Source: an uncultured Prevotellaceae bacterium (lineage in GTDB: Bacteria; Bacteroidota; Bacteroidia; Bacteroidales; Muribaculaceae). From it: 64,000 bases of DNA. The stretch covers positions 45,352 to 109,351 of the forward strand of contig ONIY01000006.1 of the NCBI GenBank assembly GCA_900318065.1. Direction: 5' to 3'. Shown in pieces: positions 1-64,000 of the stretch; the stretch's first letter is position 1, and the number at the start of each line of letters is the position of its first letter. Made by a program: the position numbers and the translations under genes. Under the pieces are notes generated by a model that was given only the letters and a program-made list of their open reading frames with translations, was not told the origin of the DNA and ran no database searches.

Positions 1-3000
1 GTGGAGGAGAAGAAGCGCGTGAAAGGCGCATGTGTGACCTTCGAGGTGAGCCAGGGCAAGTGGCAGACGAAGCAGTTTGTGGGTACCAGCCTGACCAGTT
101 GGGAGAGCGAGAGCAGCTGGGACGACTTCGGCGGTGGCGGCACGGTGAAGAGCGTGACGCTGAACGGTCAGAAGAAGACCCCCGACGCCCAAGGCAACAT
201 AGACCTGACGGTGGACGAGTTGACGGTGGATGCGAGCCTGGATGCCCAGAGCACGAACCCTGTGGAGAACCGCGCCGTTGCTGGCAAGTTCAACGAGATA
301 GAGAGTGCGACCCTGTTTGACAGCGACGTGGAGGAAGGCGACGACGGCACCCAGACGGTGACGCTGAAGAACAAGAGCGGTGCGGCCATTACCCAGTTCA
401 CGCTGGCAGCCGGCGGTGGCGGTGGCGGCGGCGACACCCAGGCGACGAAGATTGTGCTGGGCGCAAGCGTGAACCAGGGCATCATCAAAGAAGGCGGGAA
501 CTGCGTGCTGACGTGGAGCTATGACCATCAATATACCAGCGGCGATGATGCAGGCCAGACAACAGGGCAGAAGGCAACGGTGGAGATAAGGGTGCTTCGA
601 GGCTCCATCCTTGCCTACAGCGTCACGACGGAAGACGTGAGCAAAGGCACCTACACGCTGGATGTGAGCAAATACCTGCAGGTGGGCACGACCGACATCT
701 ACGTGAAGGCGACGACCACCGACCCGACTACGGGCAAGACACAGACGAAGCAGGCGTATGCGAACGTGAAGGTGGTGAACCTGAGCCTGCAGAGCAGTTA
801 CAGCCTGAGCAGCGGTCTGAGCACCGGCGGCTACGGCTCGACGGAAAGCGCGGTCATCCCCTACACCGTGCAGGGCACCGGCACGAAGGTCGTCACCCTG
901 TATGTGGACGGGAGCCAGTACGAGACTGCGACCGTGACCAGGAGCGGCGCGACTAACGGCAGTTTCACGATACCGATGAGCGGACTGACCATAGGCCGTC
1001 ACACGGTGCAGATGGTGGCCGAGATGGATGCCAGCGCCGACCTGACGCTGAGGAGCGAGAGCATCTACATGGACATCTTCAAGGCCGGCAGCAGTGCCCC
1101 GCTGATCGGCACGAAGCACACGTTCCAGGACGGACGCATCTTCACGACAGACCACCGCACCCCACGTCTGGCAGCCGGACAGTATGAGCAGCTGACCTTC
1201 GAGTATGCCGTGTATGACGCAGGCGTTACCCCTGCCCCGATGAGTGTGTGGCAGAACGGGGAGAAGGTGCAGGACGTGTCGGTTCCCCGTAGCACCCAGA
1301 CCTACGCCAACCGCTTCACGGAGCAGGGCGCACAGACCATGAAACTGGTGAGCGGCGCGACGGAATACCCGTTCTATATCGACGTGAGCAAGAGCAGCAT
1401 CGACGTGGAGGAAGCGACCCTTGACCTGCGGCTGAAGCTGAGCGCCGCCGGCAGGAGCAACGGCGAGAGCGACCCCGTGCACTGGGAGCACGGCGAGGTG
1501 AAGACCACCTTCGAGAACGTGGACTGGCAGACGAGCGGGTGGACCGGCGAGTCGCTGAAGCTGATGAACGGCGCGAAAGCCTACATCGACTTCAAGCCCT
1601 TCACGCAGGATGCCGCCACGACGGGCCGCACGTTTGAGGTGGAACTGAAGGTGAGCAACATCACGGACAAGGAGAGCGACGTGGTGAGTTGCCTGGACGG
1701 AGTGAAGGGCTTCCAGATCACGGCAGACAAGGCCATGATGTACACCGGCTCGACGAAGGAGGTGGAGGACGAGGACGGCAACAAGACCACCCAGCCCGTG
1801 GGCGTTGGCCGCCAGTACGGTCAGGATATGTGGGTGAAGATTGCTTTCGTGATTGGCAAGCGCTCAGAAGGGCGCCTGATGGAACTCTACGTGAACGGTA
1901 CGCGCTGCGCTGCCGACATCTACGGTGACAGCGACAACTTCATGCAGGACACGCCGAAGGGAATCACGCTGGACAGCACGGGTGCAGACGTGGAGGTGCG
2001 GACGGTGCATGTGTATGACCGTGCGCTGAGCGACGACGAGGAAATGGACAACCACATCGTGAACCGCCAGACGCTGGACGAGATGGCCGCCCTGTTTGAA
2101 GAGAACGACGTGCTGGGCGAGGACGGACGGAGCATCGACTTCCAGAAACTGCGTAACAAGGGCAAGGGCATCATGCTCGTGGTGCGCCAGGGCGGACTGG
2201 ACCCTGTGAACGCCGAGAACAACAAGAAGACCGACTTCCTTGCCGACGTGCACCTGTGGCTTCCGGACGGACGGTACATCTACCTGCACAACGTATATAT
2301 CAGAATCCAGGGCACGAGCTCGACGAAATACCCGACGAAGAACTACCGCATCTACTGCGCGAAGGGAGAGAATCCGGAGATGTATATCAACGGCGTGAAG
2401 CAGACGGAACTGAAGATCGCCCTGCGCGTGGGACAGAAGAAAGTGAAGATCCTTTGTGCCAAGGCTGACTACTCAGACTCGTCAATGGCTCAGAACACCG
2501 GCGGCGCGAAGCTGTGGAACAACCTGATGAAGTCGCTGGGGTTCCTGACCCCGCCTCAGCAGGTGGACAGCAACGTGAGGACAGCCGTGGACGGTTTTCC
2601 TATCGACGTGTTCTCGGCAGAGAGCCTGGAGGACACGCCGACCTACTACGGCCAGTACAACCTGAACCACGACAAGAGCGACTGGCAGGCTATCATCGGC
2701 ATGGAAGGCGTGGATGGTTTCACGCCGACAGAACCCATCGCCTTCGAGTTCCTGAACAACACGCAGCCGCTGTGCCTGTTCCAGGGACAGAGCGACCTGG
2801 ACGCGCAGGCGGCAGCGGAGTTTGACAACGCCCTGGAGTTCAACTACCCGGCGAAGACGGGTGGCGAGGATACGAAGTGGGCCAATGCGCCGACGGCGAA
2901 GAAAAACGCCTTCAAGCGTCTGTGGGGCTGGATTAGGGACTGTGTGCCGGCAGGCGCGACACCGAGCGACGTGAGCACGTTTGTCTCGAGCGAGTTCAAA

Positions 3001-6000
3001 ACGGAGGTGAGCCAGTACCTGAACCTGAACTTCCTGCTGTGCTGGTGGCTGTTCACGGATTACTTCGCCAACGTGGACCAGCGGGCGAAGAACATGATAG
3101 CCGCGACGTGGGATGCGCTGGTGTGGTATCTGCTGTATTACGACGGCGACACCCAGATTGGCGACCGCAACGACTCGATGCTGGCATACCTGTACAACGT
3201 GACGCGAGAGACGTGGGACAGCGACAAGAACAAATACGCCTTTGAGGGCCACGACTCGTGGCTGTGGTGCCTGGTTCTCGCCAACTTCAAGGATGAGATC
3301 AAGGCGATGGCCACGACGATGAGAGAGAAACTGACCGAGGAACTGGTGAACCAGATGTTCGACGAGGAGCAGCAGGGGAACTGGTGCGGCAGAGCCTACA
3401 ACAAGAGCGGCGAAATCAAGTACATCAAGCCCCAGACCGAGGGTGTGCAGACGAAGACCGGCATCGTGAAGTACCCGTATATCTACGCCCTGAAGGGTGA
3501 CAAGCAGGCATTCAGGCACTGGTTCATCCAGAACCGCTTCGCCCTGCTCGACGCGAAGTATGAGACGGGCAACTATCTCTCTGACAACATAGACATGTAT
3601 ATGAGCCGCCAGGCGACGGAGGCGGCCAACACCATCGTGGTGAAGGCGAGCGAACTCTACTACTTCGGCTACGGCACGAACAACGCCCCCCACCTGCAGC
3701 CGAGCGAGGAGGCCAAGAAAGGCGGCACGGTGACGCTGGTGTTCAGCAACGCCTTCACGGTGAACGACCCGATAAGAATCTACGGCGCGAGCCGCATTGC
3801 CGAACTGAACATGGAGGGAGCGGCGAACAACCTGACGGGTGACCTGAACCTGAACAAGTGCAAGGTGCTGCGTGTGCTTGACCTGCAGACGAACGGGAGC
3901 GGCAGCACCGGCTGGTGTCTGGTACTGGACCAGTGCCGCCAGTTGACCGACGTGAACCTGTACGGTCAGGCGAGTGCGAAGACCGGCACGCTGAGCAGCA
4001 CGGAACTGGACTTCAGGAACCAGACGCGACTGAAGACGCTGGACGCTCGCGGCGTGAACGTCCAAGCGGTGCTGTTTGCTCAGGGCTGTCCTCTGACGAC
4101 CGCCAAACTGGGCAGCAACATCCAGACGCTGAGACTGGAGTATCTGCCCGACCTGAAGGAGAGCGGACTGACGCTGCAGAACTGGCGGACGGTGAAGACG
4201 CTGCGCTATGCCGGTTGCCCGAACATCAGCTGGCAGTCGATGATCAGCAAGTGCGTGAACGTGGAACGTGTGCGCATCGAGGGCATCAGCGTGGAAGACG
4301 ACGGAACCCTGCTGAACCGCTACAAGAACCTGAAGGGCGTGGACGCGAGCGGCAACGCCGTGGACTACTGCGCCCTTGTGGGCACGGTGCAGCTGACGAG
4401 CTACATGGACGACGAGGACTATGCCGCCATGCAAGCGAGATACCCGGAGCTGACGATCCTGCAGCCCGACTACTCGATGCTGGAGTTTGACGACACGGTG
4501 AGCGACGACGCCAACGTGAGCAACCTGGACAACGGGACGGGCTACAAGTTCGGCACGGACTATGTGGCGAGCGGCCATGTGCTGGCACTGCTGAAGAGGC
4601 GCTACCGCTGCCTGGCGAAGGTGACGAAGAAGCCGACCTCGCGGAACATCACCCATGCAGGCGTGGCGACGACGCAGAACAATGGGGATGGCGAGGCGAC
4701 CATCTATCCGCTCCATGCAGAGAACTCGAACTACTACGCCGATGCCCAGGAACTGAAGAACTGCTCGGCGGCTAAGCTGGACAGCACGGAGGGCGACTGG
4801 ATGATGTATGAGCCCCACCGCTGGTTCAAGGGTGTGAACGACTACCTGAACGGCAAGCACTATGCTTGCTGGAGCAGCAACGAGCGTATGCCGAAGAAGC
4901 CGGACTGCGACATTGTGACCCTGGACGAGATCAAGGATGCCGGTGACTACCGGAATAACTACAAGATCATGAGCGGCAAGGAGACGCTGGCGCAGAGCTA
5001 CACGGCAGACAACAGCTACGCCGTCTGCAGGGTGGGCGTGAGCGGCTACAAGAAAGTGCGCTTCCCAAGTGTGCCAGGCACGAACCTTGTGTGTGCCGTG
5101 TTCACGGACTCAGCTGGTCTCGTAGTGGGCACGGTAGTGGTGAGCACGCTCGGCTCGAAGTTCGTTGCCGGCATGTACCTGATAGCCGACGTTCCGGCAA
5201 ATGCCGTTGCCCTGAACTTCTCGATTCTGAAGACTGCGGAGTTTGACATGGTGGTGCTGAGCAACAGCACGAAGATAGAGGACATGGAACCCGACTGGGT
5301 GGAGGTGGAGCCCTACCTGTGCGCCGTAGTGGGCAGCAGCGTGGTCGGGGACAAACTGAGAGCCTGTATCACCGGCGGCTCGACAGCAGCGAGCATGACG
5401 TGGACTGACTTCCACTTCTACTCTGCCCAAAGAGGTATGCAGCAGATAGACGGCCTGATGCACAACGACATCGCCAACCTGTTCTTTGCCAAGTACGGGC
5501 GGCGAGACAGCCAGATGCAGTGCGGCGCGGGACAAAACTCAAACACCAGAACCACCGGCGGCACTGCGAAGATAGGCATGCAGGACACGGTGAACACGAA
5601 CGGCACGACCGTGGGCGGCGTGGAAGGCAACGGTAAGGCCTTCTACAAGGAGACGAACACGGACGGCGAGACGGTGTTCTACCAGTTGAACAACACGAAC
5701 TGCCTCGGCTACGAGGACATCTACGGCCATAAATATGATATGATGGACTGCGTGGACGTTCCGAACGACAGCGGTAACGGCGGCAAGTGGCGATACCTGA
5801 TGCCTGACGGAACATACCGACGGGTAAAGGGCGTGGAGGCCACCGGCTGGATCAACGGCGTGACACACGGAAAATATATGGACGTGGTGCCAGCAGCCGC
5901 TTCGGGCAGCAGCACGACATACTATTGTGACTACTATTACTACAGTGGTTCCACAGGCCGTGTGGTCTATCGCGGCAACAACCACGCGTATGCGAATGGC

Positions 6001-6135
6001 GGTGTGTCGTGCGCGTATGCGTTTAGCGATGCGTCGAGCTCGCATGCGTATGTCGGGTCGCGTCTGGCCTTCCGCGGCAAAATCGTGGTGGCGGAGAGCG
6101 TGGCCGCGTACAAGGCGGCAGTCGAGGTAGCGTAA
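1..6135 (+). CDS. DGR target: giant phage tail-fibre/adhesin-like protein (5' end may lie outside the window)
   Basis: The frame is open from base 1 and begins with GTG, so the true start may be upstream. Reading the 2,044 residues in order: a Gly-rich linker near 138-145; Ig-like strands to about 490; a LamG-like segment about 494-690 ending in VHVYDRALSDDE; a CotH-kinase-like region about 768-1060 (KADYSDSS, NVDQRAKN, YDGDTQIGDRNDS); leucine-rich-repeat-like stretches about 1265-1480; and a C-terminal domain with AKYGRRDSQMQCGAG and GSRLAFRG, as in C-type-lectin-fold DGR targets. Residues about 1985-2023 are the variable repeat and match a template repeat 3' of the gene. Inferred role: a phage receptor-binding protein whose tip is diversified. 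Domain names other than the lectin/VR call rest on motif reading alone. The GC-rich codon use matches the following phage genes and differs from the AT-rich genes after 10.5 kb. Confidence 0.85.
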   Translation: MEEKKRVKGACVTFEVSQGKWQTKQFVGTSLTSWESESSWDDFGGGGTVKSVTLNGQKKTPDAQGNIDLTVDELTVDASLDAQSTNPVENRAVAGKFNEIESATLFDSDVEEGDDGTQTVTLKNKSGAAITQFTLAAGGGGGGGDTQATKIVLGASVNQGIIKEGGNCVLTWSYDHQYTSGDDAGQTTGQKATVEIRVLRGSILAYSVTTEDVSKGTYTLDVSKYLQVGTTDIYVKATTTDPTTGKTQTKQAYANVKVVNLSLQSSYSLSSGLSTGGYGSTESAVIPYTVQGTGTKVVTLYVDGSQYETATVTRSGATNGSFTIPMSGLTIGRHTVQMVAEMDASADLTLRSESIYMDIFKAGSSAPLIGTKHTFQDGRIFTTDHRTPRLAAGQYEQLTFEYAVYDAGVTPAPMSVWQNGEKVQDVSVPRSTQTYANRFTEQGAQTMKLVSGATEYPFYIDVSKSSIDVEEATLDLRLKLSAAGRSNGESDPVHWEHGEVKTTFENVDWQTSGWTGESLKLMNGAKAYIDFKPFTQDAATTGRTFEVELKVSNITDKESDVVSCLDGVKGFQITADKAMMYTGSTKEVEDEDGNKTTQPVGVGRQYGQDMWVKIAFVIGKRSEGRLMELYVNGTRCAADIYGDSDNFMQDTPKGITLDSTGADVEVRTVHVYDRALSDDEEMDNHIVNRQTLDEMAALFEENDVLGEDGRSIDFQKLRNKGKGIMLVVRQGGLDPVNAENNKKTDFLADVHLWLPDGRYIYLHNVYIRIQGTSSTKYPTKNYRIYCAKGENPEMYINGVKQTELKIALRVGQKKVKILCAKADYSDSSMAQNTGGAKLWNNLMKSLGFLTPPQQVDSNVRTAVDGFPIDVFSAESLEDTPTYYGQYNLNHDKSDWQAIIGMEGVDGFTPTEPIAFEFLNNTQPLCLFQGQSDLDAQAAAEFDNALEFNYPAKTGGEDTKWANAPTAKKNAFKRLWGWIRDCVPAGATPSDVSTFVSSEFKTEVSQYLNLNFLLCWWLFTDYFANVDQRAKNMIAATWDALVWYLLYYDGDTQIGDRNDSMLAYLYNVTRETWDSDKNKYAFEGHDSWLWCLVLANFKDEIKAMATTMREKLTEELVNQMFDEEQQGNWCGRAYNKSGEIKYIKPQTEGVQTKTGIVKYPYIYALKGDKQAFRHWFIQNRFALLDAKYETGNYLSDNIDMYMSRQATEAANTIVVKASELYYFGYGTNNAPHLQPSEEAKKGGTVTLVFSNAFTVNDPIRIYGASRIAELNMEGAANNLTGDLNLNKCKVLRVLDLQTNGSGSTGWCLVLDQCRQLTDVNLYGQASAKTGTLSSTELDFRNQTRLKTLDARGVNVQAVLFAQGCPLTTAKLGSNIQTLRLEYLPDLKESGLTLQNWRTVKTLRYAGCPNISWQSMISKCVNVERVRIEGISVEDDGTLLNRYKNLKGVDASGNAVDYCALVGTVQLTSYMDDEDYAAMQARYPELTILQPDYSMLEFDDTVSDDANVSNLDNGTGYKFGTDYVASGHVLALLKRRYRCLAKVTKKPTSRNITHAGVATTQNNGDGEATIYPLHAENSNYYADAQELKNCSAAKLDSTEGDWMMYEPHRWFKGVNDYLNGKHYACWSSNERMPKKPDCDIVTLDEIKDAGDYRNNYKIMSGKETLAQSYTADNSYAVCRVGVSGYKKVRFPSVPGTNLVCAVFTDSAGLVVGTVVVSTLGSKFVAGMYLIADVPANAVALNFSILKTAEFDMVVLSNSTKIEDMEPDWVEVEPYLCAVVGSSVVGDKLRACITGGSTAASMTWTDFHFYSAQRGMQQIDGLMHNDIANLFFAKYGRRDSQMQCGAGQNSNTRTTGGTAKIGMQDTVNTNGTTVGGVEGNGKAFYKETNTDGETVFYQLNNTNCLGYEDIYGHKYDMMDCVDVPNDSGNGGKWRYLMPDGTYRRVKGVEATGWINGVTHGKYMDVVPAAASGSSTTYYCDYYYYSGSTGRVVYRGNNHAYANGGVSCAYAFSDASSSHAYVGSRLAFRGKIVVAESVAAYKAAVEVA
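5955..6067 (+). repeat. DGR variable repeat (VR)
   Basis: These 113 bases align without gaps to the TR at 6321-6433 (offset 366). There are ten substitutions: positions 5983, 5989, 6011, 6016, 6022, 6023, 6026, 6038, 6043 and 6049. Every one corresponds to an adenine in the TR. They change nine codons (1995, 1997, 2004, 2006, 2008, 2009, 2013, 2015, 2017), giving His, Tyr, Cys, Tyr, Phe, Ser, Ser, His and Tyr where TR encodes Asn (Tyr at 2004). The last 17 bases are identical, GC-rich, and would serve as the initiation site of mutagenic homing. Confidence 0.97.
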
Positions 6136-6240
6136 GCGGAAAAGCGAAAACGGGAGCGAAGCGACAAAGCGTAAAGCGTGATGTCTGAGGTACGAAGACA
6201 TCAAGAAATACGGGCGTAAGCCCGTCGAAGTTGGTGGAAT

Positions 6241-6273
6241 TTTCGGTAGCCTCGCTGAAAATGAGTACCTTTG
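6241..6273 (+). promoter_or_regulatory. Promoter for the TR RNA/reverse transcriptase unit
   Basis: TTTC at 6241, CTCGCTGAA at 6251 and TACCTTTG at 6266-6273 give a match to the Bacteroidales -7 consensus TAnnTTTG, with a -33-like TTTC 21 bases upstream. It sits after the target-gene stop (6135) and before the TR (6321), so it would drive template RNA separately from the target gene. The same three blocks with the same spacing recur before the methylase gene (8912-8944). Confidence 0.7.
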
Positions 6274-6280
6274 CAGTCGG

Positions 6281-6674
6281 AAAGCTGACAATATGCACTT
6301 TTCAGGGTGGAAGCTCCCATAGGCCGTGTGGTCTATCGCGGCAACAACAACGCGAATGCGAATGGCGGTGTGTCGTACGCGAATGCGAATAACGATGCGT
6401 CGAACTCGAATGCGAATGTCGGGTCGCGTCTGGACAACAACCAAAGAAACTGAAATCGGCGTACAGCGACGGGGACGTGTCCCCAGTGCGGTGCCGAGGG
6501 AGCCGAGCCCCACCAACAGCGGCTTAACCTCTATAAAGAGGACATGACACCGCTCATGTGCCGGAAAGGTGAAAAACGGAGTGACGGGTAGAGTTTGGTA
6601 GGTCGGTAACGGCTCGAAGAACTTGGACCCACGGAAGGAAGGCTTCGGCCTTCGCAAACAACAATTTTTGAACT
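6281..6674 (+). ncRNA. DGR template RNA: leader, TR and spacer
   Basis: The span from the predicted transcription start to the reverse transcriptase start has no credible gene. It holds the TR (6321-6433) and a spacer of about 240 bases. A hairpin at 6638-6653 (GAAGGC, loop TTCG, GCCTTC) lies 21 bases before the reverse transcriptase start codon. In characterised DGRs the RNA 3' of TR binds the reverse transcriptase and primes synthesis; that role here is inferred from position. The RNA ends are not visible in the sequence. Confidence 0.7.
6321..6433 (+). repeat. DGR template repeat (TR)
   Basis: This is the donor copy of the VR. In the VR reading frame it carries eleven AAY (Asn) codons, several alternating with Ala (GCG) codons. 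That is typical of DGR templates: adenine-specific mutation of AAY reaches many residues and never creates a stop. Outside the adenines it is identical to VR over 113 bases. The first mismatch upstream is T6320 against C5954. Confidence 0.97.
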
Positions 6675-7979
6675 ATGCGCAGAGAAGGTTACATCATTGA
6701 GGAAATCGTTGAGTACGGCAATATGTCGGACTCCTTCGATACGGTGCTCCGAGGCACGAAGCGGAAACGCTCACGCCAGGGGCGCTGGCTCCTTGCGCAT
6801 AGGGACGAGGTGATACGGGACCTGACGGAGCGTATAGCGTCCGGCACGTTCACCGTGAAGGACTACAGGGAGCGCGAGATCGTGGAAGGCGGCAAGCTGC
6901 GCAAGATACAGGTGCTCTCCATGTATGACCGCATCGGCGTACATGCCGTGATGAATGTCGTGGACAGGCACATGCGCAAGCGCTTTATCCGCACCACCTC
7001 GGCCAGTATCAAGGAACGCGGGATGCACGACCTGCTGGCGTATATCCGGCGCGACCTGGAGGAAGATCCTGACGGAACGCGGTACTGCTACAAGTTCGAC
7101 ATCTCGAAGTTCTACGACAACGTGCAGCCGGACTTTGTGATGTACTGCGTGAAGCGGATTTTCAAGGACAAAAGGCTCATTGCCCTGCTGGACGGCTTTG
7201 TCCGCATGATGCCGTCGGGCATCAGCATCGGGCTGCGTAGTTCGCAGGGGCTGGGCAATCTCTTATTGTCTGTATTTTTAGACCACTATTTGAAGGACAG
7301 GTACGGCGTGCGTCATTTCTACCGCTATTGTGATGACGGCGTGGTACTCGGAAAATCGAAAGCGGAATTGTGGCTCGTGCGTGACGTGGTACACGAACTG
7401 GTGGAGCATATAGACTTGGAGGTGAAAGCCAACGAGCGCGTGTTCCCGGTAAGTGAGGGCATCGACTTCCTGGGCTATGTGATTTACAGTTCCAAGCATG
7501 TGGAACTGCGCAAGCGCATCAAGCAGAAGATGGCCCGCAAGATGCACGAGGTCAGGAGTAGGAAAAGAAGGCGTGAATTGATAGCGAGCTTCTATGGCAT
7601 GGCAAAGCACGCCAATTGTAACATGTTGTTTAATAAATTAACAGGCAAACAGATGAAATCATTCAAGGATTTGAAAGTCGCTTACAAACCGGAGGACGGC
7701 AAGAAGCGCTTCTCTGGTGCGGTGGTAAGCATCAGGGAATTGGTGAACCTGCCCATCGTAGTCAAGGACTTCGAGACAGGCATCAAGACAGAGCAGGGCG
7801 AGGACCGCTGCATCGTGGCCATCGAGCAGAACGGCGAGCCCAAGAAGTTTTTCACCAACAGCGAGGAGATGAAGAATATCCTCGCCCAGATTAGAGAAAT
7901 GCCCGACGGGTTCCCCTTCGAGACCACCATCAAGACGGAGACCTTCGGCAAAGGTAGAACCAAGTACGTTTTCACTTAG
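6675..7979 (+). CDS. DGR reverse transcriptase with extra C-terminal domain
   Basis: A 434-residue reverse transcriptase that copies TR RNA into mutagenised cDNA for VR. Visible motifs: FDISKFYDN (141-149, first catalytic Asp), GLRSSQ (186-191, the GxxxSQ box characteristic of DGR enzymes) and YCDD (218-221, catalytic Asp pair). A thumb-like basic stretch follows (about 280-330). From about 340 to 434 there is an additional domain (SIRELVNLPIVV, ETGIKTEQGE, KKFFTNSEEMK) not needed for a minimal DGR enzyme; it looks beta-rich and may bind nucleic acid, but I cannot name it. No separate Avd gene lies between target, TR and this gene. The next gene starts 5 bases after its stop. Confidence 0.95.
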   Translation: MRREGYIIEEIVEYGNMSDSFDTVLRGTKRKRSRQGRWLLAHRDEVIRDLTERIASGTFTVKDYREREIVEGGKLRKIQVLSMYDRIGVHAVMNVVDRHMRKRFIRTTSASIKERGMHDLLAYIRRDLEEDPDGTRYCYKFDISKFYDNVQPDFVMYCVKRIFKDKRLIALLDGFVRMMPSGISIGLRSSQGLGNLLLSVFLDHYLKDRYGVRHFYRYCDDGVVLGKSKAELWLVRDVVHELVEHIDLEVKANERVFPVSEGIDFLGYVIYSSKHVELRKRIKQKMARKMHEVRSRKRRRELIASFYGMAKHANCNMLFNKLTGKQMKSFKDLKVAYKPEDGKKRFSGAVVSIRELVNLPIVVKDFETGIKTEQGEDRCIVAIEQNGEPKKFFTNSEEMKNILAQIREMPDGFPFETTIKTETFGKGRTKYVFT

Positions 7980-7984
7980 AGACA

Positions 7985-8470
7985 ATGCAAAGGACAGAAG
8001 GAACCGCCGGTGTAAAACTGATTGAATGCGTCAGCCCGGCAAGAAACAAGTGGCGCGTCCGCTGGGACGTGCAGGAACATGAGGACGGATCTGCCGACTA
8101 CATGGAGGCGGAGTTCGCCCACAAGCCGACTGACGAGGAAATCAAGGCCGCTGTCATTGGCTGGTACAATCAGCAGACCGACCAGACCATCCTGTCCGGC
8201 TTCGAGTATGAGGGCGACCCTGTGTGGCTGTCCTCTGAGAACCAGTTCAACTACAAGGCAGCCTACGACCTCGCCGTACAGTCGAATGGTACGACGCTAC
8301 CTGTGAAGTTCAAGTTCGGTACAGACGAGCAGCCGAAGTATCGGGTGTTTGAAAGACTGGAGGAACTGGCTGACTTCTACACGAAGGCCATGCGTTTTAT
8401 CCAGGACACGCTGGATGCTGGATGGCAGAAGAAAGATGCGTTCAACCCGGAAGACTATCGGGATGAATAA
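7985..8470 (+). CDS. Unrecognised 161-residue protein following the DGR reverse transcriptase
   Basis: Begins 5 bases after the reverse transcriptase stop, so it is very likely co-transcribed with it. The protein is acidic and soluble with no signal peptide. It has an N-terminal half rich in Trp/Arg (WRVRWDV), a middle section with SENQFNYKAAYDLA, and a helical C-terminal part (ERLEELADFYTKAMRFIQDTL). I do not recognise a family. The position would suit a DGR accessory factor or a small phage structural or assembly protein. It is not obviously Avd: it is longer and lacks the compact basic four-helix pattern. Confidence 0.7.
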   Translation: MQRTEGTAGVKLIECVSPARNKWRVRWDVQEHEDGSADYMEAEFAHKPTDEEIKAAVIGWYNQQTDQTILSGFEYEGDPVWLSSENQFNYKAAYDLAVQSNGTTLPVKFKFGTDEQPKYRVFERLEELADFYTKAMRFIQDTLDAGWQKKDAFNPEDYRDE

Positions 8471-8640
8471 ACTCTGAAGGAAGCCCTTGGGGGTGGGCAT
8501 AAAAAAGCCCCCAGCCTGTTAATATAGACGCCAATCATTTATTAACAACGCACCCATACAGGAGACAGCTGGGGGCCTATGCCCTTCACTCCCCTGTATG
8601 GGTTTTTATATGCGAAATAAATGATTGGCGGTACAAAGGT
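8471..8640 (+). terminator. Nested inverted repeats: terminator-like structured intergenic region
   Basis: Three inverted repeats share this gap. The outer 15-bp pair is perfect (8529-8543 with 8616-8630). The inner 11-bp pair (8552-8562 with 8593-8603) is followed by TTTTT, as in an intrinsic terminator. A 9-bp pair, GCCCCCAGC at 8507-8515 with its complement at 8568-8576, crosses the outer stem; GGGCAT/ATGCCC (8495-8500, 8579-8584) would extend it. The stems cannot all form as simple nested hairpins, so alternative folds or a pseudoknot are possible. Confidence 0.6.
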
Positions 8641-8656
8641 ATAAAAAAATAATGAA

Positions 8657-8899
8657 ATGACGCTGTTTGAGATATTAAATTTCAATAAAGAGCTTATTGA
8701 CAGGCTTATTTCGGTCGGTTTTAAGCCCGACGACTGCCGTTACGTGGCACTTTACGCAGATTATATGAAGATGCACGGACGTGGCGAGAAAGTGACGTAT
8801 ATCGTGACTCTGCTCTCTGACAAGTACAAGGTGAGCGAGCGCAAGGTGTACAACATCATCAAGAAGTTTGAGACTAACTGCACGGCTGGTGCAGTGTGA
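8657..8899 (+). CDS. Small Mor-like helix-turn-helix regulator
   Basis: An 80-residue protein. Its second half (VALYADYMKMHGRGEKV, then TYIVTLLSDKYKVSERKVYN) resembles the C-terminal helix-turn-helix of the Mor/C phage activator family: a tyrosine-rich linker helix, then a tight HTH with SERKVYNII as recognition helix. Mor proteins activate phage middle or late genes. The conserved promoter just downstream (8912-8944), also found before the TR, could be its target; that is inference. The family call is from motif shape only. Confidence 0.6.
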   Translation: MTLFEILNFNKELIDRLISVGFKPDDCRYVALYADYMKMHGRGEKVTYIVTLLSDKYKVSERKVYNIIKKFETNCTAGAV

Positions 8900-8911
8900 T
8901 TTGGCTTGAAC

Positions 8912-8944
8912 TTTCCCTTGTCTCGCTGAATGACCGTACCTTTG
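8912..8944 (+). promoter_or_regulatory. Promoter of the methylase gene, same module as the TR promoter
   Basis: TTTC at 8912, CTCGCTGAA at 8922-8930 and TACCTTTG at 8937-8944, at the same spacing as 6241-6273. TACCTTTG matches TAnnTTTG. The gene start at 8967 lies 22 bases downstream. The 9-base CTCGCTGAA block is not part of the general promoter and may be an activator site. Confidence 0.7.
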
Positions 8945-8966
8945 CGGTGATAAAATTAGCGAGACA

Positions 8967-9797
8967 ATGAGAAAGCAATATCTATCGGCACCGCTTCCTT
9001 TCCAGGGACAGAAGCGTATGTTTGCCAAAGAGTACATTAATGTGCTCCAGCAGTTCCCTGACGGTACGACATTCGTGGACCTGTTCGGCGGCTCTGGCTT
9101 ATTATCACACATAGCCAAGTGCCAGAAGCCGCATTCCAAGGTAGTATATAACGACTTTGACGGCTATCGCCAGCGGCTTGAAGCCCTGCCTGTCACCAAT
9201 GCGCTGCTGGCAGAACTGAGGGAGATTGTGGATGTGCCACGCCACAAGCCCATATTGGGGGAGACAAAGGAACGTGTGCTGTCCTGCGTCCGCAAATACC
9301 TACACGACTACGGCTATATCGACTATATCACGCTGTCCTCGTCGATTATGTTCTCTATGAAGTACGCCACCGAGTTTTCGGATCTGGAGAAGGAAACACT
9401 ATATAATAATATAAGGACGACCGACTATGAACCGTGCTTGGACTACCTCGACGGGCTGACCATTACCTCCTGTGACTACAGGGAGGTGTTTGAGCAGTAC
9501 AAGGACGTGCCAGGTGTGGTGTTCCTGGTTGACCCTCCGTATTTGAGCACGGACAGCAAGACATACAAGATGTACTGGAAATTGTCAGACTACCTCGATG
9601 TGCTGACGGTGCTTGCCGGACATCGCTTTATCTATTTCACCTCTAACAAGTCTTCTATCGTTGAACTGTGCGACTGGATGGGTAAGCATCCGGAACTGGG
9701 CAACCCGTTTGAGAACTGCCAGCGTCGTGAGTTCAATGCCCACATGAATTACAGCGCGTCCTACACGGACATCATGCTATATACGAAAGCCGCTTAA
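8967..9797 (+). CDS. DNA N6-adenine methyltransferase, D12 class
   Basis: A 276-residue enzyme that transfers a methyl group from S-adenosylmethionine to adenine N6 in DNA. The order of motifs is that of the D12 (Dam/MboIIA-like) class: PFQGQK near the N-terminus (11-16), FVDLFGGSG (36-44, cofactor binding), YNDFD (61-65) and the catalytic DPPY at 189-192. Length is normal for the class. No restriction endonuclease gene is beside it, so it is probably an orphan phage methylase protecting DNA from host restriction. The next gene is 25 bases downstream on the same strand. Confidence 0.9.
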   Translation: MRKQYLSAPLPFQGQKRMFAKEYINVLQQFPDGTTFVDLFGGSGLLSHIAKCQKPHSKVVYNDFDGYRQRLEALPVTNALLAELREIVDVPRHKPILGETKERVLSCVRKYLHDYGYIDYITLSSSIMFSMKYATEFSDLEKETLYNNIRTTDYEPCLDYLDGLTITSCDYREVFEQYKDVPGVVFLVDPPYLSTDSKTYKMYWKLSDYLDVLTVLAGHRFIYFTSNKSSIVELCDWMGKHPELGNPFENCQRREFNAHMNYSASYTDIMLYTKAA

Positions 9798-9822
9798 ACA
9801 ACATTCTAATACCGTTTGAACG

Positions 9823-10461
9823 ATGAACAAATACTACCAGATACTGGGCAAGGTTCTGGAGAAAGGAAAGACCCAGACGAACAAGAAAGGAAATATCCGC
9901 TACCTGCTCAATGAGCAGTTGTCATTGACCCCTGCCGACCTGCTCGATATATTCGAGAGCCACGGCATAGCCAGGAAGAAACTGAAGAATGAGTTGCAAC
10001 TTTTTATGCAGGGTGAGCGGAACGTGGAACGATACCGCGACGTGGGCATCAACTGGTGGGACTATTGCGGTTCTGTCCTGGTGAACAGTTACCCGACCTA
10101 CTTTGAGAAACTGCCTCCACTCATTGCGAAGATAAACCGCGAGAAGCGCAACAGCAAGAACTATGTGCTGTTCCTCGGTGAGACTGGTGCAGAGAGCAAC
10201 CAAGCCCCATGCCTGAGCCTCGTGCAGTTCCAGATAGACGACGGGGAACTGGTACTGTCAGCATACCAGCGAAGCAGCGACGCGAACCTTGGCTTGCCGG
10301 CTGATATTTACCATCTCTACCTCATGGCTCGGCAGATAGATTTGCCTCTGAAAAGCATAACGCTGAACCTTGGCAACGTACACATATACGAGAACAACCA
10401 GGAACGCACACGCCAGCTGCTTGATGGCGACGAGAATGTGAAGTTTGATTTGAACGTTTGA
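9823..10461 (+). CDS. Thymidylate-synthase-fold enzyme, probably dCMP hydroxymethylase-like
   Basis: A 212-residue protein with clear thymidylate synthase landmarks in the right spacing: nucleophile Cys130 (APC), 20 residues later Arg150 in YQRSSD, then GLPADIY, and GNVHIY at 184-189. Asp161 stands where thymidylate synthase has Asn (E. coli Asn177), the residue that selects dUMP. Asp at this site is the known feature of dCMP-specific members such as T4 dCMP hydroxymethylase. The protein is about 50 residues shorter than bacterial thymidylate synthase, and the His after the catalytic Cys is Leu. Lying beside a DNA methylase, it probably supplies a modified pyrimidine for phage DNA. Hydroxymethylation versus methylation cannot be told from sequence. 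Confidence 0.75.
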   Translation: MNKYYQILGKVLEKGKTQTNKKGNIRYLLNEQLSLTPADLLDIFESHGIARKKLKNELQLFMQGERNVERYRDVGINWWDYCGSVLVNSYPTYFEKLPPLIAKINREKRNSKNYVLFLGETGAESNQAPCLSLVQFQIDDGELVLSAYQRSSDANLGLPADIYHLYLMARQIDLPLKSITLNLGNVHIYENNQERTRQLLDGDENVKFDLNV

Positions 10462-10479
10462 AACAACATGGAGAAAAAG

Positions 10480-10513
10480 AAAACGCCCCAGAGAAATCTG
10501 AGGCGTTTTTTCG
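10480..10513 (+). terminator. Intrinsic terminator closing the phage operon
   Basis: AACGCC and CAGA pair with TCTG and GGCGTT across a short GAAA-containing loop, followed by a run of six T. It starts about 19 bases after the stop of the thymidylate-synthase-like gene and is the last recognisable phage-side signal before the change to AT-rich DNA. Confidence 0.8.
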
Positions 10514-10538
10514 TTGTGGGGAAGGAACCCGAAAAAGT

Positions 10539-10599
10539 AACATTTCGTTTTGCGAAGCGGAACGCGTCGTTTAATTTTTCAGGAACATTTCGTTTTGCG
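10539..10599. repeat. 16-bp direct repeat at the phage/element junction
   Basis: AACATTTCGTTTTGCG occurs at 10539-10554 and again at 10584-10599, 45 bases apart. The second copy lies in the last codons of the truncated serine recombinase. Base composition changes here from GC-rich phage genes to AT-rich accessory genes. A recombination core is a reasonable reading, but no partner copy can be checked inside the window. Confidence 0.6.
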
Positions 10600-11026
10600 G
10601 ATTATACCTCTCTATATTTCCCATCTCAGCCAAAACGGTAATAAGGATGGATGCAATTGGGTTGACTTCTCCATTAGGTTGCAGCGAGTATAAGCCAAGG
10701 TTCTGAATGTAGACTGAAACCTTAGCCTCATGTAGCTGCTCAAGGGATTTCAGTACTTGCAGCGTCGATCTCCCTAAGCGGCTCAGTTCAGATAGTAGGA
10801 GGTAATCGACATGGTTCTTGGTGCAGTAGTCAAGGCACTCGGTCAGAACTTGTCGCTCCTCATTTTTCTTCGCCCCTGAAATATGCTCTTCATAGATTTT
10901 GACAATTTCCATATCCTGGGCTTCGCTGAATTTTTGAAGGTCTGTGATTTGTCGTGATGTGTCCTGCCTGTCATTTTCAGAACTCACCCTGGCATAAATC
11001 ACGGCCCTCTTGTTTTTTGCGTTCAT
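10571..11026 (-). pseudogene. Serine recombinase (resolvase/invertase) lacking the DNA-binding domain
   Basis: The start is placed at the ATG at 11026 (MNAKNKRAVIYARVSS), because the upstream in-frame residues do not look like the family. The 151 residues hold the resolvase catalytic domain: YARVSSENDRQDTSRQ with the nucleophilic Ser, LLSELSRLGRS and ITVLAEMGNIER. Family members continue with a long helix and a helix-turn-helix, to about 190-200 residues. Here the match stops after NIER, and eleven unrelated residues (YNPQNEMFLKN) follow inside the 16-bp repeat region. It therefore looks truncated by the recombination that joined the two mobile regions, and is probably not functional alone. 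Confidence 0.75.
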
Positions 11027-11143
11027 AATAATCTTTGAATTAAAAGAATATATTGAAAGGGTGTATCCATTAGCCGTTACAGACTTTTTTGAATACACCC
11101 ATGAAATGAACACACTAATGGCTCATCGGCAGCACTAGTGTTA

Positions 11144-11497
11144 CTATCCTGTGACAATACCGTATTCCTGACAAATCCTTTCGCTGTAATTGTCAGTTTT
11201 CTCCACAGCATCATCTATCACAGAAATCAAGTCTCCAAGGAAGATGTGTTCTGTAGTTTTCACAATTCTCTCATTTTCGTCGATAAGTGAAACCTCGAAT
11301 AAATCTTCTCCTTCGTTATATGCCACCTGGGCATTTCCCTTGTGCTTAAACCCTTGCACATGAAACTTAACACCCAGATTTATCACATGTATTGAAGCCG
11401 GGTCTATTCCCCAGCTCCAAACAACAGGTAAATTGCTCTTGAAAATCTCAAAGATATACTCAGCTATTTTCAAGTTATAGTCGAAATCTCTGTCCAT
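11144..11497 (-). CDS. Unrecognised 117-residue protein
   Basis: Soluble, acidic, with no signal peptide or membrane segment. Visible text includes VVWSWGIDPASIHVINLG and GNAQVAYNEGEDLFEVSL, suggesting an alternating-strand core. It lies 5 bases downstream of the helix-turn-helix gene on the same strand and belongs to the run of small minus-strand genes of this element. I do not recognise a family. Confidence 0.65.
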   Translation of the reverse strand: MDRDFDYNLKIAEYIFEIFKSNLPVVWSWGIDPASIHVINLGVKFHVQGFKHKGNAQVAYNEGEDLFEVSLIDENERIVKTTEHIFLGDLISVIDDAVEKTDNYSERICQEYGIVTG

Positions 11498-11502
11498 AAT
11501 AG

Positions 11503-11805
11503 TTAATTGCCAATTTTGTTACGTTCAATTAATTCAATAATCTCACTACGTTTGAATTTTACTTTTCTGCCAATTTTATAGCATTTAATTATTCCTGCCT
11601 TTCTCCATTGATAAAGTGTACGGGTGGTTATCTGGAACATTTTTGACGCTTCATGATGGTCAATATACTCATCCTTACACAAAATCGGGTTTGTGGAAAA
11701 TAGATCTTGCAAATAAGTTTTTATCTCACGTAGTTCACTCTTAACCTCTTCTAAATCATCAGGTTTAATGATGATAAGTTGATTGGTGATGTCATCCATA
11801 GTCAT
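11503..11805 (-). CDS. Excisionase/MerR-type helix-turn-helix protein
   Basis: A 100-residue DNA-binding protein. Residues about 47-97 (YIDHHEASKMFQITTRTLYQ, then WRKAGIIKCYKIGRKVKFKR) form the winged helix-turn-helix common to Bacteroidales mobile elements and related to phage excisionases. The N-terminal half is a charged helix (KPDDLEEVKSELREIKTYLQ). The start overlaps the stop of the upstream 59-residue gene in an ATGA arrangement, so the two are translationally coupled. A role in excision or element gene control is inferred from family and from the integrase at the far end of this region. Confidence 0.85.
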   Translation of the reverse strand: MTMDDITNQLIIIKPDDLEEVKSELREIKTYLQDLFSTNPILCKDEYIDHHEASKMFQITTRTLYQWRKAGIIKCYKIGRKVKFKRSEIIELIERNKIGN

Positions 11806-11981
11806 TTCTTGTTAATGTCCTTGATTAACTTTCGATTAAGTGCGTTTAAGGCTTTATAAACTCGCTGGTATGCCTTCTCGTATTCGGTTCCCTGGAGTCT
11901 CAGCCCTGCACTTACCAAATCATTTCCAGCGTTAAACACATCTTTCTGTGCCCAACGCAATTCTTGTTCACTCAGTCTCAT
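11802..11981 (-). CDS. Small 59-residue helical protein
   Basis: An uninterrupted short reading frame beginning MRLSEQELRWAQKDVFNAG and ending LNALNRKLIKDINKK. It overlaps its neighbours on both sides by ATGA junctions: its start overlaps the stop of 11978-12199 and its stop overlaps the start of 11503-11805. That double coupling is the main evidence that it is real. It is predicted to be wholly alpha-helical and basic at the C-terminus. No family is recognised. Confidence 0.7.
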   Translation of the reverse strand: MRLSEQELRWAQKDVFNAGNDLVSAGLRLQGTEYEKAYQRVYKALNALNRKLIKDINKK

Positions 11982-12199
11982 CCTAGCACAATGTATTTAG
12001 TGTTAACATCTTCTTCGCTCACACCAAAAGGAAGGCCGTAGCTAATTTCTTCGCCTTTCAAGTGAGAGAAAAGGTAAAATAGCTCATGAAACGAATTGCC
12101 CTCGTCGTCGCCGGAGATTAAGATATACTTGTCTCCATTGCCTTTCGCTATCTCCTCCTTACATGCTTTAAGGAGCTGCTTTATAGTGATTGTCTCCAT
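11978..12199 (-). CDS. Unrecognised 73-residue acidic protein
   Basis: Starts METITIKQLLKACKEEIAKG and contains ISGDDEGNSFHELFYLF. Strongly acidic, soluble and small. It is the first of a coupled string of three (this gene, the 59-residue gene, the helix-turn-helix gene). No function can be assigned from sequence. Confidence 0.65.
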   Translation of the reverse strand: METITIKQLLKACKEEIAKGNGDKYILISGDDEGNSFHELFYLFSHLKGEEISYGLPFGVSEEDVNTKYIVLG

Positions 12200-12204
12200 A
12201 GTTG

Positions 12205-12456
12205 TTACATTAAATAGATTGTGTTGTTAATTACCGTCTTGTAAGTGCAGCCGTCCTCAGGGATTCGCACCTTCTTGAATACATACTGCCACCAATGGTC
12301 TTTTCTCAAAGGAGTCTGGTCCATTAGCATTTCAACGATTGATTTGTGAATTGGGAAGACATAGGTCAAAGCTCTACGTCGACTTCCATCACTGAGTTGT
12401 AGCCAGTACTTGATAGTCATGGCTTTCGTCTTTGCTTTAGTTTTTGTTCGTGCCAT
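12205..12456 (-). CDS. Unrecognised 83-residue basic protein
   Basis: The N-terminus is a Lys/Thr-rich tail (MARTKTKAKTKAMTIKYWLQ), followed by a compact region with DGSRRRALTYVFPIHKSIVE and the aromatic cluster DHWWQYVFKK. It lies 5 bases upstream of the next minus-strand gene. The positive tail could contact nucleic acid. No family is recognised. Confidence 0.6.
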   Translation of the reverse strand: MARTKTKAKTKAMTIKYWLQLSDGSRRRALTYVFPIHKSIVEMLMDQTPLRKDHWWQYVFKKVRIPEDGCTYKTVINNTIYLM

Positions 12457-12461
12457 AGTCG

Positions 12462-12617
12462 TTAAAGTTTTTGAGTCCTGATGAGCTCCAGCCTATCGAT
12501 CCCCCAGTACTCATGTTCAACTTCTTGTCTTGCTTCACTCTCTGTTCTAGCGTCGACCCAGATATTTGAACCATCTGGATCACCTGCTTGGTAGATTCTG
12601 AAATAAAATCTTGTCAT
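12462..12617 (-). CDS. Small 51-residue protein
   Basis: A short open frame, MTRFYFRIYQAGDPDG to LIRTQKL, filling most of the space between the peptidase gene and the 83-residue gene on the same strand and 5 bases from the latter. Alternating aromatic/charged residues (WVDARTESEARQEVEHEYWG) look like a real small protein rather than noise. Function unknown. Confidence 0.55.
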   Translation of the reverse strand: MTRFYFRIYQAGDPDGSNIWVDARTESEARQEVEHEYWGIDRLELIRTQKL

Positions 12618-12687
12618 GTTGATTACGTTTTATGCAGCAAGAGCCCCCATGTGATGATGAGAGCCCTTGTTGCTGGTTAATAAACTT

Positions 12688-13653
12688 CTATAGATAGTCT
12701 CGCGTTTTCCAATATTCGATATCATCCTTCACCATGTCATAGGTTTGCTCCAACTCCAGCTTATTGATAGATGGATAGTAGTCTTTGAACACGGCCCAGA
12801 TATCATTGAAACTTAGCTCGGGATGACTGGTAACTACTTCATAGATTTCATCATAGTAGTAGTCGTAGAAGCCATTATCATAAAAGGCGCTATAGCCACC
12901 CTTATACTCGTACTCGTGTGGATATACGTCAGTGCAGTTCTCAATTATATGCTCAACTAATGCCAAGCAATTGAGCAAATCGGCCTTTACTGTATATTCC
13001 TGGTCAGTGTGAGGTTGATAATAACCACATGACATATTACAGCAGCTTACGTTCAGTCCTTTCTCTTTCAAGGTCAAAACATCGGTCATCATTCCGCTTT
13101 CCTCTTGATAACCGAAGTCCTTGTATCCGGTTGCCTCGAGAAATTGGGTGGTACATAACTCGGTACAGCAAATATTTGTTATTATATCGCTGTTCCCACG
13201 TCTATCGCATTCTATCACGAACCTACAGTCATCGAAGAAATCCATTTTTGCTTTGCCACTGCCAACACAGCCGGTCTCCTCGCCAACGAAGAATGCAACT
13301 TTAAGCACGTTAAATTTCTCTAGGCATTTTAAGGCAATAAAAATTCCATTTTTATCGTCTGCCCCAAGTCCTTCAAATCGCTTGTTCTTAGCGCTCCAAC
13401 CAAAGATTATGTCGTTAGTTTCTATAGCTTGAAAATCTTTAGAATGTTGAGTCTGTACTTGGTCAATGTGAGCCACAATGCAGGGATAGGTTTCAGCACA
13501 ATCTTTCGTTACATAGATATTGCCCACCTTTTTATCCAGTTCAATCTTGCAGTCCTTCATGTGATGTTTTATGTACCACAATAGGAACTGGATCATCTTC
13601 TGTTCTTTACCCGACTTTGTATGTATCGAGTAGATTTTCTTTAGTAGTTTCAT
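12688..13653 (-). CDS. M20-family metallopeptidase (PepT-like)
   Basis: A 321-residue cytoplasmic zinc peptidase. The metal-binding sequence of the M20/M28/M42 group is visible in order: IVAHIDQV (first His and Asp), GLGADDKNG (bridging Asp), GEETGCVGSG (catalytic Glu pair), ECDRRG (Asp ligand) and a C-terminal QPHTDQEYT (last His). Family members cleave short peptides or N-acyl amino acids. No signal peptide. Such a gene is unusual cargo between small element genes. The start lies 3 bases after the stop of the upstream broken gene (13656-14815), so they were probably co-transcribed. Substrate cannot be inferred. Confidence 0.8.
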   Translation of the reverse strand: MKLLKKIYSIHTKSGKEQKMIQFLLWYIKHHMKDCKIELDKKVGNIYVTKDCAETYPCIVAHIDQVQTQHSKDFQAIETNDIIFGWSAKNKRFEGLGADDKNGIFIALKCLEKFNVLKVAFFVGEETGCVGSGKAKMDFFDDCRFVIECDRRGNSDIITNICCTELCTTQFLEATGYKDFGYQEESGMMTDVLTLKEKGLNVSCCNMSCGYYQPHTDQEYTVKADLLNCLALVEHIIENCTDVYPHEYEYKGGYSAFYDNGFYDYYYDEIYEVVTSHPELSFNDIWAVFKDYYPSINKLELEQTYDMVKDDIEYWKTRDYL

Positions 13654-13655
13654 GT

Positions 13656-14815
13656 TTACACAGCTATTAAAGTTTCCTCCTCGACTTCTTGCTCTTGCTC
13701 TGCCTCAAAGCCAAAAGGAAGCTTGGTTAGTTCGTTAATCTGGTCGTAAATCTCGTTTCCATGCTTGTGAAGAATCTCACAGTCTACATAGAGGTCAACC
13801 ACTTTCTTTCTAATGGTTTTCTCCTCATAGATACCTTCTTCCTTATTCCAAGCATGGTAGGTGGTAAGTTCATCTGCATTCTCGAAATACTCTTTATCGA
13901 AATCACAGTAGAACCAGTTCTTTTTCTTAAATTCAAGCTCTGCCTGATTCTTGCAATCGTCACAGCAGAAGTCCTGATTCAACAAATCACTGTGAGAGTG
14001 CTCGTCTCGTGGGTAATACTCAGGATCAAGAAAACGTCCAGAGCAATAAGGACAATCCAAGATATCCTCATAGTGAATCCAATCGCCATCATAGTCTTCA
14101 AAATCTCTTCAAAATCGTCTAAGTCCTCACTGTCGCAACTCATTTCAGATCCATGATAATAGACAGTAACAGTATCGGCCACATCACGATCATGATATTC
14201 ATCGTAAGCGCTCTCTTCATCCTCAATCTCGCCGTTCGTAGTGTCCAAGCGATATTGATAGTCGCAATCAGAATAATTGTAGGCTACATTATCATCCATG
14301 TTATACCACTTGAACGAGTCCTGGTAACTGAGATAATCACCCCAGTCCAAGTCACATGAAATAGTGAATCTCTTGCAGTTAAGTGAGTTTCCTTCATTAT
14401 CGACGAAACCTCTTGAATTTCCACAGTCTGCCCCGACGAACTTATATCCGTCAATCTGGTTGTCTTGAATTAAAGAATCAACAAGTGCTCTCTTAAGAAT
14501 CTCGTTGGAATCTGATGAGTACTGCCTTTCACACAGCCTCCAAACTTTCCCGTCCTCGTCTTTTGCGGCAGTATAAATCACAGCTCTCGCAATCACTTTA
14601 TCGTTCTTATTGGTGAGATATGCTGCTTTTGCCTTGACTGCATCACTATAGAAAGATGAAAGTCCACGGCCGGTCATGCATGAATGAAAATCACCTTCAC
14701 ATGCCTCTCTGCTATAAATCTTCTCGAAATTATCGTCAACGTGAAGGGTGTATTTGGGAAGCGACCCCTGTACATAAACCTGCCAGTCCATGCAGAACTC
14801 CTCAGCCAGGAACAC
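13656..14815 (-). pseudogene. Cys-rich zinc-ribbon protein gene broken by an 11-bp tandem duplication
   Basis: Two overlapping frames are parts of one gene. The first (from GTG at 14815) runs normally to LDDFEE at about 14103, then would give an unlike tail. The second frame, read from just after the duplicated block, continues DFEDYDGDWIHYEDILDCPY and the Cys-pair ribbon (CPYC, then CCDDC) to 13656. The break coincides with an exact 11-bp tandem duplication at 14095-14116. Removing one copy restores a single frame of about 382 residues. The N-terminal start is also uncertain: the same frame is open back to about 14900 (GRFYTQLIEETSIGKALPQQ) without an ATG. Function unknown. Confidence 0.7.
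14095..14116. repeat. 11-bp tandem duplication causing a frameshift
   Basis: TCTTCAAAATC occurs twice head to tail, at 14095-14105 and 14106-14116. Eleven is not a multiple of three, so the second copy shifts the minus-strand gene out of frame. It could be a fixed lesion, a slippage-based on/off switch, or an assembly error. Confidence 0.9.
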
Positions 14816-14902
14816 TTTTACCTGTTGTGGAAGTGCTTTACCAATTGATGTTTCCTCGATAAGCTGGGTATAGAATCGACCCGCCTTCTTTTTGAAAATG
14901 TC

Positions 14903-15253
14903 TTACCGCTCGTGATTGTAGTAACGAACGAAGCCGATAGTCCCGTCCTCTGGCACACCTCTGTATTCATCAGTCTCACATATGCCCGAGTAATAGACGT
15001 ACTTACCTAAAACCACATCATAGGCAAGATTCTCATTCCTGCCTGCCTCAATGATTTTATTTGTAACCACTTGCTTAAGCTCGGCCATACTTGATATTCC
15101 GAGCAAATCGTAGTCACCATGTTCTCGACACCAGCGCCATACCTCTTTCGACTTAAGTAGCGCCAGTAAGATTTTGTTCCTTCTTGTGCCGTTAGAGATT
15201 CCAAATAAACCTTGGAACTCAGTAGCATTGTTAAAACTTCTGATTTTGTTCAT
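14903..15253 (-). CDS. Unrecognised 116-residue protein
   Basis: Starts MNKIRSFNNATEFQGLFGIS; helical and basic in its first half (TRRNKILLALLKSKEVWRWC) with an acidic C-terminal part. Its stop is immediately followed, in the same frame, by the open N-terminal extension of the broken gene at 13656-14815. Minus-strand run of accessory genes. No recognised family. Confidence 0.65.
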   Translation of the reverse strand: MNKIRSFNNATEFQGLFGISNGTRRNKILLALLKSKEVWRWCREHGDYDLLGISSMAELKQVVTNKIIEAGRNENLAYDVVLGKYVYYSGICETDEYRGVPEDGTIGFVRYYNHER

Positions 15254-15298
15254 TTTTCTTGTCTTTAAAATGTTGATAATTAGTTTGTTTTAAATGAA

Positions 15299-15333
15299 AA
15301 AAGAGGACCCACATTTTGTTGTGAATCCTCTTC
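15299..15333 (-). terminator. Intrinsic terminator after the DUF3871 gene
   Basis: Read on the minus strand, AAGAGGA pairs with TCCTCTT across a loop that can extend by a CAC/GTG-type pairing, followed by a T run. It lies just downstream of the DUF3871 stop and separates it from the next minus-strand gene. Confidence 0.7.
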
Positions 15334-15357
15334 GGTTCATGGCTACATACGGCCGGC

Positions 15358-16374
15358 TTAACTAATAAACCAGCTATACCCACTGTCTTCGTTTCTTAGT
15401 CCCTGTGCTATGCCAAGACTCGTTGTAAGTGCATTCGCCTCTCTTGCCAGGAAAGTGTCTATATAGCTTCCCTTACATGCACCAGTCAATAGGTTGTAGA
15501 AATCCCACATGCTCAGCTCTCCGTTATCGTCGACGCTGAAATTTGGGTCTCTGTAGTATTGCCTTGCTACATTGTTCACCATTGAATCGGTGATAAGCAT
15601 CTGCGGTATCTCCCTCTGTATCTTAGCTGGGAGATAATTGTACAGGCGCATTTTCCCAAGAATTAATGCGAATTGAGTCTCAGACAGGTAAAGGTCTTCA
15701 AGCGATTTCAGCAGGTAGATGTGCTTTGCCATGTCGTAAGTGTCGAGCAAATGAAGCGAGTGTTGGTAGATCTCGCTTGGTGATATTGCTCTAATCTCGT
15801 CTCGATAGCCGTCTGTCCAAATGCATTGGTTACAGCAGACGGTATTCTGGAAGCCGACAGCGAGTGAAAATTTCTGTGCTGTCAGTCTCCCGTTTAGATT
15901 GTCTCGGCCATAGGACTTAACTCCCACGACCGACAAGTTCAGCCTGTTACCATTCACGTCCTTATGAATACTAGGCACGTTTATGCAAAAGGCCATTCTC
16001 TCGTAATATTGCGTCATTTCATGTGGAAGCAGTTCAGAGCTTTTCTTGTTAATCGCTTCTGGAATTCTGCCTCGAATAATATGACTTACTCTTACCTGGG
16101 GCTCCTCAATTTGCTCTGACCGATAATAGTCACGTATAGCTTGATATGTTGCCCCGATAAATTGTGAGTGTGATAGAACCGCCTCATTATCTTTTGCGAA
16201 ATTTGGTATCACACAGACGTTCTGAAGGCTCTCTAAGGTTATAGGTATAGAGTTAGCCTCGATGAATGGGGATGGTGTTGTGGAATCATCCCCAATGGTT
16301 TGATTGTCCACCACTTCTGCAGCTACTATAGGAAGGTAGCTCGGGTGAACCATTGTAGTTGTTTGTTCTTCCAT
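15358..16374 (-). CDS. DUF3871 family protein of Bacteroidales mobile elements
   Basis: A 338-residue protein matching what I know of DUF3871: a variable N-terminus, then ITLESLQNVCVIPNFAKDNE, SHIIRGRIPEA, LLPHEMTQYYERMAFCINVP, a central Cys-containing segment (VCCNQCIWTDGYRD), and a C-terminal FYNLLTGACKGSYIDTFLAR. The family is common on plasmids and integrative elements of Bacteroidales, often near conjugation or phage-like modules, and has no established biochemical role. It has its own terminator (15299-15333). Confidence 0.85.
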   Translation of the reverse strand: MEEQTTTMVHPSYLPIVAAEVVDNQTIGDDSTTPSPFIEANSIPITLESLQNVCVIPNFAKDNEAVLSHSQFIGATYQAIRDYYRSEQIEEPQVRVSHIIRGRIPEAINKKSSELLPHEMTQYYERMAFCINVPSIHKDVNGNRLNLSVVGVKSYGRDNLNGRLTAQKFSLAVGFQNTVCCNQCIWTDGYRDEIRAISPSEIYQHSLHLLDTYDMAKHIYLLKSLEDLYLSETQFALILGKMRLYNYLPAKIQREIPQMLITDSMVNNVARQYYRDPNFSVDDNGELSMWDFYNLLTGACKGSYIDTFLAREANALTTSLGIAQGLRNEDSGYSWFIS

Positions 16375-16405
16375 TTTTTCCTTTCTCTTTAAAATGGTTT
16401 GTTAA

Positions 16406-16564
16406 TTACTTCGGCGGCGGTCTCAATTTCTGATACGCCTGCCATAATTTTTTGCTTTGTTTGATAATCGTTGCTATAGTCTCAAGCCCGATTACAATAA
16501 TGTCGATGATGTTGCCCTTGTCATTTGTCGATTTCTTCTTCGTCGCACTCTTCTTCGGGGCCAT
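16406..16564 (-). CDS. Small basic protein, 52 residues
   Basis: MAPKKSATKKKSTNDKGNII, then DIIVIGLETIATIIKQSKKL to a C-terminal RPPPK: a Lys-rich head followed by one hydrophobic or amphipathic helix. The frame is open upstream to 16636, but the ATG at 16564 (or 16573) fits best. It overlaps the 3' end of the 58-residue gene by about 44 bases in another frame. Possibly a small membrane or nucleoid-type protein; function unknown. Confidence 0.45.
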   Translation of the reverse strand: MAPKKSATKKKSTNDKGNIIDIIVIGLETIATIIKQSKKLWQAYQKLRPPPK

Positions 16565-16697
16565 CTTCATCATCGACAGTCTCTTTCTCGTCTTTTGTTT
16601 GTTTTTGTGGTCTAAAGCGGTCCCATAACTCAACACCTAAATTCATGATGAGCATTGCCGCTGCCACAATGTTTAATGATTTAATAGTTTTCTCCAT
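16521..16697 (-). CDS. Small 58-residue protein with acidic tail
   Basis: MEKTIKSLNIVAAAMLIMNL is a hydrophobic N-terminal helix that could be a membrane anchor or signal. It is followed by a polar middle (WDRFRPQKQTKDEKET) and a strongly acidic C-terminus (DDEDGPEEECDEEE). It is the first gene of the minus-strand set, 40 bases downstream of a palindrome at 16737-16757. The basic overlapping partner (16406-16564) has the opposite charge, so the two may act as a pair; that is speculative. Confidence 0.5.
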   Translation of the reverse strand: MEKTIKSLNIVAAAMLIMNLGVELWDRFRPQKQTKDEKETVDDEDGPEEECDEEEIDK

Positions 16698-17051
16698 GTT
16701 TTGTCTCTCTTGTTATTGTGTTTAGTTAATAATATGTTATAATTCTCTCAATTATAAGGGGATAAGTCGAAATGAGAAAAATCAAAATCAATGCATTCTT
16801 AATCATCAAAAGTTGTAGATGTAGTGCTATAAGTCCCGAAAAAAATCGAGTTATAGCTCACTATCTCGTCTCAAAAATCCTACATTCTTCTGAAAATCAC
16901 CATGTTGTATTTTTGGACTTTTATGGAATTGTATTGGGGGGAGCAGCAAGAAATTTACCACATTTCTGCACTAATCTTATAAAAAACATGCTTATATTTT
17001 TCTGGAATCGGTATTTTTTGTATATTTGCAGAAAAAAAATAAAGCACTTTT
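16698..17051. other. Divergent intergenic region between minus-strand element genes and a plus-strand ATPase
   Basis: About 350 bases without a credible gene; a possible 110-residue plus-strand frame here has no protein-like pattern and runs into the ATPase. It contains the palindrome at 16737-16757, the ATPase promoter element TATATTTG at 17021-17028, and the left copy of the 71-bp direct repeat. Confidence 0.6.
16737..16757. promoter_or_regulatory. Operator-like palindrome
   Basis: TTATAATT and AATTATAA form a perfect 8-bp inverted repeat around CTCTC, 40 bases upstream of the first minus-strand gene (start 16697). Size and position suit a dimeric repressor site, but no binding protein is assigned. 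Confidence 0.4.
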
Positions 17052-17052
17052 A
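16982..17052 (+). repeat. Left copy of 71-bp imperfect direct repeat flanking the ATPase gene
   Basis: Pairs with 18514-18584. The first 50 bases align without gaps at 35 of 50 identities, beginning with 14 identical bases (AAAAACATGCTTAT); the tails match again with a 2-base offset at AAGCACTT. This left copy contains the gene's promoter element TATATTTG (17021-17028) and ends at the start codon. Confidence 0.6.
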
Positions 17053-18494
17053 TGGGAATAATTGGTCGAGAAAAAGAGATAGCAGAACTATATCAGTTAT
17101 ATGATAGCGGCAAATCAGAGTTTGTGGCAGTATATGGTCGTCGCCGTGTCGGGAAGACTTTTCTTGTTGACGAAAGTCTGAAAGGAAAAATCACTTTTCG
17201 CCATGCGGGTCTCTCTCCTGTTGACAAAGAGAACAGTAAGAACAGTTTGAAATATCAACTTCGCCAGTTCTATATTTCTCTTCAGCAGCATGGCATGAAG
17301 AGGAGCAAGTGTCCTACCTCATGGATGGAGGCATTCTTTCTGTTGTCACAATTTCTCGAGAATCACGATACAGGTAAGAGGCAAGTGGTATTTCTTGATG
17401 AGCTGCCATGGCTCGACACTCCCAAATCGGGATTCATCACAGCTTTTGAGGGATTCTGGAACTCTTGGGCATGCCATCGCGACAACCTCATGCTTATTGT
17501 GTGTGGATCGGCAAACTCTTGGATGCTCAACAACTTAGTAAACAATCATGGTGGACTATATGGACGCATTACTTGGGAAATAAAGCTTCATCCATTCAAA
17601 CTTTCTGAATGTGAGCAGTTTTACAAGAGTCAGGACTTAAACATGACCCGTTACGACATAGTGCAGAGCTATATGATTCTTGGTGGTATTCCTTATTACA
17701 TGAGATATTTAAGAAAAGAGTTCAGCCTTGCGCAGAATCTTGACGCACTGTTCTTTGCCGAAGATGCACGATTGCGTGATGAATACAATCGCTTATTTGC
17801 ATCGGTGTTTTCCAATCCCGAAGAAATGAAACGGATTGTAGAACTGCTTGCCACAAGACATTCGGGTTTCACACGCAAAGAACTGATTGATTTGGGACAT
17901 TTCAAAGATAGCGGATATTTCTCTAAAATGCTTATGGCACTTATTGCAAGCGACTTCATTCAGACTTATGTGCCTTTCGGGAAATCAAAACGCGATTTAA
18001 TGTACAAGCTGACCGACCACTTCTGTCTCTTCTATCTGAGGTTTGTTGAGAACAGAACTGAGCTTGACCCAGAGTTCTGGATGCATAATGTGAATGCACC
18101 GGCCATCAATAGTTGGCGTGGTATCGCTTTTGAGGAAGTCTGCTTCAATCATGTTTATCAAATCAAGGCAGCATTAAGTATACTTGGAGTGTCATCCACA
18201 CAGTCGCCATTAATAATAAAAGGTGATGGTGACAAAGAGGGCACTCAGATAGACCTCATTATTAACAGAAAGGATAATGTTGCAAGCGTGTGTGAGATGA
18301 AGTTTTACAATGCACCGTTTACAGTTAATAAGGAATATCACTTCAAGATTGTCCAACGTAATAACCAATTGGCCGAACTGCTGCCTCGACATGCTTCAAT
18401 ACATAACGTGCTTGTCTCAACTTATGGTATCAAAGACAATGAGTACAGCGGAGACTTTCAGTCTGTGGTATGCCTTGACGATTTATTTAGATAA
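17052..18494 (+). CDS. AAA ATPase of the DUF234 type
   Basis: A 480-residue ATPase. Walker A is GRRRVGKT (29-36) and Walker B is VVFLDELPWLD (about 113-123). A winged-helix segment follows (GFTRKELIDLGHFKDSGYFS). The C-terminal domain carries the nuclease-like pattern QIDLIINRK, then CEMKF, typical of DUF234 and related archaeal/Bacteroidales ATPases and resembling PD-(D/E)XK active sites. The biological role of the family is not established; proposals include defence or toxin-like functions and mobile-element maintenance. The gene is bracketed by a 71-bp imperfect direct repeat and followed by a hairpin at 18590-18635, and has its own -7 element at 17021-17028. Confidence 0.85.
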   Translation: MGIIGREKEIAELYQLYDSGKSEFVAVYGRRRVGKTFLVDESLKGKITFRHAGLSPVDKENSKNSLKYQLRQFYISLQQHGMKRSKCPTSWMEAFFLLSQFLENHDTGKRQVVFLDELPWLDTPKSGFITAFEGFWNSWACHRDNLMLIVCGSANSWMLNNLVNNHGGLYGRITWEIKLHPFKLSECEQFYKSQDLNMTRYDIVQSYMILGGIPYYMRYLRKEFSLAQNLDALFFAEDARLRDEYNRLFASVFSNPEEMKRIVELLATRHSGFTRKELIDLGHFKDSGYFSKMLMALIASDFIQTYVPFGKSKRDLMYKLTDHFCLFYLRFVENRTELDPEFWMHNVNAPAINSWRGIAFEEVCFNHVYQIKAALSILGVSSTQSPLIIKGDGDKEGTQIDLIINRKDNVASVCEMKFYNAPFTVNKEYHFKIVQRNNQLAELLPRHASIHNVLVSTYGIKDNEYSGDFQSVVCLDDLFR

Positions 18495-18513
18495 TTGTGG
18501 AATAAAAACCGAC

Positions 18514-18584
18514 AAAAACATGCTTATGATTTACTAGAATTGGCATTTTAACCCTGATCCCAGAAAAATATAAGCACTTCTTAT
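18514..18584 (+). repeat. Right copy of 71-bp imperfect direct repeat
   Basis: Second copy of the repeat at 16982-17052, starting 20 bases after the ATPase stop. The promoter element present in the left copy has diverged here, as expected if only the left copy is under selection. Confidence 0.6.
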
Positions 18585-18589
18585 TTTTC

Positions 18590-18635
18590 AAAAATCAGCC
18601 ATTTTCGAGATTTTTTTTGAAAACGGCTGAATTTT
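18590..18635. terminator. Long hairpin, probable bidirectional terminator
   Basis: Arms of 17 bases (18590-18606 and 18619-18635) match with two mismatches and carry A/T runs on the outside, so it could end transcription from either side: the ATPase from the left and possibly integrase-side transcripts from the right. Confidence 0.6.
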
Positions 18636-19032
18636 CCGAAGGTGCGAAAATCTTATTTGCCTCATTTACAGCAAATAGCATATCAAGCCATCAACAAATC
18701 CACCTAAAAAATGATCCTTGTTTTAATCATGTCATCAGCGTTTAATAAAATGAAAAAAAGAAGAGCGGGCACCATGCTTCTTCAGCAATAATGTCCGCTG
18801 CTTCTTCCGAGCTCTTCCATCAAGTAGCCAGCACATTAGGCCAGCATGCAAGATGAAATGCAAGCGCTCGTGTGATGGCGGTAGCACACTTGCTCTTCGC
18901 AAATGGCTCCGTACCATCGGTAAATATATGTAGTTATTATATATTGTTACCGCCCACCGCCAGCCATAATGCCAGCAGTCCATATGGGTCGGTTATTGTC
19001 TATGTATAAGGGTTTGAGGGGGATTTTAAGAG

Positions 19033-20493
19033 TCAATTTTGTTTCCCTTCATTTAGCAACGAAAGCAACAACTCCTTCTGCTCATCGGTCATGGTTGATA
19101 ATAAATTCTTGACTTCTATTTTTTCCCGTTCCATTCTCTCTTCCTTATTCTCATCACCTAAGATTTGATCAAATGGCTTGAAGATGTTTCTCAATGCATC
19201 ATCTTGAGCTACGGTATCAAATTGACCCATATAACCTTCTGTCGTTTTTAGGCTAGAGTGAGCAAGAAGTTCTTTCATCATCATAGAAGGAGTATTTTGA
19301 TCTCTTCCTAATTTCGCAAAGGAGTGACGACTCACGTGAAATGATATATGCTTGTCTATCTCAGCAAGTTTTTCTATTGTTTTGAGTTCTTTGTTTATCA
19401 ATGCATTTTTAGATGATATCTGTTGATATAGTTTTTCTTTTATATCTGGCGACATTGTCTCTTTTTCTTTTTGAGTAACAGCTTTAGAATAAGAACTTCT
19501 GTTATCAAGAAAAGGAAAAATATAATCGTCAATCTTTGATTCCTTCTTTTTGTAAAGGTCTAATATCTTTGCCGTTATAGCTATGATTGGTAAATCTTGC
19601 ACTTTACCATTTTTGCTCATAACATATATAAGACGATCACCTACAATATTACGCCATCTTAATTGAAGCAAGTCTCCAATTCTAATTCCTGCATAAAAAA
19701 GGCTAAACAAGAAACAATTGCGTACATGCCATACAACAGTCCCAGGCTCCAAGTGTAACTGAATTATTTTTACGATTTCCTCAAATTCAAGTTTTTCTTT
19801 GGTAGTCTCTTTCCAAGAAAATTTGAAATTTCTAAATGGGTCCTTCGAAGAATCTAAATAACCAAGATTTATGGCTTTGTAAGTCAGTGTACGAAGCCTT
19901 TTCATATGATTCATTATTGTGTTGTCATGTAATTTTCTTTTTTTATCTTTAACTAACTTATTCGATGCTCCTTTTAAATAAGAGTAGAAATCATCAATAA
20001 ATTTTGGAGTCAAATCTTCAAATTCAATGTCATTCATTTTTTGCTTCTTCATGAAATCTTCAAGTCTGTTTTGAAGAGACAAAAAAATCTTGTAGTAATT
20101 GTATTGACCTCCATTACGCAGGTTTTCAGTAAATCCCTTTGTAAACTCAAAAAATGATTTATCGGGGTTGGTTTGATCCTCAACTCCTCTTTTAATTTCG
20201 CTGGCGGTTAAGTATTCTTTGTTATATGCCATGTCAGAATGAATTTTCTTTACACCTGCCAATTCTTTTGCCAATGTCTCGTTTTTTATGGCTGACTCTG
20301 GATCACTTTGCCGTATCCAGTTGTCATTCCTTGGGCGTTTATTAAAGTGTTTCAGGTCAGACACTTCTACTGAAGATTTTACATAGCTTTTCTTTTTATT
20401 TTTTGTGATACGTATAAAAAGCGTATATTTGCCAAAACGATTAGGTTTGTTGTTCGCTATTATTGCAAAGGTGGTATGTGTGCCAGCAGTCAT
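19033..20493 (-). CDS. Tyrosine recombinase (integrase)
   Basis: A 486-residue integrase. The N-terminal part resembles the arm-binding region of Bacteroidales integrases (KYTLFIRITKNKKKSYVKSS). A core-binding SAM-like helical domain follows (FEDLTPKFIDDFYSYLKGAS). The catalytic domain shows Arg in FYAGIRIGDLLQLRW, the His-x-x-Arg box HVSRHSF, a second His in LLAHSSLKTTEGYMG, and the nucleophilic Tyr in that last motif. Family role: site-specific integration and excision of phages or conjugative elements. It lies at the right edge of the AT-rich element reading inward, about 270 bases from the 124-bp repeat at 20763, a plausible attachment region. Confidence 0.95.
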   Translation of the reverse strand: MTAGTHTTFAIIANNKPNRFGKYTLFIRITKNKKKSYVKSSVEVSDLKHFNKRPRNDNWIRQSDPESAIKNETLAKELAGVKKIHSDMAYNKEYLTASEIKRGVEDQTNPDKSFFEFTKGFTENLRNGGQYNYYKIFLSLQNRLEDFMKKQKMNDIEFEDLTPKFIDDFYSYLKGASNKLVKDKKRKLHDNTIMNHMKRLRTLTYKAINLGYLDSSKDPFRNFKFSWKETTKEKLEFEEIVKIIQLHLEPGTVVWHVRNCFLFSLFYAGIRIGDLLQLRWRNIVGDRLIYVMSKNGKVQDLPIIAITAKILDLYKKKESKIDDYIFPFLDNRSSYSKAVTQKEKETMSPDIKEKLYQQISSKNALINKELKTIEKLAEIDKHISFHVSRHSFAKLGRDQNTPSMMMKELLAHSSLKTTEGYMGQFDTVAQDDALRNIFKPFDQILGDENKEERMEREKIEVKNLLSTMTDEQKELLLSLLNEGKQN

Positions 20494-20762
20494 AAGGAAA
20501 TGTTTAATAAAAATTTATTAATCTCTTGCAACAATCAAGTATTATGACGATATTTGCAAACTAAATATATATGATTAGTAGAGTTCTTTTTGAACTATTG
20601 GGCTACAAAGATAAATATATTTACTGGAACTTTACTGGAACTTTTCGCTCATTTTATTACTTTTTTAACAATTTACGCTTCGTATTGATATGTTCATAAC
20701 ATACTGATTATTAATAAATAAGCGTAATTTTAGTGAAATAGAATGAAATTTGAAAGAATCCC

Positions 20763-20886
20763 AGTCGGAGTACGATTCACATCAGCCAATGAGCACATAT
20801 TCAGCTCATTGGCTGATTTTTATTTCAAAAAATCCACACATATTCTCCCATATAAGAATAGAATCAAGAGTCTCACACATTCCAGA
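20763..20886. repeat. 124-bp direct repeat, copy 1
   Basis: Same length and nearly identical to 22436-22559, with only a handful of substitutions and no gaps. It contains a perfect 13-bp hairpin (20781-20793 with 20805-20817) followed by TTTTT. In copy 2 the right end of the repeat is the last codons and stop of the minus-strand ATPase gene, so copy 1 carries a detached remnant of that gene's 3' end. Confidence 0.9.
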
Positions 20887-20973
20887 CCATGAACAATAAC
20901 TTTTACTGCACATTGTGTATGATAGAATAAACACAGAACAGAAGACATATGGTGGAACGAACAACTCACATTT

Positions 20974-21034
20974 GCCAACTGCCACATCAAAACTCAGCCA
21001 ACTGCCACATCAAAACTCAGCCAACTACCACATT
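20974..21034. repeat. 23-bp tandem repeat, about 2.6 copies
   Basis: Two identical 23-bp units beginning GCCAACTGCCACATC at 20974 and 20997, then a partial third unit from 21020 with one substitution. It lies about 14-75 bases upstream of the ATPase -33 element and could bind a regulator; the unit reads like an iteron, but no replication gene is adjacent. Confidence 0.85.
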
Positions 21035-21047
21035 TTCTTTAATATAA

Positions 21048-21080
21048 TTTGCTAAAGAATTATATTTATGTGTATCTTTG
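21048..21080 (+). promoter_or_regulatory. Promoter of the AAA ATPase gene
   Basis: TTTG at 21048-21051, a 21-base spacer, and TATCTTTG at 21073-21080: a full match to the Bacteroidales vegetative promoter. The start codon lies 38 bases downstream. Confidence 0.75.
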
Positions 21081-21118
21081 TACTCCAAATTAGTTCTTAC
21101 AATTAATCACTATTGATT

Positions 21119-22429
21119 ATGGAATATAAAAAAAGAATAGCAGACCAAATACTTACCGATAAGTTAGAGGCATCTGGGGCAGTTCTTGTTGAGGGACCCA
21201 AATACTGCGGTAAGACAACTTTGGCTGCGCAACAGGCTGGTAGCATTCTGTCTATGGCTGACCCTGACACATTGAGTCAGAACCTAGCTCTTGCAAGGAC
21301 GAATATATCTAGGCTTCTTATAGGTGACACACCCAGGTTAATTGACGAATGGCAAATTGCACCTCAGTTTTGGGATGCAGTGAGAAATGAAGTGGATAAA
21401 CGACAAGAAGACGGACAATTTATCCTTACTGGCTCTACTGTGCCGCCGAAACCGAAAAAAGACGTAAATGGAAAACTGATTGAAGAAGAACAAATACACC
21501 ATACTGGCACAGGGCGCATCTCCCGCCTCAAGCTTCGCACGATGACACTGTGGGAATCAGAGGATTCTACAGGAATGGTTAGTTTAGAAGGACTATTTGA
21601 AAATGCTGAAACTATTGATGGAGAAAGCCATATCGATTTAGACAGGCTTGCTTATCTAACTTGCCGTGGTGGATGGCCTAAGGCAACCTTAAAGAAAAGT
21701 GTGAAGGCTGCTCTTGCACAAGCATTTGACTATTATGATTCCGTTGTTAGTAACGACATAAAAAGAGTCGACGACGTTGATAGGGATGAGGAACTTACAA
21801 AGCGTATCATGCGGTCATATGCACGCAACCAGGCTAGCCAGGCAACTGCTGGCACCATTTTAGCTGATATCAAGAATAACGGTGATGATCAAATGTCGGA
21901 AAACACAGTGTATAACTACATTAAGGCCCTGAAAGAAATTTTTGTTATTGAAGACTCTGTTGCCTGGAATCCGAATCTTAGAAGCAAAACGGCCATCAGG
22001 ACTTCAGACACTCGCTATTTCATTGACCCATCTATTGCCACTGCAGCATTAGGCCTTGGGCCTAAGGATTTGATAAATGATATGAACACCTTTGGACTTA
22101 TATTTGAAACCCTAGCCATTAGGGATTTGCGTGTTTATGCAGAGTCAATAGATGGAAAGGTTTATCACTATCGTGACAAGAATAATTTGGAGTGCGATGC
22201 TGTTGTTCATCTCAGAAATGGCTATTATGGACTGATTGAGATAAAGATTGGTGGTGCTAATCTTATCAATGAAGGAGCAAATAGCTTGAAAACACTTTCT
22301 GACAAGATTGACACTACAAAAATGAAGAAGCCTTCATTCCTGATGGTGTTGACTGGCATCGGTGACTATGCATACAAACGTCCAGAAGATGGAGTGTTGG
22401 TTGTTCCTATTGGATGCCTAAAAAATTAG
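21119..22429 (+). CDS. AAA ATPase with C-terminal DUF4143 domain
   Basis: A 436-residue ATPase from the ATG at 21119; a TTG two codons earlier is also possible. Walker A is GPKYCGKT (26-33). Walker B is PRLIDEWQ. Sensor-like FILTGSTVPP follows. The C-terminal DUF4143 part shows YHYRDKNNLECDAVVHLRNG and LIEIKIGG, a nuclease-like core. The family is widespread in gut Bacteroidales, often in variable numbers of paralogues; the function is unproven. The gene is bracketed by the 124-bp direct repeats and has its own promoter. The hairpin in copy 2 of the repeat would terminate it. Confidence 0.88.
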   Translation: MEYKKRIADQILTDKLEASGAVLVEGPKYCGKTTLAAQQAGSILSMADPDTLSQNLALARTNISRLLIGDTPRLIDEWQIAPQFWDAVRNEVDKRQEDGQFILTGSTVPPKPKKDVNGKLIEEEQIHHTGTGRISRLKLRTMTLWESEDSTGMVSLEGLFENAETIDGESHIDLDRLAYLTCRGGWPKATLKKSVKAALAQAFDYYDSVVSNDIKRVDDVDRDEELTKRIMRSYARNQASQATAGTILADIKNNGDDQMSENTVYNYIKALKEIFVIEDSVAWNPNLRSKTAIRTSDTRYFIDPSIATAALGLGPKDLINDMNTFGLIFETLAIRDLRVYAESIDGKVYHYRDKNNLECDAVVHLRNGYYGLIEIKIGGANLINEGANSLKTLSDKIDTTKMKKPSFLMVLTGIGDYAYKRPEDGVLVVPIGCLKN

Positions 22430-22435
22430 ACGTCT

Positions 22436-22559
22436 AGTCGGAGTACGATTCACATCAGCCAATGAGCACATATTCAGCTTATTGGCTGATTTTTATTTCA
22501 ATAAATCCACACATATTCCCCCATATAAAAATAGAATCAAGAGTCTCACACATTCCAGA
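22436..22559. repeat. 124-bp direct repeat, copy 2, overlapping a gene end
   Basis: Begins 6 bases after the ATPase stop at 22429. It contains the hairpin (22454-22466 with 22478-22490, one non-Watson-Crick pair) and ends inside the 3' end of the minus-strand ATPase gene (stop at 22546-22548). The hairpin lies between two converging genes and so can act as a shared terminator. Confidence 0.9.
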
Positions 22560-23808
22560 TCCCCATCAGCCACTTCCATACTGGCACCACGGGTATTCCA
22601 TCTTCTGCGCTCTCCTCATCATACGTTATCAGCAGGCACTCCCAGTCCTCGTGCGCCTTGGCATACTTCACTAGTGGTGGCACCTCCCTGTTGTAGGTGG
22701 TCTCATTCTTGATGCTGTAGGATACCTGTATGGCCAGCTTCTCGTCAGGGACAATGAAGTCTATCTCCTTCTGCGCGTTCATGAAAAACACATTCTTTTT
22801 GCCAAACCGCCTGCACAACTCCACCGCCACCATGTTCTCCAGTAGCGATGTCTCTGAGTTCAACAGGAACAGGTTCAACAGCCCATTGTCAACGAAATAG
22901 TATTTCTTCTGCGTCTCCTTCTCCGTCAGTTTCCCAACCTCATTATCCATGGGCAGTATCAGCCAACTGTCGGCGGCATATTCCGCATAGTCTATCGTAG
23001 TAGGCACGCTGATGGGTGACCCAGTTGCTACTATTACGTTCCTCAGTCGGTTATACGACAACGGCTGCTTCACACTCTCTGCCATCTTCTTAATCAGGAT
23101 GTTCAGCACCCTGTCGTTCTTAATGTTGTTTCGTGCGCAAATGTCACCCAGATAAATCTTTTGATACAGGCTCGAAAGCATCGCCCGCTTGTTCTTAAAT
23201 GACAAAATCTCTGGTAGGCCACCGAAATAGAAGTATTCATTCAAATGCCGCTTCACCTCGCTTCTCTGAATCGTGTCATACTCCCAATGCGCTTTCAGCT
23301 CCACCTGCTGCGCTGCCAAATACTCCTTGAACGAATATGGGTACGCATCATAGATAAAGAACCGTCCACCCAGCGTAGTTGCCACCTCCTTACTTAGCAT
23401 CTTCGCATTGCTGCCAGTCACATATACCCTATATTTCGCATCTGTCAACCTGCGCACAAACTTATCCCAGTGTGGAATGTTCTGCACCTCATCCAGAAAG
23501 ACCACAGGCTTCTTGCCATACAGTTCCAGATGGGCCTCCAGCAGACTGTTGAAGTCCTCCGTCTGAAATTCTGCCAGACGCTCATCCTCAAAGTCCACAA
23601 ACAAAATCTCGTCCCAACCCTTTCCTGCTTCTTGTAGCTGGCGCACACGTTGATATAGCAGGTACGACTTACCCGCATGTCTCACGCCAACTATCACATA
23701 GTTGCCGTTCTCTTCGAATTCTACGGGACGGTTCACAATCACCGCCTCATCCACCTCACGTTGCTTGCTAATCAGGCATTGCTTGATGACATCTTTACCG
23801 ATACTCAT
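22546..23808 (-). CDS. AAA ATPase with C-terminal DUF4143 domain
   Basis: A 420-residue ATPase, only distantly like its two neighbours. Walker A is GVRHAGKS (41-48), Walker B is VVFLDEVQN, followed by the sensor VYVTGSNAKMLSKEV. The DUF4143 region ends with KKNVFFMNAQKEIDFIVPDE and AIQVSYSI, a variant of the nuclease-like core. It is convergent with the 21119-22429 gene. A -7 element, TATCTTTG on the minus strand at 23857-23864, lies about 50 bases upstream of its start. Its 3' end is duplicated at 20763-20886, so this locus was the original target of the rearrangement. Role unknown. Confidence 0.88.
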   Translation of the reverse strand: MSIGKDVIKQCLISKQREVDEAVIVNRPVEFEENGNYVIVGVRHAGKSYLLYQRVRQLQEAGKGWDEILFVDFEDERLAEFQTEDFNSLLEAHLELYGKKPVVFLDEVQNIPHWDKFVRRLTDAKYRVYVTGSNAKMLSKEVATTLGGRFFIYDAYPYSFKEYLAAQQVELKAHWEYDTIQRSEVKRHLNEYFYFGGLPEILSFKNKRAMLSSLYQKIYLGDICARNNIKNDRVLNILIKKMAESVKQPLSYNRLRNVIVATGSPISVPTTIDYAEYAADSWLILPMDNEVGKLTEKETQKKYYFVDNGLLNLFLLNSETSLLENMVAVELCRRFGKKNVFFMNAQKEIDFIVPDEKLAIQVSYSIKNETTYNREVPPLVKYAKAHEDWECLLITYDEESAEDGIPVVPVWKWLMGIWNV

Positions 23809-24286
23809 ATAAATTATATTTAATAAGAATAGCGTGGTTTTATTAAGTTTGATTTACAAAGATAGACATTTTTCATAAGACAAGATTAATAAAACCAGAT
23901 TTTTTTGCAAAATTATCACACTTTTTACCACAAACCATGAAGGCAAGGAAATGTTTAGCTTCAATCTTACGGCTATTACACCACCTTTTCACTTAATGAA
24001 TTGAAGCCAAAATAGAGTGCTGTTAGGGTGCTGGATAAAAAGTCTATAAGCTGGCCTTTTCGTGGGACAATCCCATTTCTTTCATTAGAACTTAACAGAA
24101 ACGCTTGCACAGCTCAAGAATTTTGACGAAATTTGCAAATAAGTTGTGCAAGCGAAGTTTACCATTAAACTTTTTACTATAAAACCACTCTATTATTAAA
24201 CTACTCCACTTTTCAACTACTTTACTATTCAACTACTCTACTACTCTACTACTCTACTATTCAACTATTTTACTATATTACTCAAA
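23809..24286. other. Intergenic region at the mobile/backbone boundary
   Basis: No gene. It holds the minus-strand promoter element at 23857-23864, an inverted repeat with 10-bp arms (24102-24111 and 24145-24154) and, from about 24195, an 8-bp tandem array leading to the Skp-like gene. Left of this point the 7/8-bp arrays are absent; right of it they are everywhere. Confidence 0.65.
24195..24280 (+). repeat. 8-bp tandem array (nnnnACTA)
   Basis: Successive octamers such as TTCAACTA, CTTTACTA, CTCTACTA (three times), TTCAACTA and TTTTACTA keep an 8-bp register up to a few bases before the start codon at 24287. It forms the 5' leader of the Skp-like gene. Confidence 0.85.
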
Positions 24287-24877
24287 ATGAAAAAGTTATT
24301 ATTGATGGCTCTGGCCATATTATCGATGAGCGCAGCAGCTCAGGAAGTTGCCGTTAAGCCTTTCAACGTCAGGTATATCGACGAGGATCGCCTGTATCAG
24401 CAATATGTAGTGGCTCAGCAGTATCTGCAGCTGCAGTCTCAGCTCAAGAACGACCTTCAGCAGGCCGAGAAGAAGAAACGCACACAGATTGAGAACTTCT
24501 ACAACCAGGTGCAAACTAAATACAAGAACAACCAGTACAAGACTCAAAAGGCTCTCGAGGCCGACCAGAAGAAGCTCGAGACCATGCAGGAAAACGCTCA
24601 AAAGGAGATGGAAGCACTGCAAAAGAAATATGAGCAGCAGCTCAACCAGGAGCAGATGAAACTCGCCAACGAGATAGACCTGTTCCTTGCCGACTATGCT
24701 GTAAAGAACGACTACGACGCCATCCTGCGCAAGGAGTCGGCAATGTTCATCAACCCCAAGTGGGATGTGACCGACGAGGTGGCCGAGGGGCTCAACGCTC
24801 GTTACAACGCTGCCAATGCCCCCACCGGTGTGGCTCAGCCCAAGGAAGACGGCAACGCCACTCCCGCACAGCCCTAA
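24287..24877 (+). CDS. Skp/OmpH-family periplasmic chaperone-like protein
   Basis: A 196-residue protein with a signal peptide (MKKLLLMALAILSMSAAAQ). The body is one long coiled coil (about 50-135, rich in Gln/Lys/Glu), as in Skp, which holds unfolded outer-membrane proteins in the periplasm. The C-terminus is a disordered Pro/Ala-rich tail (TGVAQPKEDGNATPAQP), longer than in E. coli Skp. No bamA or lpxD neighbour is present, so this may be a secondary paralogue. The start is fixed by the signal peptide. Confidence 0.8.
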   Translation: MKKLLLMALAILSMSAAAQEVAVKPFNVRYIDEDRLYQQYVVAQQYLQLQSQLKNDLQQAEKKKRTQIENFYNQVQTKYKNNQYKTQKALEADQKKLETMQENAQKEMEALQKKYEQQLNQEQMKLANEIDLFLADYAVKNDYDAILRKESAMFINPKWDVTDEVAEGLNARYNAANAPTGVAQPKEDGNATPAQP

Positions 24878-25067
24878 TCAACTCATTAATATCCAGATAA
24901 TGAATAACTTAAGTTTCTATTGTAACGATGAGAATAGTTAAACTATTGTGTGTCAATTCCCCCTCTATCTTAGAGGAGGAGCTTATCGCCTGATATTGAG
25001 AGCCTTTGATGCACATAATCACTTTAGAAACCTGAGTGAATAAGAATAAACTAAAAAAGACAAAGCT

Positions 25068-25508
25068 ATGAAAAAAATTTTATTTGCCTTAATGGCTATG
25101 GTAATGATGGCAGGCACTGCCCTTGCCGACGACAACATCGTTGACATTCCTTTCAACAAAGTTCCCGACCTGGGACAACGCATTGTGAAGTCCTACTTCC
25201 CCAGCAACCAGGTGGTGAAGGCAGTGAAGAACAAGAGCAAGAACATGAACAACCGCACCTGCGTGCTGCTCGACAATGAGGCTACCATCGAGTTTGACAA
25301 GGACGGACACTGGATGATTGTTGACTGCCGCAAGGCGAGCGTGCCCATGCGCATGGTGCCCGGCAAGATCCAGATGATCCTCAGCAAGAGCCATCCTGGC
25401 GCCGACGTGGTGTATATGGGCCGTGAAATCAAGAATGGCGACATCACCATCCTGCTCAACGATGGCACCGAGCTGCACTTCACCAACGAGCACACTCTGA
25501 TTCAGTAA
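25068..25508 (+). CDS. PepSY-like secreted protein
   Basis: A 146-residue exported protein: signal peptide MKKILFALMAMVMMAGTALA, then a compact domain with two similar halves (VPDLGQRIVKSYFPSNQVVK and PGKIQMILSKSHPGADVVYM). This resembles the PepSY-like/BLIP-like secreted proteins common in Bacteroidales (formerly DUF2874). They are periplasmic; no reaction is known. It stands alone, followed by repeat arrays. Confidence 0.75.
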   Translation: MKKILFALMAMVMMAGTALADDNIVDIPFNKVPDLGQRIVKSYFPSNQVVKAVKNKSKNMNNRTCVLLDNEATIEFDKDGHWMIVDCRKASVPMRMVPGKIQMILSKSHPGADVVYMGREIKNGDITILLNDGTELHFTNEHTLIQ

Positions 25509-25531
25509 GGTGAGAGGGAAGAGGTGAGAGT

Positions 25532-25622
25532 ACTATTCTACTGCTCTACTATTCTACTGCTCTACTATTTTACTGACAACTGATTACTGATAACTGACTA
25601 CTGATAACTGACAACTGACAAC
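25532..25622 (+). repeat. 8-bp array passing into a 7-bp array
   Basis: Octamers alternating CTATTCTA and CTGCTCTA (25532-25573) are followed directly by heptamers of the form CTGAnnA (CTGACAA, CTGATTA, CTGATAA, CTGACTA) up to the end of the minus-strand U32 gene. A short heptamer run, AGGTGAG/AGGGAAG/AGGTGAG, precedes it from 25508. Confidence 0.9.
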
Positions 25623-26875
25623 TACTCCACTGGTTTCCAGAGGAACAACTTATCGCTGGGGCGAATTTTCTCATCGGTCTTGATTGAGAAACGTTCGCCC
25701 TTCACTGTCTTCTCCACTGGCTTGAGGTCGACGCGAATCTCTTCTATCGTCATGGGCAGCGCGCCTGTGGTGGGGCCAGTGATGATGATCTCGTCGCCCA
25801 CGTGCAACTCGCCAGCCTCCATCTGGAACTCGGCCACGCCAATCTTGGAGAAGTAGCGTATTCCCTTGGCGGCATACACCTTGACGTGGGTGGCACTGGA
25901 GCCATACTTCGACGTCCACTCTCCCAGGCGCTGGCCCAGGTAGTATCCGTCCCAGAAGCCACGGTTGAACACACGCGCAAGCCTCTCGTTCCACTGCTCG
26001 ATGCGCTCCTGGCAGTAGGTGCCCTCGACAATGGCATTGAGCGCCTCGTTGTAACAGCTCACCACGGTGCGCACATATTCTGGCCCACGTGCCCTGCCCT
26101 CAATCTTGAACACCTTCACGCCGGCATCCACAAGTTTGTTGAGGAAATGGATGGTTTTCAAGTCCTTAGGCGACATAATGTATTTGTTCTCTATGGCAAG
26201 TTCGTCGCCCGTGTCGCGGTCGGTGACGATGTAGCTGCGGCGGCAAATCTGGCGGCACGCGCCGCGGTTGGCGCTCGTCGACGCCTCATGGAGACTCATG
26301 TAGCACTTGCCGCTCACCGCCATGCACAGGGCGCCGTGGCAAAACATCTCGAGCCTCACCGGCTCACCATGCGGGCCACGGATGTCGCTGGCAGTGATGT
26401 TCTCATGAATCCTCGCCACCTGGTCGAGGTTGAGCTCGCGGGCAAGGACCATCACGTCGGCCCACTGAGCGTAGTATTTCACCGCCTCACTGTTGCTCAC
26501 GTTCACCTGAGTGGAGATGTGCACCTCCACCCCGATACTGCGGGCGTAGAGTATCGTTGCCATGTCGCTGGCGATGATGGCGGTGAGATGGGCATCGCGC
26601 GCCGCGTCCACTATGCGGTGCATGTAGTCGATGTCCTCGTCATAGATGATAGTGTTGACGGTGAGGTAGGTCTTGATGCCACGCTCGGCGCACCACTGCG
26701 CTATCGTGTGCAGGTCGTCGATCGAGAAGTTCACACTCGACTTCGACCGCATGTTCAAGTTCTCAATGCCAAAGTAGATAGCATCGGCACCACCCTGATG
26801 CGCCGCCACCAGCGACTCCCACGACCCCACAGGAGCCATGAGCTCAAAATCGTCATTCTCCATTTTTAAATTCAT
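25622..26875 (-). CDS. Peptidase U32 family protein (TrhP/RlhA-like)
   Basis: A 417-residue protein of the U32 family. The family is named for collagenase activity, but its best-studied bacterial members act in tRNA (5-hydroxyuridine) or 23S rRNA hydroxylation. Visible are the N-terminal ELMAPVGSWESLVAAHQGGA strand-loop, VHISTQVNVSNSEA, the Cys-rich family signature (FCHGALCMAVSGKC, then NRGACRQICR) and FKIEGRARGPEYV. The cysteines fit an iron-sulfur cluster. The C-terminal beta domain (about 330-417) is typical of the longer members. Cytoplasmic; no signal peptide. Exact substrate uncertain. Confidence 0.88.
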   Translation of the reverse strand: MNLKMENDDFELMAPVGSWESLVAAHQGGADAIYFGIENLNMRSKSSVNFSIDDLHTIAQWCAERGIKTYLTVNTIIYDEDIDYMHRIVDAARDAHLTAIIASDMATILYARSIGVEVHISTQVNVSNSEAVKYYAQWADVMVLARELNLDQVARIHENITASDIRGPHGEPVRLEMFCHGALCMAVSGKCYMSLHEASTSANRGACRQICRRSYIVTDRDTGDELAIENKYIMSPKDLKTIHFLNKLVDAGVKVFKIEGRARGPEYVRTVVSCYNEALNAIVEGTYCQERIEQWNERLARVFNRGFWDGYYLGQRLGEWTSKYGSSATHVKVYAAKGIRYFSKIGVAEFQMEAGELHVGDEIIITGPTTGALPMTIEEIRVDLKPVEKTVKGERFSIKTDEKIRPSDKLFLWKPVE

Positions 26876-26944
26876 TTCAGCGACTGTTTATTGATTTATA
26901 GAAACTTGAAGTGGTTTAATCATCTAGCAACACAATCTCTTGCA

Positions 26945-27352
26945 TTATTCGTTTGAAAGTTTATTGTTTTCTTTCTTTTCTAGCATTTTATTAATCATTG
27001 AACGACGATAACCACTAATCATTTTGCCTATAGTAGAAGCATTTGATTTAAATTGATTAAATTCTTCTTGGCTTATATATCCAACTCTAAGTGCTATATC
27101 TAACTGACATATAACTTCGGCTAAAGAACCCAAGGCAATCTCATTAAAATGTATTTTTTCTTTTTCAGAGAACCTACTGGAGCCCTCGGCTATATTAGAA
27201 GGTACAGATATTGCCGCTCTTCTTATCTGAGAAGTCAACGAAAATCTCTCTCTTTCAGGGAAACGATTAAGCAATTTATAAATATCGGTCACAAAGTCCA
27301 TAGAGAACTGCCACATATCTAATTGCTCATGAGAGAAAAGCGCAAAATCCAT
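26945..27352 (-). CDS. Four-helix-bundle protein (S23/IVP family)
   Basis: A 135-residue protein of the family first found in intervening sequences of 23S rRNA genes and frequent as free-standing genes in Bacteroidetes. Diagnostic text: FSLTSQIRRAAISVPSNIAE, GSSRFSEKEKIHFNEIALGS, ICQLDIALRVGYIS. The fold is related to the DGR accessory protein Avd, but this gene is about 20 kb from the DGR in chromosomal DNA, so it is not assigned to it. Function unknown; probably nucleic-acid binding. Confidence 0.9.
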   Translation of the reverse strand: MDFALFSHEQLDMWQFSMDFVTDIYKLLNRFPERERFSLTSQIRRAAISVPSNIAEGSSRFSEKEKIHFNEIALGSLAEVICQLDIALRVGYISQEEFNQFKSNASTIGKMISGYRRSMINKMLEKKENNKLSNE

Positions 27353-27458
27353 AAAACCAATATTAATATATTAATTTGAAATTCTAAATACTAATATTCC
27401 ATCAACTTGCTATAAACCAACCCGCCTTTAATTGTTGCGTTGCATTTATGCTCACATC

Positions 27459-27615
27459 TGTCTTCCATAAACCATAAACCAATACCAGTGTTCTGTTATC
27501 AGTTTTCAGTTTTCAGTTTTCAGTAAAATAGTTGAGCAGTTCTCAGTTTAGTGATTGTAGTGCCTTTAATTTCGCACTTGTCTTCCATAAACCATAAACT
27601 ATCAACCATAAACCA
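27459..27615 (-). repeat. Composite repeat: GTTTATn array, GGAAGACA core, ACTGAnn array
   Basis: Read on the minus strand: heptamers of GTTTATn, then GGAAGACA, a core that includes GGCACTACAATCACTAAACT, then heptamers ACTGAAA/ACTGATA. The same order and core recur on the plus strand at about 52980-53104. A second GTTTATn-GGAAGACA piece lies at 27459-27481. Confidence 0.85.
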
Positions 27616-27621
27616 AACCGC

Positions 27622-28749
27622 CTACTGCGCCTCCTTCACCAGGAAGATCTCGGTGGGGAAGTGGTCGCTGTAGCCGTTGAGGAACACGCCGGCGCTGTAG
27701 GTGCGCAGGGGGTAGCCCTTGCGGTCGCCTTCTTGTGTCTTGAGGAAGTCGCGGTTCAGGGCTTCGGCTCTCACGAAGGTGAGCTGTGGCTTGTCCTTGC
27801 TTTTGCGGTACTTAGTGAAATAGCTGTTGCACATGATTTGGTCAAAGAGGTTCCACTGTCCCTTGTAGGCGAGCGTGCCCACACCCTTGGCAAGGATGTT
27901 CCAGAAGGGGTTGAACATGTCGCCGGGAGCGGTCACCTCCTCAATGTTGCGCTTTCCGCCCACCGACTCGGCACAAGCCTTGTCCATGGGGTCGTCGTTA
28001 AGGTCGCCCATGAAGATGATGCCTATGTTCTCGCCGTGAACGTTCACCAGCGAGTCGATGGTGCGGCGGCACATGTAGCCCGCAGCCTCACGCTTGGGGC
28101 TCGACGCCTCTTGTCCGCCCAGGCGCGAGGGCCAGTGGTTGACCATCACCGCCACGGTGTCGCCGGCAAGGATGCCCACCACGCAAATCTGGTCGCGGGT
28201 GCGGAAGTTGTCGTTCCATTCATAGTCCAGCACGCGGGCAGGGTCGGCGGCTGCGGCAGCACGCGCAAAGTCCTCCTCGCTAAGGCGCTGGTTGGTAACG
28301 TTGAGCACGCGGAAGTAGCGCGGGTTGTACATCACACCCACGTCCACACCACGACGGTCGGGACTCTCGTGATAATCGGCTACCTGCAGGCGCCAGTCTT
28401 TAATCAATGGGTCGCGCGCAATATCTTTAAGCACTGTCTCATTCTCTATCTCGCTCACGCCTATGATGGCAGGGCCATAGGGGGTGTTAGGGGTCTTCAT
28501 CTGCGAGAAGGCATAGGCCATGTTGTGAACCTTTGACCAATACTTGCGGCCATCCCACTGGCGGGCACCACTGGGCGAGAACTCCAGGTCGTAGGTGCCA
28601 TTGCTGTTGATGGTGTCGAAGAGATTCTCAAGGTTGTAGAACATAACGCCATACATGTTGTAGCGCTTCTCCTGCTGCACGTCTTGCTGTGCGTTTATTG
28701 CTGGTATCAAAACCATTGCCGCAACGGCGGCCAGTAACAACTTCTTCAT
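27622..28749 (-). CDS. Secreted endonuclease/exonuclease/phosphatase-family protein
   Basis: The start is placed at the ATG at 28749, which begins a good signal peptide (MKKLLLAAVAAMVLIPAINA); an upstream in-frame Met gives a worse N-terminus. The mature part follows the EEP fold: MFYNLENLFDT (metal-binding Asn/Glu), GVSEIENE (catalytic Glu), RGVDVGVMYNP, VNHWPSR, FMGDLNDDP (Asp/Asn pair) and a C-terminal YSDHFP (catalytic His). Members hydrolyse phosphodiesters in DNA, RNA or lipids. A periplasmic or secreted nuclease is likely, since two other secreted nucleases lie within 7 kb. Confidence 0.88.
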   Translation of the reverse strand: MKKLLLAAVAAMVLIPAINAQQDVQQEKRYNMYGVMFYNLENLFDTINSNGTYDLEFSPSGARQWDGRKYWSKVHNMAYAFSQMKTPNTPYGPAIIGVSEIENETVLKDIARDPLIKDWRLQVADYHESPDRRGVDVGVMYNPRYFRVLNVTNQRLSEEDFARAAAAADPARVLDYEWNDNFRTRDQICVVGILAGDTVAVMVNHWPSRLGGQEASSPKREAAGYMCRRTIDSLVNVHGENIGIIFMGDLNDDPMDKACAESVGGKRNIEEVTAPGDMFNPFWNILAKGVGTLAYKGQWNLFDQIMCNSYFTKYRKSKDKPQLTFVRAEALNRDFLKTQEGDRKGYPLRTYSAGVFLNGYSDHFPTEIFLVKEAQ

Positions 28750-28890
28750 AGTGATAATTATGTTTTGAGAGTGAATATTCAATTATTTTTCAAATTTACT
28801 ACTTTTTCTTGACATGACAGTCCTTTTACCACAAAAAAGTGAAAAAAAAGCAATGTGGGAACAATCACGAGCGATACCGCCGCACAAAAC

Positions 28891-28914
28891 GTAGGGACAA
28901 GGCGTGCCTTGTCC
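28891..28914 (+). repeat. REP hairpin downstream of the RAYT gene
   Basis: GTAG followed by GGACAAGGC and its complement GCCTTGTCC around GT: a 9-bp perfect hairpin with the 5' GTAG foot that defines REP elements recognised by REP-associated tyrosine transposases. It lies 65 bases from the transposase stop. Confidence 0.85.
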
Positions 28915-28978
28915 GCCACGAGCGACGGTGGCATATTATTATGCCTTTTCCGATTTATACAACAATGTCCTAGTTCTT

Positions 28979-29506
28979 TCACCCATTAAAACAATCAATA
29001 TCCCAATTCTCAACATTATTGTCAATATAATTCGAGATAAGATTGTAATCAGCACTCCATCTAATTATATGATCATGAAATCGCCTTTGCCAAGAGAATG
29101 TAATTCCATGGTTATTAGCAATTCTTGTGATGTGCGATTTCAAACCACCCACTACCGTCGACAACCAACTCTTTGACAGGTGAGCTTTCTCTAATGTAGA
29201 TGTGGCTTTTGCTACCTCAGGCATTGACTTTAGAGACTTTGGCAACAGGTCTTCTTCAATATAGATTATAGCATGAAAATGGTTAGGCATGACAACATGA
29301 TTGAGCAATGTTGCATACCTGTAATGCTGGTGTATGTTTTTTAATTCGTCATTAAGACACTTCCCAAGAGCGCTAAGACTAATAGCACCATTGGTTATTG
29401 AGCCAAAATAATTTTGCCGGTTGTGTGTTACCACAGTGACAAAATAAGTGCCACCAGCATAATCATACCATTCGGCTCGTGGAGATTTTCGCTTAGGAAG
29501 TTCCAT
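28979..29506 (-). CDS. REP-associated tyrosine transposase (RAYT, Y1 family)
   Basis: A 175-residue HUH endonuclease-like protein related to IS200/IS605 TnpA. N-terminal motif GTYFVTVVTHNR; metal-binding His pair in MPNHFHAIIYI; a later HDHIIR segment; and the candidate nucleophilic Tyr in NLISNYIDNN. RAYTs are single-copy, non-IS genes that cut GTAG-footed REP hairpins and are thought to spread them. Here the gene is flanked by such hairpins: one 65 bases downstream and a REPIN 72 bases upstream. A further REP and REPIN lie at 35475-35592. Motifs look intact. Confidence 0.92.
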   Translation of the reverse strand: MELPKRKSPRAEWYDYAGGTYFVTVVTHNRQNYFGSITNGAISLSALGKCLNDELKNIHQHYRYATLLNHVVMPNHFHAIIYIEEDLLPKSLKSMPEVAKATSTLEKAHLSKSWLSTVVGGLKSHITRIANNHGITFSWQRRFHDHIIRWSADYNLISNYIDNNVENWDIDCFNG

Positions 29507-29577
29507 AAATAACAGTTTTGATATAATGGCGCATTACATAGTAGCGAGGCAGTTGAAAATGTTGAAATTGCGTCAAC

Positions 29578-29658
29578 GTAGGGACTACGCATGCGTTGTC
29601 CGAAAACACTGATTAACAAGCATCTGTCTCTAGCGGACAAGGCACGCCTTGTCCCTAC
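29578..29658 (-). repeat. 81-bp REPIN (two inverted REPs with spacer)
   Basis: Two GTAG-footed hairpins face each other: 29578-29601 (one mismatch in the stem) and, inverted, 29635-29658 (perfect). The 33-base spacer includes GTTAATCAG. On the minus strand it is 71/81 identical to the REPIN at 35512-35592. Its right edge touches the stop codon of the secreted nuclease gene (29658-29660). Confidence 0.92.
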
Positions 29659-31466
29659 TAGTTGCCGATGTTCCAGAAACTCGTATCAACGGCCGATTCA
29701 ACCGCATTTTCTATGTCATCGGGCAAATTGCAGAAGAAGTCAATACCCGTTCGCCGATCGATGGTTATCACACAACTTGATATGCTCGTGTTAGATTGGG
29801 CATCATTGGTATGATTTGTCCAGAATGCAAGCGCTTTATAGGTGTTACCTGTCCTTGCCAGAAGAGCCATATAGAAATACTTAGGAACAGGCAATCTATC
29901 ATTACACTTTTGAGTATAGACACCAGCGCTTGTCGAACCATTAATGGTTACATCGGCAATTGTTGCAGCTTTCACAACATACAAAGTGTCACAAATAATA
30001 CTATATTGCTGGTTTGCAACAACACAACCTCCCCACTTTTGCACCTGTTCCTCAAGCCTATTCCAAATCCCACCATTATGGCTTTGCCATTGTGGTTGCA
30101 TATTGCTCAGGAAAAATGTCTGTTTGTTCTGTTCTTCTGAGCACAATCTGTCTGAGCTAGCACACAAGTGTCCTCGTGAATAACCGCTACCACTATAATC
30201 ACCGAGTGTTGAACGAGTCGCTTCGGGCAATTCAGTATCTACCTTAAAGTCATCTTTTCGAGTTGTATTTTTATCATTATTACCTTCATGGAATGTATAG
30301 CAAGTCCAGCGATTTGCTATCTTACTGTTGCTCCACTCGAGCGAGAATGTCACTCCATAGTTGTTAGTGCTCTTGACAACCCAAGTGTTGTTGTCGGTCT
30401 CGTTAATACGTGGCCATTCCAGTCCCCACATCTTTTTGCCTGCAACATAATGGCCCGATAGTGAGTTGCGGTTCACATTGTTATCGGTGATGGGACCGTC
30501 GGTATAAGTGAAAGTAACGGTTGTCACTGCACTGCTATCGCCGTCCTTGATAGCAATGGCCTTGATGGTTGTGGTAGCACTCACAGTGATGGGACCGTCA
30601 TACAACGTACCATTGCTAGTGCTTGGAGTAGTGCCATCTGTAGTGTAGTAGATTGCTGCGCCCTCCGTATCACTATGGATAGTAACCTGAGTGGCAGCGT
30701 TTATCAAACCGCCGTTTGGCGAGAACACTGGAGCACTAACGGTGGTTACTGGCACACTGCCATCATCCTCCATATAGAGTTGCACATTATATGTATCATC
30801 TTGATTTTCTGATTGATAAGCACGGAAATTAGTTGTGCTATAATATCTTATGTATCGTTTATTGCTGTCAAGACCTCCATAAATTCTGGCATTACCATCA
30901 TTAAACGAAATATTCCAAGTTCCAGCATCAGTACTCGAGGCTAAAGTTGTTCCACTTGAACTAGTGGTGAGATAATTATTCCCTTCTTGGAAAGTCCATG
31001 ATCCAGTACTGCCTCCCAACGTGAATACATCCACATTGCTATCATCTGCAAGTATAGTGCTATTATTGGAAATGGTTATAGTTTCCTTGCTTATAGTGCT
31101 AGCCATTGCCACACTAGCCTCCTCATACACAATAATATACCTCTTTCCTGCTTCGAGTTTACTGATGTCATTAATTCTCCTAAATACGGTACCATTTACT
31201 GGCTCAGTGCAGATCATAGTTTCAATCTGTGAATAGAGGTAGTCTACACTCTTTTTTAAGCCGGTGGGATAGATTTTCACACCTATCGCGCCGGTTTCTT
31301 CAAACTTTCCTCCCACGAAGCGCACGCTGTCCATCTGTGCTGCGGAGTAGGTCACTGTCTCACCGTTTTTCAAGGTGATGATGATGTTCACTGGATGGGT
31401 GTCGGTTGCCAGTGCGGTGATTGCTGTCATCAAAGCCACGAGGGCTGCAAATAAAGTCTTCTTCAT
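29658..31466 (-). CDS. Secreted DNA/RNA non-specific endonuclease
   Basis: A 602-residue exported protein: signal peptide (MKKTLFAALVALMTAITALA); a region with IIITLKNGETVTYSAAQMDS, as in many Bacteroidales surface proteins; a middle beta domain; a chitobiase-C-terminal-like module (YYTTDGTTPSTSNGTLYDGP, about 270-330); and a C-terminal NUC1-type nuclease with SRGHLCASSDRLCSEEQNKQ (catalytic His) and LSNMQPQWQSHNGGIWNRLE. The C-terminal end matches the plus-strand paralogue at 33598-35433 (RTGIDFFCNLPDDIE). Likely extracellular nucleic-acid scavenging. The REPIN abuts its stop. Confidence 0.9.
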   Translation of the reverse strand: MKKTLFAALVALMTAITALATDTHPVNIIITLKNGETVTYSAAQMDSVRFVGGKFEETGAIGVKIYPTGLKKSVDYLYSQIETMICTEPVNGTVFRRINDISKLEAGKRYIIVYEEASVAMASTISKETITISNNSTILADDSNVDVFTLGGSTGSWTFQEGNNYLTTSSSGTTLASSTDAGTWNISFNDGNARIYGGLDSNKRYIRYYSTTNFRAYQSENQDDTYNVQLYMEDDGSVPVTTVSAPVFSPNGGLINAATQVTIHSDTEGAAIYYTTDGTTPSTSNGTLYDGPITVSATTTIKAIAIKDGDSSAVTTVTFTYTDGPITDNNVNRNSLSGHYVAGKKMWGLEWPRINETDNNTWVVKSTNNYGVTFSLEWSNSKIANRWTCYTFHEGNNDKNTTRKDDFKVDTELPEATRSTLGDYSGSGYSRGHLCASSDRLCSEEQNKQTFFLSNMQPQWQSHNGGIWNRLEEQVQKWGGCVVANQQYSIICDTLYVVKAATIADVTINGSTSAGVYTQKCNDRLPVPKYFYMALLARTGNTYKALAFWTNHTNDAQSNTSISSCVITIDRRTGIDFFCNLPDDIENAVESAVDTSFWNIGN

Positions 31467-31484
31467 TGTCCTGTCCTCCGTGCT

Positions 31485-33365
31485 TTAGAATTTCACAATC
31501 TTCTTACCGTTCACAATATATATACCTGGCGGCAGCTCACTCAGCGGTCGCGTCATGCGCACTCCCATGATGTTGTAGATAACCGCCTCGCGAGGTGCCA
31601 CATTGTCGATGCTCATCTCGCTTATTGCCGTCACAATGCCATTGCCTGGCACGTCAAATTTCACGCCAGCGCCAGCAGGCAGGGTGACATAGGCCTCGGT
31701 GCCGTCGATTGCAGTGCTTGCGGCAACCGATGTCCAACTCACTGTGTTACCATCGAGGATGGCAGTCGACTCATCCTTAGGCAAAACCTGAGGCGAATAG
31801 GTGCCCACCAGCGTGTAGTCGCCCACATAGGCAGGCTGCTCATCGGCCATCAGGTTGATGCCCGCAGTGTTCTGCTGGGCAAGCGAATACTTCACGCTGC
31901 CTGCCGCTGCATTGCTCAGCGTGACGCCACCAAGGGTCATCTCCGTCAGAGCAGAAGAAGGCTTCACAAGATAGGGCGTGCCGGGCTGCAGTGTGTGGTA
32001 ATATCTCTTCTCAAAGTGCATCACGCCACCCATGATTGGCACTTGGCTGCCATTGTAGTTATAGGTCCCCACTTGTCCAAGCGAAACGCCCTTATACTCA
32101 AACACTTCGCCTTCAAAGTCATCAAACTCGAAAGGCACAGTGAGCAAGTAGTAGTTGCTATTACTCATAGCGCGCTTGAACCGCACTTGAGTATTGCTGA
32201 TGGACTTAGTGGGAGACACAAAGTTCTCCTGAGCATCCACCACATGGGTGATGGGATATTCGTCCTTATCGTCCACGGGATAGAGCTTGCCGCTGGCAGC
32301 AATGCCATGGATGTCGACAAGAGCACCGTCATAGAGTTGGTCACTATAGTTGTCAAGATTAAATTTGTTCGTCACATCCACGTCGCCCACTCTCACGTTG
32401 CTCACAGTCACCCAGTCGCCAAGGTGGCTGCCAGTGTCGTCGGCATCTATCTCCACTCTCACGTTGCTCACAGTCACCCAGTCGCCCAGGTGGTCACTAA
32501 TCGCATCGCTGGCGATTTCCACTGGCTCGGTTTCATTCTCTGTCACGCGGTCGGCAATCACCAAGAAAGCGGTGTTGGTATAATCCTCAACTGGCTCAAA
32601 CTGTGGTATTCCGTCGCTGCCCACGGTGTATTTACCTGTAATCCAGCCTGCAAGATGCTGGTTGTAGGTCATGGGGCGGTTTGGCGAAATACCCGTCATG
32701 CGCATCGCACCAGTGTTGTCGCGCACATAGGCATCAACAGCACTGCCGATTTCCTCAACGTGAGTAACACGTGCATTATACCCATCGGGCAGATAAAGTT
32801 CTACCATGTCACCACTAGTTAAACTGCTAAGCGCTCCAATGCCAGTGATTTTGTGAATAACTACTGGAGGGGCGGTTGTATAAGTGACTGTAACCGATTT
32901 AATATACATTCCACCTCCACCATCTCCGTTTGTCATTGTTATTACAATAGCACCAGAAGCACTGCCTTCGAAGGTAACATTGCCTCCAAGGTTGTTACTC
33001 CAAGATGGAACATTCTGGTTTTGAGCACCAAAAACATTCTCACCTACAGTAACACTAACAGTAGCTTTGCCTTGGCGAGCAGCACAATCGAAAACCACAC
33101 TTGTTATCGTTCCTGGGATTCCACTAGTAGATAAAGTAACCGAAGTTGATGGATTACTATTCGTTCCAACTTGAACGTATCCTGTTTGGTAAGTGTTTTG
33201 ATTGACTACACCACCATTAACAGTTCCACTCCATGTTTCTCTGCCAGAACCTGTCCAACTAAAAGAGTTACTTGTAATCTTACTTGCAGTTACAGTAGTT
33301 GTTTCCGCCCAGCCAATTTCGAATAACAGATTGAGCAACATTAAAAAAGTGAGTAATTTTTTCAT
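31485..33365 (-). CDS. Secreted multi-domain beta protein with T9SS-like C-terminal tail
   Basis: A 626-residue exported protein (signal MKKLLTFLMLLNLLFEIGWA). Domains seen: an N-terminal jelly-roll-like beta domain (about 20-165), an OB-fold-like region resembling YgdI/DUF6359-type modules (about 175-370), then beta-sandwich repeats. The end is AVIYNIMGVRMTRPLSELPP followed by GIYIVNGKKIVKF, which resembles a type A type IX secretion sorting tail. Residues about 290-335 contain a 22-residue tandem duplication (HLGDWVTVSNVRV twice). It starts 18 bases downstream of nothing coding and ends 18 bases before the nuclease gene, so the two are probably one operon. Function not known. Confidence 0.7.
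   Translation of the reverse strand: MKKLLTFLMLLNLLFEIGWAETTTVTASKITSNSFSWTGSGRETWSGTVNGGVVNQNTYQTGYVQVGTNSNPSTSVTLSTSGIPGTITSVVFDCAARQGKATVSVTVGENVFGAQNQNVPSWSNNLGGNVTFEGSASGAIVITMTNGDGGGGMYIKSVTVTYTTAPPVVIHKITGIGALSSLTSGDMVELYLPDGYNARVTHVEEIGSAVDAYVRDNTGAMRMTGISPNRPMTYNQHLAGWITGKYTVGSDGIPQFEPVEDYTNTAFLVIADRVTENETEPVEIASDAISDHLGDWVTVSNVRVEIDADDTGSHLGDWVTVSNVRVGDVDVTNKFNLDNYSDQLYDGALVDIHGIAASGKLYPVDDKDEYPITHVVDAQENFVSPTKSISNTQVRFKRAMSNSNYYLLTVPFEFDDFEGEVFEYKGVSLGQVGTYNYNGSQVPIMGGVMHFEKRYYHTLQPGTPYLVKPSSALTEMTLGGVTLSNAAAGSVKYSLAQQNTAGINLMADEQPAYVGDYTLVGTYSPQVLPKDESTAILDGNTVSWTSVAASTAIDGTEAYVTLPAGAGVKFDVPGNGIVTAISEMSIDNVAPREAVIYNIMGVRMTRPLSELPPGIYIVNGKKIVKF
32388..32493 (-). repeat. In-frame 66-bp tandem duplication inside a coding region
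   Basis: Forty bases at 32388-32427 recur at 32454-32493 with one mismatch, a period of 66 bases or 22 codons. It adds one extra HLGDWVTVSNVRV strand pair to the protein. The near-identity implies a recent event. Confidence 0.9.
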
Positions 33366-33510
33366 ATATATATTATTACTTTGTTTTTTCTATAAATCAT
33401 GCAAAGTTAACGAAAAACCATGAATAATAGGACATTTTGACCGCGATTTTCTACCAAACGCAATTAATTAAAGATGAAAACCACACCACAATGAAGTTTG
33501 CAACCCCAAA

Positions 33511-33542
33511 TTTGGTCATCTTGAGAAAAATTAGTAACTTGC
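33511..33542 (+). promoter_or_regulatory. Probable promoter of the second secreted nuclease
   Basis: TTTG at 33511-33514, a 20-base spacer and TAACTTGC from 33535: one base short of the TAnnTTTG consensus. The start codon is 56 bases downstream. Confidence 0.5.
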
Positions 33543-33597
33543 ACAACTTTTATTATCCCTCTTGACAACAAAACATTAACAATAAACTCATTAGACT

Positions 33598-35433
33598 ATG
33601 GTTAAACGACTTTACTTACTCACACTCCTCGCGTGCCTGAGCGCGGCAGCTGGCGCGGTCACCAAGACTGCCGTCTTCGACTTCAGCTCGCCCGAGGCAC
33701 TGGCACAACTGGGACTGTCCACGCCCACCAGTAGCAACCCCACCTATCTGAACAGCAACATCACAGTGGGCGACATCACTTTTATACCTGGCAGCAGTTC
33801 GCCACGGTCGACCTACTATCAAAACCAGTACACCTTCTACACCACCAGTGGCAACACCTTCTCGTTCCAAGCCGCCAGTGGCGCTACCATCACGCGCGTC
33901 GACTTCGACGGCTTCTATGTCCAGCAGCGCTTCACCGCCAGCCCCGCCGGCTTCGACTCGGGCAACACCTACTGGAGCGGCTCTACCACCAAGGTCACCT
34001 TCACTGGCACCGGCGGCAACAGCCTCTTCTCGATGACCGTGACCTATGAGATGGAGGAACAAGGCTATAACCCCCTCGACGTGAACCGCGACGGAGCAGT
34101 GACTAGCGCCGATGTCACCTGCATCTACGACTACCTCCTGGCAGGCGACACTCAGTGGGAAGACAATGCCGACGTTAACGGCGATGGCGCAGTGACCAGC
34201 AACGACATCACCGCCATCTACAACTACCTCCTCACAGGCAGCGGACCCGTCACAGTGCCCATGCCCACCTTCAGCCATCCCTCAGGAACAGTGTTCAACA
34301 CACCCACCACAGTCACCGTCACAGGGCCTCAAGGCAGCCGCGTCTATGTCACCACCGACGGCACCACACCCTCCACTACCAACTATGAAGACAACGCCTA
34401 CGGCTCAGTACAAATCACAGTGGGCTTCAGCATGACACTCAAGGCAATTGCCATTGTCGACGGCAATTCAAGCGCAGTAGCCACCGCAGTCTATACCTAC
34501 GAGCCCATTGTCGACAACAACCTGAACGCCAACTGGAAAGAGACCAGCTACAACATCCCGCAGTCGGGACCCGTGGCAACCACCTCCAGCGCTACCTACA
34601 GCCAGGCTTGGCGAATTGAGTACCCACACATCACCCCAAACTCTAACCACATGGTAGTGGTGCATGCCACTAGCGACCTGGGCATCTCGCTCTCGCTCGA
34701 ACTCGACAAGAGTCAGCGTGCCAACCACTGGACATGCTTCACAATGCACAACGGTGTGCCCAACAACAACGTGGGACGCACCGCAAGCTCTTTCCACCCC
34801 GACGACTATGTCCCCAGCGCCTACCAAGTGGCACACAACGAATACACCAGCGGCAAGTACACCACCAGCTGCACCAACCTCGACGGCAATAACATGACTC
34901 TCTTTGCACGAGGACACATCTGCGCATCAGAGGATCGACAGACTACCGAGGCTCAGAACTACGACACATTCATCACCAGCAACATCCACCCACAATACCA
35001 GGCCCACAACGCAGGACTGTGGCAACGCATGGAGACTAAGGTGCAGAACTGGGGCTACAGCAGCAGCTTCCGCGACACGCTCTATGTGTGCAAGGGTGCC
35101 ACTATCGACAATGTCACTATCAATGGCTCTACACAGAGCGGTCTTATCCCCAAGTCGGAAGTGCTGAGCAAGTTTGGCGTGAACATCACTGGCACGCTGC
35201 CCATCCCACGCTACTGGTACATGGCAGTGCTGAGACTCAAGAACGGACAGTACCAAGCCATGGCCTACTGGACCGAGCAAATCAACAGCGCATGCAACTC
35301 CACCACGCTGCAAAGCTGCATGATTACCATCGACGAACTAGAACAGCGAACGGGCATCGACTTCTTCTGTAACCTCCCCGACGACATAGAAGAAACGGTA
35401 GAGGCAACCCTCAACACCAGCATCTGGCAATAG
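33598..35433 (+). CDS. Secreted DNA/RNA non-specific endonuclease with dockerin-like repeats
   Basis: A 611-residue exported paralogue of the 29658-31466 protein. Order: signal peptide (MVKRLYLLTLLACLSAAAGA); beta domain; two Ca-binding dockerin type I repeats about 160-218 (DVNRDGAVTSADVTCIYDYL and DVNGDGAVTSNDITAIYNYL); chitobiase-C-terminal-like module (VTTDGTTPSTTNYEDNAYGS); and the NUC1 nuclease with FARGHICASEDRQTTEAQNY (catalytic His) and FITSNIHPQYQAHNAGLWQR. Dockerins normally bind cohesins; in Bacteroidales they also occur as free surface modules, so a scaffold is not implied. Its own promoter lies at 33511-33542; REP and REPIN follow its stop. Confidence 0.92.
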   Translation: MVKRLYLLTLLACLSAAAGAVTKTAVFDFSSPEALAQLGLSTPTSSNPTYLNSNITVGDITFIPGSSSPRSTYYQNQYTFYTTSGNTFSFQAASGATITRVDFDGFYVQQRFTASPAGFDSGNTYWSGSTTKVTFTGTGGNSLFSMTVTYEMEEQGYNPLDVNRDGAVTSADVTCIYDYLLAGDTQWEDNADVNGDGAVTSNDITAIYNYLLTGSGPVTVPMPTFSHPSGTVFNTPTTVTVTGPQGSRVYVTTDGTTPSTTNYEDNAYGSVQITVGFSMTLKAIAIVDGNSSAVATAVYTYEPIVDNNLNANWKETSYNIPQSGPVATTSSATYSQAWRIEYPHITPNSNHMVVVHATSDLGISLSLELDKSQRANHWTCFTMHNGVPNNNVGRTASSFHPDDYVPSAYQVAHNEYTSGKYTTSCTNLDGNNMTLFARGHICASEDRQTTEAQNYDTFITSNIHPQYQAHNAGLWQRMETKVQNWGYSSSFRDTLYVCKGATIDNVTINGSTQSGLIPKSEVLSKFGVNITGTLPIPRYWYMAVLRLKNGQYQAMAYWTEQINSACNSTTLQSCMITIDELEQRTGIDFFCNLPDDIEETVEATLNTSIWQ

Positions 35434-35474
35434 CGCCTCCAGGGGTGTTGCAAAACTCCGAGAGTTCTCTTTTT

Positions 35475-35498
35475 GTTGGGACAAGGCGTGTCCTGTCC
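35475..35498 (+). repeat. Degenerate REP hairpin
   Basis: GTTGGGACAAGGCG followed by TGTCCTGTCC: a diverged REP (foot GTTG instead of GTAG, imperfect stem) 42 bases after the nuclease stop and 13 bases before the REPIN. Confidence 0.75.
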
Positions 35499-35511
35499 GC
35501 ACCGGTGTTTT

Positions 35512-35592
35512 GTAGGGACAAGGCGTGCCTTGTCAGCTATAGGCAGATATTTATTAATCAGGGTTCTCGGACAACGCGTGCGTTGTCCCTAC
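35512..35592 (+). repeat. 81-bp REPIN
   Basis: REP at 35512-35534 (last stem base changed to A) and an inverted REP at 35569-35592, with a spacer containing ATTAATCAG. It matches the REPIN beside the RAYT gene over exactly 81 bases with 10 mismatches and no gap, in the opposite chromosomal orientation. Confidence 0.92.
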
Positions 35593-35666
35593 ATTGACGC
35601 AATCTCAACCTTTTGCAACACCCTCAGTACGACACCCACCTCAGCCGGAGGCTGACCCCATGTGTA

Positions 35667-35724
35667 ACCCCCAGTACCAGTTGTGCAACGAGCGATAGCG
35701 AGTGAAGCAACTGGCACTGGGGGT
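35667..35724. repeat. Long hairpin of unknown role
   Basis: Arms of 17 bases (35667-35683 and 35708-35724; left arm starts ACCCCCAGT) pair with one mismatch around a 24-base loop. It is too far from the nuclease stop for a simple terminator and has no T run. Confidence 0.7.
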
Positions 35725-36025
35725 AATCACATCCACCCACACATATGTCGCTGAAGGCGACCCCTTTGTCGTCCCTGACAACAAAAATAATTATTTGAAA
35801 AGCACTAACCCCAAACAAAGTTTCCCAAAAATATTTTCAAACTACTAATTATCAATATTTTAATTTTCTCACTCTCCAAAAAAGTTTTCCAAAACGAAAA
35901 TTTGTTGATATTTTCTTTGCAAAAAATTTTGCTATTTCTGCAACCTTTTGTAGTTTTGCACTAGAATTTTTAGTGATACGCAATGCACCACTTTCAGTGC
36001 ATTTTTTAGTGCCTAATAGTGGAGA

Positions 36026-36199
36026 GGACAAAGGACAATGGACAATGGACGAAGGGCAATGCACAATGCACAATGCATAATGCACAATGCATAATTGAGT
36101 CCCCCGAATGCTCGACTTCCCCATCCCCAACCCTCAATCCCCGAGCTCCAGCGCCGCAGGCGCTACTTAACACTTGAAACTTGAAACTTAACACTTAAA
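36026..36199 (+). repeat. Two heptamer arrays upstream of nrdD
   Basis: First array 36026-36095: ten units in register, changing gradually from GGACAAT to GCACAAT to GCATAAT. Second array 36165-36199: ACTTAAC, ACTTGAA (twice), ACTTAAC, ACTTAAA. The second ends 12 bases before the nrdD start. Confidence 0.92.
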
Positions 36200-36211
36200 T
36201 AAGACATAACA

Positions 36212-38419
36212 ATGATACTAACAGTAGTAAAACGTGACGGAAGAGTCGTTGGATACAACGAGGAAAAAATTAAGGCTGCGATACGCAAAGCCATGCTCGC
36301 CACCGAGGCGGGCGACGATGAGGCGCTAATCCAGCGCATTGCCGACCACATTGGCGCTCGTGGCAAGAGCCAGATGAGCGTGGAAGGCATCCAGGACATG
36401 GTGGAGCTCGAACTCATGAAGAGCCCCCGCAAGGAAGTGGCGAAGTGCTACATCAACTATCGCCACAAGCGCAGCGTGGCACGCAAGGCCAAGACGCGCG
36501 ACATGTTCCTTGAGATTATCAATGCCAAGCACAACGACATCACGCGCGAGAACGCCAACATGAACGCCGAGTCGCCTGCCGGCATGATGATGAAGTTTGC
36601 CAGCGAGACCACCAAGCCCTTCGTCGACGACTACCTGCTCAGCGACGAGGCGCGCGAGGCAGTGCGCGACAATTACCTCCACATCCACGACAAGGACTAC
36701 TACCCCACCAAGAGCCTCACCTGCGTGCAGCATCCTCTCGACAAGATTCTGAACCACGGCTTCTGGGCAGGGCATGGCGAGTCGCGTCCGGCAAAGCGCA
36801 TCGAGACAGCCAGCGTGCTGGCATGCATCTCGATGGAGACAGCACAAAACGAGATGCACGGCGGCCAGGCAATACCCGCATTCGACTTCTATCTGGCACC
36901 CTTCGTGCGCAAGGCGTTTATCGAGGAGGTGAAGATTCTTGAGGACATCAACGGCGAGGACTACAAGGACATGTACGACGCCAAGATCAAGGACTATATC
37001 ATCCTGCCACTCGACGGCCTTCAGGGACGCGAGCGCGTGCTCCAGCATGCCATCAACCGCACAGCAAGCCGCGTGCACCAGGCCATGGAGGCGTTCATCC
37101 ACAACATGAACACCATCCACAGCCGCGGCGGCAACCAGGTAGTGTTCAGTTCCATCAACTATGGCACCGACACCAGCGCCGAGGGACGATGCATCATCCG
37201 CGAACTCCTGCACTCCACATGGGAGGGCGTGGGCAACGGCTCCACAGCCATCTTCCCCATCCAGATTTGGAAGAAGAAGAGCGGCGTGAGCTACCTGCCC
37301 GAGGATCCAAACTACGACCTCTACCGCCTCGCCTGCAAAGTAACTGCACGGCGCTTCTTCCCCAACTTTGTCAACCTCGATGCCACCTACAACCAGCACG
37401 AGAAATGGGACATCAACGACCCCGAGCGCTACAAGTATGAGGTAGCCACCATGGGTTGCCGCACCCGCGTGTTTGAGAACCGCTTTGGCCCTAAAACGAG
37501 TATTGGCCGCGGCAACATCTCGTTCTCCACCATCAACATCGTGCGCCTGGCAATCGAGTGCATGAAGATTGAGGACCAGCAGGAGCGAATCAAGGAGTTC
37601 TTCCGCCGCCTCGACAACGTGCTCGAAATCACCGCTCGCCAACTCGACGACCGCTTCAATTTCCAGAAGACGGCGATGGCAAAGCAGTTCCCGCTGCTCA
37701 TGACACAGCTGTGGAACGGCAGCGAGAACCTCAAGCCCAACGAGACCATCGAGAGCGTCATCAACCAGGGCACGCTGGGAATAGGCTTCATAGGCCTTGC
37801 CGAGTGCCTCATCGCCCTCACCGGCAAGCACCATGGCGAGAGTCAGGAGAGTCAGGAACTGGGTCTGAAGATCATTGGCCACATGCGTGAGCGCGTCAAC
37901 GAGTTCAGCGAGCAATACAAGCACAACTACAGCGTGCTCGCCACTCCCGCCGAGGGACTTGCTGGCAAGTTCACCCGCCGCGACCGCAAGGACTTTGGCG
38001 AGATTCCTGGCGTTACCGACAAGATTTATTACACCAACAGCAACCATGTGCCTGTCTACTACAAGTGCAGCCCCAAGCACAAGGCCGAGGTGGAGGCGCC
38101 CTATCACGAGATTACCCGCGGCGGTCACATCTTCTATGTGGAGATTGACGGCGACGCTACCCACAACCCACAGGCCATCATGGACATCGTCGACCTGATG
38201 CACAAGTACAACATTGGCTACGGCTCGGTGAACCACAACCGCAACCGCTGCATGGACTGCGGCTACGAGGATGCCACCGAAGACCTGCACGAGTGCCCTG
38301 AGTGCCACGGCCACAACATCGACAAGCTGCAACGCATCACTGGATACCTGGTGGGCACCACCGACCGCTGGAACAGCGGCAAACTAGCCGAGCTCCGCGA
38401 CCGAGTAGTGCATAAATAA
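36212..38419 (+). CDS. nrdD: Anaerobic (class III) ribonucleoside-triphosphate reductase
   Basis: A 735-residue glycyl-radical enzyme making deoxyribonucleotides without oxygen. The N-terminal ATP-cone (1 to about 95: VVKRDGRVVGYNEEKIKAAI) is the allosteric nucleotide site. The body carries family sequences (NYLHIHDKDYY, GHGESRPAKRIETA, RGGNQVVFSSINYGTD). The C-terminus has the four-Cys zinc site (CMDCGY, then CPECHG) and the radical loop TGYLVGTTDRWNSGK. Its activase gene nrdG follows 116 bases downstream across repeat arrays, as expected for an nrdDG unit. Marks an anaerobe. The stop codon is the first three bases of the following heptamer array. Confidence 0.97.
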   Translation: MILTVVKRDGRVVGYNEEKIKAAIRKAMLATEAGDDEALIQRIADHIGARGKSQMSVEGIQDMVELELMKSPRKEVAKCYINYRHKRSVARKAKTRDMFLEIINAKHNDITRENANMNAESPAGMMMKFASETTKPFVDDYLLSDEAREAVRDNYLHIHDKDYYPTKSLTCVQHPLDKILNHGFWAGHGESRPAKRIETASVLACISMETAQNEMHGGQAIPAFDFYLAPFVRKAFIEEVKILEDINGEDYKDMYDAKIKDYIILPLDGLQGRERVLQHAINRTASRVHQAMEAFIHNMNTIHSRGGNQVVFSSINYGTDTSAEGRCIIRELLHSTWEGVGNGSTAIFPIQIWKKKSGVSYLPEDPNYDLYRLACKVTARRFFPNFVNLDATYNQHEKWDINDPERYKYEVATMGCRTRVFENRFGPKTSIGRGNISFSTINIVRLAIECMKIEDQQERIKEFFRRLDNVLEITARQLDDRFNFQKTAMAKQFPLLMTQLWNGSENLKPNETIESVINQGTLGIGFIGLAECLIALTGKHHGESQESQELGLKIIGHMRERVNEFSEQYKHNYSVLATPAEGLAGKFTRRDRKDFGEIPGVTDKIYYTNSNHVPVYYKCSPKHKAEVEAPYHEITRGGHIFYVEIDGDATHNPQAIMDIVDLMHKYNIGYGSVNHNRNRCMDCGYEDATEDLHECPECHGHNIDKLQRITGYLVGTTDRWNSGKLAELRDRVVHK

Positions 38420-38520
38420 TGCTTAATGCATAATGCTCAATGCACAATGTTTAATGGATAATTCTCGATCGCTCGAGTGTTCGACTGCTCGATCGCTCGA
38501 CTGGTCGAGAATTCGCTCCT
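38417..38520 (+). repeat. 7-bp array joined to an 8-bp array between nrdD and nrdG
   Basis: Seven heptamers (TAATGCT, TAATGCA, TAATGCT, CAATGCA, CAATGTT, TAATGGA, TAATTCT; 38417-38465) are followed directly by seven octamers beginning TCG (TCGATCGC, TCGAGTGT, TCGACTGC and so on; 38465-38520). The first heptamer includes the nrdD stop codon; the last octamer ends 15 bases before the nrdG start. Confidence 0.92.
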
Positions 38521-38535
38521 TGTTAATCGTCATTA

Positions 38536-39027
38536 ATGAATAAATTGCGAGTTCTTCATGTGGTGGAAGGGACCAGCGTTGATGGTCCCGGGCTGCGCAC
38601 GTCAATCTATCTTGCCGGATGCAGCCACCACTGCCCCGGATGCCACAACCCGGAGTCGTGGGACATGAACGGCGGCGAAGAGCGCACCCTCGACGAACTG
38701 ATGGACATCATCGCCTACAACGAGGCGCCCGTCACTTTCTCGGGAGGCGACCCGCTGGCGCAAGCCCAGCCTCTAGCCCTGCTCATCAACCGCATCAAGC
38801 AAGAGCTGGGCTACAACGTGTGGTGCTACACTGGCTACACCTGGCAGCAAGTGACACAGCAGCCACAGCTCATGGCGGTGGTGCGACAGCTCGACGTCCT
38901 CGTCGACAGCCCGTTCCTGCTGGCAGAGCGCGACACCAAGCTGCGCTTTCGTGGCAGCCGCAACCAGCGCCTCATCGACGTGCAATCCACCCTCTTCCAG
39001 GGCCACATCGTGGAGTGGAACGACTAA
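38536..39027 (+). CDS. nrdG: Anaerobic ribonucleotide reductase activating protein
   Basis: A 163-residue radical-SAM enzyme that generates the glycyl radical on NrdD. The iron-sulfur cluster motif CxxxCxxC is at Cys29, Cys33, Cys36 (GCSHHCPGCHNPESW), with FSGGDPLAQ for SAM binding and GYNVWCYTGYTW after it. Length and order are normal for NrdG. It is directly downstream of nrdD and closed by a strong terminator (39048-39088). Confidence 0.96.
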   Translation: MNKLRVLHVVEGTSVDGPGLRTSIYLAGCSHHCPGCHNPESWDMNGGEERTLDELMDIIAYNEAPVTFSGGDPLAQAQPLALLINRIKQELGYNVWCYTGYTWQQVTQQPQLMAVVRQLDVLVDSPFLLAERDTKLRFRGSRNQRLIDVQSTLFQGHIVEWND

Positions 39028-39047
39028 AAGCGCCACCAGTAGACAAA

Positions 39048-39088
39048 GAAATCCCTCGATCTTGATGGCCGAGGGATTTCTTGTTTTT
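39048..39088 (+). terminator. Intrinsic terminator after nrdG
   Basis: A perfect 11-bp stem (GAAATCCCTCG at 39048-39058 with its complement at 39070-39080) and a following TTGTTTTT run, 20 bases after the nrdG stop. It also faces the 3' end of the convergent lipoprotein gene. Confidence 0.9.
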
Positions 39089-39118
39089 AGGACCCAAGTC
39101 CTGATGGTTTCTCAGTCG

Positions 39119-41401
39119 CTATTCAGCTGGGTCCCACATCACATTCCATATTGCAACACGGTCTTTGTTGCTGGTAGAATTTGTGGGACTTGCTGGGATT
39201 ATCTCCATGTAGCAGTCGCCTGAGATGTTCACGTCTAAAGTCGCGGTGTAGGCTGTCTTTTGAGCAGCACTGGGCTCGTTGACAGTAAACGACCTGATGG
39301 GATTCTGCACTGGATTAGTGCGTGGATCTTGGGAGAAGAAATAAATGTTGAATTTCACGCCGTTGCTCTCCGAGAGCACATAGCCATAGTTGAGAGTGAG
39401 CTTCGAGAGGCCACCCTTGAACACTGGCGAGGTGAGAATACCCTTGCTGTTAATGTTACCATTCAGGTGCACGGCATAGGCCCAATTGTCGCTGCCGTCG
39501 GCCTTCTTGCCAATCATCTGGAACACAGGAGCGGCATCGTTGACACCACCCATGAGCAGTGCAGCATTGGTTGCTGTCCAGCCCTTAGTAGAGGCGAGGT
39601 TGGTCCAGCCCTGCTGTGCGGTAGTCTGACCGCCGTTCATGGTCTCGAAGTCGTCGATGGTCTGGAGCAACGCCTTGCCGCCAAACTTGAAGTTATCCAT
39701 TTGCCAAGTGGTGTAGTTGGACTGCTGTTCCGATACATAGCGGAAGCCAATGCAGTAAGTGCCACTATACTGGCTCAGGTCGATAGTACCCGAACTGATG
39801 AAGTCGGACTGTCCACCCTCAGATGCCGAGGCAAGTGTTGGGTCGAGCTTGATAAGCTGGGCAGTTGCTGGGTCGTTGGTACTCATGAGATAAACCTCGA
39901 GTTTATCGGTTGCACGATAGTAACGCACCTTGCTCAGGAAGCTCATCTCTTTCCTGCCGGCATTAGTGATGTCGAGAGCAGGAGTAATCAGCCATGCGTC
40001 AAATGGTGGCTGCTTGCCACTGTAACCAGTAACCGAAGCATACTTGTTGTTGTCAAACTCGTCGATATACCAGTCCTTGTCGCCCTTAGCCCTCACGAGT
40101 TTCCATCCGCTTGGCATCGAGCCATTCTTGACGCATTCCTCGAAGTCCTCATAGAGCTCGGTAACACCACCGGTCATAATAGAGAGGCGGTATTCCTCGG
40201 TCGAGCCGCTGTTGTCGATGATTCCTGCCATGCCCATGAAGCCAGCGAGCGTACCCTTAACCCATATTTGAGTTCCAAGCAACTCGGGATAGTCTCTCAG
40301 GCTGGCGTCACGACGGAAGCTCGAGCCCTGTGGCAGTGCCACTGCGATGCACTGGCTGTAGTCGCGCACGTCGGCGCTGGGAGCAATCACGAGGGTGTTG
40401 TCGAGGGTAGTGGGAGCACTCCACTCGATGTCGCTGTTGCCCGATACCTCACTCACACCAGGAGCTACGGCACCCACGATGTAACCAGTCACCCAGCCCT
40501 TCTTGCCTTGATTTTGCAGCTCGATAGCCTCGGTCACTGTCCATGGGTCGCTGGGATAGCCCTTAGTGTCGTTAGAGAAGCCCATGCAGTCGTTAGTGTC
40601 GCGCAGGTAGAGGCCCCACTTGTCGCTACCGGTCATGTACAGGATACCTTGCACATCGCCCTTGCCCAGTGGCAGTGGGTCGCCACGGAAGTTGGCATAG
40701 TTGCTGTTGTTCACACCCAGCACATTGCCGTCTTCGTCCTTGATGTTGCGGGTGGTGCTGGAAGCGCTCTCGCTGTAGGTGATCTCACCGTCGGCACCTT
40801 CCCACTCCACATTGCGGATAATCACAAACTGTCCCTGATACTTGAGCTGGGTCTCACGGTCGCTGTGACCCACCACATCGCTAATCTCAACCTCTACGGG
40901 AGCAATCTTCTCAAGATTGGGGAGTCCCTCGAGTTCCGCATGCTCCTTAAACTGGTCGAGGGTCATACGGCCTGCCTCCCACACGCTCTGAGCGGCATAC
41001 CACTCGGGCTTGCCAATGAGGTACTCGCCATTGTACTTGCCAATCCAGAAGTCCTTCATGCTGATAACGATCTCCTGGCCCACACGGTAGCTGCTGTAGA
41101 TGCTGTTGGCATCAATCGAGATACCCAAGCCTGCTGTCTCGTCCTGGATGTAGAGGTGCTTATAGATGTTGCCCTCCTCATCGCTACTTGTCACCCAACC
41201 ATGGATGTAGGTGTCTTCCTTGCAGGTGTCGATGAAGTTGCGACCATCCTGCCAGTATTTCGCCTTGAACTCGGCGATTGTCATGTTTGCCTGATGCTCG
41301 GCATGTGGCACCACCATGGGGGGAGTGTCGAAGTCTTCGTTACATCCCACGGCCACCAGCATGAGCAACAATGCATTGATGAATAAATTAAAACGTTTCA
41401 T
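39119..41401 (-). CDS. Surface lipoprotein with DUF5689 and DUF6359-like OB domains
   Basis: A 760-residue lipoprotein: MKRFNLFINALLLMLVAVGC ends at the lipobox Cys20. The first domain (about 35-300: MTIAEFKAKYWQ, IHGWVTSSDEEGNIYKHLYI, YRVGQEIVISMK) fits DUF5689. A DUF6359-like OB module follows (TVTEAIELQNQGKKGWVTGY, about 310-410), then two choice-of-anchor-like beta sandwiches (SMPSGWKLVRAKGDKDWYID). It lies 41 bases before the end of the spacing to, and on the same strand as, the TonB-dependent receptor upstream, so it is probably the cell-surface partner of that receptor. Ligand unknown. Confidence 0.85.
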   Translation of the reverse strand: MKRFNLFINALLLMLVAVGCNEDFDTPPMVVPHAEHQANMTIAEFKAKYWQDGRNFIDTCKEDTYIHGWVTSSDEEGNIYKHLYIQDETAGLGISIDANSIYSSYRVGQEIVISMKDFWIGKYNGEYLIGKPEWYAAQSVWEAGRMTLDQFKEHAELEGLPNLEKIAPVEVEISDVVGHSDRETQLKYQGQFVIIRNVEWEGADGEITYSESASSTTRNIKDEDGNVLGVNNSNYANFRGDPLPLGKGDVQGILYMTGSDKWGLYLRDTNDCMGFSNDTKGYPSDPWTVTEAIELQNQGKKGWVTGYIVGAVAPGVSEVSGNSDIEWSAPTTLDNTLVIAPSADVRDYSQCIAVALPQGSSFRRDASLRDYPELLGTQIWVKGTLAGFMGMAGIIDNSGSTEEYRLSIMTGGVTELYEDFEECVKNGSMPSGWKLVRAKGDKDWYIDEFDNNKYASVTGYSGKQPPFDAWLITPALDITNAGRKEMSFLSKVRYYRATDKLEVYLMSTNDPATAQLIKLDPTLASASEGGQSDFISSGTIDLSQYSGTYCIGFRYVSEQQSNYTTWQMDNFKFGGKALLQTIDDFETMNGGQTTAQQGWTNLASTKGWTATNAALLMGGVNDAAPVFQMIGKKADGSDNWAYAVHLNGNINSKGILTSPVFKGGLSKLTLNYGYVLSESNGVKFNIYFFSQDPRTNPVQNPIRSFTVNEPSAAQKTAYTATLDVNISGDCYMEIIPASPTNSTSNKDRVAIWNVMWDPAE

Positions 41402-41441
41402 AATGTATTTCGGTTTTTGTTTTTATTATCTTTATGTGTGA

Positions 41442-44192
41442 TTAGAATCTTACACCCACGTTCAAGTACATGCGGAAGCCCTGGGCATAGTAGTACTTGT
41501 TGGGGAACTTGGCTGTGGTATAGTTCTTATAGTCAAAGCGACCCTGCTGGTAACCACCGGTCTGGATATGGGTGTTGTTGAGCAGGTTGTTAAGGCTCAA
41601 GTTGAGATTCAAGGATGACGAGCGGCTCAGGTAAATCACCTTGCCAATGCTCATGTTGATGATCAGTGCCTCGTTGAGCTTCTCCTGCTTGCCAATGTCG
41701 CGCATCATCTGCTCAAGCTCTTGCTCGCTGCTGGCCATGGTGTAGAGCTCGGGGAGCACCTCATGGCGAATGGGCGACAGGTCAACATAGGAGCGGTTCA
41801 TCCACACTCCGTTAACCTCAAAGAACCACATGTTGGGGGCGCTCCAGTTGAAGCCCAGGCTATAGGCCTCCTGGGGAGTGCCGCTCACGTAGAAGTTCTT
41901 CAGGTAAACGGTTTGGGTAACATCGGCCACCGAGCCGTTCTCGAAGCTGCGAGTACCCAGTGGGCGGTTCTTGTACTGGTAACGTGCGATTGTTGCCGCA
42001 GCGTTGAGGGTGAGGGAGGGAGTAATCTTGTAGGCAGCGCCTATCTCCACACCCTTGTGCTCCTTGCGAACTCCCGTGAGCGAGTAGTTCACGAAGGTGC
42101 TGTTGTAGTCGTCGTAGAACGAGGTTCGCTCGGTCATGTCCCAGAACTCGGTCCAGAAACCGGTGATAGAACCCATGAATCGACGATAGTTCCACACATA
42201 TCCTATATCGCCCGAGAGGATGCGCGCGCTCTTGAGGTCGGTAATCACGTCGTCCTTGATGCGGGGCGAGATATAGGCGTTGTAATATTCAGGTGCGCGG
42301 GTGCCGTAGTAAACGTGAGCCTGCACGTTGTTGCGGCCGTCTATCTTGTAAATCACACCTGCCTTGGCGGCATAGTTGAAGAAGCTGTGGCTCTCGCCCT
42401 TGCCGTAGGAGTTCTCGGGGGCACGGCCGTTGCGCATCTTACCGTCGCGCTGGAAGGTGGTGGCACTCAACTGGATGCCATAGTTGATGTCAAAATGGTT
42501 GAGGTTGACAACATTCTGAACCCAGAAGCGGCCGGTCACTGAGTTGATATTATAGTCATAGCCAAAGCGGTCGCCCTTGAGGATGCGGCGGTTGGGGTTG
42601 TCCAGGTCGTTCTGGAGCATCTCGGCATCGCCAGGGAAGTCACGCTCGGCATACTGGTCCACGTCGAGCCAGTAGCGGCCACCCAGCAGGTCCTTCATGG
42701 TCTTGTAGTAGGACGAGCGGCTATAGTTGGCGCTCACGCCACCTTGCAGCGACAGCACTGGAGTGATGCGCATGTTGAGGTTGCTGCTGAGTATCCAGTT
42801 GAACTGGTTGCTGTGACGGTTCTCTATAACATAGCTCGAACCCTTGTCCTCACCGCCTTGCTCATACTCATAGTTGTTCAGGTAGTTCACCTGGTAGAGC
42901 TCATCCCAGTTGATCTGTCGCTTCTCCTCCATGTTGAGCCACTCCCACTCAAAGAGGTCGGCGGTCTCAGGGCTGGTAGTGCGATAGTAGGATGGCAGGT
43001 AGCGGTAGTAGTCGGGACGTGGGTCACGCGAGTTATACCAGTTCAAAGCACTCGAGGCGTAGAACGACTTGTGGAACGCCAAGCCGGTGTTGAGTGTGGT
43101 TCCGGTCTTGGGGGTCCACACCCAGCTCAAGATGGCTGTGGGGTCGAAGGCTTGAACCACCCTGGCGTTGCGCTTCTTGCCCTCTTGCCAGCCCCAGTTG
43201 GTGTTATAGAGGTTTGTGTGGGCAAGGTCGTAGGCCTCTTCAAAGGTTGCCGAGTTGCTGGCGCGCTTGGTGGGAGCGCCAAAGACGGTGAGCGTCACCG
43301 AGTTCTGTGGATTGAGCACCTTCTGCAGCGAGAGGAACCCACCCCAGCTGTTGTAGAACGAGCCTGGGATAATACCCTCGCCAGCATAGCGGGCGATAGC
43401 ACTCAGGGTGAGCGCCCAGCCCTGCTGGTTCAGGCCAGTGCTGTAGGTAATCATTCCACGCCAGCGGTAGTTGCTGTTGGTATAAGCCACACTACCACGG
43501 AAACCAGGTGAGTAGTCCTTGGCATAGGTGAAGATGTTGGTCGCTCCACCCACGTCGCCAAAGCCAAAGTTGGTAGCCTCGGTGGCATAACCCACGCTGC
43601 GGCTCTTGAACGCCTGGTTCATGCCGCCTATCATCGAGTAGTTGAAGCGGCCACGAGCGGCGTCGTTGAAGTTGATGCCGTTGATGTAGGTCTGGCTGTA
43701 CTCATTGTTGTAACCGCGAATGCGGAAGCGCATGGTGCTGAAGTTGTAGTTGGTAGCCTTGTAGTAGGGGTTGTCGGTAGCACCGGTCAAGGCACCCACT
43801 TGCTGGGCGTTTCCCTCCTCGTCTTCAAGCATCGACTCGGTGAGCACCATCTCGCCTGCAGCATCAATCTCACTGGTCGATGCAGCACTCGTGGGCTCCA
43901 GTTTTATTGTTCCCAAGTCGTCGATACCGTTGAGTATCACGACATCTTGCGCCAGGTCACGGTAGCCATAGCTGAAGATGAGCAGCATGTCATTGCCTGG
44001 CTTGGCGTCGGTGATGACAAAGTCGCCACTGGGGCCCGTGATAGCGCTCACGCCCTGCTCGTCGAGCAAGACGGTTGCTCCCGCCACCGGCACATTGGTC
44101 CTTGAGTCAATCACCACACCTCTGAGCCCCGTTTGAGCCATCACATTCAGACTCAAAAAGAGCGATAGAAGCATAAATAGTTTAAGTCTCAT
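41442..44192 (-). CDS. TonB-dependent outer-membrane receptor with carboxypeptidase-like N-terminal domain
   Basis: The start is placed at the ATG at 44192 (MRLKLFMLLSLFLSLNVMAQ, a signal peptide); upstream in-frame codons lie in AT-rich leader DNA. Of 916 residues, about 20-110 form a carboxypeptidase-D regulatory-like domain (LRGVVIDSRTNVPVAGATVL), then a plug (MRFRIRGYNNEYSQTYINGI) and a 22-strand barrel ending LNVGVRF with a terminal Phe. It imports a ligand across the outer membrane using TonB energy. The lipoprotein gene 40 bases downstream is on the same strand. It is not a standard SusC/SusD pair, since the partner is DUF5689-type. Substrate unknown. Confidence 0.9.
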   Translation of the reverse strand: MRLKLFMLLSLFLSLNVMAQTGLRGVVIDSRTNVPVAGATVLLDEQGVSAITGPSGDFVITDAKPGNDMLLIFSYGYRDLAQDVVILNGIDDLGTIKLEPTSAASTSEIDAAGEMVLTESMLEDEEGNAQQVGALTGATDNPYYKATNYNFSTMRFRIRGYNNEYSQTYINGINFNDAARGRFNYSMIGGMNQAFKSRSVGYATEATNFGFGDVGGATNIFTYAKDYSPGFRGSVAYTNSNYRWRGMITYSTGLNQQGWALTLSAIARYAGEGIIPGSFYNSWGGFLSLQKVLNPQNSVTLTVFGAPTKRASNSATFEEAYDLAHTNLYNTNWGWQEGKKRNARVVQAFDPTAILSWVWTPKTGTTLNTGLAFHKSFYASSALNWYNSRDPRPDYYRYLPSYYRTTSPETADLFEWEWLNMEEKRQINWDELYQVNYLNNYEYEQGGEDKGSSYVIENRHSNQFNWILSSNLNMRITPVLSLQGGVSANYSRSSYYKTMKDLLGGRYWLDVDQYAERDFPGDAEMLQNDLDNPNRRILKGDRFGYDYNINSVTGRFWVQNVVNLNHFDINYGIQLSATTFQRDGKMRNGRAPENSYGKGESHSFFNYAAKAGVIYKIDGRNNVQAHVYYGTRAPEYYNAYISPRIKDDVITDLKSARILSGDIGYVWNYRRFMGSITGFWTEFWDMTERTSFYDDYNSTFVNYSLTGVRKEHKGVEIGAAYKITPSLTLNAAATIARYQYKNRPLGTRSFENGSVADVTQTVYLKNFYVSGTPQEAYSLGFNWSAPNMWFFEVNGVWMNRSYVDLSPIRHEVLPELYTMASSEQELEQMMRDIGKQEKLNEALIINMSIGKVIYLSRSSSLNLNLSLNNLLNNTHIQTGGYQQGRFDYKNYTTAKFPNKYYYAQGFRMYLNVGVRF

Positions 44193-44492
44193 AAATAGTA
44201 TTTGATTAGTTATGTTTTGTTTTTTCAATTTAACCGTGTTAACCAAAAAAAAGTTAACAACCGCTAGGTAGTCGATGTCAATAATATATAGAGTTTTCAA
44301 AGATACAACTTTTTTTCGAATTTAAACTAATAAAACCAGTAAGAATTTAAAATTTTATCGTTTCGAGATTACTATTTAATTGAATCATTTACACAAAAAA
44401 CACCAAAACTTCTTGTTTTTCATTTTTTTTTGTTATTTTTGCAGTCTACAACTATCAACCATTCTTTTATTATTAATATTAAAACAAAAATT
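44193..44492. other. Divergent promoter region
   Basis: An AT-rich 300-bp gap between the minus-strand TonB receptor and the plus-strand lipoprotein. The plus promoter is TTG at 44413-44415, an 18-base spacer, and TATTTTTG at 44434-44441, 51 bases before the start codon. I see no clear minus-strand promoter. Confidence 0.6.
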
Positions 44493-45206
44493 ATGATTAG
44501 GAAAACTCTTTTTTCGGCAGTTCTTGCCTTATCGCTTGTTTTCACAGGATGTGGTCCATTGATTGGCAACACCAATAACACAAGCAACAACTCAGGTCTG
44601 GGCAGTGTGCTCGGCAGCGTGCTCGGTGGAATGATAGGTGGCAACAGTGGCGGCGGGCTGCTCGGTGGCGTGCTTGGAAGCGTTATCAGCAACGGCATGG
44701 GATTAGGTTATGTCGACAATGTTGTTGGACATTCTAATATCGACAAGTCGGTACTGGCAGGCACTTGGATCTATGCACAACCAGGATGCGCTTTCGCTAG
44801 CCAGAACCAGTTCACTCAAGCTGGTGGCAACTCGGTGGCCACTCAGGTGAACCAAAAGCTCGCCTCGGCGTTCAACACTATGGGCATCAAGAGCGAAAAC
44901 ACTGGTTTCGCATTTGACCAGCAGGGCAACTTTGAGGCTGTTATCAAGGGAGTGCCCATGAAGGGTACCTACACCTTCGACCCCAGCAGCGGCAAGCTCA
45001 ACCTCAAGTCTAATGTGGGCACCATTCCCGCCTTCTTGACTCCCACTGCCAAGGGCCTCGCGCTCACTCTCGAGACCAAGAACTTGACTGGCGTGCTCCA
45101 ATCGCTCATCAAGCCCTCCAGCAATGCCATCGCAGCAATCACCAGCCTGGGCAACAGCTACTCGGGCATGCGCATGGGATTCGACCTTGTGAAGTATCAG
45201 CAATAA
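44493..45206 (+). CDS. DUF4923 family lipoprotein
   Basis: The start is set at the ATG at 44493 (MIRKTLFSAVLALSLVFTGC, lipobox Cys20), not at an upstream TTG inside the promoter. A Gly/Asn-rich stretch (about 24-70: GLGSVLGSVLGGMIGGNSGG) follows, then the conserved DUF4923 domain (LAGTWIYAQPGCAF, FDQQGNFEAVIKGVPMKGTY). The family is confined to Bacteroidales and of unknown function; the domain may be a lipocalin-like barrel. A strong terminator follows (45271-45310). Confidence 0.88.
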   Translation: MIRKTLFSAVLALSLVFTGCGPLIGNTNNTSNNSGLGSVLGSVLGGMIGGNSGGGLLGGVLGSVISNGMGLGYVDNVVGHSNIDKSVLAGTWIYAQPGCAFASQNQFTQAGGNSVATQVNQKLASAFNTMGIKSENTGFAFDQQGNFEAVIKGVPMKGTYTFDPSSGKLNLKSNVGTIPAFLTPTAKGLALTLETKNLTGVLQSLIKPSSNAIAAITSLGNSYSGMRMGFDLVKYQQ

Positions 45207-45270
45207 GGCAATCCCCAGCCCCATCGCCGGTAATCACTACCAGCAAGGGCTCGCAACCCACAAGAAACCC

Positions 45271-45310
45271 ATAACGGGCAAGACCACCACAGGTCCTGCC
45301 CGTTATTTTA
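45271..45310 (+). terminator. Intrinsic terminator after the DUF4923 gene
   Basis: ATAACGGGCA at 45271-45280 pairs perfectly with 45297-45306, with an inner GACC/GGTC pair, followed by TTTTA. It lies 64 bases after the stop codon. Confidence 0.85.
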
Positions 45311-45329
45311 CTACCAAAATGCTGGATGA

Positions 45330-45548
45330 GTTTATGGTTTATTGTTTATAGTTTATGGAAGACAGTGGCGAGATTAGGTGAGTGGGAAGAGGGAAGAGGG
45401 AAGAGGAAAGAGTTATCAACTACTCTACTACTCAACGGCTCAACTATTTCACTGAAAACTGACTACTGATTACTGATAACTGACTACTGATTACTGAAAA
45501 CTGATTACTGAAAACTGATTACTGAAAACTGACTACTGACTACTGACC
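45330..45548 (+). repeat. Composite heptamer arrays, including 14 units in exact register
   Basis: GTTTATG/GTTTATT/GTTTATA/GTTTATG, then GGAAGACAGTGGCGAGATTA, then GGGAAGA units, an octamer run, and finally ACTGAAA, ACTGACT, ACTGATT, ACTGATA and so on: 14 consecutive heptamers at 45451-45548 with ACTGA fixed and the last two bases variable. Confidence 0.95.
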
Positions 45549-45821
45549 ACTATAAAAAAAACCTACGCCCGCTTTTCAAACAAAGCAGACGCAGACAACT
45601 AAAAAGGAATGTATTAATTACGATGGTTATATATAATGATGAATGTTCTCATCAAATATTCTTTTGCAAATATAGCCCTATTTTTGATTATAGCAAACTA
45701 TTTCGAGCCTTTAAATAAGTTTTTTAAACTTTCTTAACTAAATTTTGAGCATTTGAGTCAAATTATACCAAAATAATTCCATTTTGGTCCATTTCCTTTA
45801 TTATGGATGGTTCAAATTGAT

Positions 45822-46544
45822 TCAAAACCACAGGAAGAAGTGTTCGGGAGTGTATTTCTTGCTCACATAGACAAGTCCCATCTTCTCGTTGGTGAACGAC
45901 TGGCCACACGTCATGGCAGCCTTTATCTCGTTCCAAAGCGCCTGCAACCGCTCGTCGTGGTTGAGCCGGCGCATCACTATCACGCAATCACTTTCCACAA
46001 GCTGCATGAGATAGTCGCGCAGCACCGCAAGGTCGCCAGGCTCAGGAATGGAGTTTACCAACACAAAAGGCTGCTCATGCAACTCGCCTTGAGCGCGCGA
46101 ATAGCAGTCAAGCGCCACCTCCAGCGAGTTGTAGCTCTCAATGCTGTCGAGATAGGGTGCCAGCACATTGCCCACCACTGGATAGCTGCCCAGCGACGGC
46201 TCATAGAGGTAGAGCTCACTCGTCGACGACACGTTGAGCATGGTTGCCGCCGTCAGCCCATAGCCAGTGCCCACCTGCAGGATGTGCTGCGGATTGAAGA
46301 AATTAGTGATGCGGAACAGCATCTTCAGGTCCTTGAACGAGGCAACCCTGCGATGGGGCCAGTGCTCGCGCATGACCTCTATCACCGCCTGGCGCAGCTC
46401 GTCGATGTCGTCATAGCAATAATAGGGCGACTTCTCGCGCAGCACAAAACGCACAAAGTTGAAAGCAAAGGGCGAATGGATGCCATGCCCTTTGCTGCGA
46501 TGATGACGGATTAACGCCGTGCGATATCTCCTGATTCGACCCAA
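45822..46544 (-). CDS. Class I SAM-dependent methyltransferase-like protein
   Basis: A 240-residue cytoplasmic protein. The N-terminal RHHRSKGHGIHSPFAFNFVR is a Bacteroidales-specific lead-in. ILQVGTGYGLTAATMLNV fits the SAM-binding glycine loop of O-methyltransferase-like folds, and LYLYEPS the acidic end of strand 2. The later LVNSIPEPGDLAVLRDYLMQ has lost the usual metal-binding Asp, so activity is uncertain. It lies 32 bases downstream of the YfhO gene on the same strand. Substrate unknown. Confidence 0.7.
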   Translation of the reverse strand: MGRIRRYRTALIRHHRSKGHGIHSPFAFNFVRFVLREKSPYYCYDDIDELRQAVIEVMREHWPHRRVASFKDLKMLFRITNFFNPQHILQVGTGYGLTAATMLNVSSTSELYLYEPSLGSYPVVGNVLAPYLDSIESYNSLEVALDCYSRAQGELHEQPFVLVNSIPEPGDLAVLRDYLMQLVESDCVIVMRRLNHDERLQALWNEIKAAMTCGQSFTNEKMGLVYVSKKYTPEHFFLWF

Positions 46545-46576
46545 ATTAGTTGTCGTTTTTCTCTAATTTCCAGGGA

Positions 46577-49114
46577 TTATTCAGTTTTCTTTTCGTCCTT
46601 CTCTTCTTTCTCCTCCTTGCGACGCATGCCTGAAAATATTGCCCATCCCAGCGCGGCAACAACGAGCAGCAGGATGCCATAGACCGATGCCTTGGCTATG
46701 CCCTCGGTCTGGTGAACCTCCTGAGGATCGAAGGTGAAGACGATGGTGTGGTCGCCGGCAGGCAACTGCAGGGCGCGAAGCACATAGTTCACGCGGCCTA
46801 TCTTTGCCTCTTTGCCATCGATGGTAGCCGTCCAGCCCCAGGGGAAGTAGACCTCGCTGAACACTGCCACACCGCCTTGAGCGCTATGGGCATGATAGGT
46901 CAACTTGTTAGGAGCGTAGGTTGTTTCAAAGATGGTGTCGCCTGGCTCGGTGGGCTTGGCGTTGCCCAGGGCGTCCTTGAACTTCACGTCGGCAACAGCG
47001 CTGGTGGCGGGCTTGATGGTGTCGAGGAATTTCATCTCCTGGTCGGCAGTCTTGACGTAGGTCAACGAGTCGACAAACCAAGCGTTGCCCAGGGCACCGG
47101 GATTCTGCTGCGCATCGCCATCGGGGGTAATCACCCACTTGCCATTGAGCATGTTCACAATCTCGGTGTTGTTTTTTGCGATTTGGCGCTCAATAAGGTC
47201 GTTATAGCGAGTGAGCTTGGCGGCATGGTAGCCTCCTATGGTCTTGTGGAAATAGCTCGAGCGTGGATGCATGAAGTTCTGCATGTCAAAGACGCGATAG
47301 TTCTGAGTGGTGTCGGCAAGAATCTTGGCGTCGGCAGGGGTCTTCTCAAAGGTGGTCTCGGGAAGGTCGTCGCGGCTCACGAAACGCTCCTCGTTGAGGT
47401 AGCGCTTGTTAACCATGAACATGTCGGCAAGCGCGATGACAGCGATTATGAGTGTGGTGGTCAGGGCATTGAGTTTCTCGAAGCGATAGGCAAGAATTGT
47501 GGCAAAGCCCAGGGCGATAATCGCGAGGCTGCGCCAAGCATCGGCGCTAACCAGGCTGTGGCGAATCGCCTCGACAGCCATCGCCAGGCCAGGAAGCTGG
47601 TCAAAGGTGGCCTGTCCCTGGAGATACTTGTTGATGCTGTCGATCTCGCGCTCAGTGGCACCGCCGCCAAAGAGGCTGGGGATGAAGGCAAACACCAGGC
47701 ACAGCGCGGCACATGTGCCAAACACTATATAGATCAACTTGCCATAGCGCTTGAAGAAGTCCTCCTGGGTGAACATCTCCTTCAGGCCAAGCACTGCCAG
47801 CAATGGGATGGCAAACTCGGCAACCACCAGGATGCTCGACACGGTGCGGAACTTGTTGTACATGGGGAAGTAATCGATAAAGAACTCGGTGAGTCCCATG
47901 AAGTTATGACCCCACGAGAGCAAGATGGAGAGGATGGTGGAAATGAGCAATGCCCACTTCACAGGGCCTTTCACCACAAAGATGCTCAAGATGAACAGCA
48001 CAAAGAACAAGGCGCCCACATAGACGGGGCCGCTGGTAAACGGCTGGTCGCCAAAGTACTGCGAGAAGGCTTGCATGCCTTCCAGGCCCAACTCGCTTCC
48101 AAGTGCCATCTCGTCGGCGTTGTCCACGTCGGCTAGGGTCTTCATGCTGGTGCCACCTTTCACGTTGGGCACCATCAGGGTCCAGGTCTCACCTATGCCG
48201 TAGCTCCACTGGGTGATGTATTCCTTGCTCAGGCCGCCGTTGGTGGGCTCGCTGCTCACCTGTTGCTCGCCTGCCTTGGCAGGGAGTGGGGTGAGTTCGC
48301 TATGGCCACCGCGCATGGTTTCCTGCGAGTATTTATAAGATAGGTATAGGTTGGAGGCATTGGCGCCCAGTGCCAGAGCGGCAGCCACTGCGAGGACGCA
48401 GGTGGCGATGCACCACTGCCCTATTTTCTTGTCCTTGATGGCGATAACCAGGAAGGCAATCACCAGCGGCACGATAATGAACATGGAGTAGTAGGTCATC
48501 TGCACGTGGTTGCTGATGAGCTGCAGTGTGGCAAAGAATGCTGCCACAGCGCCGCCCAGCAGGTATTTCCCGCGATAGGCCCACACGATGCCGGCTATTG
48601 TGGGAGGGATGTAGCACAGCACGAGCAGTTTCCAGATGTGGCCCGCATCGATGATGATGAAGAAATAGGACGAGAAGGCATAGCCTATGGCGCCCAGCAC
48701 GGCAAGATACCACTTCATCTTGAACGACAGCATGAGGATAAAGAATCCCAGCATGAGAAGGAAAATCCAGCTCACGGGCTCGGGGAAACCCAGCGTGAGC
48801 ACGCGCCCCAGCTTGTTGATCATGGAGTTGCTGTCATAGCTGGGCGCAATCTGGAAGGTGGGCATGCCGCCAAAGAGGCTGTTGGTCCACCATGTTGCCT
48901 CGCCATTGTGGGTCTCGTTATAGACTTTTGCCTCCTGGCCGTTGGCCGCGCCCTGCATAACGTCGTTCTGCTGGAGCACGTCGCCCTGCACATCGTTGGG
49001 ATAGAAATATATCCACGATATGGCAGCAAACGCCAGAATAGAGATCACAAAAGTGACCACACTGCGCAATGTCACTGCGCCTATCAATCGCTTGTCAAGA
49101 ATTGTCGTTTCCAT
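46577..49114 (-). CDS. YfhO-family integral membrane protein
   Basis: An 845-residue protein with about a dozen transmembrane segments in the first 530 residues (for example VVTFVISILAFAAISWIYFY, FLLMLGFFILMLSF) and one at the C-terminus (ASVYGILLLVVAALGWAIFS), separated by a large periplasmic domain. The loop with NGEATWWTNSLFGGMPTFQI and the terminal FSEVYFPWGWTATIDGKEAK region are YfhO landmarks. The family belongs to the GT-C glycosyltransferase-like superfamily and has been tied to glycosylation of lipoteichoic acid in Firmicutes; in Bacteroidales the acceptor is unknown. The C-terminal tail is highly charged (RRKEEKEEKDEKKTE). Confidence 0.88.
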   Translation of the reverse strand: METTILDKRLIGAVTLRSVVTFVISILAFAAISWIYFYPNDVQGDVLQQNDVMQGAANGQEAKVYNETHNGEATWWTNSLFGGMPTFQIAPSYDSNSMINKLGRVLTLGFPEPVSWIFLLMLGFFILMLSFKMKWYLAVLGAIGYAFSSYFFIIIDAGHIWKLLVLCYIPPTIAGIVWAYRGKYLLGGAVAAFFATLQLISNHVQMTYYSMFIIVPLVIAFLVIAIKDKKIGQWCIATCVLAVAAALALGANASNLYLSYKYSQETMRGGHSELTPLPAKAGEQQVSSEPTNGGLSKEYITQWSYGIGETWTLMVPNVKGGTSMKTLADVDNADEMALGSELGLEGMQAFSQYFGDQPFTSGPVYVGALFFVLFILSIFVVKGPVKWALLISTILSILLSWGHNFMGLTEFFIDYFPMYNKFRTVSSILVVAEFAIPLLAVLGLKEMFTQEDFFKRYGKLIYIVFGTCAALCLVFAFIPSLFGGGATEREIDSINKYLQGQATFDQLPGLAMAVEAIRHSLVSADAWRSLAIIALGFATILAYRFEKLNALTTTLIIAVIALADMFMVNKRYLNEERFVSRDDLPETTFEKTPADAKILADTTQNYRVFDMQNFMHPRSSYFHKTIGGYHAAKLTRYNDLIERQIAKNNTEIVNMLNGKWVITPDGDAQQNPGALGNAWFVDSLTYVKTADQEMKFLDTIKPATSAVADVKFKDALGNAKPTEPGDTIFETTYAPNKLTYHAHSAQGGVAVFSEVYFPWGWTATIDGKEAKIGRVNYVLRALQLPAGDHTIVFTFDPQEVHQTEGIAKASVYGILLLVVAALGWAIFSGMRRKEEKEEKDEKKTE

Positions 49115-49461
49115 TATATATCAAGTCTTTTTATTTGCAGTTTTTGATTTGAGCGTGTAAAAGTACAAAAAAATAACCAACCAGCAGCAATTTGCGACCA
49201 CATTTTAAATGAATGTTGATAGTTGATGGGTGGTTTATGGTTGGTGGTTTATGGTTTATGGAAGGCAGTGGTGAGATTTAAAGGCAACACAACCTATCAT
49301 GCTTGGAGAGTGCACGGCGCCTAAGATCTTCTCTGTCTTCCATAAACCATAAACAATAAACTATCAACCAATAAATATTTGCACGTTTGAACTATTATCA
49401 CTAACTTTGGGCGTTGAAAACTATTACACATATTATAAATAAGAACAAAACACACATCACA
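49115..49461. other. Intergenic region with inverted pair of heptamer arrays and a promoter
   Basis: No gene. GTTTATG-type heptamers with GGAAGGCAG lie on the plus strand (about 49228-49268) and the same motif inverted (CTGTCTTCC, then ATAAACn units) at about 49336-49372, so the pair could form a large cruciform. The LRR gene promoter follows: TTTG at 49378-49381, 20 bases, TAACTTTG at 49402-49409. Confidence 0.8.
49378..49409 (+). promoter_or_regulatory. Promoter of the BspA-like gene
   Basis: TTTG at 49378-49381, a 20-base spacer and TAACTTTG at 49402-49409, matching the Bacteroidales consensus. The start codon (49462) lies 52 bases downstream. Confidence 0.75.
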
Positions 49462-50964
49462 ATGAAACGTTTTCTCACCCTTATAGTTGCTTGCGTGGCC
49501 GCTATCTCGATGTGGGCAATACAGGTACAGAACACTGCGGGAAGCCTTTCTTCGCTCGTCGACGACACTTCTATAACCCAACTCACAATCACCGGAACGC
49601 TCGACGCGCGTGACTTCAAGTTTATTGCCGACCGCCTCAACAACCTGGAGCTGCTCAACATCAGCAACGCGCAGATTGTTGACTACAGCAACTCTAAGGC
49701 GCCTTTGTTCCTCTCGGCCACCAGCTACGAGGCAAAGTCTATCCCCACTACAGCACTCATGGGAAAGAAACTGCGCAGCGTCACACTGCCTAAAGACCTC
49801 AAGAAGATCGACATCGCTGCATTTGCCGGATGTGAGCAGCTGGAGAACATCACTCTGCCTGCATCGCTCGAGGTGATTGAGCCTTACGCCTTCTCGTCGT
49901 GCAACAAGCTGCGCTCTATAACCATTCCCGCAGGACTCAAGGAAATGGGCGAGGGAGCGTTCTCAAGATGCAAGAGCCTGAAGACTGCCTCGATAGCACC
50001 ATCAAGCCCTCTCTCGGTGGCTAAAGATGCCTTCCAGGACTGCTCGGCACTGTCGAGCGTCAGCCTGGGTGCCAATGTCGACAAGATAGGCCCGGGGGCG
50101 TTTGCCGGATGCACGGCTCTTCACTCGGTGTCGATTGCCAGTGGCAACAACCTCACCGCCATTGCCGAGGCTGCTTTCGCCGCTTCGGGAGTAGAGGAAA
50201 TCGACCTCACCCATTGCAACAACCTGAGGACTATAGGGATGTGGGCGTTTGCCAACACCCCTCTCAAGAACGTGGACCTGCCAGCATCGCTCGAGTCGCT
50301 GGGCGACGGCGCGTTCTACTACAACCTCGACCTCACTCAGATTAATCTGCCTGAGGGCATCACCAGCCTGAGCAACTACCTGCTTGCCGGTGACAACGCC
50401 ATCGACATGGAGCAACCTGTGAAAGACGGCGTGACCATCATTGGCGACTATGCTTTCTACAACTGGGACCAGATAAGGGACTTCACGTTCCCCGAGAGCA
50501 TCGAGTATGTGGGAACTAAGGCGATGGCAGGACAGACGAGCCTCGAGATCGTCACCGCCCACCCAACTACCGTGCCTGAACTGGGCGACAGCGTGTGGGC
50601 AGGAGTAGACCAGCCCAGCATCCCACTGAAGACCGACCCCACTGTCGCTGCCGACTACAAAGCCGCCGAGCAGTGGAAGGAGTTTACCATCCAGACCACG
50701 CCTCCCACGAGCATCGACGAGAACATTGCCCAGAGCGACCTGCAGGTCAAGGCTTTCTTCACAGGCACTGTGCTTAACGTGACAGCGACCGCTGCCATTG
50801 CCAAGGTGTCGATATTCGACGTCAATGGTGTGCTGCTTGCCACCACAGCGCCAGCAAGCGAGCAAGCACAGCTCAACACTGCCAACTTCTCAGGGAAATT
50901 CTATATCGTCAACGTAATACTTGCCAACGGCAATCAGCGCAACTTCAAGCTCTTGCGCAAGTAA
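49462..50964 (+). CDS. Secreted BspA-like leucine-rich-repeat protein
   Basis: The start is set at the ATG at 49462 (MKRFLTLIVACVAAISMWAI, signal peptide). Of 500 residues, about 85-400 are LRR_5/BspA-type repeats with the recurring pattern IxxxAFxxCxxLxxIxLP (IDIAAFAGCEQLENITLPAS, IEPYAFSSCNKLRSITIPAG). The end carries a type-A-like sorting tail (SIFDVNGVLLATTAPASEQA, then FSGKFYIVNVIL and RNFKLLRK), suggesting type IX secretion. BspA-like proteins are surface-exposed and in oral and gut Bacteroidales bind host proteins or other cells; a ligand cannot be named here. Confidence 0.88.
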   Translation: MKRFLTLIVACVAAISMWAIQVQNTAGSLSSLVDDTSITQLTITGTLDARDFKFIADRLNNLELLNISNAQIVDYSNSKAPLFLSATSYEAKSIPTTALMGKKLRSVTLPKDLKKIDIAAFAGCEQLENITLPASLEVIEPYAFSSCNKLRSITIPAGLKEMGEGAFSRCKSLKTASIAPSSPLSVAKDAFQDCSALSSVSLGANVDKIGPGAFAGCTALHSVSIASGNNLTAIAEAAFAASGVEEIDLTHCNNLRTIGMWAFANTPLKNVDLPASLESLGDGAFYYNLDLTQINLPEGITSLSNYLLAGDNAIDMEQPVKDGVTIIGDYAFYNWDQIRDFTFPESIEYVGTKAMAGQTSLEIVTAHPTTVPELGDSVWAGVDQPSIPLKTDPTVAADYKAAEQWKEFTIQTTPPTSIDENIAQSDLQVKAFFTGTVLNVTATAAIAKVSIFDVNGVLLATTAPASEQAQLNTANFSGKFYIVNVILANGNQRNFKLLRK

Positions 50965-50992
50965 ACAACACTCCTTGTGACCAATAAGTAAC

Positions 50993-51757
50993 ATGGGAAA
51001 GAATAAACTCAAGAAGTTTGCCGACATGGAGACGTTCTCATGCGTCTTCCAGTACCCTTTTGCACGACTGCAAGAGCAGCCGTTTCCCATGCGGGGAAAG
51101 TGGAACGAGATGTATTTCCACAACGACAACCCCATTGTGCTCGAACTGGGATGCGGCAAGGGTGAATATGCTGTGGGGCTGGGCAAGAAGTTCCCTGGCA
51201 AGAACTACATTGGCGTCGACATCAAGGGCGCACGCATGTGGACCGGTGCCAAGGTCGTGGAGCAGGAAGGCATCAAGAACGTGGCGTTCCTGCGCACCAG
51301 CATCGAGCTCATAGACCACTTCTTCACGCCTGGCGAGGTGGCCGAGATTTGGATCACCTTCCCCGACCCACAGATGAAGAACGCCAACAAGCGCCTCACC
51401 GGGACGCGGTTCCTGAACAACTACCGCAAGATTCTGGTGCCCGACGGACTTGTCCACCTCAAGACCGACAGCCCGTTCCTCTACACCTACACTCACGAGC
51501 TCACCAAGCTCAACAACCTCACGACCGAGGTCGACACTGCCGACCTCTATGCCAGCGGCCTTGCCAACGACATCCTGGAGATAAAGACCCACTATGAGCA
51601 GCAATGGCTGCAACGAGGGCTCACTATCAAGTATGTCGCCTTCAGGTTGCCGCAAGAGGGTGTGCTCCAAGAGCCCGACATAGAAATCGAGCGCGACACC
51701 TACCGCAGCTACGGCCGCGGAGAGATTCAAATGCCACAAATCTTTGACAACAAATAA
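50993..51757 (+). CDS. trmB: tRNA (guanine-N7-)-methyltransferase
   Basis: A 254-residue SAM-dependent enzyme that methylates G46 in tRNA. Motifs: [20 protein letters not shown] (SAM binding), [17 protein letters not shown], and [20 protein letters not shown], the family's catalytic PDP segment. The C-terminus ([15 protein letters not shown]) is in the form seen in Bacteroidales. It starts 28 bases after the BspA-like gene and 37 bases before mrp, so they may be co-transcribed. Confidence 0.93.
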
Positions 51758-51794
51758 ATAACAACAAGCTTTTTAATCACATTAACACAAGAAA

Positions 51795-52901
51795 ATGACC
51801 GAAATTTATCCATCACTGATACTCGACGCCTTGCGCACCGTGCGCTATCCCGGAACCGGCAAGGACATCGTCACAATGGGAATGGTAGAGGACGACATCC
51901 GCATCAATGGCAACAAGGTTTCGTTCTCACTGATTTTCCCCAAGAAAACCGACCCTTTCATCAAGTCGATAGTAAAAGCCAGCGAAGTGGCTATCAACAC
52001 CTACATCAGTCCCGAGGTGGAAATCAAGGGAAACATCGCGGTGAAGACTCCCGACCCCGAAGCCAAGCCCAAGGCCAGCGAGCCACTGCCAGGCGTGAAA
52101 AACATCATTGGCGTGTCGAGCGGCAAGGGAGGCGTGGGCAAGTCGACGGTGGCTTGCAACCTCGCCGTGGCGCTGGCTCAGCAGGGATACCGCGTGGGCC
52201 TGCTCGATGCCGACATCTTTGGACCTTCTATTCCCAAGATGTTTGGAATAGAAGACGAGCAGCTCTATATGGAAGAAGTTGATGGACAGAAGCTTATCGT
52301 GCCTGCCGAGAAGTATGGCGTGAAGATTCTATCCATTGGATTTGTGGTGAGCAAGGACCAGGCGGTGCTGTGGCGTGGTGCCATGGCCAGCAACGCTCTC
52401 AAGCAACTCATCACCGAGGCCAACTGGGGCGAACTCGACTACTTCATCATCGATATGCCACCAGGCACCAGCGACATTCATCTCACTCTGGTACAGACTC
52501 TTGCCATCACTGGCGCCATCGTGGTGACAACTCCTCAGGAGGTGGCTCTCGCCGACGCTCGCAAGGGTGTGTCGATGTTCTTGGGCGAACACGTTAACGT
52601 GCCTGTGCTGGGCATCGTTGAGAACATGTCGTGGTTCACTCCTGCCGCTCACCCCGACGAGAAGTACTTCATCTTTGGGCGCGACGGCGGCAAGAACCTC
52701 GCCCAGGCGCTCAACGTGAACCTGCTGGGGCAAATTCCTCTCGTGGCTTCCATCTGCAAGGGTGGAGACGACGGTGTGCCAGTGATTCTCGAGAATTCAG
52801 TCTCGGGAGTGGCTTTCATGAAACTCGCCACCGCCGTGGGCGAGGCAGTCGACAAGCGCAACGCCACCCTACCCCCCACCAAGCGAGTAATAACTCATTG
52901 A
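51795..52901 (+). CDS. mrp: Mrp/ApbC-type iron-sulfur cluster carrier ATPase
   Basis: A 368-residue P-loop ATPase that holds and delivers iron-sulfur clusters. The N-terminal MIP18/DUF59 domain (1 to about 90: ILDALRTVRYPGTGKDIVTM) is fused to the ParA-like domain with the deviant Walker A SGKGGVGKST (about 111-120), LLDADIFGPSIPKMFG, and DMPPGTSDIHLT. Cytoplasmic. The typical CxxC of cluster ligands is not evident in the text I read, which is also true of several Bacteroidales members. Confidence 0.93.
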   Translation: MTEIYPSLILDALRTVRYPGTGKDIVTMGMVEDDIRINGNKVSFSLIFPKKTDPFIKSIVKASEVAINTYISPEVEIKGNIAVKTPDPEAKPKASEPLPGVKNIIGVSSGKGGVGKSTVACNLAVALAQQGYRVGLLDADIFGPSIPKMFGIEDEQLYMEEVDGQKLIVPAEKYGVKILSIGFVVSKDQAVLWRGAMASNALKQLITEANWGELDYFIIDMPPGTSDIHLTLVQTLAITGAIVVTTPQEVALADARKGVSMFLGEHVNVPVLGIVENMSWFTPAAHPDEKYFIFGRDGGKNLAQALNVNLLGQIPLVASICKGGDDGVPVILENSVSGVAFMKLATAVGEAVDKRNATLPPTKRVITH

Positions 52902-52910
52902 TATACTGGG

Positions 52911-53104
52911 ATTGGTTTTTGGTTTATGGAAGACAAGTTTAGTTTATAGTTTATCGTTTATGGTTTATGGAAGACCATTTTGGTTTATGGTTTATTGTTT
53001 ATAGTTTATGGAAGACAGTAGCGAGACTATAGGCACTGCAATCACTAAACTGAGAACTGAAAACTGAAAACTGGTAACTGATTACTGACAACTGAATACT
53101 GATA
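52911..53104 (+). repeat. Composite repeat: GTTTATn arrays, GGAAGACA core, ACTGAnn array
   Basis: GTTTATn heptamers with GGAAGACA three times (about 52926, 52968 and 53009), then a core ending GCACTGCAATCACTAAACTG, then eight heptamers in register at 53049-53104 (ACTGAGA, ACTGAAA, ACTGAAA, ACTGGTA, ACTGATT, ACTGACA, ACTGAAT, ACTGATA). The core matches the minus-strand copy at 27530-27590. Confidence 0.93.
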
Positions 53105-53125
53105 ACTAAATAACTACTAAAAGCT

Positions 53126-54010
53126 ATGAAGAAGATCTTTTTACTCTTAACTGTTGCAGCAACTATACTGAGCAGTTGCAACAAGGTGCCCATCTCGGGA
53201 CGTAACCAGTTGAACCTGGTATCCGACAGCGAAGTGCTGCAGTCGAGTCTTGCTTCCTACAAGGAATACATGAGCAAGGCAACACGCTCTACCGAGACTG
53301 TCAAGAGCGAACAAGTGACTCGCGTGGGACGCAAAATTGCTGCCGCCACCGAGGCCTATCTTAACGCCAACGGAATGAGCGACCAAGTGAAGAACTTCGC
53401 TTGGGAGTTTAACCTGGTGAGAGACAACCAGATTAACGCATTCTGCATGCCTGGCGGCAAAATCGTGGTGTATGAAGGCATCATGAACCTCATCGCTAGC
53501 GACGACGAACTCGCTGTGGTCCTTGGCCACGAGGTGGCTCATGCTGTTGCTAAGCACAGCAATGAGCGACTGAGCCAGCAGAAGGCACTCGAATATGGTG
53601 GCGCTGTGCTGGGCTCTATCATTAAAGGACAAAGTCAGCAAACCCAAAACCTCGCCGCTCAGGTGTTTGGTCTTGGTGCCAACTATGGCGTGATGCTCCC
53701 CTTCTCGCGCAAGCATGAGACCGAGGCCGACGACATGGGTCTCGTGCTCATGACTATGGCTGGCTACAACCCCGACTGCGCTCTCACCTTCTGGCAGAAG
53801 ATGAGCGCCAGCAGCAGTAACAACAAACTCGAGATCCTGAGCACCCACCCAAGCGACGCTACTCGCATCGCCAACCTGCAGAAGCAGATCCCTAAGGTTA
53901 AGCAGCAGTATGCAGCCTATCTGCCCAAGGCTACTACAACTACCACCACTACTACCAAGCCCAAAACCACCAAGAAGTCTTCGACCAAGAAATCTTCTAA
54001 GAAGAAATAA
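53126..54010 (+). CDS. M48-family metalloprotease lipoprotein
   Basis: A 294-residue lipoprotein (MKKIFLLLTVAATILSSC, lipobox Cys18). The zinc motif is HEVAH (135-139) with the third ligand in ETEADDMG. No transmembrane bundle, so it is of the soluble periplasmic BepA/Oma1 type, which acts in outer-membrane protein quality control. The C-terminal tail is Thr then Lys/Ser rich (TTTTTTKPKTTKKSSTKKSS), probably disordered. It follows a 224-bp repeat-filled gap. Confidence 0.93.
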   Translation: MKKIFLLLTVAATILSSCNKVPISGRNQLNLVSDSEVLQSSLASYKEYMSKATRSTETVKSEQVTRVGRKIAAATEAYLNANGMSDQVKNFAWEFNLVRDNQINAFCMPGGKIVVYEGIMNLIASDDELAVVLGHEVAHAVAKHSNERLSQQKALEYGGAVLGSIIKGQSQQTQNLAAQVFGLGANYGVMLPFSRKHETEADDMGLVLMTMAGYNPDCALTFWQKMSASSSNNKLEILSTHPSDATRIANLQKQIPKVKQQYAAYLPKATTTTTTTTKPKTTKKSSTKKSSKKK

Positions 54011-54100
54011 GTCTTAACTTCTGCCACTTCACAAGTGTGCCCAAGCAACACCTTGAGCACACTTGTTTGCCACTTGGCAACATCATCCCACCAAGAGTTT

Positions 54101-55501
54101 ATGCAATTTGACAGCTACATATATGCCCTGTTCCTGCCCATCGTTTTTGCTCTTTACTGGTCGTTAAAGAACAAATTGCAATGGCAGAACGTGATGCTGC
54201 TCATTGCCAGCTACATCTTCTACGGATGGTGGGACTGGCGCTTCCTGGCTCTGATCATCACCACAACGCTATCAACGTTTTTCACGGGACTGATAATCAA
54301 GAGCGACGGCTCGGCGCGCTCCAAGCTGTGGGTCGCTGTCAACATTGTGCTCAACCTAGGTATTCTTGCCACGTTTAAGTACTACGACTTCTTTGCCTAC
54401 TCGCTCTCGCAATGCCTGAGAGCGCTGGGCATTACACCTCACTTCACCACCCTCAACCTGGTCTTGCCGGTGGGCATCTCGTTCTACACGCTGCAGGCCA
54501 TTAGCTACACCATCGACGTGTATCGCGGCAAGGTGCAGCCCACACGCAACATCGTGGCCTTTGGCGTTTACATCGCTTTCTTCCCGCAGCTGGTGGCAGG
54601 CCCCATCGAGCGGGCGTCAAGGCTGCTGCCACAATTCCTCAAGACCAAGGACTTTGACTACAACAACGCGGTGACAGGCATGCGCCAAATCCTGTGGGGA
54701 CTGGTGAAGAAACTCGTCATTGCCGACAATCTTGCCGGATATGTCGACAACATCCTATACCACCCGTCGATCATGAGCGCCAGCTCGATTGTCATGGCAG
54801 CGATAATCTTCGCCTTCCAAATCTATACCGACTTCTCGGGCTACAGCGACATCGCCATTGGCTCGGCAAGGCTGCTCAACATCAATCTCACGCCCAACTT
54901 CAACTACCCGTTCTTCTCGCGCTCGATGAAAGAGCTGTGGCAACGCTGGCACATCTCGCTCATGACGTGGTTCAGGGAATATCTTTACTTCCCGCTGGGT
55001 GGCTCAAAGCGAGGCAGGCTGCGCACATGCATCAACATCATGGTGGTCTTTGCCGTCTCAGGTCTGTGGCATGGCGCCGACTGGACGTTTGTCGTCTGGG
55101 GAACGGTTAACGGACTGATGCTCCTGCCATTTGTGTTCATGCCCAAGAAAAAGAACCAAGCCCCTCACGCCACATGGCGCGACATTCCCTGGTGCATCGT
55201 CACATTCCTGATTTTTGCAATGATATTCCTCTCGTTCCGCTCGCCAAACATTGCCCACCTCACCGAGTGCCTGCAAGTGCTGGCGTCAGGGTCCTACCTC
55301 ACGGTGCCCATGGGCATCTCGGCACTCATCTATATCGTGCCGCTGGTGGTGGTGGAATGGCTGGGACGCAAGCAGGAGTTTGCCATCAAGTCGCTCCCCA
55401 TGCCCACCGTGCTGCGATGGGCAGTCTACTGGACGCTTGTCTTCCTCATCGTCTTCTACAGCGCTGGGCGCGACATTCAATATATTTATTTCCAATTCTA
55501 A
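54101..55501 (+). CDS. MBOAT-family O-acyltransferase (AlgI-like)
   Basis: The start is moved to the ATG at 54101 (MQFDSYIYALFLPIVFALYW), which begins the first membrane helix; the upstream in-frame extension is not protein-like. Of 466 residues, about ten are transmembrane segments. The family's catalytic His lies in VSGLWHGADWTFVVWGTVNG, and the substrate region is FFPQLVAGPIERASRLLPQF. AlgI-like MBOATs acetylate exopolysaccharide or cell-wall sugars in the periplasm. No partner SGNH/AlgJ gene is adjacent, but an amidase follows 21 bases downstream. The acceptor is unknown. Confidence 0.92.
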   Translation: MQFDSYIYALFLPIVFALYWSLKNKLQWQNVMLLIASYIFYGWWDWRFLALIITTTLSTFFTGLIIKSDGSARSKLWVAVNIVLNLGILATFKYYDFFAYSLSQCLRALGITPHFTTLNLVLPVGISFYTLQAISYTIDVYRGKVQPTRNIVAFGVYIAFFPQLVAGPIERASRLLPQFLKTKDFDYNNAVTGMRQILWGLVKKLVIADNLAGYVDNILYHPSIMSASSIVMAAIIFAFQIYTDFSGYSDIAIGSARLLNINLTPNFNYPFFSRSMKELWQRWHISLMTWFREYLYFPLGGSKRGRLRTCINIMVVFAVSGLWHGADWTFVVWGTVNGLMLLPFVFMPKKKNQAPHATWRDIPWCIVTFLIFAMIFLSFRSPNIAHLTECLQVLASGSYLTVPMGISALIYIVPLVVVEWLGRKQEFAIKSLPMPTVLRWAVYWTLVFLIVFYSAGRDIQYIYFQF

Positions 55502-55522
55502 GCATCCTTTATCACAACTATT

Positions 55523-56665
55523 ATGAAAAAGACATTTCTCGCAATCTTCGCTCTCCTCGTCACATCGATGCCACTGGCTGCGCAAGGGCTGAAAGGCAAG
55601 GTAATCTACGTCAACCCAGGCCACGGCGGATGGACCGTCAACGACCGGCCTCACTCCACCATCAACTATGAGGCGATGGACACCATGAGCTTCTTTGAGT
55701 CAAAGACTTGCCTATGGAAGGCGCTCGAACTGCGCAACCGCCTGGAAGCAGCTGGCGCAAGGGTGATAATGTCGAGGACTACCAACGGATGGGTGGCCAC
55801 TGGCGACAAGAACGCCACGGCCAACGACCGCTTCGAGACCTATGACGACGGCACAGGCCAGCAGCAACTCATCGACCTCTTCAAGATTGCCAGCCAGGTC
55901 GACTCGATTAACCCCGACTATTTCATCGCCCTGCACAGCAATGCCACTGGCGGCGGCGACGGCAAGAAGGTGAACTACCTGCTCTACATGTATCGCGGCG
56001 AGACGGGCAACGACTACGCCAAGGGGAGCATCGACCGGGCTCAGGTGGCGTTCCCATTTGTCTACGACAACCCGCTCACGGTGTGGACCGTGAAGGAGAC
56101 CGACCGATATGTCGCCGGCGACCTCACCTGGATGGGTGGCACGCCTCCAGGCAAGCCCAATGCTCTGGGCTACACTGGATGGCTCGCGGTGCTCAAGCAC
56201 AGGGTGCCCAGCTTCCTCGTCGAGGGGTCGTTCCACAGCTATCAGCCTGAGCGACAGCGCCTCATGAACCGCGACTACTGCCGCATGGAGGGCATCAGGC
56301 ACTTCCGTGGCATCAATGCCTGGTTCAAGGGCGACCCCGAGAAACACGGCTACATCGCCGGCACCATCAAGAGCGCCACCGAGGTCATCGACCTGCCTGG
56401 CTACAACTACAAGGAAGACACCGACGACCAGTGGCGACCCATCAACAGCGCCGTGGTCTACCTGCTCAACGACAAGGGGGTGAGAATTCGCCACTACCTG
56501 GTCGACAACGAGTACAACGGCTTCTTTGGATTCTTCTACCTCAAGCCAGGCAAGTACACGCTCGTCTACAGCGCTCCAGGCTACGAGAAGCGCTCCGAGC
56601 AGGTGGTTGTGCAGCAAGACCGCACCACCTACTGCAAGCCTCGACTGCACCGCATTTCACAATAA
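55523..56665 (+). CDS. N-acetylmuramoyl-L-alanine amidase family (Amidase_3) exported protein
   Basis: A 380-residue exported protein (signal MKKTFLAIFALLVTSMPLAA). Zinc-amidase motifs: IYVNPGHGGW (first His), FIALHSNATGGG (second His) and FLVEGSFHSYQPERQRLM (catalytic Glu). The C-terminal part (about 285-380) is a carboxypeptidase-regulatory-like beta domain (GYIAGTIKSATEVIDLPGYN, YLKPGKYTLVYSAPGYEKRS). It should cut amide bonds in peptidoglycan, or a related substrate, in the periplasm. It lies in a run of short spacings with the acyltransferase before and the hydrolase after. Confidence 0.88.
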   Translation: MKKTFLAIFALLVTSMPLAAQGLKGKVIYVNPGHGGWTVNDRPHSTINYEAMDTMSFFESKTCLWKALELRNRLEAAGARVIMSRTTNGWVATGDKNATANDRFETYDDGTGQQQLIDLFKIASQVDSINPDYFIALHSNATGGGDGKKVNYLLYMYRGETGNDYAKGSIDRAQVAFPFVYDNPLTVWTVKETDRYVAGDLTWMGGTPPGKPNALGYTGWLAVLKHRVPSFLVEGSFHSYQPERQRLMNRDYCRMEGIRHFRGINAWFKGDPEKHGYIAGTIKSATEVIDLPGYNYKEDTDDQWRPINSAVVYLLNDKGVRIRHYLVDNEYNGFFGFFYLKPGKYTLVYSAPGYEKRSEQVVVQQDRTTYCKPRLHRISQ

Positions 56666-56674
56666 TCCCGCATC

Positions 56675-57643
56675 ATGAAGTCTAGAATGAAGAAATTCCT
56701 GGTTCGCACAGTCGTAGTCTTATTCATCCTGGTGCTGGCTGTAACAATTGGTGCCAGCTTCTACATGCTCGACTTTGCCCTCTCGCCACAAAGGCGCACT
56801 CACGACGAGGCAATGACGAGGCTCTACAAGCGCGAGCCAGCCAACATCAAGACGTGGGTCAAATCCATTGAGAAGCGCCATGCTCTGCACGACACCACAA
56901 TCACCGTCCCCGAGCGTGGCAACCTGAAAGCCATCTACCTGCGAAGCGACAAGCCCACTAATCGCACCGCGGTGCTCCTGCACGGTTACAACGACCGCGC
57001 CGAGTCGATGCTGCATATCGCCTACCTCTACAACTACATCCTGGGCTACAACGTGCTCATGCCACACTGCTTTGCCCACGGCGACAGCGACGGCGACCAC
57101 ATCGACATGGGATGGCGCGACCGCCTCGACGCCATGCAATGGATGCAGCTCGCCAACGACATGTTCCGCGGCGACTCGGCACAGACGCAGATGGTGGTGC
57201 ACGGCATCTCGATGGGAGGCTTCGCCACCATGTGCATCAGCGGCGAGGAGTGTCCACCCTATGTGAAATGCTTTGTCGAAGACTGCGGCTACACCAGCGT
57301 GTGGGACGAGTTCTCAAGCGAGTTGCACAATGAGTTCTCGCTGCCCGAATTTCCGCTCCTCTACTCCACCAGCGCACTGTGCAAAATGCGCTACGGCTGG
57401 ACCTTTGGCGAGGCATCGGCGGTGAAGCAGCTCAAGAAGTCCACGCTACCCATGCTCTTCATCCACGGTGATGCCGACACCTTTGTGCCCTACGCCATGC
57501 TCGACACCCTCTATGCCGCCAAGACCACCGGCTACAAGGAGAAATTCATCGCCCACAGCACTACCCACGCTCGCTCATTCACCCGCCATCAAAGGGAATA
57601 CATCAGCCACGTCAAGAAATTCGTCAAGCGCTTCATCAAGTAG
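56675..57643 (+). CDS. Alpha/beta hydrolase, membrane-anchored
   Basis: A 322-residue protein with an N-terminal membrane anchor (LVRTVVVLFILVLAVTIGAS). The hydrolase core has VLLHGYNDRAESM (oxyanion loop), VVHGISMGGFATMC (nucleophilic Ser in GxSxG), MLFIHGDADTFVPY (Asp) and AHSTTHARSF (His). This matches the family of Bacteroidales serine hydrolases annotated as BAAT/acyl-CoA thioester-like or DUF1749-like. It starts 9 bases after the amidase and so is in its operon. Substrate unknown. Confidence 0.88.
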   Translation: MKSRMKKFLVRTVVVLFILVLAVTIGASFYMLDFALSPQRRTHDEAMTRLYKREPANIKTWVKSIEKRHALHDTTITVPERGNLKAIYLRSDKPTNRTAVLLHGYNDRAESMLHIAYLYNYILGYNVLMPHCFAHGDSDGDHIDMGWRDRLDAMQWMQLANDMFRGDSAQTQMVVHGISMGGFATMCISGEECPPYVKCFVEDCGYTSVWDEFSSELHNEFSLPEFPLLYSTSALCKMRYGWTFGEASAVKQLKKSTLPMLFIHGDADTFVPYAMLDTLYAAKTTGYKEKFIAHSTTHARSFTRHQREYISHVKKFVKRFIK

Positions 57644-57674
57644 CTGGCGATTTAAAGTGGCCACCTATCCCCTA

Positions 57675-57750
57675 TTCTATTACAATATTTACCCATTTTT
57701 ACCCCCATTCTATTACAAAAATATTGAAATTATTCCCCCTTTCTATTACA
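57675..57750 (+). repeat. 33-bp imperfect tandem repeat, three units
   Basis: TTCTATTACA recurs at 57675, 57708 and 57741 with exact 33-base spacing; the rest of each unit is rich in A/T with CCCC patches. It fills the gap between the hydrolase and miaA. Confidence 0.8.
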
Positions 57751-57785
57751 AATTTACACCTTAAATTCTTGCAAAACAAAAAAAT

Positions 57786-58706
57786 ATGCAAAAGAATTTC
57801 TTAATCGTCATAACAGGTCCCACTGGAGTGGGGAAAACGGCAGCAGCCATTGAGGTGGCGCAGCACTTGGGGTGCGACATCATCAATGCCGACTCCAGGC
57901 AGGTGTTCCGTGGCATTCCCATAGGCACTGCAGCGCCCACACCCCAGGAGCAAGCCATTGTACCTCACCACTTTGTGCAGTTCAAGGATCTTGACGAGTA
58001 CTACAGCGCCGCGCAGTTTGAGGCCGACGTGATGGCTCTGCTGCCCCAGCTGTGGCAGCAGGGCGACTATGCGGTGATGTGCGGCGGCTCAATGATGTAT
58101 GTCGACGCCGTGTGCCGTGGCATCGACCCCATCCCCGACATCAGCGACGACATCCGCCACGCCGTCAAGCAGCAATGGCAAGAGCATGGACTCGAGCCGT
58201 TGCTCGATGAACTCAAGCGCCTCGACCCCACCTATTATGAGCAAGTTGACAAACTCAACCCCAAGCGCGTGGTCCATGCCGTGGAGGTGTGCCGACAGGC
58301 GGGTGTGCCCTACTCCTCGCTGCGCACTGGACGCGCCAAGCAGCGACCCTTCGGCATCATCAAGATAGGCCTGAACATGGAGCGCGACAAGCTCTTCGAC
58401 CGCATCAACCGCCGCGTCGATGCCATGATAGAGCAAGGCCTGGAGGCCGAGGCGCGCAGCGTCTATCACCTGCGACACCTCAACTCGCTCAACACTGTGG
58501 GATACAAGGAGATGTTTGCCCTCTTCGATGGAACCATGGACCGCCACACCGCCATCGAGCGCATGAAGAAGAACACCCGCGTCTATGCCAAGAAGCAGCT
58601 CACCTGGCTCAAGCGCGACACCACCATCACCTGGTGCCACCCGTCACAGTGCCTCGACACTGCCATCGAACTACTAAAAACAGCACAAAATCCAAAAAAG
58701 TCATGA
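57786..58706 (+). CDS. miaA: tRNA dimethylallyltransferase
   Basis: A 306-residue enzyme that adds the dimethylallyl group to A37 of tRNAs reading codons that start with U. P-loop GPTGVGKT (11-18), INADSRQVFRGIPIGTA (substrate-binding Asp-Ser), PHHFVQ, and NTVGYKEMF near the C-terminus. Length is normal. The stop codon falls inside the left arm of the downstream hairpin. Confidence 0.95.
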   Translation: MQKNFLIVITGPTGVGKTAAAIEVAQHLGCDIINADSRQVFRGIPIGTAAPTPQEQAIVPHHFVQFKDLDEYYSAAQFEADVMALLPQLWQQGDYAVMCGGSMMYVDAVCRGIDPIPDISDDIRHAVKQQWQEHGLEPLLDELKRLDPTYYEQVDKLNPKRVVHAVEVCRQAGVPYSSLRTGRAKQRPFGIIKIGLNMERDKLFDRINRRVDAMIEQGLEAEARSVYHLRHLNSLNTVGYKEMFALFDGTMDRHTAIERMKKNTRVYAKKQLTWLKRDTTITWCHPSQCLDTAIELLKTAQNPKKS

Positions 58707-58752
58707 TTTTTAAGGAATCGATTCCACAAATTTCATGACTTTTGTGGATTTT
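58687..58752 (+). terminator. 20-bp-arm hairpin overlapping the miaA stop
   Basis: AAAATCCAAAAAAGTCATGA (58687-58706) pairs with 58733-58752 with a single mismatch. The left arm contains the end of miaA including its TGA; the right arm precedes the next promoter element (TATTTTTG at 58767-58774). Confidence 0.8.
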
Positions 58753-58766
58753 GAAAAATAATGTAC

Positions 58767-58774
58767 TATTTTTG
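58767..58774 (+). promoter_or_regulatory. -7 promoter element for recX-comF
   Basis: TATTTTTG matches TAnnTTTG; a TTTG lies 22 bases upstream at 58741-58744, inside the miaA hairpin. The recX start is 48 bases downstream. Confidence 0.55.
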
Positions 58775-58822
58775 TGGTATGATAAATCGGAACAATTTCT
58801 TCGAATACCTCATTTAGCCACT

Positions 58823-59308
58823 ATGCCACGCACTCCCATAACACCCGAAAACGCATTCTTGCGGCTCGCCACCATGTGTGCGCGATGCGAGCAGGCCGAG
58901 GGCGACCTGCGACGCAAGCTGCACGACTGGGGACTGGCTCAAACCGATGCAAGCGCCGTCATCCAGCGCCTCAAGCAGGAGCGATATCTCGACAACGGGC
59001 GGTTTGCGCGAGCCTACTGCCGCGACAAGCTGCGCTTCAACGGCTGGGGACGCATCAAGATTGAGTACATGCTGCGCGGCAAGGGCATTGAGCAGGAGAA
59101 CATCGATGCCGCCCTTGGCGAGATCGACGAGCAACAATATGCCGACATCCTCCACGAGGTGCTCGCCGCCAAGGCCAAGACGCTGAGCGGCAAGCCTCAG
59201 GAGCAGGCCCGTGCCGCTCTCATGCGCTTTGCCGCCTCGCGGGGCTTTGAGCCCGCCCTCATCTTCCCTGCAGTGTCACTGATAATGTCGTCGAGCAATG
59301 AAGATTAA
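58823..59308 (+). CDS. recX: RecX-family regulatory protein
   Basis: The start is set at the ATG at 58823 (MPRTPITPENAFLRLATMCA); the in-frame extension upstream crosses the promoter. The 161-residue protein has the three-helix RecX repeats: CEQAEGDLRRKLHDWGL, KQERYLDNGRFARAYCRDKL, and WGRIKIEYMLRGKGIE. RecX modulates RecA filaments. Its last 11 bases overlap the next gene, indicating translational coupling with the ComF-like protein, a DNA-related pairing. Confidence 0.9.
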   Translation: MPRTPITPENAFLRLATMCARCEQAEGDLRRKLHDWGLAQTDASAVIQRLKQERYLDNGRFARAYCRDKLRFNGWGRIKIEYMLRGKGIEQENIDAALGEIDEQQYADILHEVLAAKAKTLSGKPQEQARAALMRFAASRGFEPALIFPAVSLIMSSSNED

Positions 59309-60005
59309 AGACCTTTTCACAAGCGCAGCCAGCGTGCTCATGCCGCGCACCTGCTCGGTGTGTGGCAAGCCGCTCGACCTCGACGAGAAGTTCCTGTGCC
59401 GAGGCTGCCTGATGAAGATACCACGCACCCACTACGAGGACATCACGTTCAACCCCTTTGAGCAGCTCATGGCAGGAAAGGTGCCCGTGGAGCATTGCGC
59501 CAGCTATTTCTTCTACCACAAGGCCGACCCCTATGCCTCCATCCTCCACGACATGAAATACCGCAACATGCCCACGCTGGGACGATGGATTGCCGAGCGT
59601 GCCGCACGCGAGATGATGCCCAGCAACTTCTTCCAAACTGTCGACGCCATCATCCCCGTGCCGCTACACTACACCAAGCTCGCAAGCCGTGGCTACAACC
59701 AGTCGCTCTACCTGGCACAGGGCATCTCGCGAGCAACGGGCACGCCAGTGGTCAAAGGCCTCAAGGCTGTGCGCGAACACTCCACCCAGACCCACAAAGA
59801 CGCTGTGGAGCGCATGTTCAACACCCAGGGCATGTATGCCGCCTCCAAGCGGCACATCCCGCTCATCACTGGCAAGCACGTGCTCATCGTCGACGACGTG
59901 GTAACCACCGGCTCCACCCTGCTCGCCTGCGCCACAGCGCTGCACCAGGCTGTCCCCGGCGTCAAAATCTCCCTCTTCACCCTCGCCGCCGCCCAACTCG
60001 AGTGA
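59298..60005 (+). CDS. ComF-family phosphoribosyltransferase-like protein
   Basis: A 235-residue protein. The N-terminal zinc finger is CSVCGKPLDLDEKFLCRGCL. A phosphoribosyltransferase-like domain follows with the PRPP loop VLIVDDVVTTGSTL and upstream IIPVPLHYTKLASRGYNQS. ComF is needed for DNA uptake in competent bacteria; in non-competent Bacteroidales its job is unproven (DNA repair or recombination has been proposed). It overlaps recX by 11 bases. Confidence 0.9.
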   Translation: MKIKDLFTSAASVLMPRTCSVCGKPLDLDEKFLCRGCLMKIPRTHYEDITFNPFEQLMAGKVPVEHCASYFFYHKADPYASILHDMKYRNMPTLGRWIAERAAREMMPSNFFQTVDAIIPVPLHYTKLASRGYNQSLYLAQGISRATGTPVVKGLKAVREHSTQTHKDAVERMFNTQGMYAASKRHIPLITGKHVLIVDDVVTTGSTLLACATALHQAVPGVKISLFTLAAAQLE

Positions 60006-60317
60006 CGAAAAACCACAAAACAATTCAATACTTCAATATTTTTCACTAACTTTGCACAAACAAAGAAACAAGAAATAAGTGTGAAGTTTTAAGTGTTAAG
60101 GGTTAAGTAGCGCCTTACGGCGCGAGAATCGAGAATCGAGAACCGGGAATCGAAAACCAGAAATTTTGCAGGGACACAACCCGGAAATCCCGGATAATCC
60201 GGAAGCTCCCGCAAAACTGACTACTGAAAACTGATAACTGATAACTGAAAACTGACTACTGATAACTGACTACTGATAACTGACTACTGATAACTGACTA
60301 CTGATAACTGATAAATT
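60006..60317. other. Repeat-filled 312-bp leader of the prolyl oligopeptidase gene
   Basis: A -7 element TAACTTTG at 60047-60054 lies at its left, so most of the gap would be transcribed as a 5' leader. The leader holds GTTAAG-type heptamers (about 60085-60110), a GCGCC-TTAC-GGCGC hairpin (about 60110-60124), GAGAATC heptamers (about 60124-60158) and a 14-unit ACTGAnn array (60216-60313) that ends 4 bases before the start codon. Confidence 0.85.
60216..60313 (+). repeat. 14-unit ACTGAnn heptamer array abutting a start codon
   Basis: Fourteen units in perfect 7-bp register (ACTGACT, ACTGAAA, ACTGATA and so on); the last ends at 60313, and AATT then ATG (60318) follow. Only the last two bases of the unit vary. 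Confidence 0.97.
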
Positions 60318-62423
60318 ATGAAGAAAACATTGCTTATGTGCAGCGCACTACTCCTTGCTGGCTCAATGGCAGCGCAGCAAAAGATCAACTACCCCAAGGC
60401 CAAGACCGTCGACACCGTTGACGACTACTTCGGCACAAAGGTCGCCGACCCATACCGATGGCTCGAGGACGACAACTCCACCGAGACGGCCCAGTGGGTA
60501 AAGGCCGAGAACGAAATCACACAGGCCTACCTCAAGAAAATCCCATTCCGCGACAAGGTGAAGGCACGTCTCACCGAGCTCGCCAACTATCCCAAGATGG
60601 GAACGCCTTTCTATGTGAAGGACAAGATCTATTACTTCAAGAACGACGGCCTGCAGAACCAGAGCGTGCTCTACGTCAAGGACCGCCTCGACGGCGAGGA
60701 GCGCATGGTCTTCGACCCCAACACCCTGAGCCAGGACGGAACAGTGGCGCTCCAGAGCCTCAACTTCTCGCGCGACGGACGCTATGCCGCCTACACCATC
60801 ACCCGCAACGGCAGCGACTGGAACGAGATCATCGTCCACGACCTGGTGGCTGGCAAGATGCTCGACGACCACATCGTTTGGGCTAAGTTCACCGACGCGC
60901 AGTGGCTGGGCGACGGATTCTTCTACAGCGCCTACGACAAGCCCGAGGACGCCAAGTCGTCGAAGAACGAGTGGCACAAGGTGATGTACCACAAGCTGGG
61001 AACACCGCAAGACGACGACTACCTGGAGTTCCGCAGCTACGACGACCCGCTGCTCTTCCACCAGGTGGGCGTTGACGAGGACGAGCGCTTCGTCTTCATC
61101 CTCCAGAGTGCCGGCGAGGGCAACGCGCTCTACGTCAAGGACCTCAAGAGCATCAATCCACACTATGTGAAGATTGCCCATGACGGCGAGTTTGCCTTCT
61201 CGCCCATTGGTGTAGACAATGGCAAGATCTATGTCATGACCAACCAAAACGCGCCTTGCTACAAGGTGCTTGCCTATGATGCCAACAACCTGGGCGCTAA
61301 GAACTTCACCGAGTTCATCCCCGAGAAGCAATGGGTGCTCAGCGGCATTCAGATGTCGAACCACAAGTTCATCGTCACCTACGACCGCGACGCCAGCACT
61401 CATGCCTACCTCTACGACGCCAGTGGCAAGGAGATCAACGAAATCAAGCTCCCCGCACTGGGCTCGGTGGGCTTCAGCTGCAAGAACAAGCGCAGCGAGG
61501 TGTTCTACAACTTCACCTCCTACACCTTCCCCAGCACCATCTACAGCTACGACGCCAGCACTGGCGAGTCCACTCCGTTCTTCCAGCCCAAGGTGGCGCT
61601 CAATCCCGAGGACTACGTCACCGAGCAGGTGTTCTACCCCAGCAAGGACGGCACTAAGATTCCCATGTTCCTCATCTACAAGAAGGGCATGAAGAAGGAC
61701 GGCAAGCGACCAGTGTTCCTCTACGGATATGGCGGCTTCAACGTGTCGATGAACCCAGGCTTCAGCTATGCGCGCACACCATTTGCCATGATTGACAAGG
61801 GAGGCATCTGTGCCTACACCAACCTGCGTGGCGGTGGCGAGTATGGCGAAGAGTGGCACAAGGCGGGCACCAAGATGTCGAAGCAGAACGTCTTCGACGA
61901 CTTCATCGCCGCTGCCGAGTGGCTCATCGCTCAGGGCTATACCCGCAAGGGCAAGATTGCCTGCAACGGTGGCAGCAACGGCGGTCTGCTCGTGGGAGCC
62001 GTCGTGAACCAGCGTCCCGACCTGTGGGGTGCCGCAGTGCCACAGGTGGGAGTGATGGACATGCTGCGCTACCACCTCTTCACCATTGGCTGGAACTGGG
62101 CACCCGACTATGGCCGCAGCGACGACAGCCCCGAGATGTTCCAGTACCTGAAGAACTACTCGCCACTGCACACCATCAAGAACGACGGCACGCCCTACCC
62201 GCCCATCATGGTCACCACCAGCGACCACGACGACCGCGTGGTGCCTGCCCACTCGTTCAAGTATGCCGCGCAGCTGCAGGCGAGCAACACCGGCAACGCC
62301 GTTAAGCTCATCCGCATCGACGTCAACGCGGGCCACGGCCATGGCAAGCCCATGAGCAAAGTAATCGAGGAGTACACCGACATCCAGTCGTTCATCATGT
62401 ACAACCTGGGTGTGAAACCATAA
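60318..62423 (+). CDS. Prolyl oligopeptidase (S9A family), exported
   Basis: A 701-residue serine peptidase with a signal peptide (MKKTLLMCSALLLAGSMAAQ). The N-terminal part is a seven-bladed propeller (VADPYRWLEDDNSTETAQWV onwards). The C-terminal alpha/beta-hydrolase domain has GGSNGGLL (nucleophilic Ser), TTSDHDDRVVPAHSFKYAA (Asp) and NAGHGHGKP (His). It cleaves short peptides after proline, here probably in the periplasm. The start is fixed by the signal peptide directly after the heptamer array. Confidence 0.95.
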   Translation: MKKTLLMCSALLLAGSMAAQQKINYPKAKTVDTVDDYFGTKVADPYRWLEDDNSTETAQWVKAENEITQAYLKKIPFRDKVKARLTELANYPKMGTPFYVKDKIYYFKNDGLQNQSVLYVKDRLDGEERMVFDPNTLSQDGTVALQSLNFSRDGRYAAYTITRNGSDWNEIIVHDLVAGKMLDDHIVWAKFTDAQWLGDGFFYSAYDKPEDAKSSKNEWHKVMYHKLGTPQDDDYLEFRSYDDPLLFHQVGVDEDERFVFILQSAGEGNALYVKDLKSINPHYVKIAHDGEFAFSPIGVDNGKIYVMTNQNAPCYKVLAYDANNLGAKNFTEFIPEKQWVLSGIQMSNHKFIVTYDRDASTHAYLYDASGKEINEIKLPALGSVGFSCKNKRSEVFYNFTSYTFPSTIYSYDASTGESTPFFQPKVALNPEDYVTEQVFYPSKDGTKIPMFLIYKKGMKKDGKRPVFLYGYGGFNVSMNPGFSYARTPFAMIDKGGICAYTNLRGGGEYGEEWHKAGTKMSKQNVFDDFIAAAEWLIAQGYTRKGKIACNGGSNGGLLVGAVVNQRPDLWGAAVPQVGVMDMLRYHLFTIGWNWAPDYGRSDDSPEMFQYLKNYSPLHTIKNDGTPYPPIMVTTSDHDDRVVPAHSFKYAAQLQASNTGNAVKLIRIDVNAGHGHGKPMSKVIEEYTDIQSFIMYNLGVKP

Positions 62424-62425
62424 TC

Positions 62426-62537
62426 AGTAGAGAGTATAGAGTGGAGAGTGGAGTCTCCCCTCTCCCCTCTCACCTCTCACCTCTCACCTCTCCCCTCTTT
62501 CCTCTCACCTCTCACCTTTCACCTCTCACCTTTCAAC
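62426..62537 (+). repeat. Two adjoining heptamer arrays abutting a start codon
   Basis: Four AGTGGAG-type units (62426-62453) adjoin twelve TCTCACC/TCTCCCC/TTTCACC units (62454-62537). Only TAT separates the array from the ATG at 62541. Because the units have no stop in one frame, an artificial N-terminal extension (from GTG 62448) can be read through them. Confidence 0.95.
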
Positions 62538-62540
62538 TAT

Positions 62541-63203
62541 ATGATTCAAGCTAAAAACATAACAAAGCGCTATGGCGACCTGGAGGTATTGCGAAATGTC
62601 TCGGTCACTATCCACGATGGCGAGATTGTCGCCATCGTGGGGCCCAGCGGCGCAGGCAAGACCACGCTGCTCCAGATCATTGGCACACTCGACACGCCAC
62701 AGAGCGGTGAGGTGCTATATGACGGCACCAACGTGCTACAGCTCAAGCAGCGCGAACTGGCGCACTTCCGCAACCGCAACATTGGCTTCGTGTTCCAGTT
62801 CCACCAGTTGCTGCCCGAGTTCACCACGCTCGAGAATGTCGCCATCCCCGCACTCATTGGCGGAGACCGTCGCAGCGACGCCTACGACCGCGCGCGCCAA
62901 CTGCTCGACTACCTGGGCCTGAGTCAGCGGCTCGACCACAAACCTGCGCAGCTCAGCGGTGGCGAGCGGCAGCGCGCAGCAGTGGCACGAGCTCTCATCA
63001 ACAAGCCCAAGATCATCCTTGCCGACGAGCCCTCGGGGTCGCTCGACTCGCACAACAAGCAGGAGCTACACCAGCTCTTCTTCGACCTGCGCGACAAGCT
63101 GCACCAGACGTTCGTCATCGTCACCCACGACGAGACCCTCGCAGGAAACAGCAACGTGGACCGAGTGCTCCACATGCAAGATGGAATGATTCTCAATGCA
63201 TAA
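62541..63203 (+). CDS. ABC transporter ATP-binding protein, LolD-like
   Basis: The start is set at the ATG at 62541 ([20 protein letters not shown]), after the heptamer array. A 220-residue ABC ATPase: Walker A GPSGAGKT (34-41), Q-loop in [10 protein letters not shown], signature LSGGERQR, Walker [10 protein letters not shown] and switch His in VIVTHDE. The sequence between Walker A and signature fits the LolD/MacB group, which extracts lipoproteins or exports substrates with a separate membrane subunit; no such subunit is adjacent here. Confidence 0.9.
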
Positions 63204-63228
63204 TTCATAATGCACAATGCACAATCCC
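63194..63228 (+). repeat. Heptamer array overlapping the end of the ABC gene
   Basis: CAATGCA, TAATTCA, TAATGCA, CAATGCA, CAATCCC: five units in register. The first two overlap the last codons and stop (63201-63203) of the ABC transporter gene. Confidence 0.85.
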
Positions 63229-63272
63229 ACTAGTCTATATAGAGAATCTAGAACCCCTAGAACACAAGAACA

Positions 63273-63953
63273 ATGAAACACTCCATCATCCTAATAGCAG
63301 CGCTCCTGGCTTTTGCGGCTTGCTCTAGAGACCACGACGGCAAGCTCGACTCCTCCTTTGAGACCGAGCTCGCCGACATCGTCACCTACACCGGCGTCGA
63401 CCAGGACAACCACGCCACCTTCCGCCTCGACCAGCGCGACGACCTGCCGCCCATCACGCTCTTCACAACCGTAGCCGCGCCAAGCAAGGTGCAACTCAAC
63501 GACCGCGTGCTGCTCTACTACGCCATCAGTCACAAAGCACCCGACGGCACCTACTGGAACGTCGACGCCACCGGACTCTCGCGCATCTACAGCGACTCCC
63601 TGCGCATCAACAGCAACCCACTCGACTCCTACCAGATGCGACCCATCATCACCCGCAGCGTGTGGCGCACAGGCGAGTACATCAACCTGCACGGACAGCT
63701 CGAATACACCGGCAAGAGCCGCCTACTATACATGATGATTGACCGGGACACAAAATATAACGACACCGTCGACGCCTACCTCGTCCACGACCTCATGTCC
63801 ACTCCCAGCGACAGCATCTTCTACTGGCGAGACTTCTACCTCTCGGTAAACGTGGGCGCACTAAAAAGCCCCAACGCCCCCTGCCACGTCCTGAGACTAA
63901 ACCTCAACGACGCAAAAACAGGAAAAACACAACACAATTTCAAGATAAAGTAA
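63273..63953 (+). CDS. NigD-like lipoprotein
   Basis: A 226-residue lipoprotein (MKHSIILIAALLAFAAC, lipobox Cys17). The body matches the two-domain layout of NigD-like proteins of Bacteroidales: an N-terminal OB-like barrel (IVTYTGVDQDNHATFRLDQR, then KVQLNDRVLLYYAI) and a C-terminal immunoglobulin-like half (EYINLHGQLEYTG). Located at the outer membrane or surface. NigD was first noted beside a bacteriocin gene; the function of the wider family is unknown. Confidence 0.85.
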   Translation: MKHSIILIAALLAFAACSRDHDGKLDSSFETELADIVTYTGVDQDNHATFRLDQRDDLPPITLFTTVAAPSKVQLNDRVLLYYAISHKAPDGTYWNVDATGLSRIYSDSLRINSNPLDSYQMRPIITRSVWRTGEYINLHGQLEYTGKSRLLYMMIDRDTKYNDTVDAYLVHDLMSTPSDSIFYWRDFYLSVNVGALKSPNAPCHVLRLNLNDAKTGKTQHNFKIK

Positions 63954-63971
63954 GCGCTCCGCGCGAAGAAC

Positions 63972-63993
63972 GTGGAAAGTGGAACGTGGAAAG
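63972..63993 (+). repeat. Heptamer array at the window end
   Basis: GTGGAAA, GTGGAAC, GTGGAAA in register after the NigD-like stop, followed by a T run at the edge of the window. Confidence 0.8.
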
Positions 63994-64000
63994 TTTTTTT

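Follow-up and report, generated by a model that had tools for sequence, protein, structure and literature searches.

A hankyphage-like diversity-generating retroelement in a Mu-like prophage of an uncultured Prevotellaceae bacterium, with an accessory domain fused to its reverse transcriptase

Introduction

Near the start of the window, by which we mean the whole stretch of 64,000 nucleotides analysed here (positions 45,352 to 109,351 of contig ONIY01000006.1, assembly GCA_900318065.1), two nearly identical repeats, one inside the end of a long tail-fibre-like gene and one behind it, precede a gene for a reverse transcriptase (RT). The initial annotation took this arrangement to be a complete diversity-generating retroelement (DGR), which raises the question of whether the parts belong together, and of what stands in the place of Avd, a helper protein that most known DGRs encode and that is described as indispensable for retrohoming (PMC10053308). 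The same source names HRDC and MSL as other known DGR accessory proteins, and mentions one suggested DGR-associated protein that has no Pfam or CDD entry; the words accessory, Avd and HRDC were not found in PMC8144416.

Results

The two repeats form a direct repeat of 117 bases at an offset of 366, which contains a 113-base core. Its first copy is the variable repeat (VR, 5955-6067, forward strand), recognised by repeat comparison and by its variation in relatives, and its second is the template repeat (TR, 6321-6433, forward strand), which holds 26 adenines. Ten mismatches separate the two cores, every one of them at a TR adenine (P = 8.6e-8 for all ten falling on A by chance), and they change nine amino acids, at codons 1995, 1997, 2004, 2006, 2008, 2009, 2013, 2015 and 2017 in window numbering; an eleventh mismatch of the longer repeat, at 5954 (T in TR), lies outside the core. 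The repeat comparison agrees exactly with what had been claimed for the lengths, the ten adenine differences and the nine replacements, and an in-frame count of AAY codons in TR likewise returns the eleven that had been proposed.

The adjacent enzyme (6675-7979, forward strand, 434 aa) is identified as a DGR RT by homology and by profile and fold matches, and both boxes ascribed to it are present, GxxxSQ as GLRSSQ at residues 186-191 and YxDD as YCDD at residues 218-221. Its best PDB profile match is the DGR reverse transcriptase 8ub7 (E 1e-36), which is also its top Foldseek match, and it shares 29% identity over 334 aligned columns with bRT of phage BPP-1 (E 4.7e-22; bRT 3-319 covered). The RT is 100% identical on two further contigs (L089 and L090), named Bacteroidales and Prevotellaceae.

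Between TR and the RT gene lies a match to the RT-3 structured RNA of Rfam (RF03068; 6454-6631, forward strand, 128.4 bits, E 1.6e-30), in the place where BPP-1 has the Phage_DGR RNA (RF03022). RT-3 occupies this position in 21 of 22 relatives scanned, the exception being L078, where it is not found at gathering score. The minimum free energy of the spacer (6434-6674) taken alone is not better than that of shuffled sequences (z -1.24), so the claim of a structured RNA rests on the Rfam model. Our literature search found no paper linking RT-3 to DGRs; the RT-n RNAs reportedly come from work by Weinberg in 2017.

VR lies at the 3' end of the target gene (1-6135, forward strand), which has a tail-fibre-like character, a CotH/LamG/LRR-like middle, a variable C-terminus and matches to phrog_14959, phrog_24896 and phrog_5302. 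The gene is truncated by the edge of the window; its frame runs on upstream for 747 bases to an ATG at L086:4605, so the full protein is about 2293 aa long and residue numbers rise by 249. That it encodes a tail-fibre-like protein is borne out by its position after a tape measure and another tail gene, and by the 'tail protein' match to phrog_5302 at residues 1784-2024. The LamG-, CotH- and LRR-like parts attributed to it are recovered in its homologues, 14 of which were scanned (CotH in 7, best E 9.4e-9; Laminin_G_3 in 1, E 1.9e-8; LRR_EndoS in 1, E 0.0021), but are weak in the window protein itself, where CotH stays under the cut-off (E=0.16) and a domain-family scan returned no family at E<=0.1. 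Because related phages have such parts, this scaffold is not peculiar to the window target.

The variable domain may adopt a C-type lectin fold, a view that draws on homology to the target of Hankyphage p00, in which a C-type lectin domain has been described (PMC6199706), and on a profile match of the target C-terminus to the target of another DGR (L173; hhalign 97.5%, E 5.5e-12). Searches of the C-terminal domain against PDB, Pfam, NCBIfam and Mtd gave no significant match, and an AF2 model of the last 311 aa, built from an alignment of the window with 25 of 26 loci, p00 omitted, had a pLDDT of 42, too low for use. A hairpin 111 bases 3' of VR was considered as a counterpart of the BPP-1 post-VR stem-loop and rejected, as among 20 loci compared the same hairpin occurs only in the window, L003 and L015, with a similar one in L021 and L023.

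Variation among relatives follows the template. In a comparison of four distinct sequences only (the window, L003, L004 and L005), VR is variable at 19 of 26 TR-A columns against 3 of 87 others, while TR is nearly constant, with 0-2 changes, which is close to the pattern that the initial annotation had predicted for related strains. Two of the three non-A changes in VR mirror L003's own TR, which points to transfer from TR to VR. The 1 kb of target upstream of VR is also 22-23% different in L003-L005, so it is only the A bias that singles VR out. Among RT relatives more widely, 74 distinct local VR/TR pairs have changes at 757 of 1905 A and 38 of 6121 non-A positions, counts obtained with a pair finder that favours A mismatches; in 59 of these pairs all changes fall on A, and in 15 they do not. 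The finder returned no local pair at 69 of 145 usable loci; of these, 14 were followed up, and in 7 no VR was found anywhere on the sequence record. Seven hankyphage-like phages (G003, G004, G007, G008, G011, G013 and G014) have a TR of the window's family and an RT with the fused domain described below; unlike in the window, their VR lies about 26 kb from TR and RT and in the opposite orientation, and 74 of the 79 mismatches in these remote pairs are at A. At one locus that has no local VR (L038), TR and RT follow terminase-, portal- and F-like genes, named by eye.

The prophage that carries the cassette near its right end measures about 41 kb. It is recognised as Mu-like by a transposase (phrog_310), Portal_Mu, Phage_Mu_F and the tape measure, and is inserted inside a serine recombinase gene whose halves flank it. 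Downstream of the RT follow a DUF4376 protein of 161 aa that adjoins it (7985-8470), a small ORF (8657-8899) assigned to phrog_17790 by Pfam/PHROG-type family searches, a D12 class N6-adenine DNA methyltransferase (8967-9797) and a thymidylate synthase-like gene (9823-10461), all on the forward strand, the last two in the prophage right arm. The right end of the prophage is placed at 10590-10613 (no strand assigned), similarity to relatives ending at about 10606-10613; an inverted copy of this end was sought in L084 and none was found.

Hankyphage p00 (BK010646, PMC6199706) shares this layout: a tape measure, a tail gene, a target with C-terminal VR, then TR, RT, two small ORFs, and thymidylate synthase and methyltransferase genes, the last two in swapped order between the two phages. 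Its RT is 79% identical to that of the window and its DUF4376 homologue 70%, and it likewise has the RT-3 RNA, an RT-fused C-terminal domain and a Mu-like transposase and portal (for p00, PMC6199706). A megablast of p00 against the first 12 kb only of the window covered 16% at 75.6% identity; the hankyphage genus threshold given in PMC12135933 is >70% intergenomic similarity. The same source reports that the DGR of Bacteroides thetaiotaomicron hankyphages is active in culture. BPP-1 (AY029185) is a more distant likeness, with an RT related over nearly all of bRT, a phage tail target, A-specific TR/VR differences (reported in PMC6199706) and an Rfam RNA of another family between TR and RT.

The main differences from BPP-1 concern the helper. 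BPP-1 encodes Avd (bbp7) between mtd and TR, and none was found in the window: the bAvd model PF22296, with which BPP-1 Avd itself scores 123 bits, matched none of six proteins of the DGR region, phmmer with BPP-1 Avd matched none of 160 ORFs in window positions 1-13000, and the best bAvd score in the host genome, 29.7 bits against a cut-off of 40, lies outside the prophage. VR, TR and RT are all present, and 'complete' therefore needs a qualifier, as Avd was not found. The RT in turn, unlike the 328-aa RT of BPP-1, carries an extra C-terminal domain of about 110 residues (7644-7976, forward strand), a member of phrog_19665. In one model it is beta3-alpha-beta2, an order of strands and helix that would make it OB-like. 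Foldseek gave no separate match for it among the best 50 matches listed per search, and PDB and Pfam searches gave weak, unconvincing matches only (best 0.05 and 0.013).

A family model finds the domain in 12 of 393 genomes of the same bacterial order (an earlier search, A4, had found it in 3 of 198), and in each of the 12 it either adjoins a DGR-like RT or forms part of the same protein. None of 32 RTs has both phrog_19665 and Avd within 2 kb. The carriers form one RT clade (support 98/94), in which L198 and L208 also sit with no domain detected, and the domain tracks this clade beyond the hankyphages. In DGRs of the same order at L173/L182, L174/L181 and L180, with an RT and accessory domain related to those of the window, the accessory protein is an ORF of its own between VR and TR, the place of Avd in BPP-1 (113 aa in L173 and 119 aa in L174 from ATG; 150 aa stop to stop in L180). 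Rfam RT-17 precedes the RT at the L173/L182 locus (L199), whereas the other two stand-alone loci (L205 and L206) have no Rfam RNA before the RT at gathering score; the latter holds for 5 of 8 stand-alone-domain loci. An ORF of LoVEphage was a candidate for a clean separate domain protein and was not counted as one, because part of an RT lies in the same ORF.

Discussion

We are highly confident that the cassette is a DGR of the hankyphage-like kind, carried by a transposable, Mu-like prophage, that would rewrite the VR of a tail-fibre-like gene at TR adenines, as homology to bRT, VR variation at TR-A positions and the gene order of p00 all indicate; it is a further example of an already known type. 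The two copies, 366 bases apart, might also be an ordinary tandem duplication that has drifted beside an unrelated RT. The A bias refutes this reading, to which we give practically no credence: ten of ten changes fall on A, 59 of 74 local pairs in relatives have no exception, and the same bias recurs between copies some 26 kb apart. A single TR/VR pair cannot date its last event, and the element could be a fossil, once active and now inactive here, with VR a record of past retrohoming. This strikes us as improbable: the parts look intact (an open RT with YxDD and GxxxSQ, TR, RT-3 RNA and an open target), and relatives whose RT is about 99% identical in DNA have different VRs. We consider the DGR to be probably active now. 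TR and the RT-3 RNA behind it would be transcribed, the RT would make an error-prone cDNA of TR, misreading template adenines, and by retrohoming this cDNA would take the place of VR in the 3'-terminal part of the target gene. The C-terminal domain could in this way have as many as eleven Asn (AAY) codons, and a few more that contain A, re-drawn, and the new tip would presumably change which host surface the phage binds, allowing host switching.

As to the helper of the RT, we lean towards its fused C-terminal domain, which would bind template RNA or cDNA and so fill the role of Avd in BPP-1. The DUF4376 protein is a rival for this role, as it is encoded at the RT or directly behind it in 25 records of hankyphage-like phages, 3 of which are distant, and in G249, and a small ORF next to the RT has been compared with Avd for its similar mass and isoelectric point, a size argument in its favour (PMC6199706). 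We regard it as a doubtful candidate: DUF4376 has no bAvd match, while BPP-1 Avd readily does, and it is found in 3 of 247 genomes, the window and G249 with a fused RT, and G176, whose 2.6-kb locus has no RT and holds genes that look tail-related by eye. In contrast, phrog_19665 follows its RT clade beyond the hankyphages.

On balance, then, we favour phrog_19665 as a second DGR helper, unrelated to Avd: an OB-like nucleic-acid binder that marks one RT clade of the bacterial order, sits either in Avd's place between VR and TR or behind the RT, became joined to the RT in a single event in the lineage of the hankyphages, and works with template RNAs of its own, RT-3 and RT-17. A 2018 survey by Wu may describe the same helper. 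It may also be the suggested DGR-associated protein mentioned in PMC10053308.

The cassette extends hankyphage-like DGRs to one more prophage, of a gut-phage lineage in which no Avd is found by sequence and an RT-fused domain stands instead. If the domain does replace Avd, the hankyphage, whose DGR is reported to be active in culture, would offer a direct test of Avd's task, and a role as DGR RNAs would become likely for RT-3 and RT-17.

A hankyphage-type DGR in a Mu-like prophage

The diversity-generating retroelement (DGR) proposed for this window in the initial annotation is genuine and belongs to the hankyphage type, a known type that is new to this phage. As had been described, its variable repeat (VR, 5955-6067) and template repeat (TR, 6321-6433) show ten mismatches, all at TR adenines (P = 8.6e-8 for ten randomly placed mismatches all falling on the 26 A of 113 bases), giving nine residue changes, and the TR holds eleven AAY codons. 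The target protein had been put at 2044 aa; its frame extends upstream past the window edge to an ATG at L086:4605, on the same contig, so that its length is really about 2293 aa. The 434-aa enzyme (6675-7979, +) is a reverse transcriptase (RT; RVT_1, 1.3e-13; phrog_1423, 1.4e-111) that shares 29% identity with bRT of Bordetella phage BPP-1 across 334 aligned columns (E 4.7e-22). The best match of an RT profile built from the window and 27 relatives is structure 8ub7 (1e-36, positions 2-319), titled DGR ribonucleoprotein reverse transcriptase, which is also the top fold match of the AF2 model (pLDDT 79.8). In the RTs of relatives L057, L058 and L068 the YxDD box is YCDN in alignment A2, with Asn replacing the second Asp; in L057 (record G008) 14/15 mismatches of the remote VR are still at A.

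The prophage, in a draft genome of 2.99 Mb, is Mu-like, with left-side genes for a transposase (phrog_310), an S24 peptidase-type protein, terminase, Portal_Mu, Phage_Mu_F, major head, tape measure and a tail protein; the window (C29:45352-109351) starts within a late structural gene. Similarity to the related loci L003, L005, L090 and L091 ceases at about 10606, the right end. It is followed by a serine recombinase fragment, the N-terminal half (10571-11113, minus; phrog_125 'DNA invertase'), and from a matching C-terminal piece, its fit judged by eye, at L084:14552-14779 (minus), left of the window, we infer a left end near C29:14780 and a length of about 41 kb. The recombinase gene appears to have been split by the prophage, with halves on both flanks. 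The terminase, portal and F genes (L085:4935-9815, minus) oppose the direction of the head, tail and DGR genes, whereas in relative L038 the TR-RT module follows a block of terminase-, portal- and F-like genes (named by eye against those of this prophage).

A structured RNA between TR and RT

Between TR and RT lies an Rfam RT-3 RNA (6454-6631, 128.4 bits), also present in 12/13 and 9/9 relatives scanned, Hankyphage (BK010646) among them; L078 has none at gathering score. In BPP-1 this spot is occupied instead by the Phage_DGR RNA, and passages of PMC12875486 describe that spacer as folding, recruiting bRT-Avd and priming cDNA; by analogy, RT-3 may fold, recruit the RT and prime cDNA likewise. 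An Rfam scan of 19 further loci found RT-3 in all three with a fused accessory domain (L195-L197), RT-17 directly before the RT in three of eight with a stand-alone domain (L199, L204, L207), and no Rfam RNA at gathering score in the other 13.

Natural variation of the VR

Two relatives (L002, L089) have VR and TR identical to the window's and add no information. Three others (L003-L005) differ from it at 12-15 of 1305 RT bases, 0-2 TR bases and 12-18 of 113 VR bases; across the four, VR columns vary at 19/26 TR-A and 3/87 other positions, and at two of those three L003's own TR has changed too. The kilobase upstream of VR is also 22-23% different in these relatives, which complicates a simple story. 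From IMG/VR and GTDB came 160 RT loci, of which 145 were usable; these yielded 74 distinct local VR/TR pairs and 2 duplicates, the other 69 giving none. Changed positions were 757/1905 at A and 38/6121 at non-A, a ratio biased upward by a finder that penalises non-A mismatches; 59 of the 74 pairs were all-A, and A was substituted by T (364), G (313) or C (80). In L044 and L048 VR is seemingly six bases shorter than TR, an indel besides the substitutions. In L055 the TR-like copy by the RT (7733-7791) matches the window TR at its two ends only, as though the middle had been deleted, while VR (7122-7234) is full length.

Remote VRs

We followed up fourteen records that carry a TR in the locus with no adjacent VR. 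Six of them have a second TR-like copy 25-26 kb off on the opposite strand, with 69/73 mismatches at TR-A (G014 is cut by the record end, and the G003 register was shifted one base for the final count); seven have no VR anywhere on the record and may be mere fragments. Three remote VRs that we read in frame fall within ORFs 1484 to 2326 aa long, with SRLAFRG at their ends. The remaining one of the fourteen, the 58-kb viral record G011 (loci L072 and L077), holds two hankyphage-like RTs, two TRs and one VR. This VR differs from the TR of the adjacent TR-RT at 19/110 positions, just 6 at A, and from the other RT's TR, 26 kb off on the opposite strand, at 6/111, 5 at A, so that, on sequence grounds, the distant cassette rather than the adjacent one appears to write it. 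It looks as though a single target had been contested by two cassettes.

An accessory domain, possibly in place of Avd

We found no match to Avd, the usual DGR helper protein, among the 160 ORFs of window 1-13000, and none of the six DGR-region proteins matches PF22296, which does match BPP-1 Avd. The strongest bAvd match in the genome scores 29.7 bits, below the cut-off of 40, and lies outside the prophage at 26999-27301 (minus), in a 135-aa ORF (L192:1447-1854) that is probably a common four-helix-bundle host protein. In PMC6199706 a small ORF next to the RT is compared with Avd on the basis of size and charge, and in passages of PMC12135933 the hankyphage map marks an Avd, the gene left unnamed. 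The obvious candidate is the 161-aa DUF4376 protein directly after the RT (7985-8470, +). DUF4376 occurs in 25 phage records (22 at 60-80% identity, 3 distant) and in 3/247 genomes, once in a 2.6-kb locus beside tail-like genes with no RT.

RT residues ~324-434 have no counterpart in bRT and match phrog_19665 (3.3e-21), a family of unknown function; in the AF2 model their order is beta-beta-beta-alpha-beta-beta, which suggests an OB-like domain. The family was found (E<=1e-4) in 12 of 393 genomes of the window's order, taken as Bacteroidales, and in all 12 a DGR-like RT carries it or adjoins it: four have it fused, this genome among them, three have a stand-alone protein placed between VR and TR, and five have one behind the RT. 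Six of these loci, which reach only ~1.5 kb from the match, have local VR/TR pairs. Around 32 RTs (E<=1e-35 to profile A3, in 29 of the 393 genomes), phrog_19665 lies within 2 kb of 12, Avd (PF22296, E<=1e-6) of 4, both of none and neither of 16, counts to be read knowing that A3 contains the domain and favours fused members, stand-alone cases gaining nothing from it. In a 41-row tree of RT cores only, one 26-row group (support 98/94) includes 22 rows labelled with phrog_19665; a looser search also matched L223 (1e-10) and, less clearly, L202 (2.4e-4); L198 and L208 have it by neither search. These searches did not find it in BPP-1 or in any of the 14 other tree rows of the order. The fused form is a single branch (14 rows, 100/99), in a tree where some rows were included because already known as fused.

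Judged from sequence, three features of this family of DGRs may be new: an RT that lacks Avd and carries a dedicated accessory domain, the link of RT-3 and RT-17 RNAs to DGRs, and the remote-VR layout.
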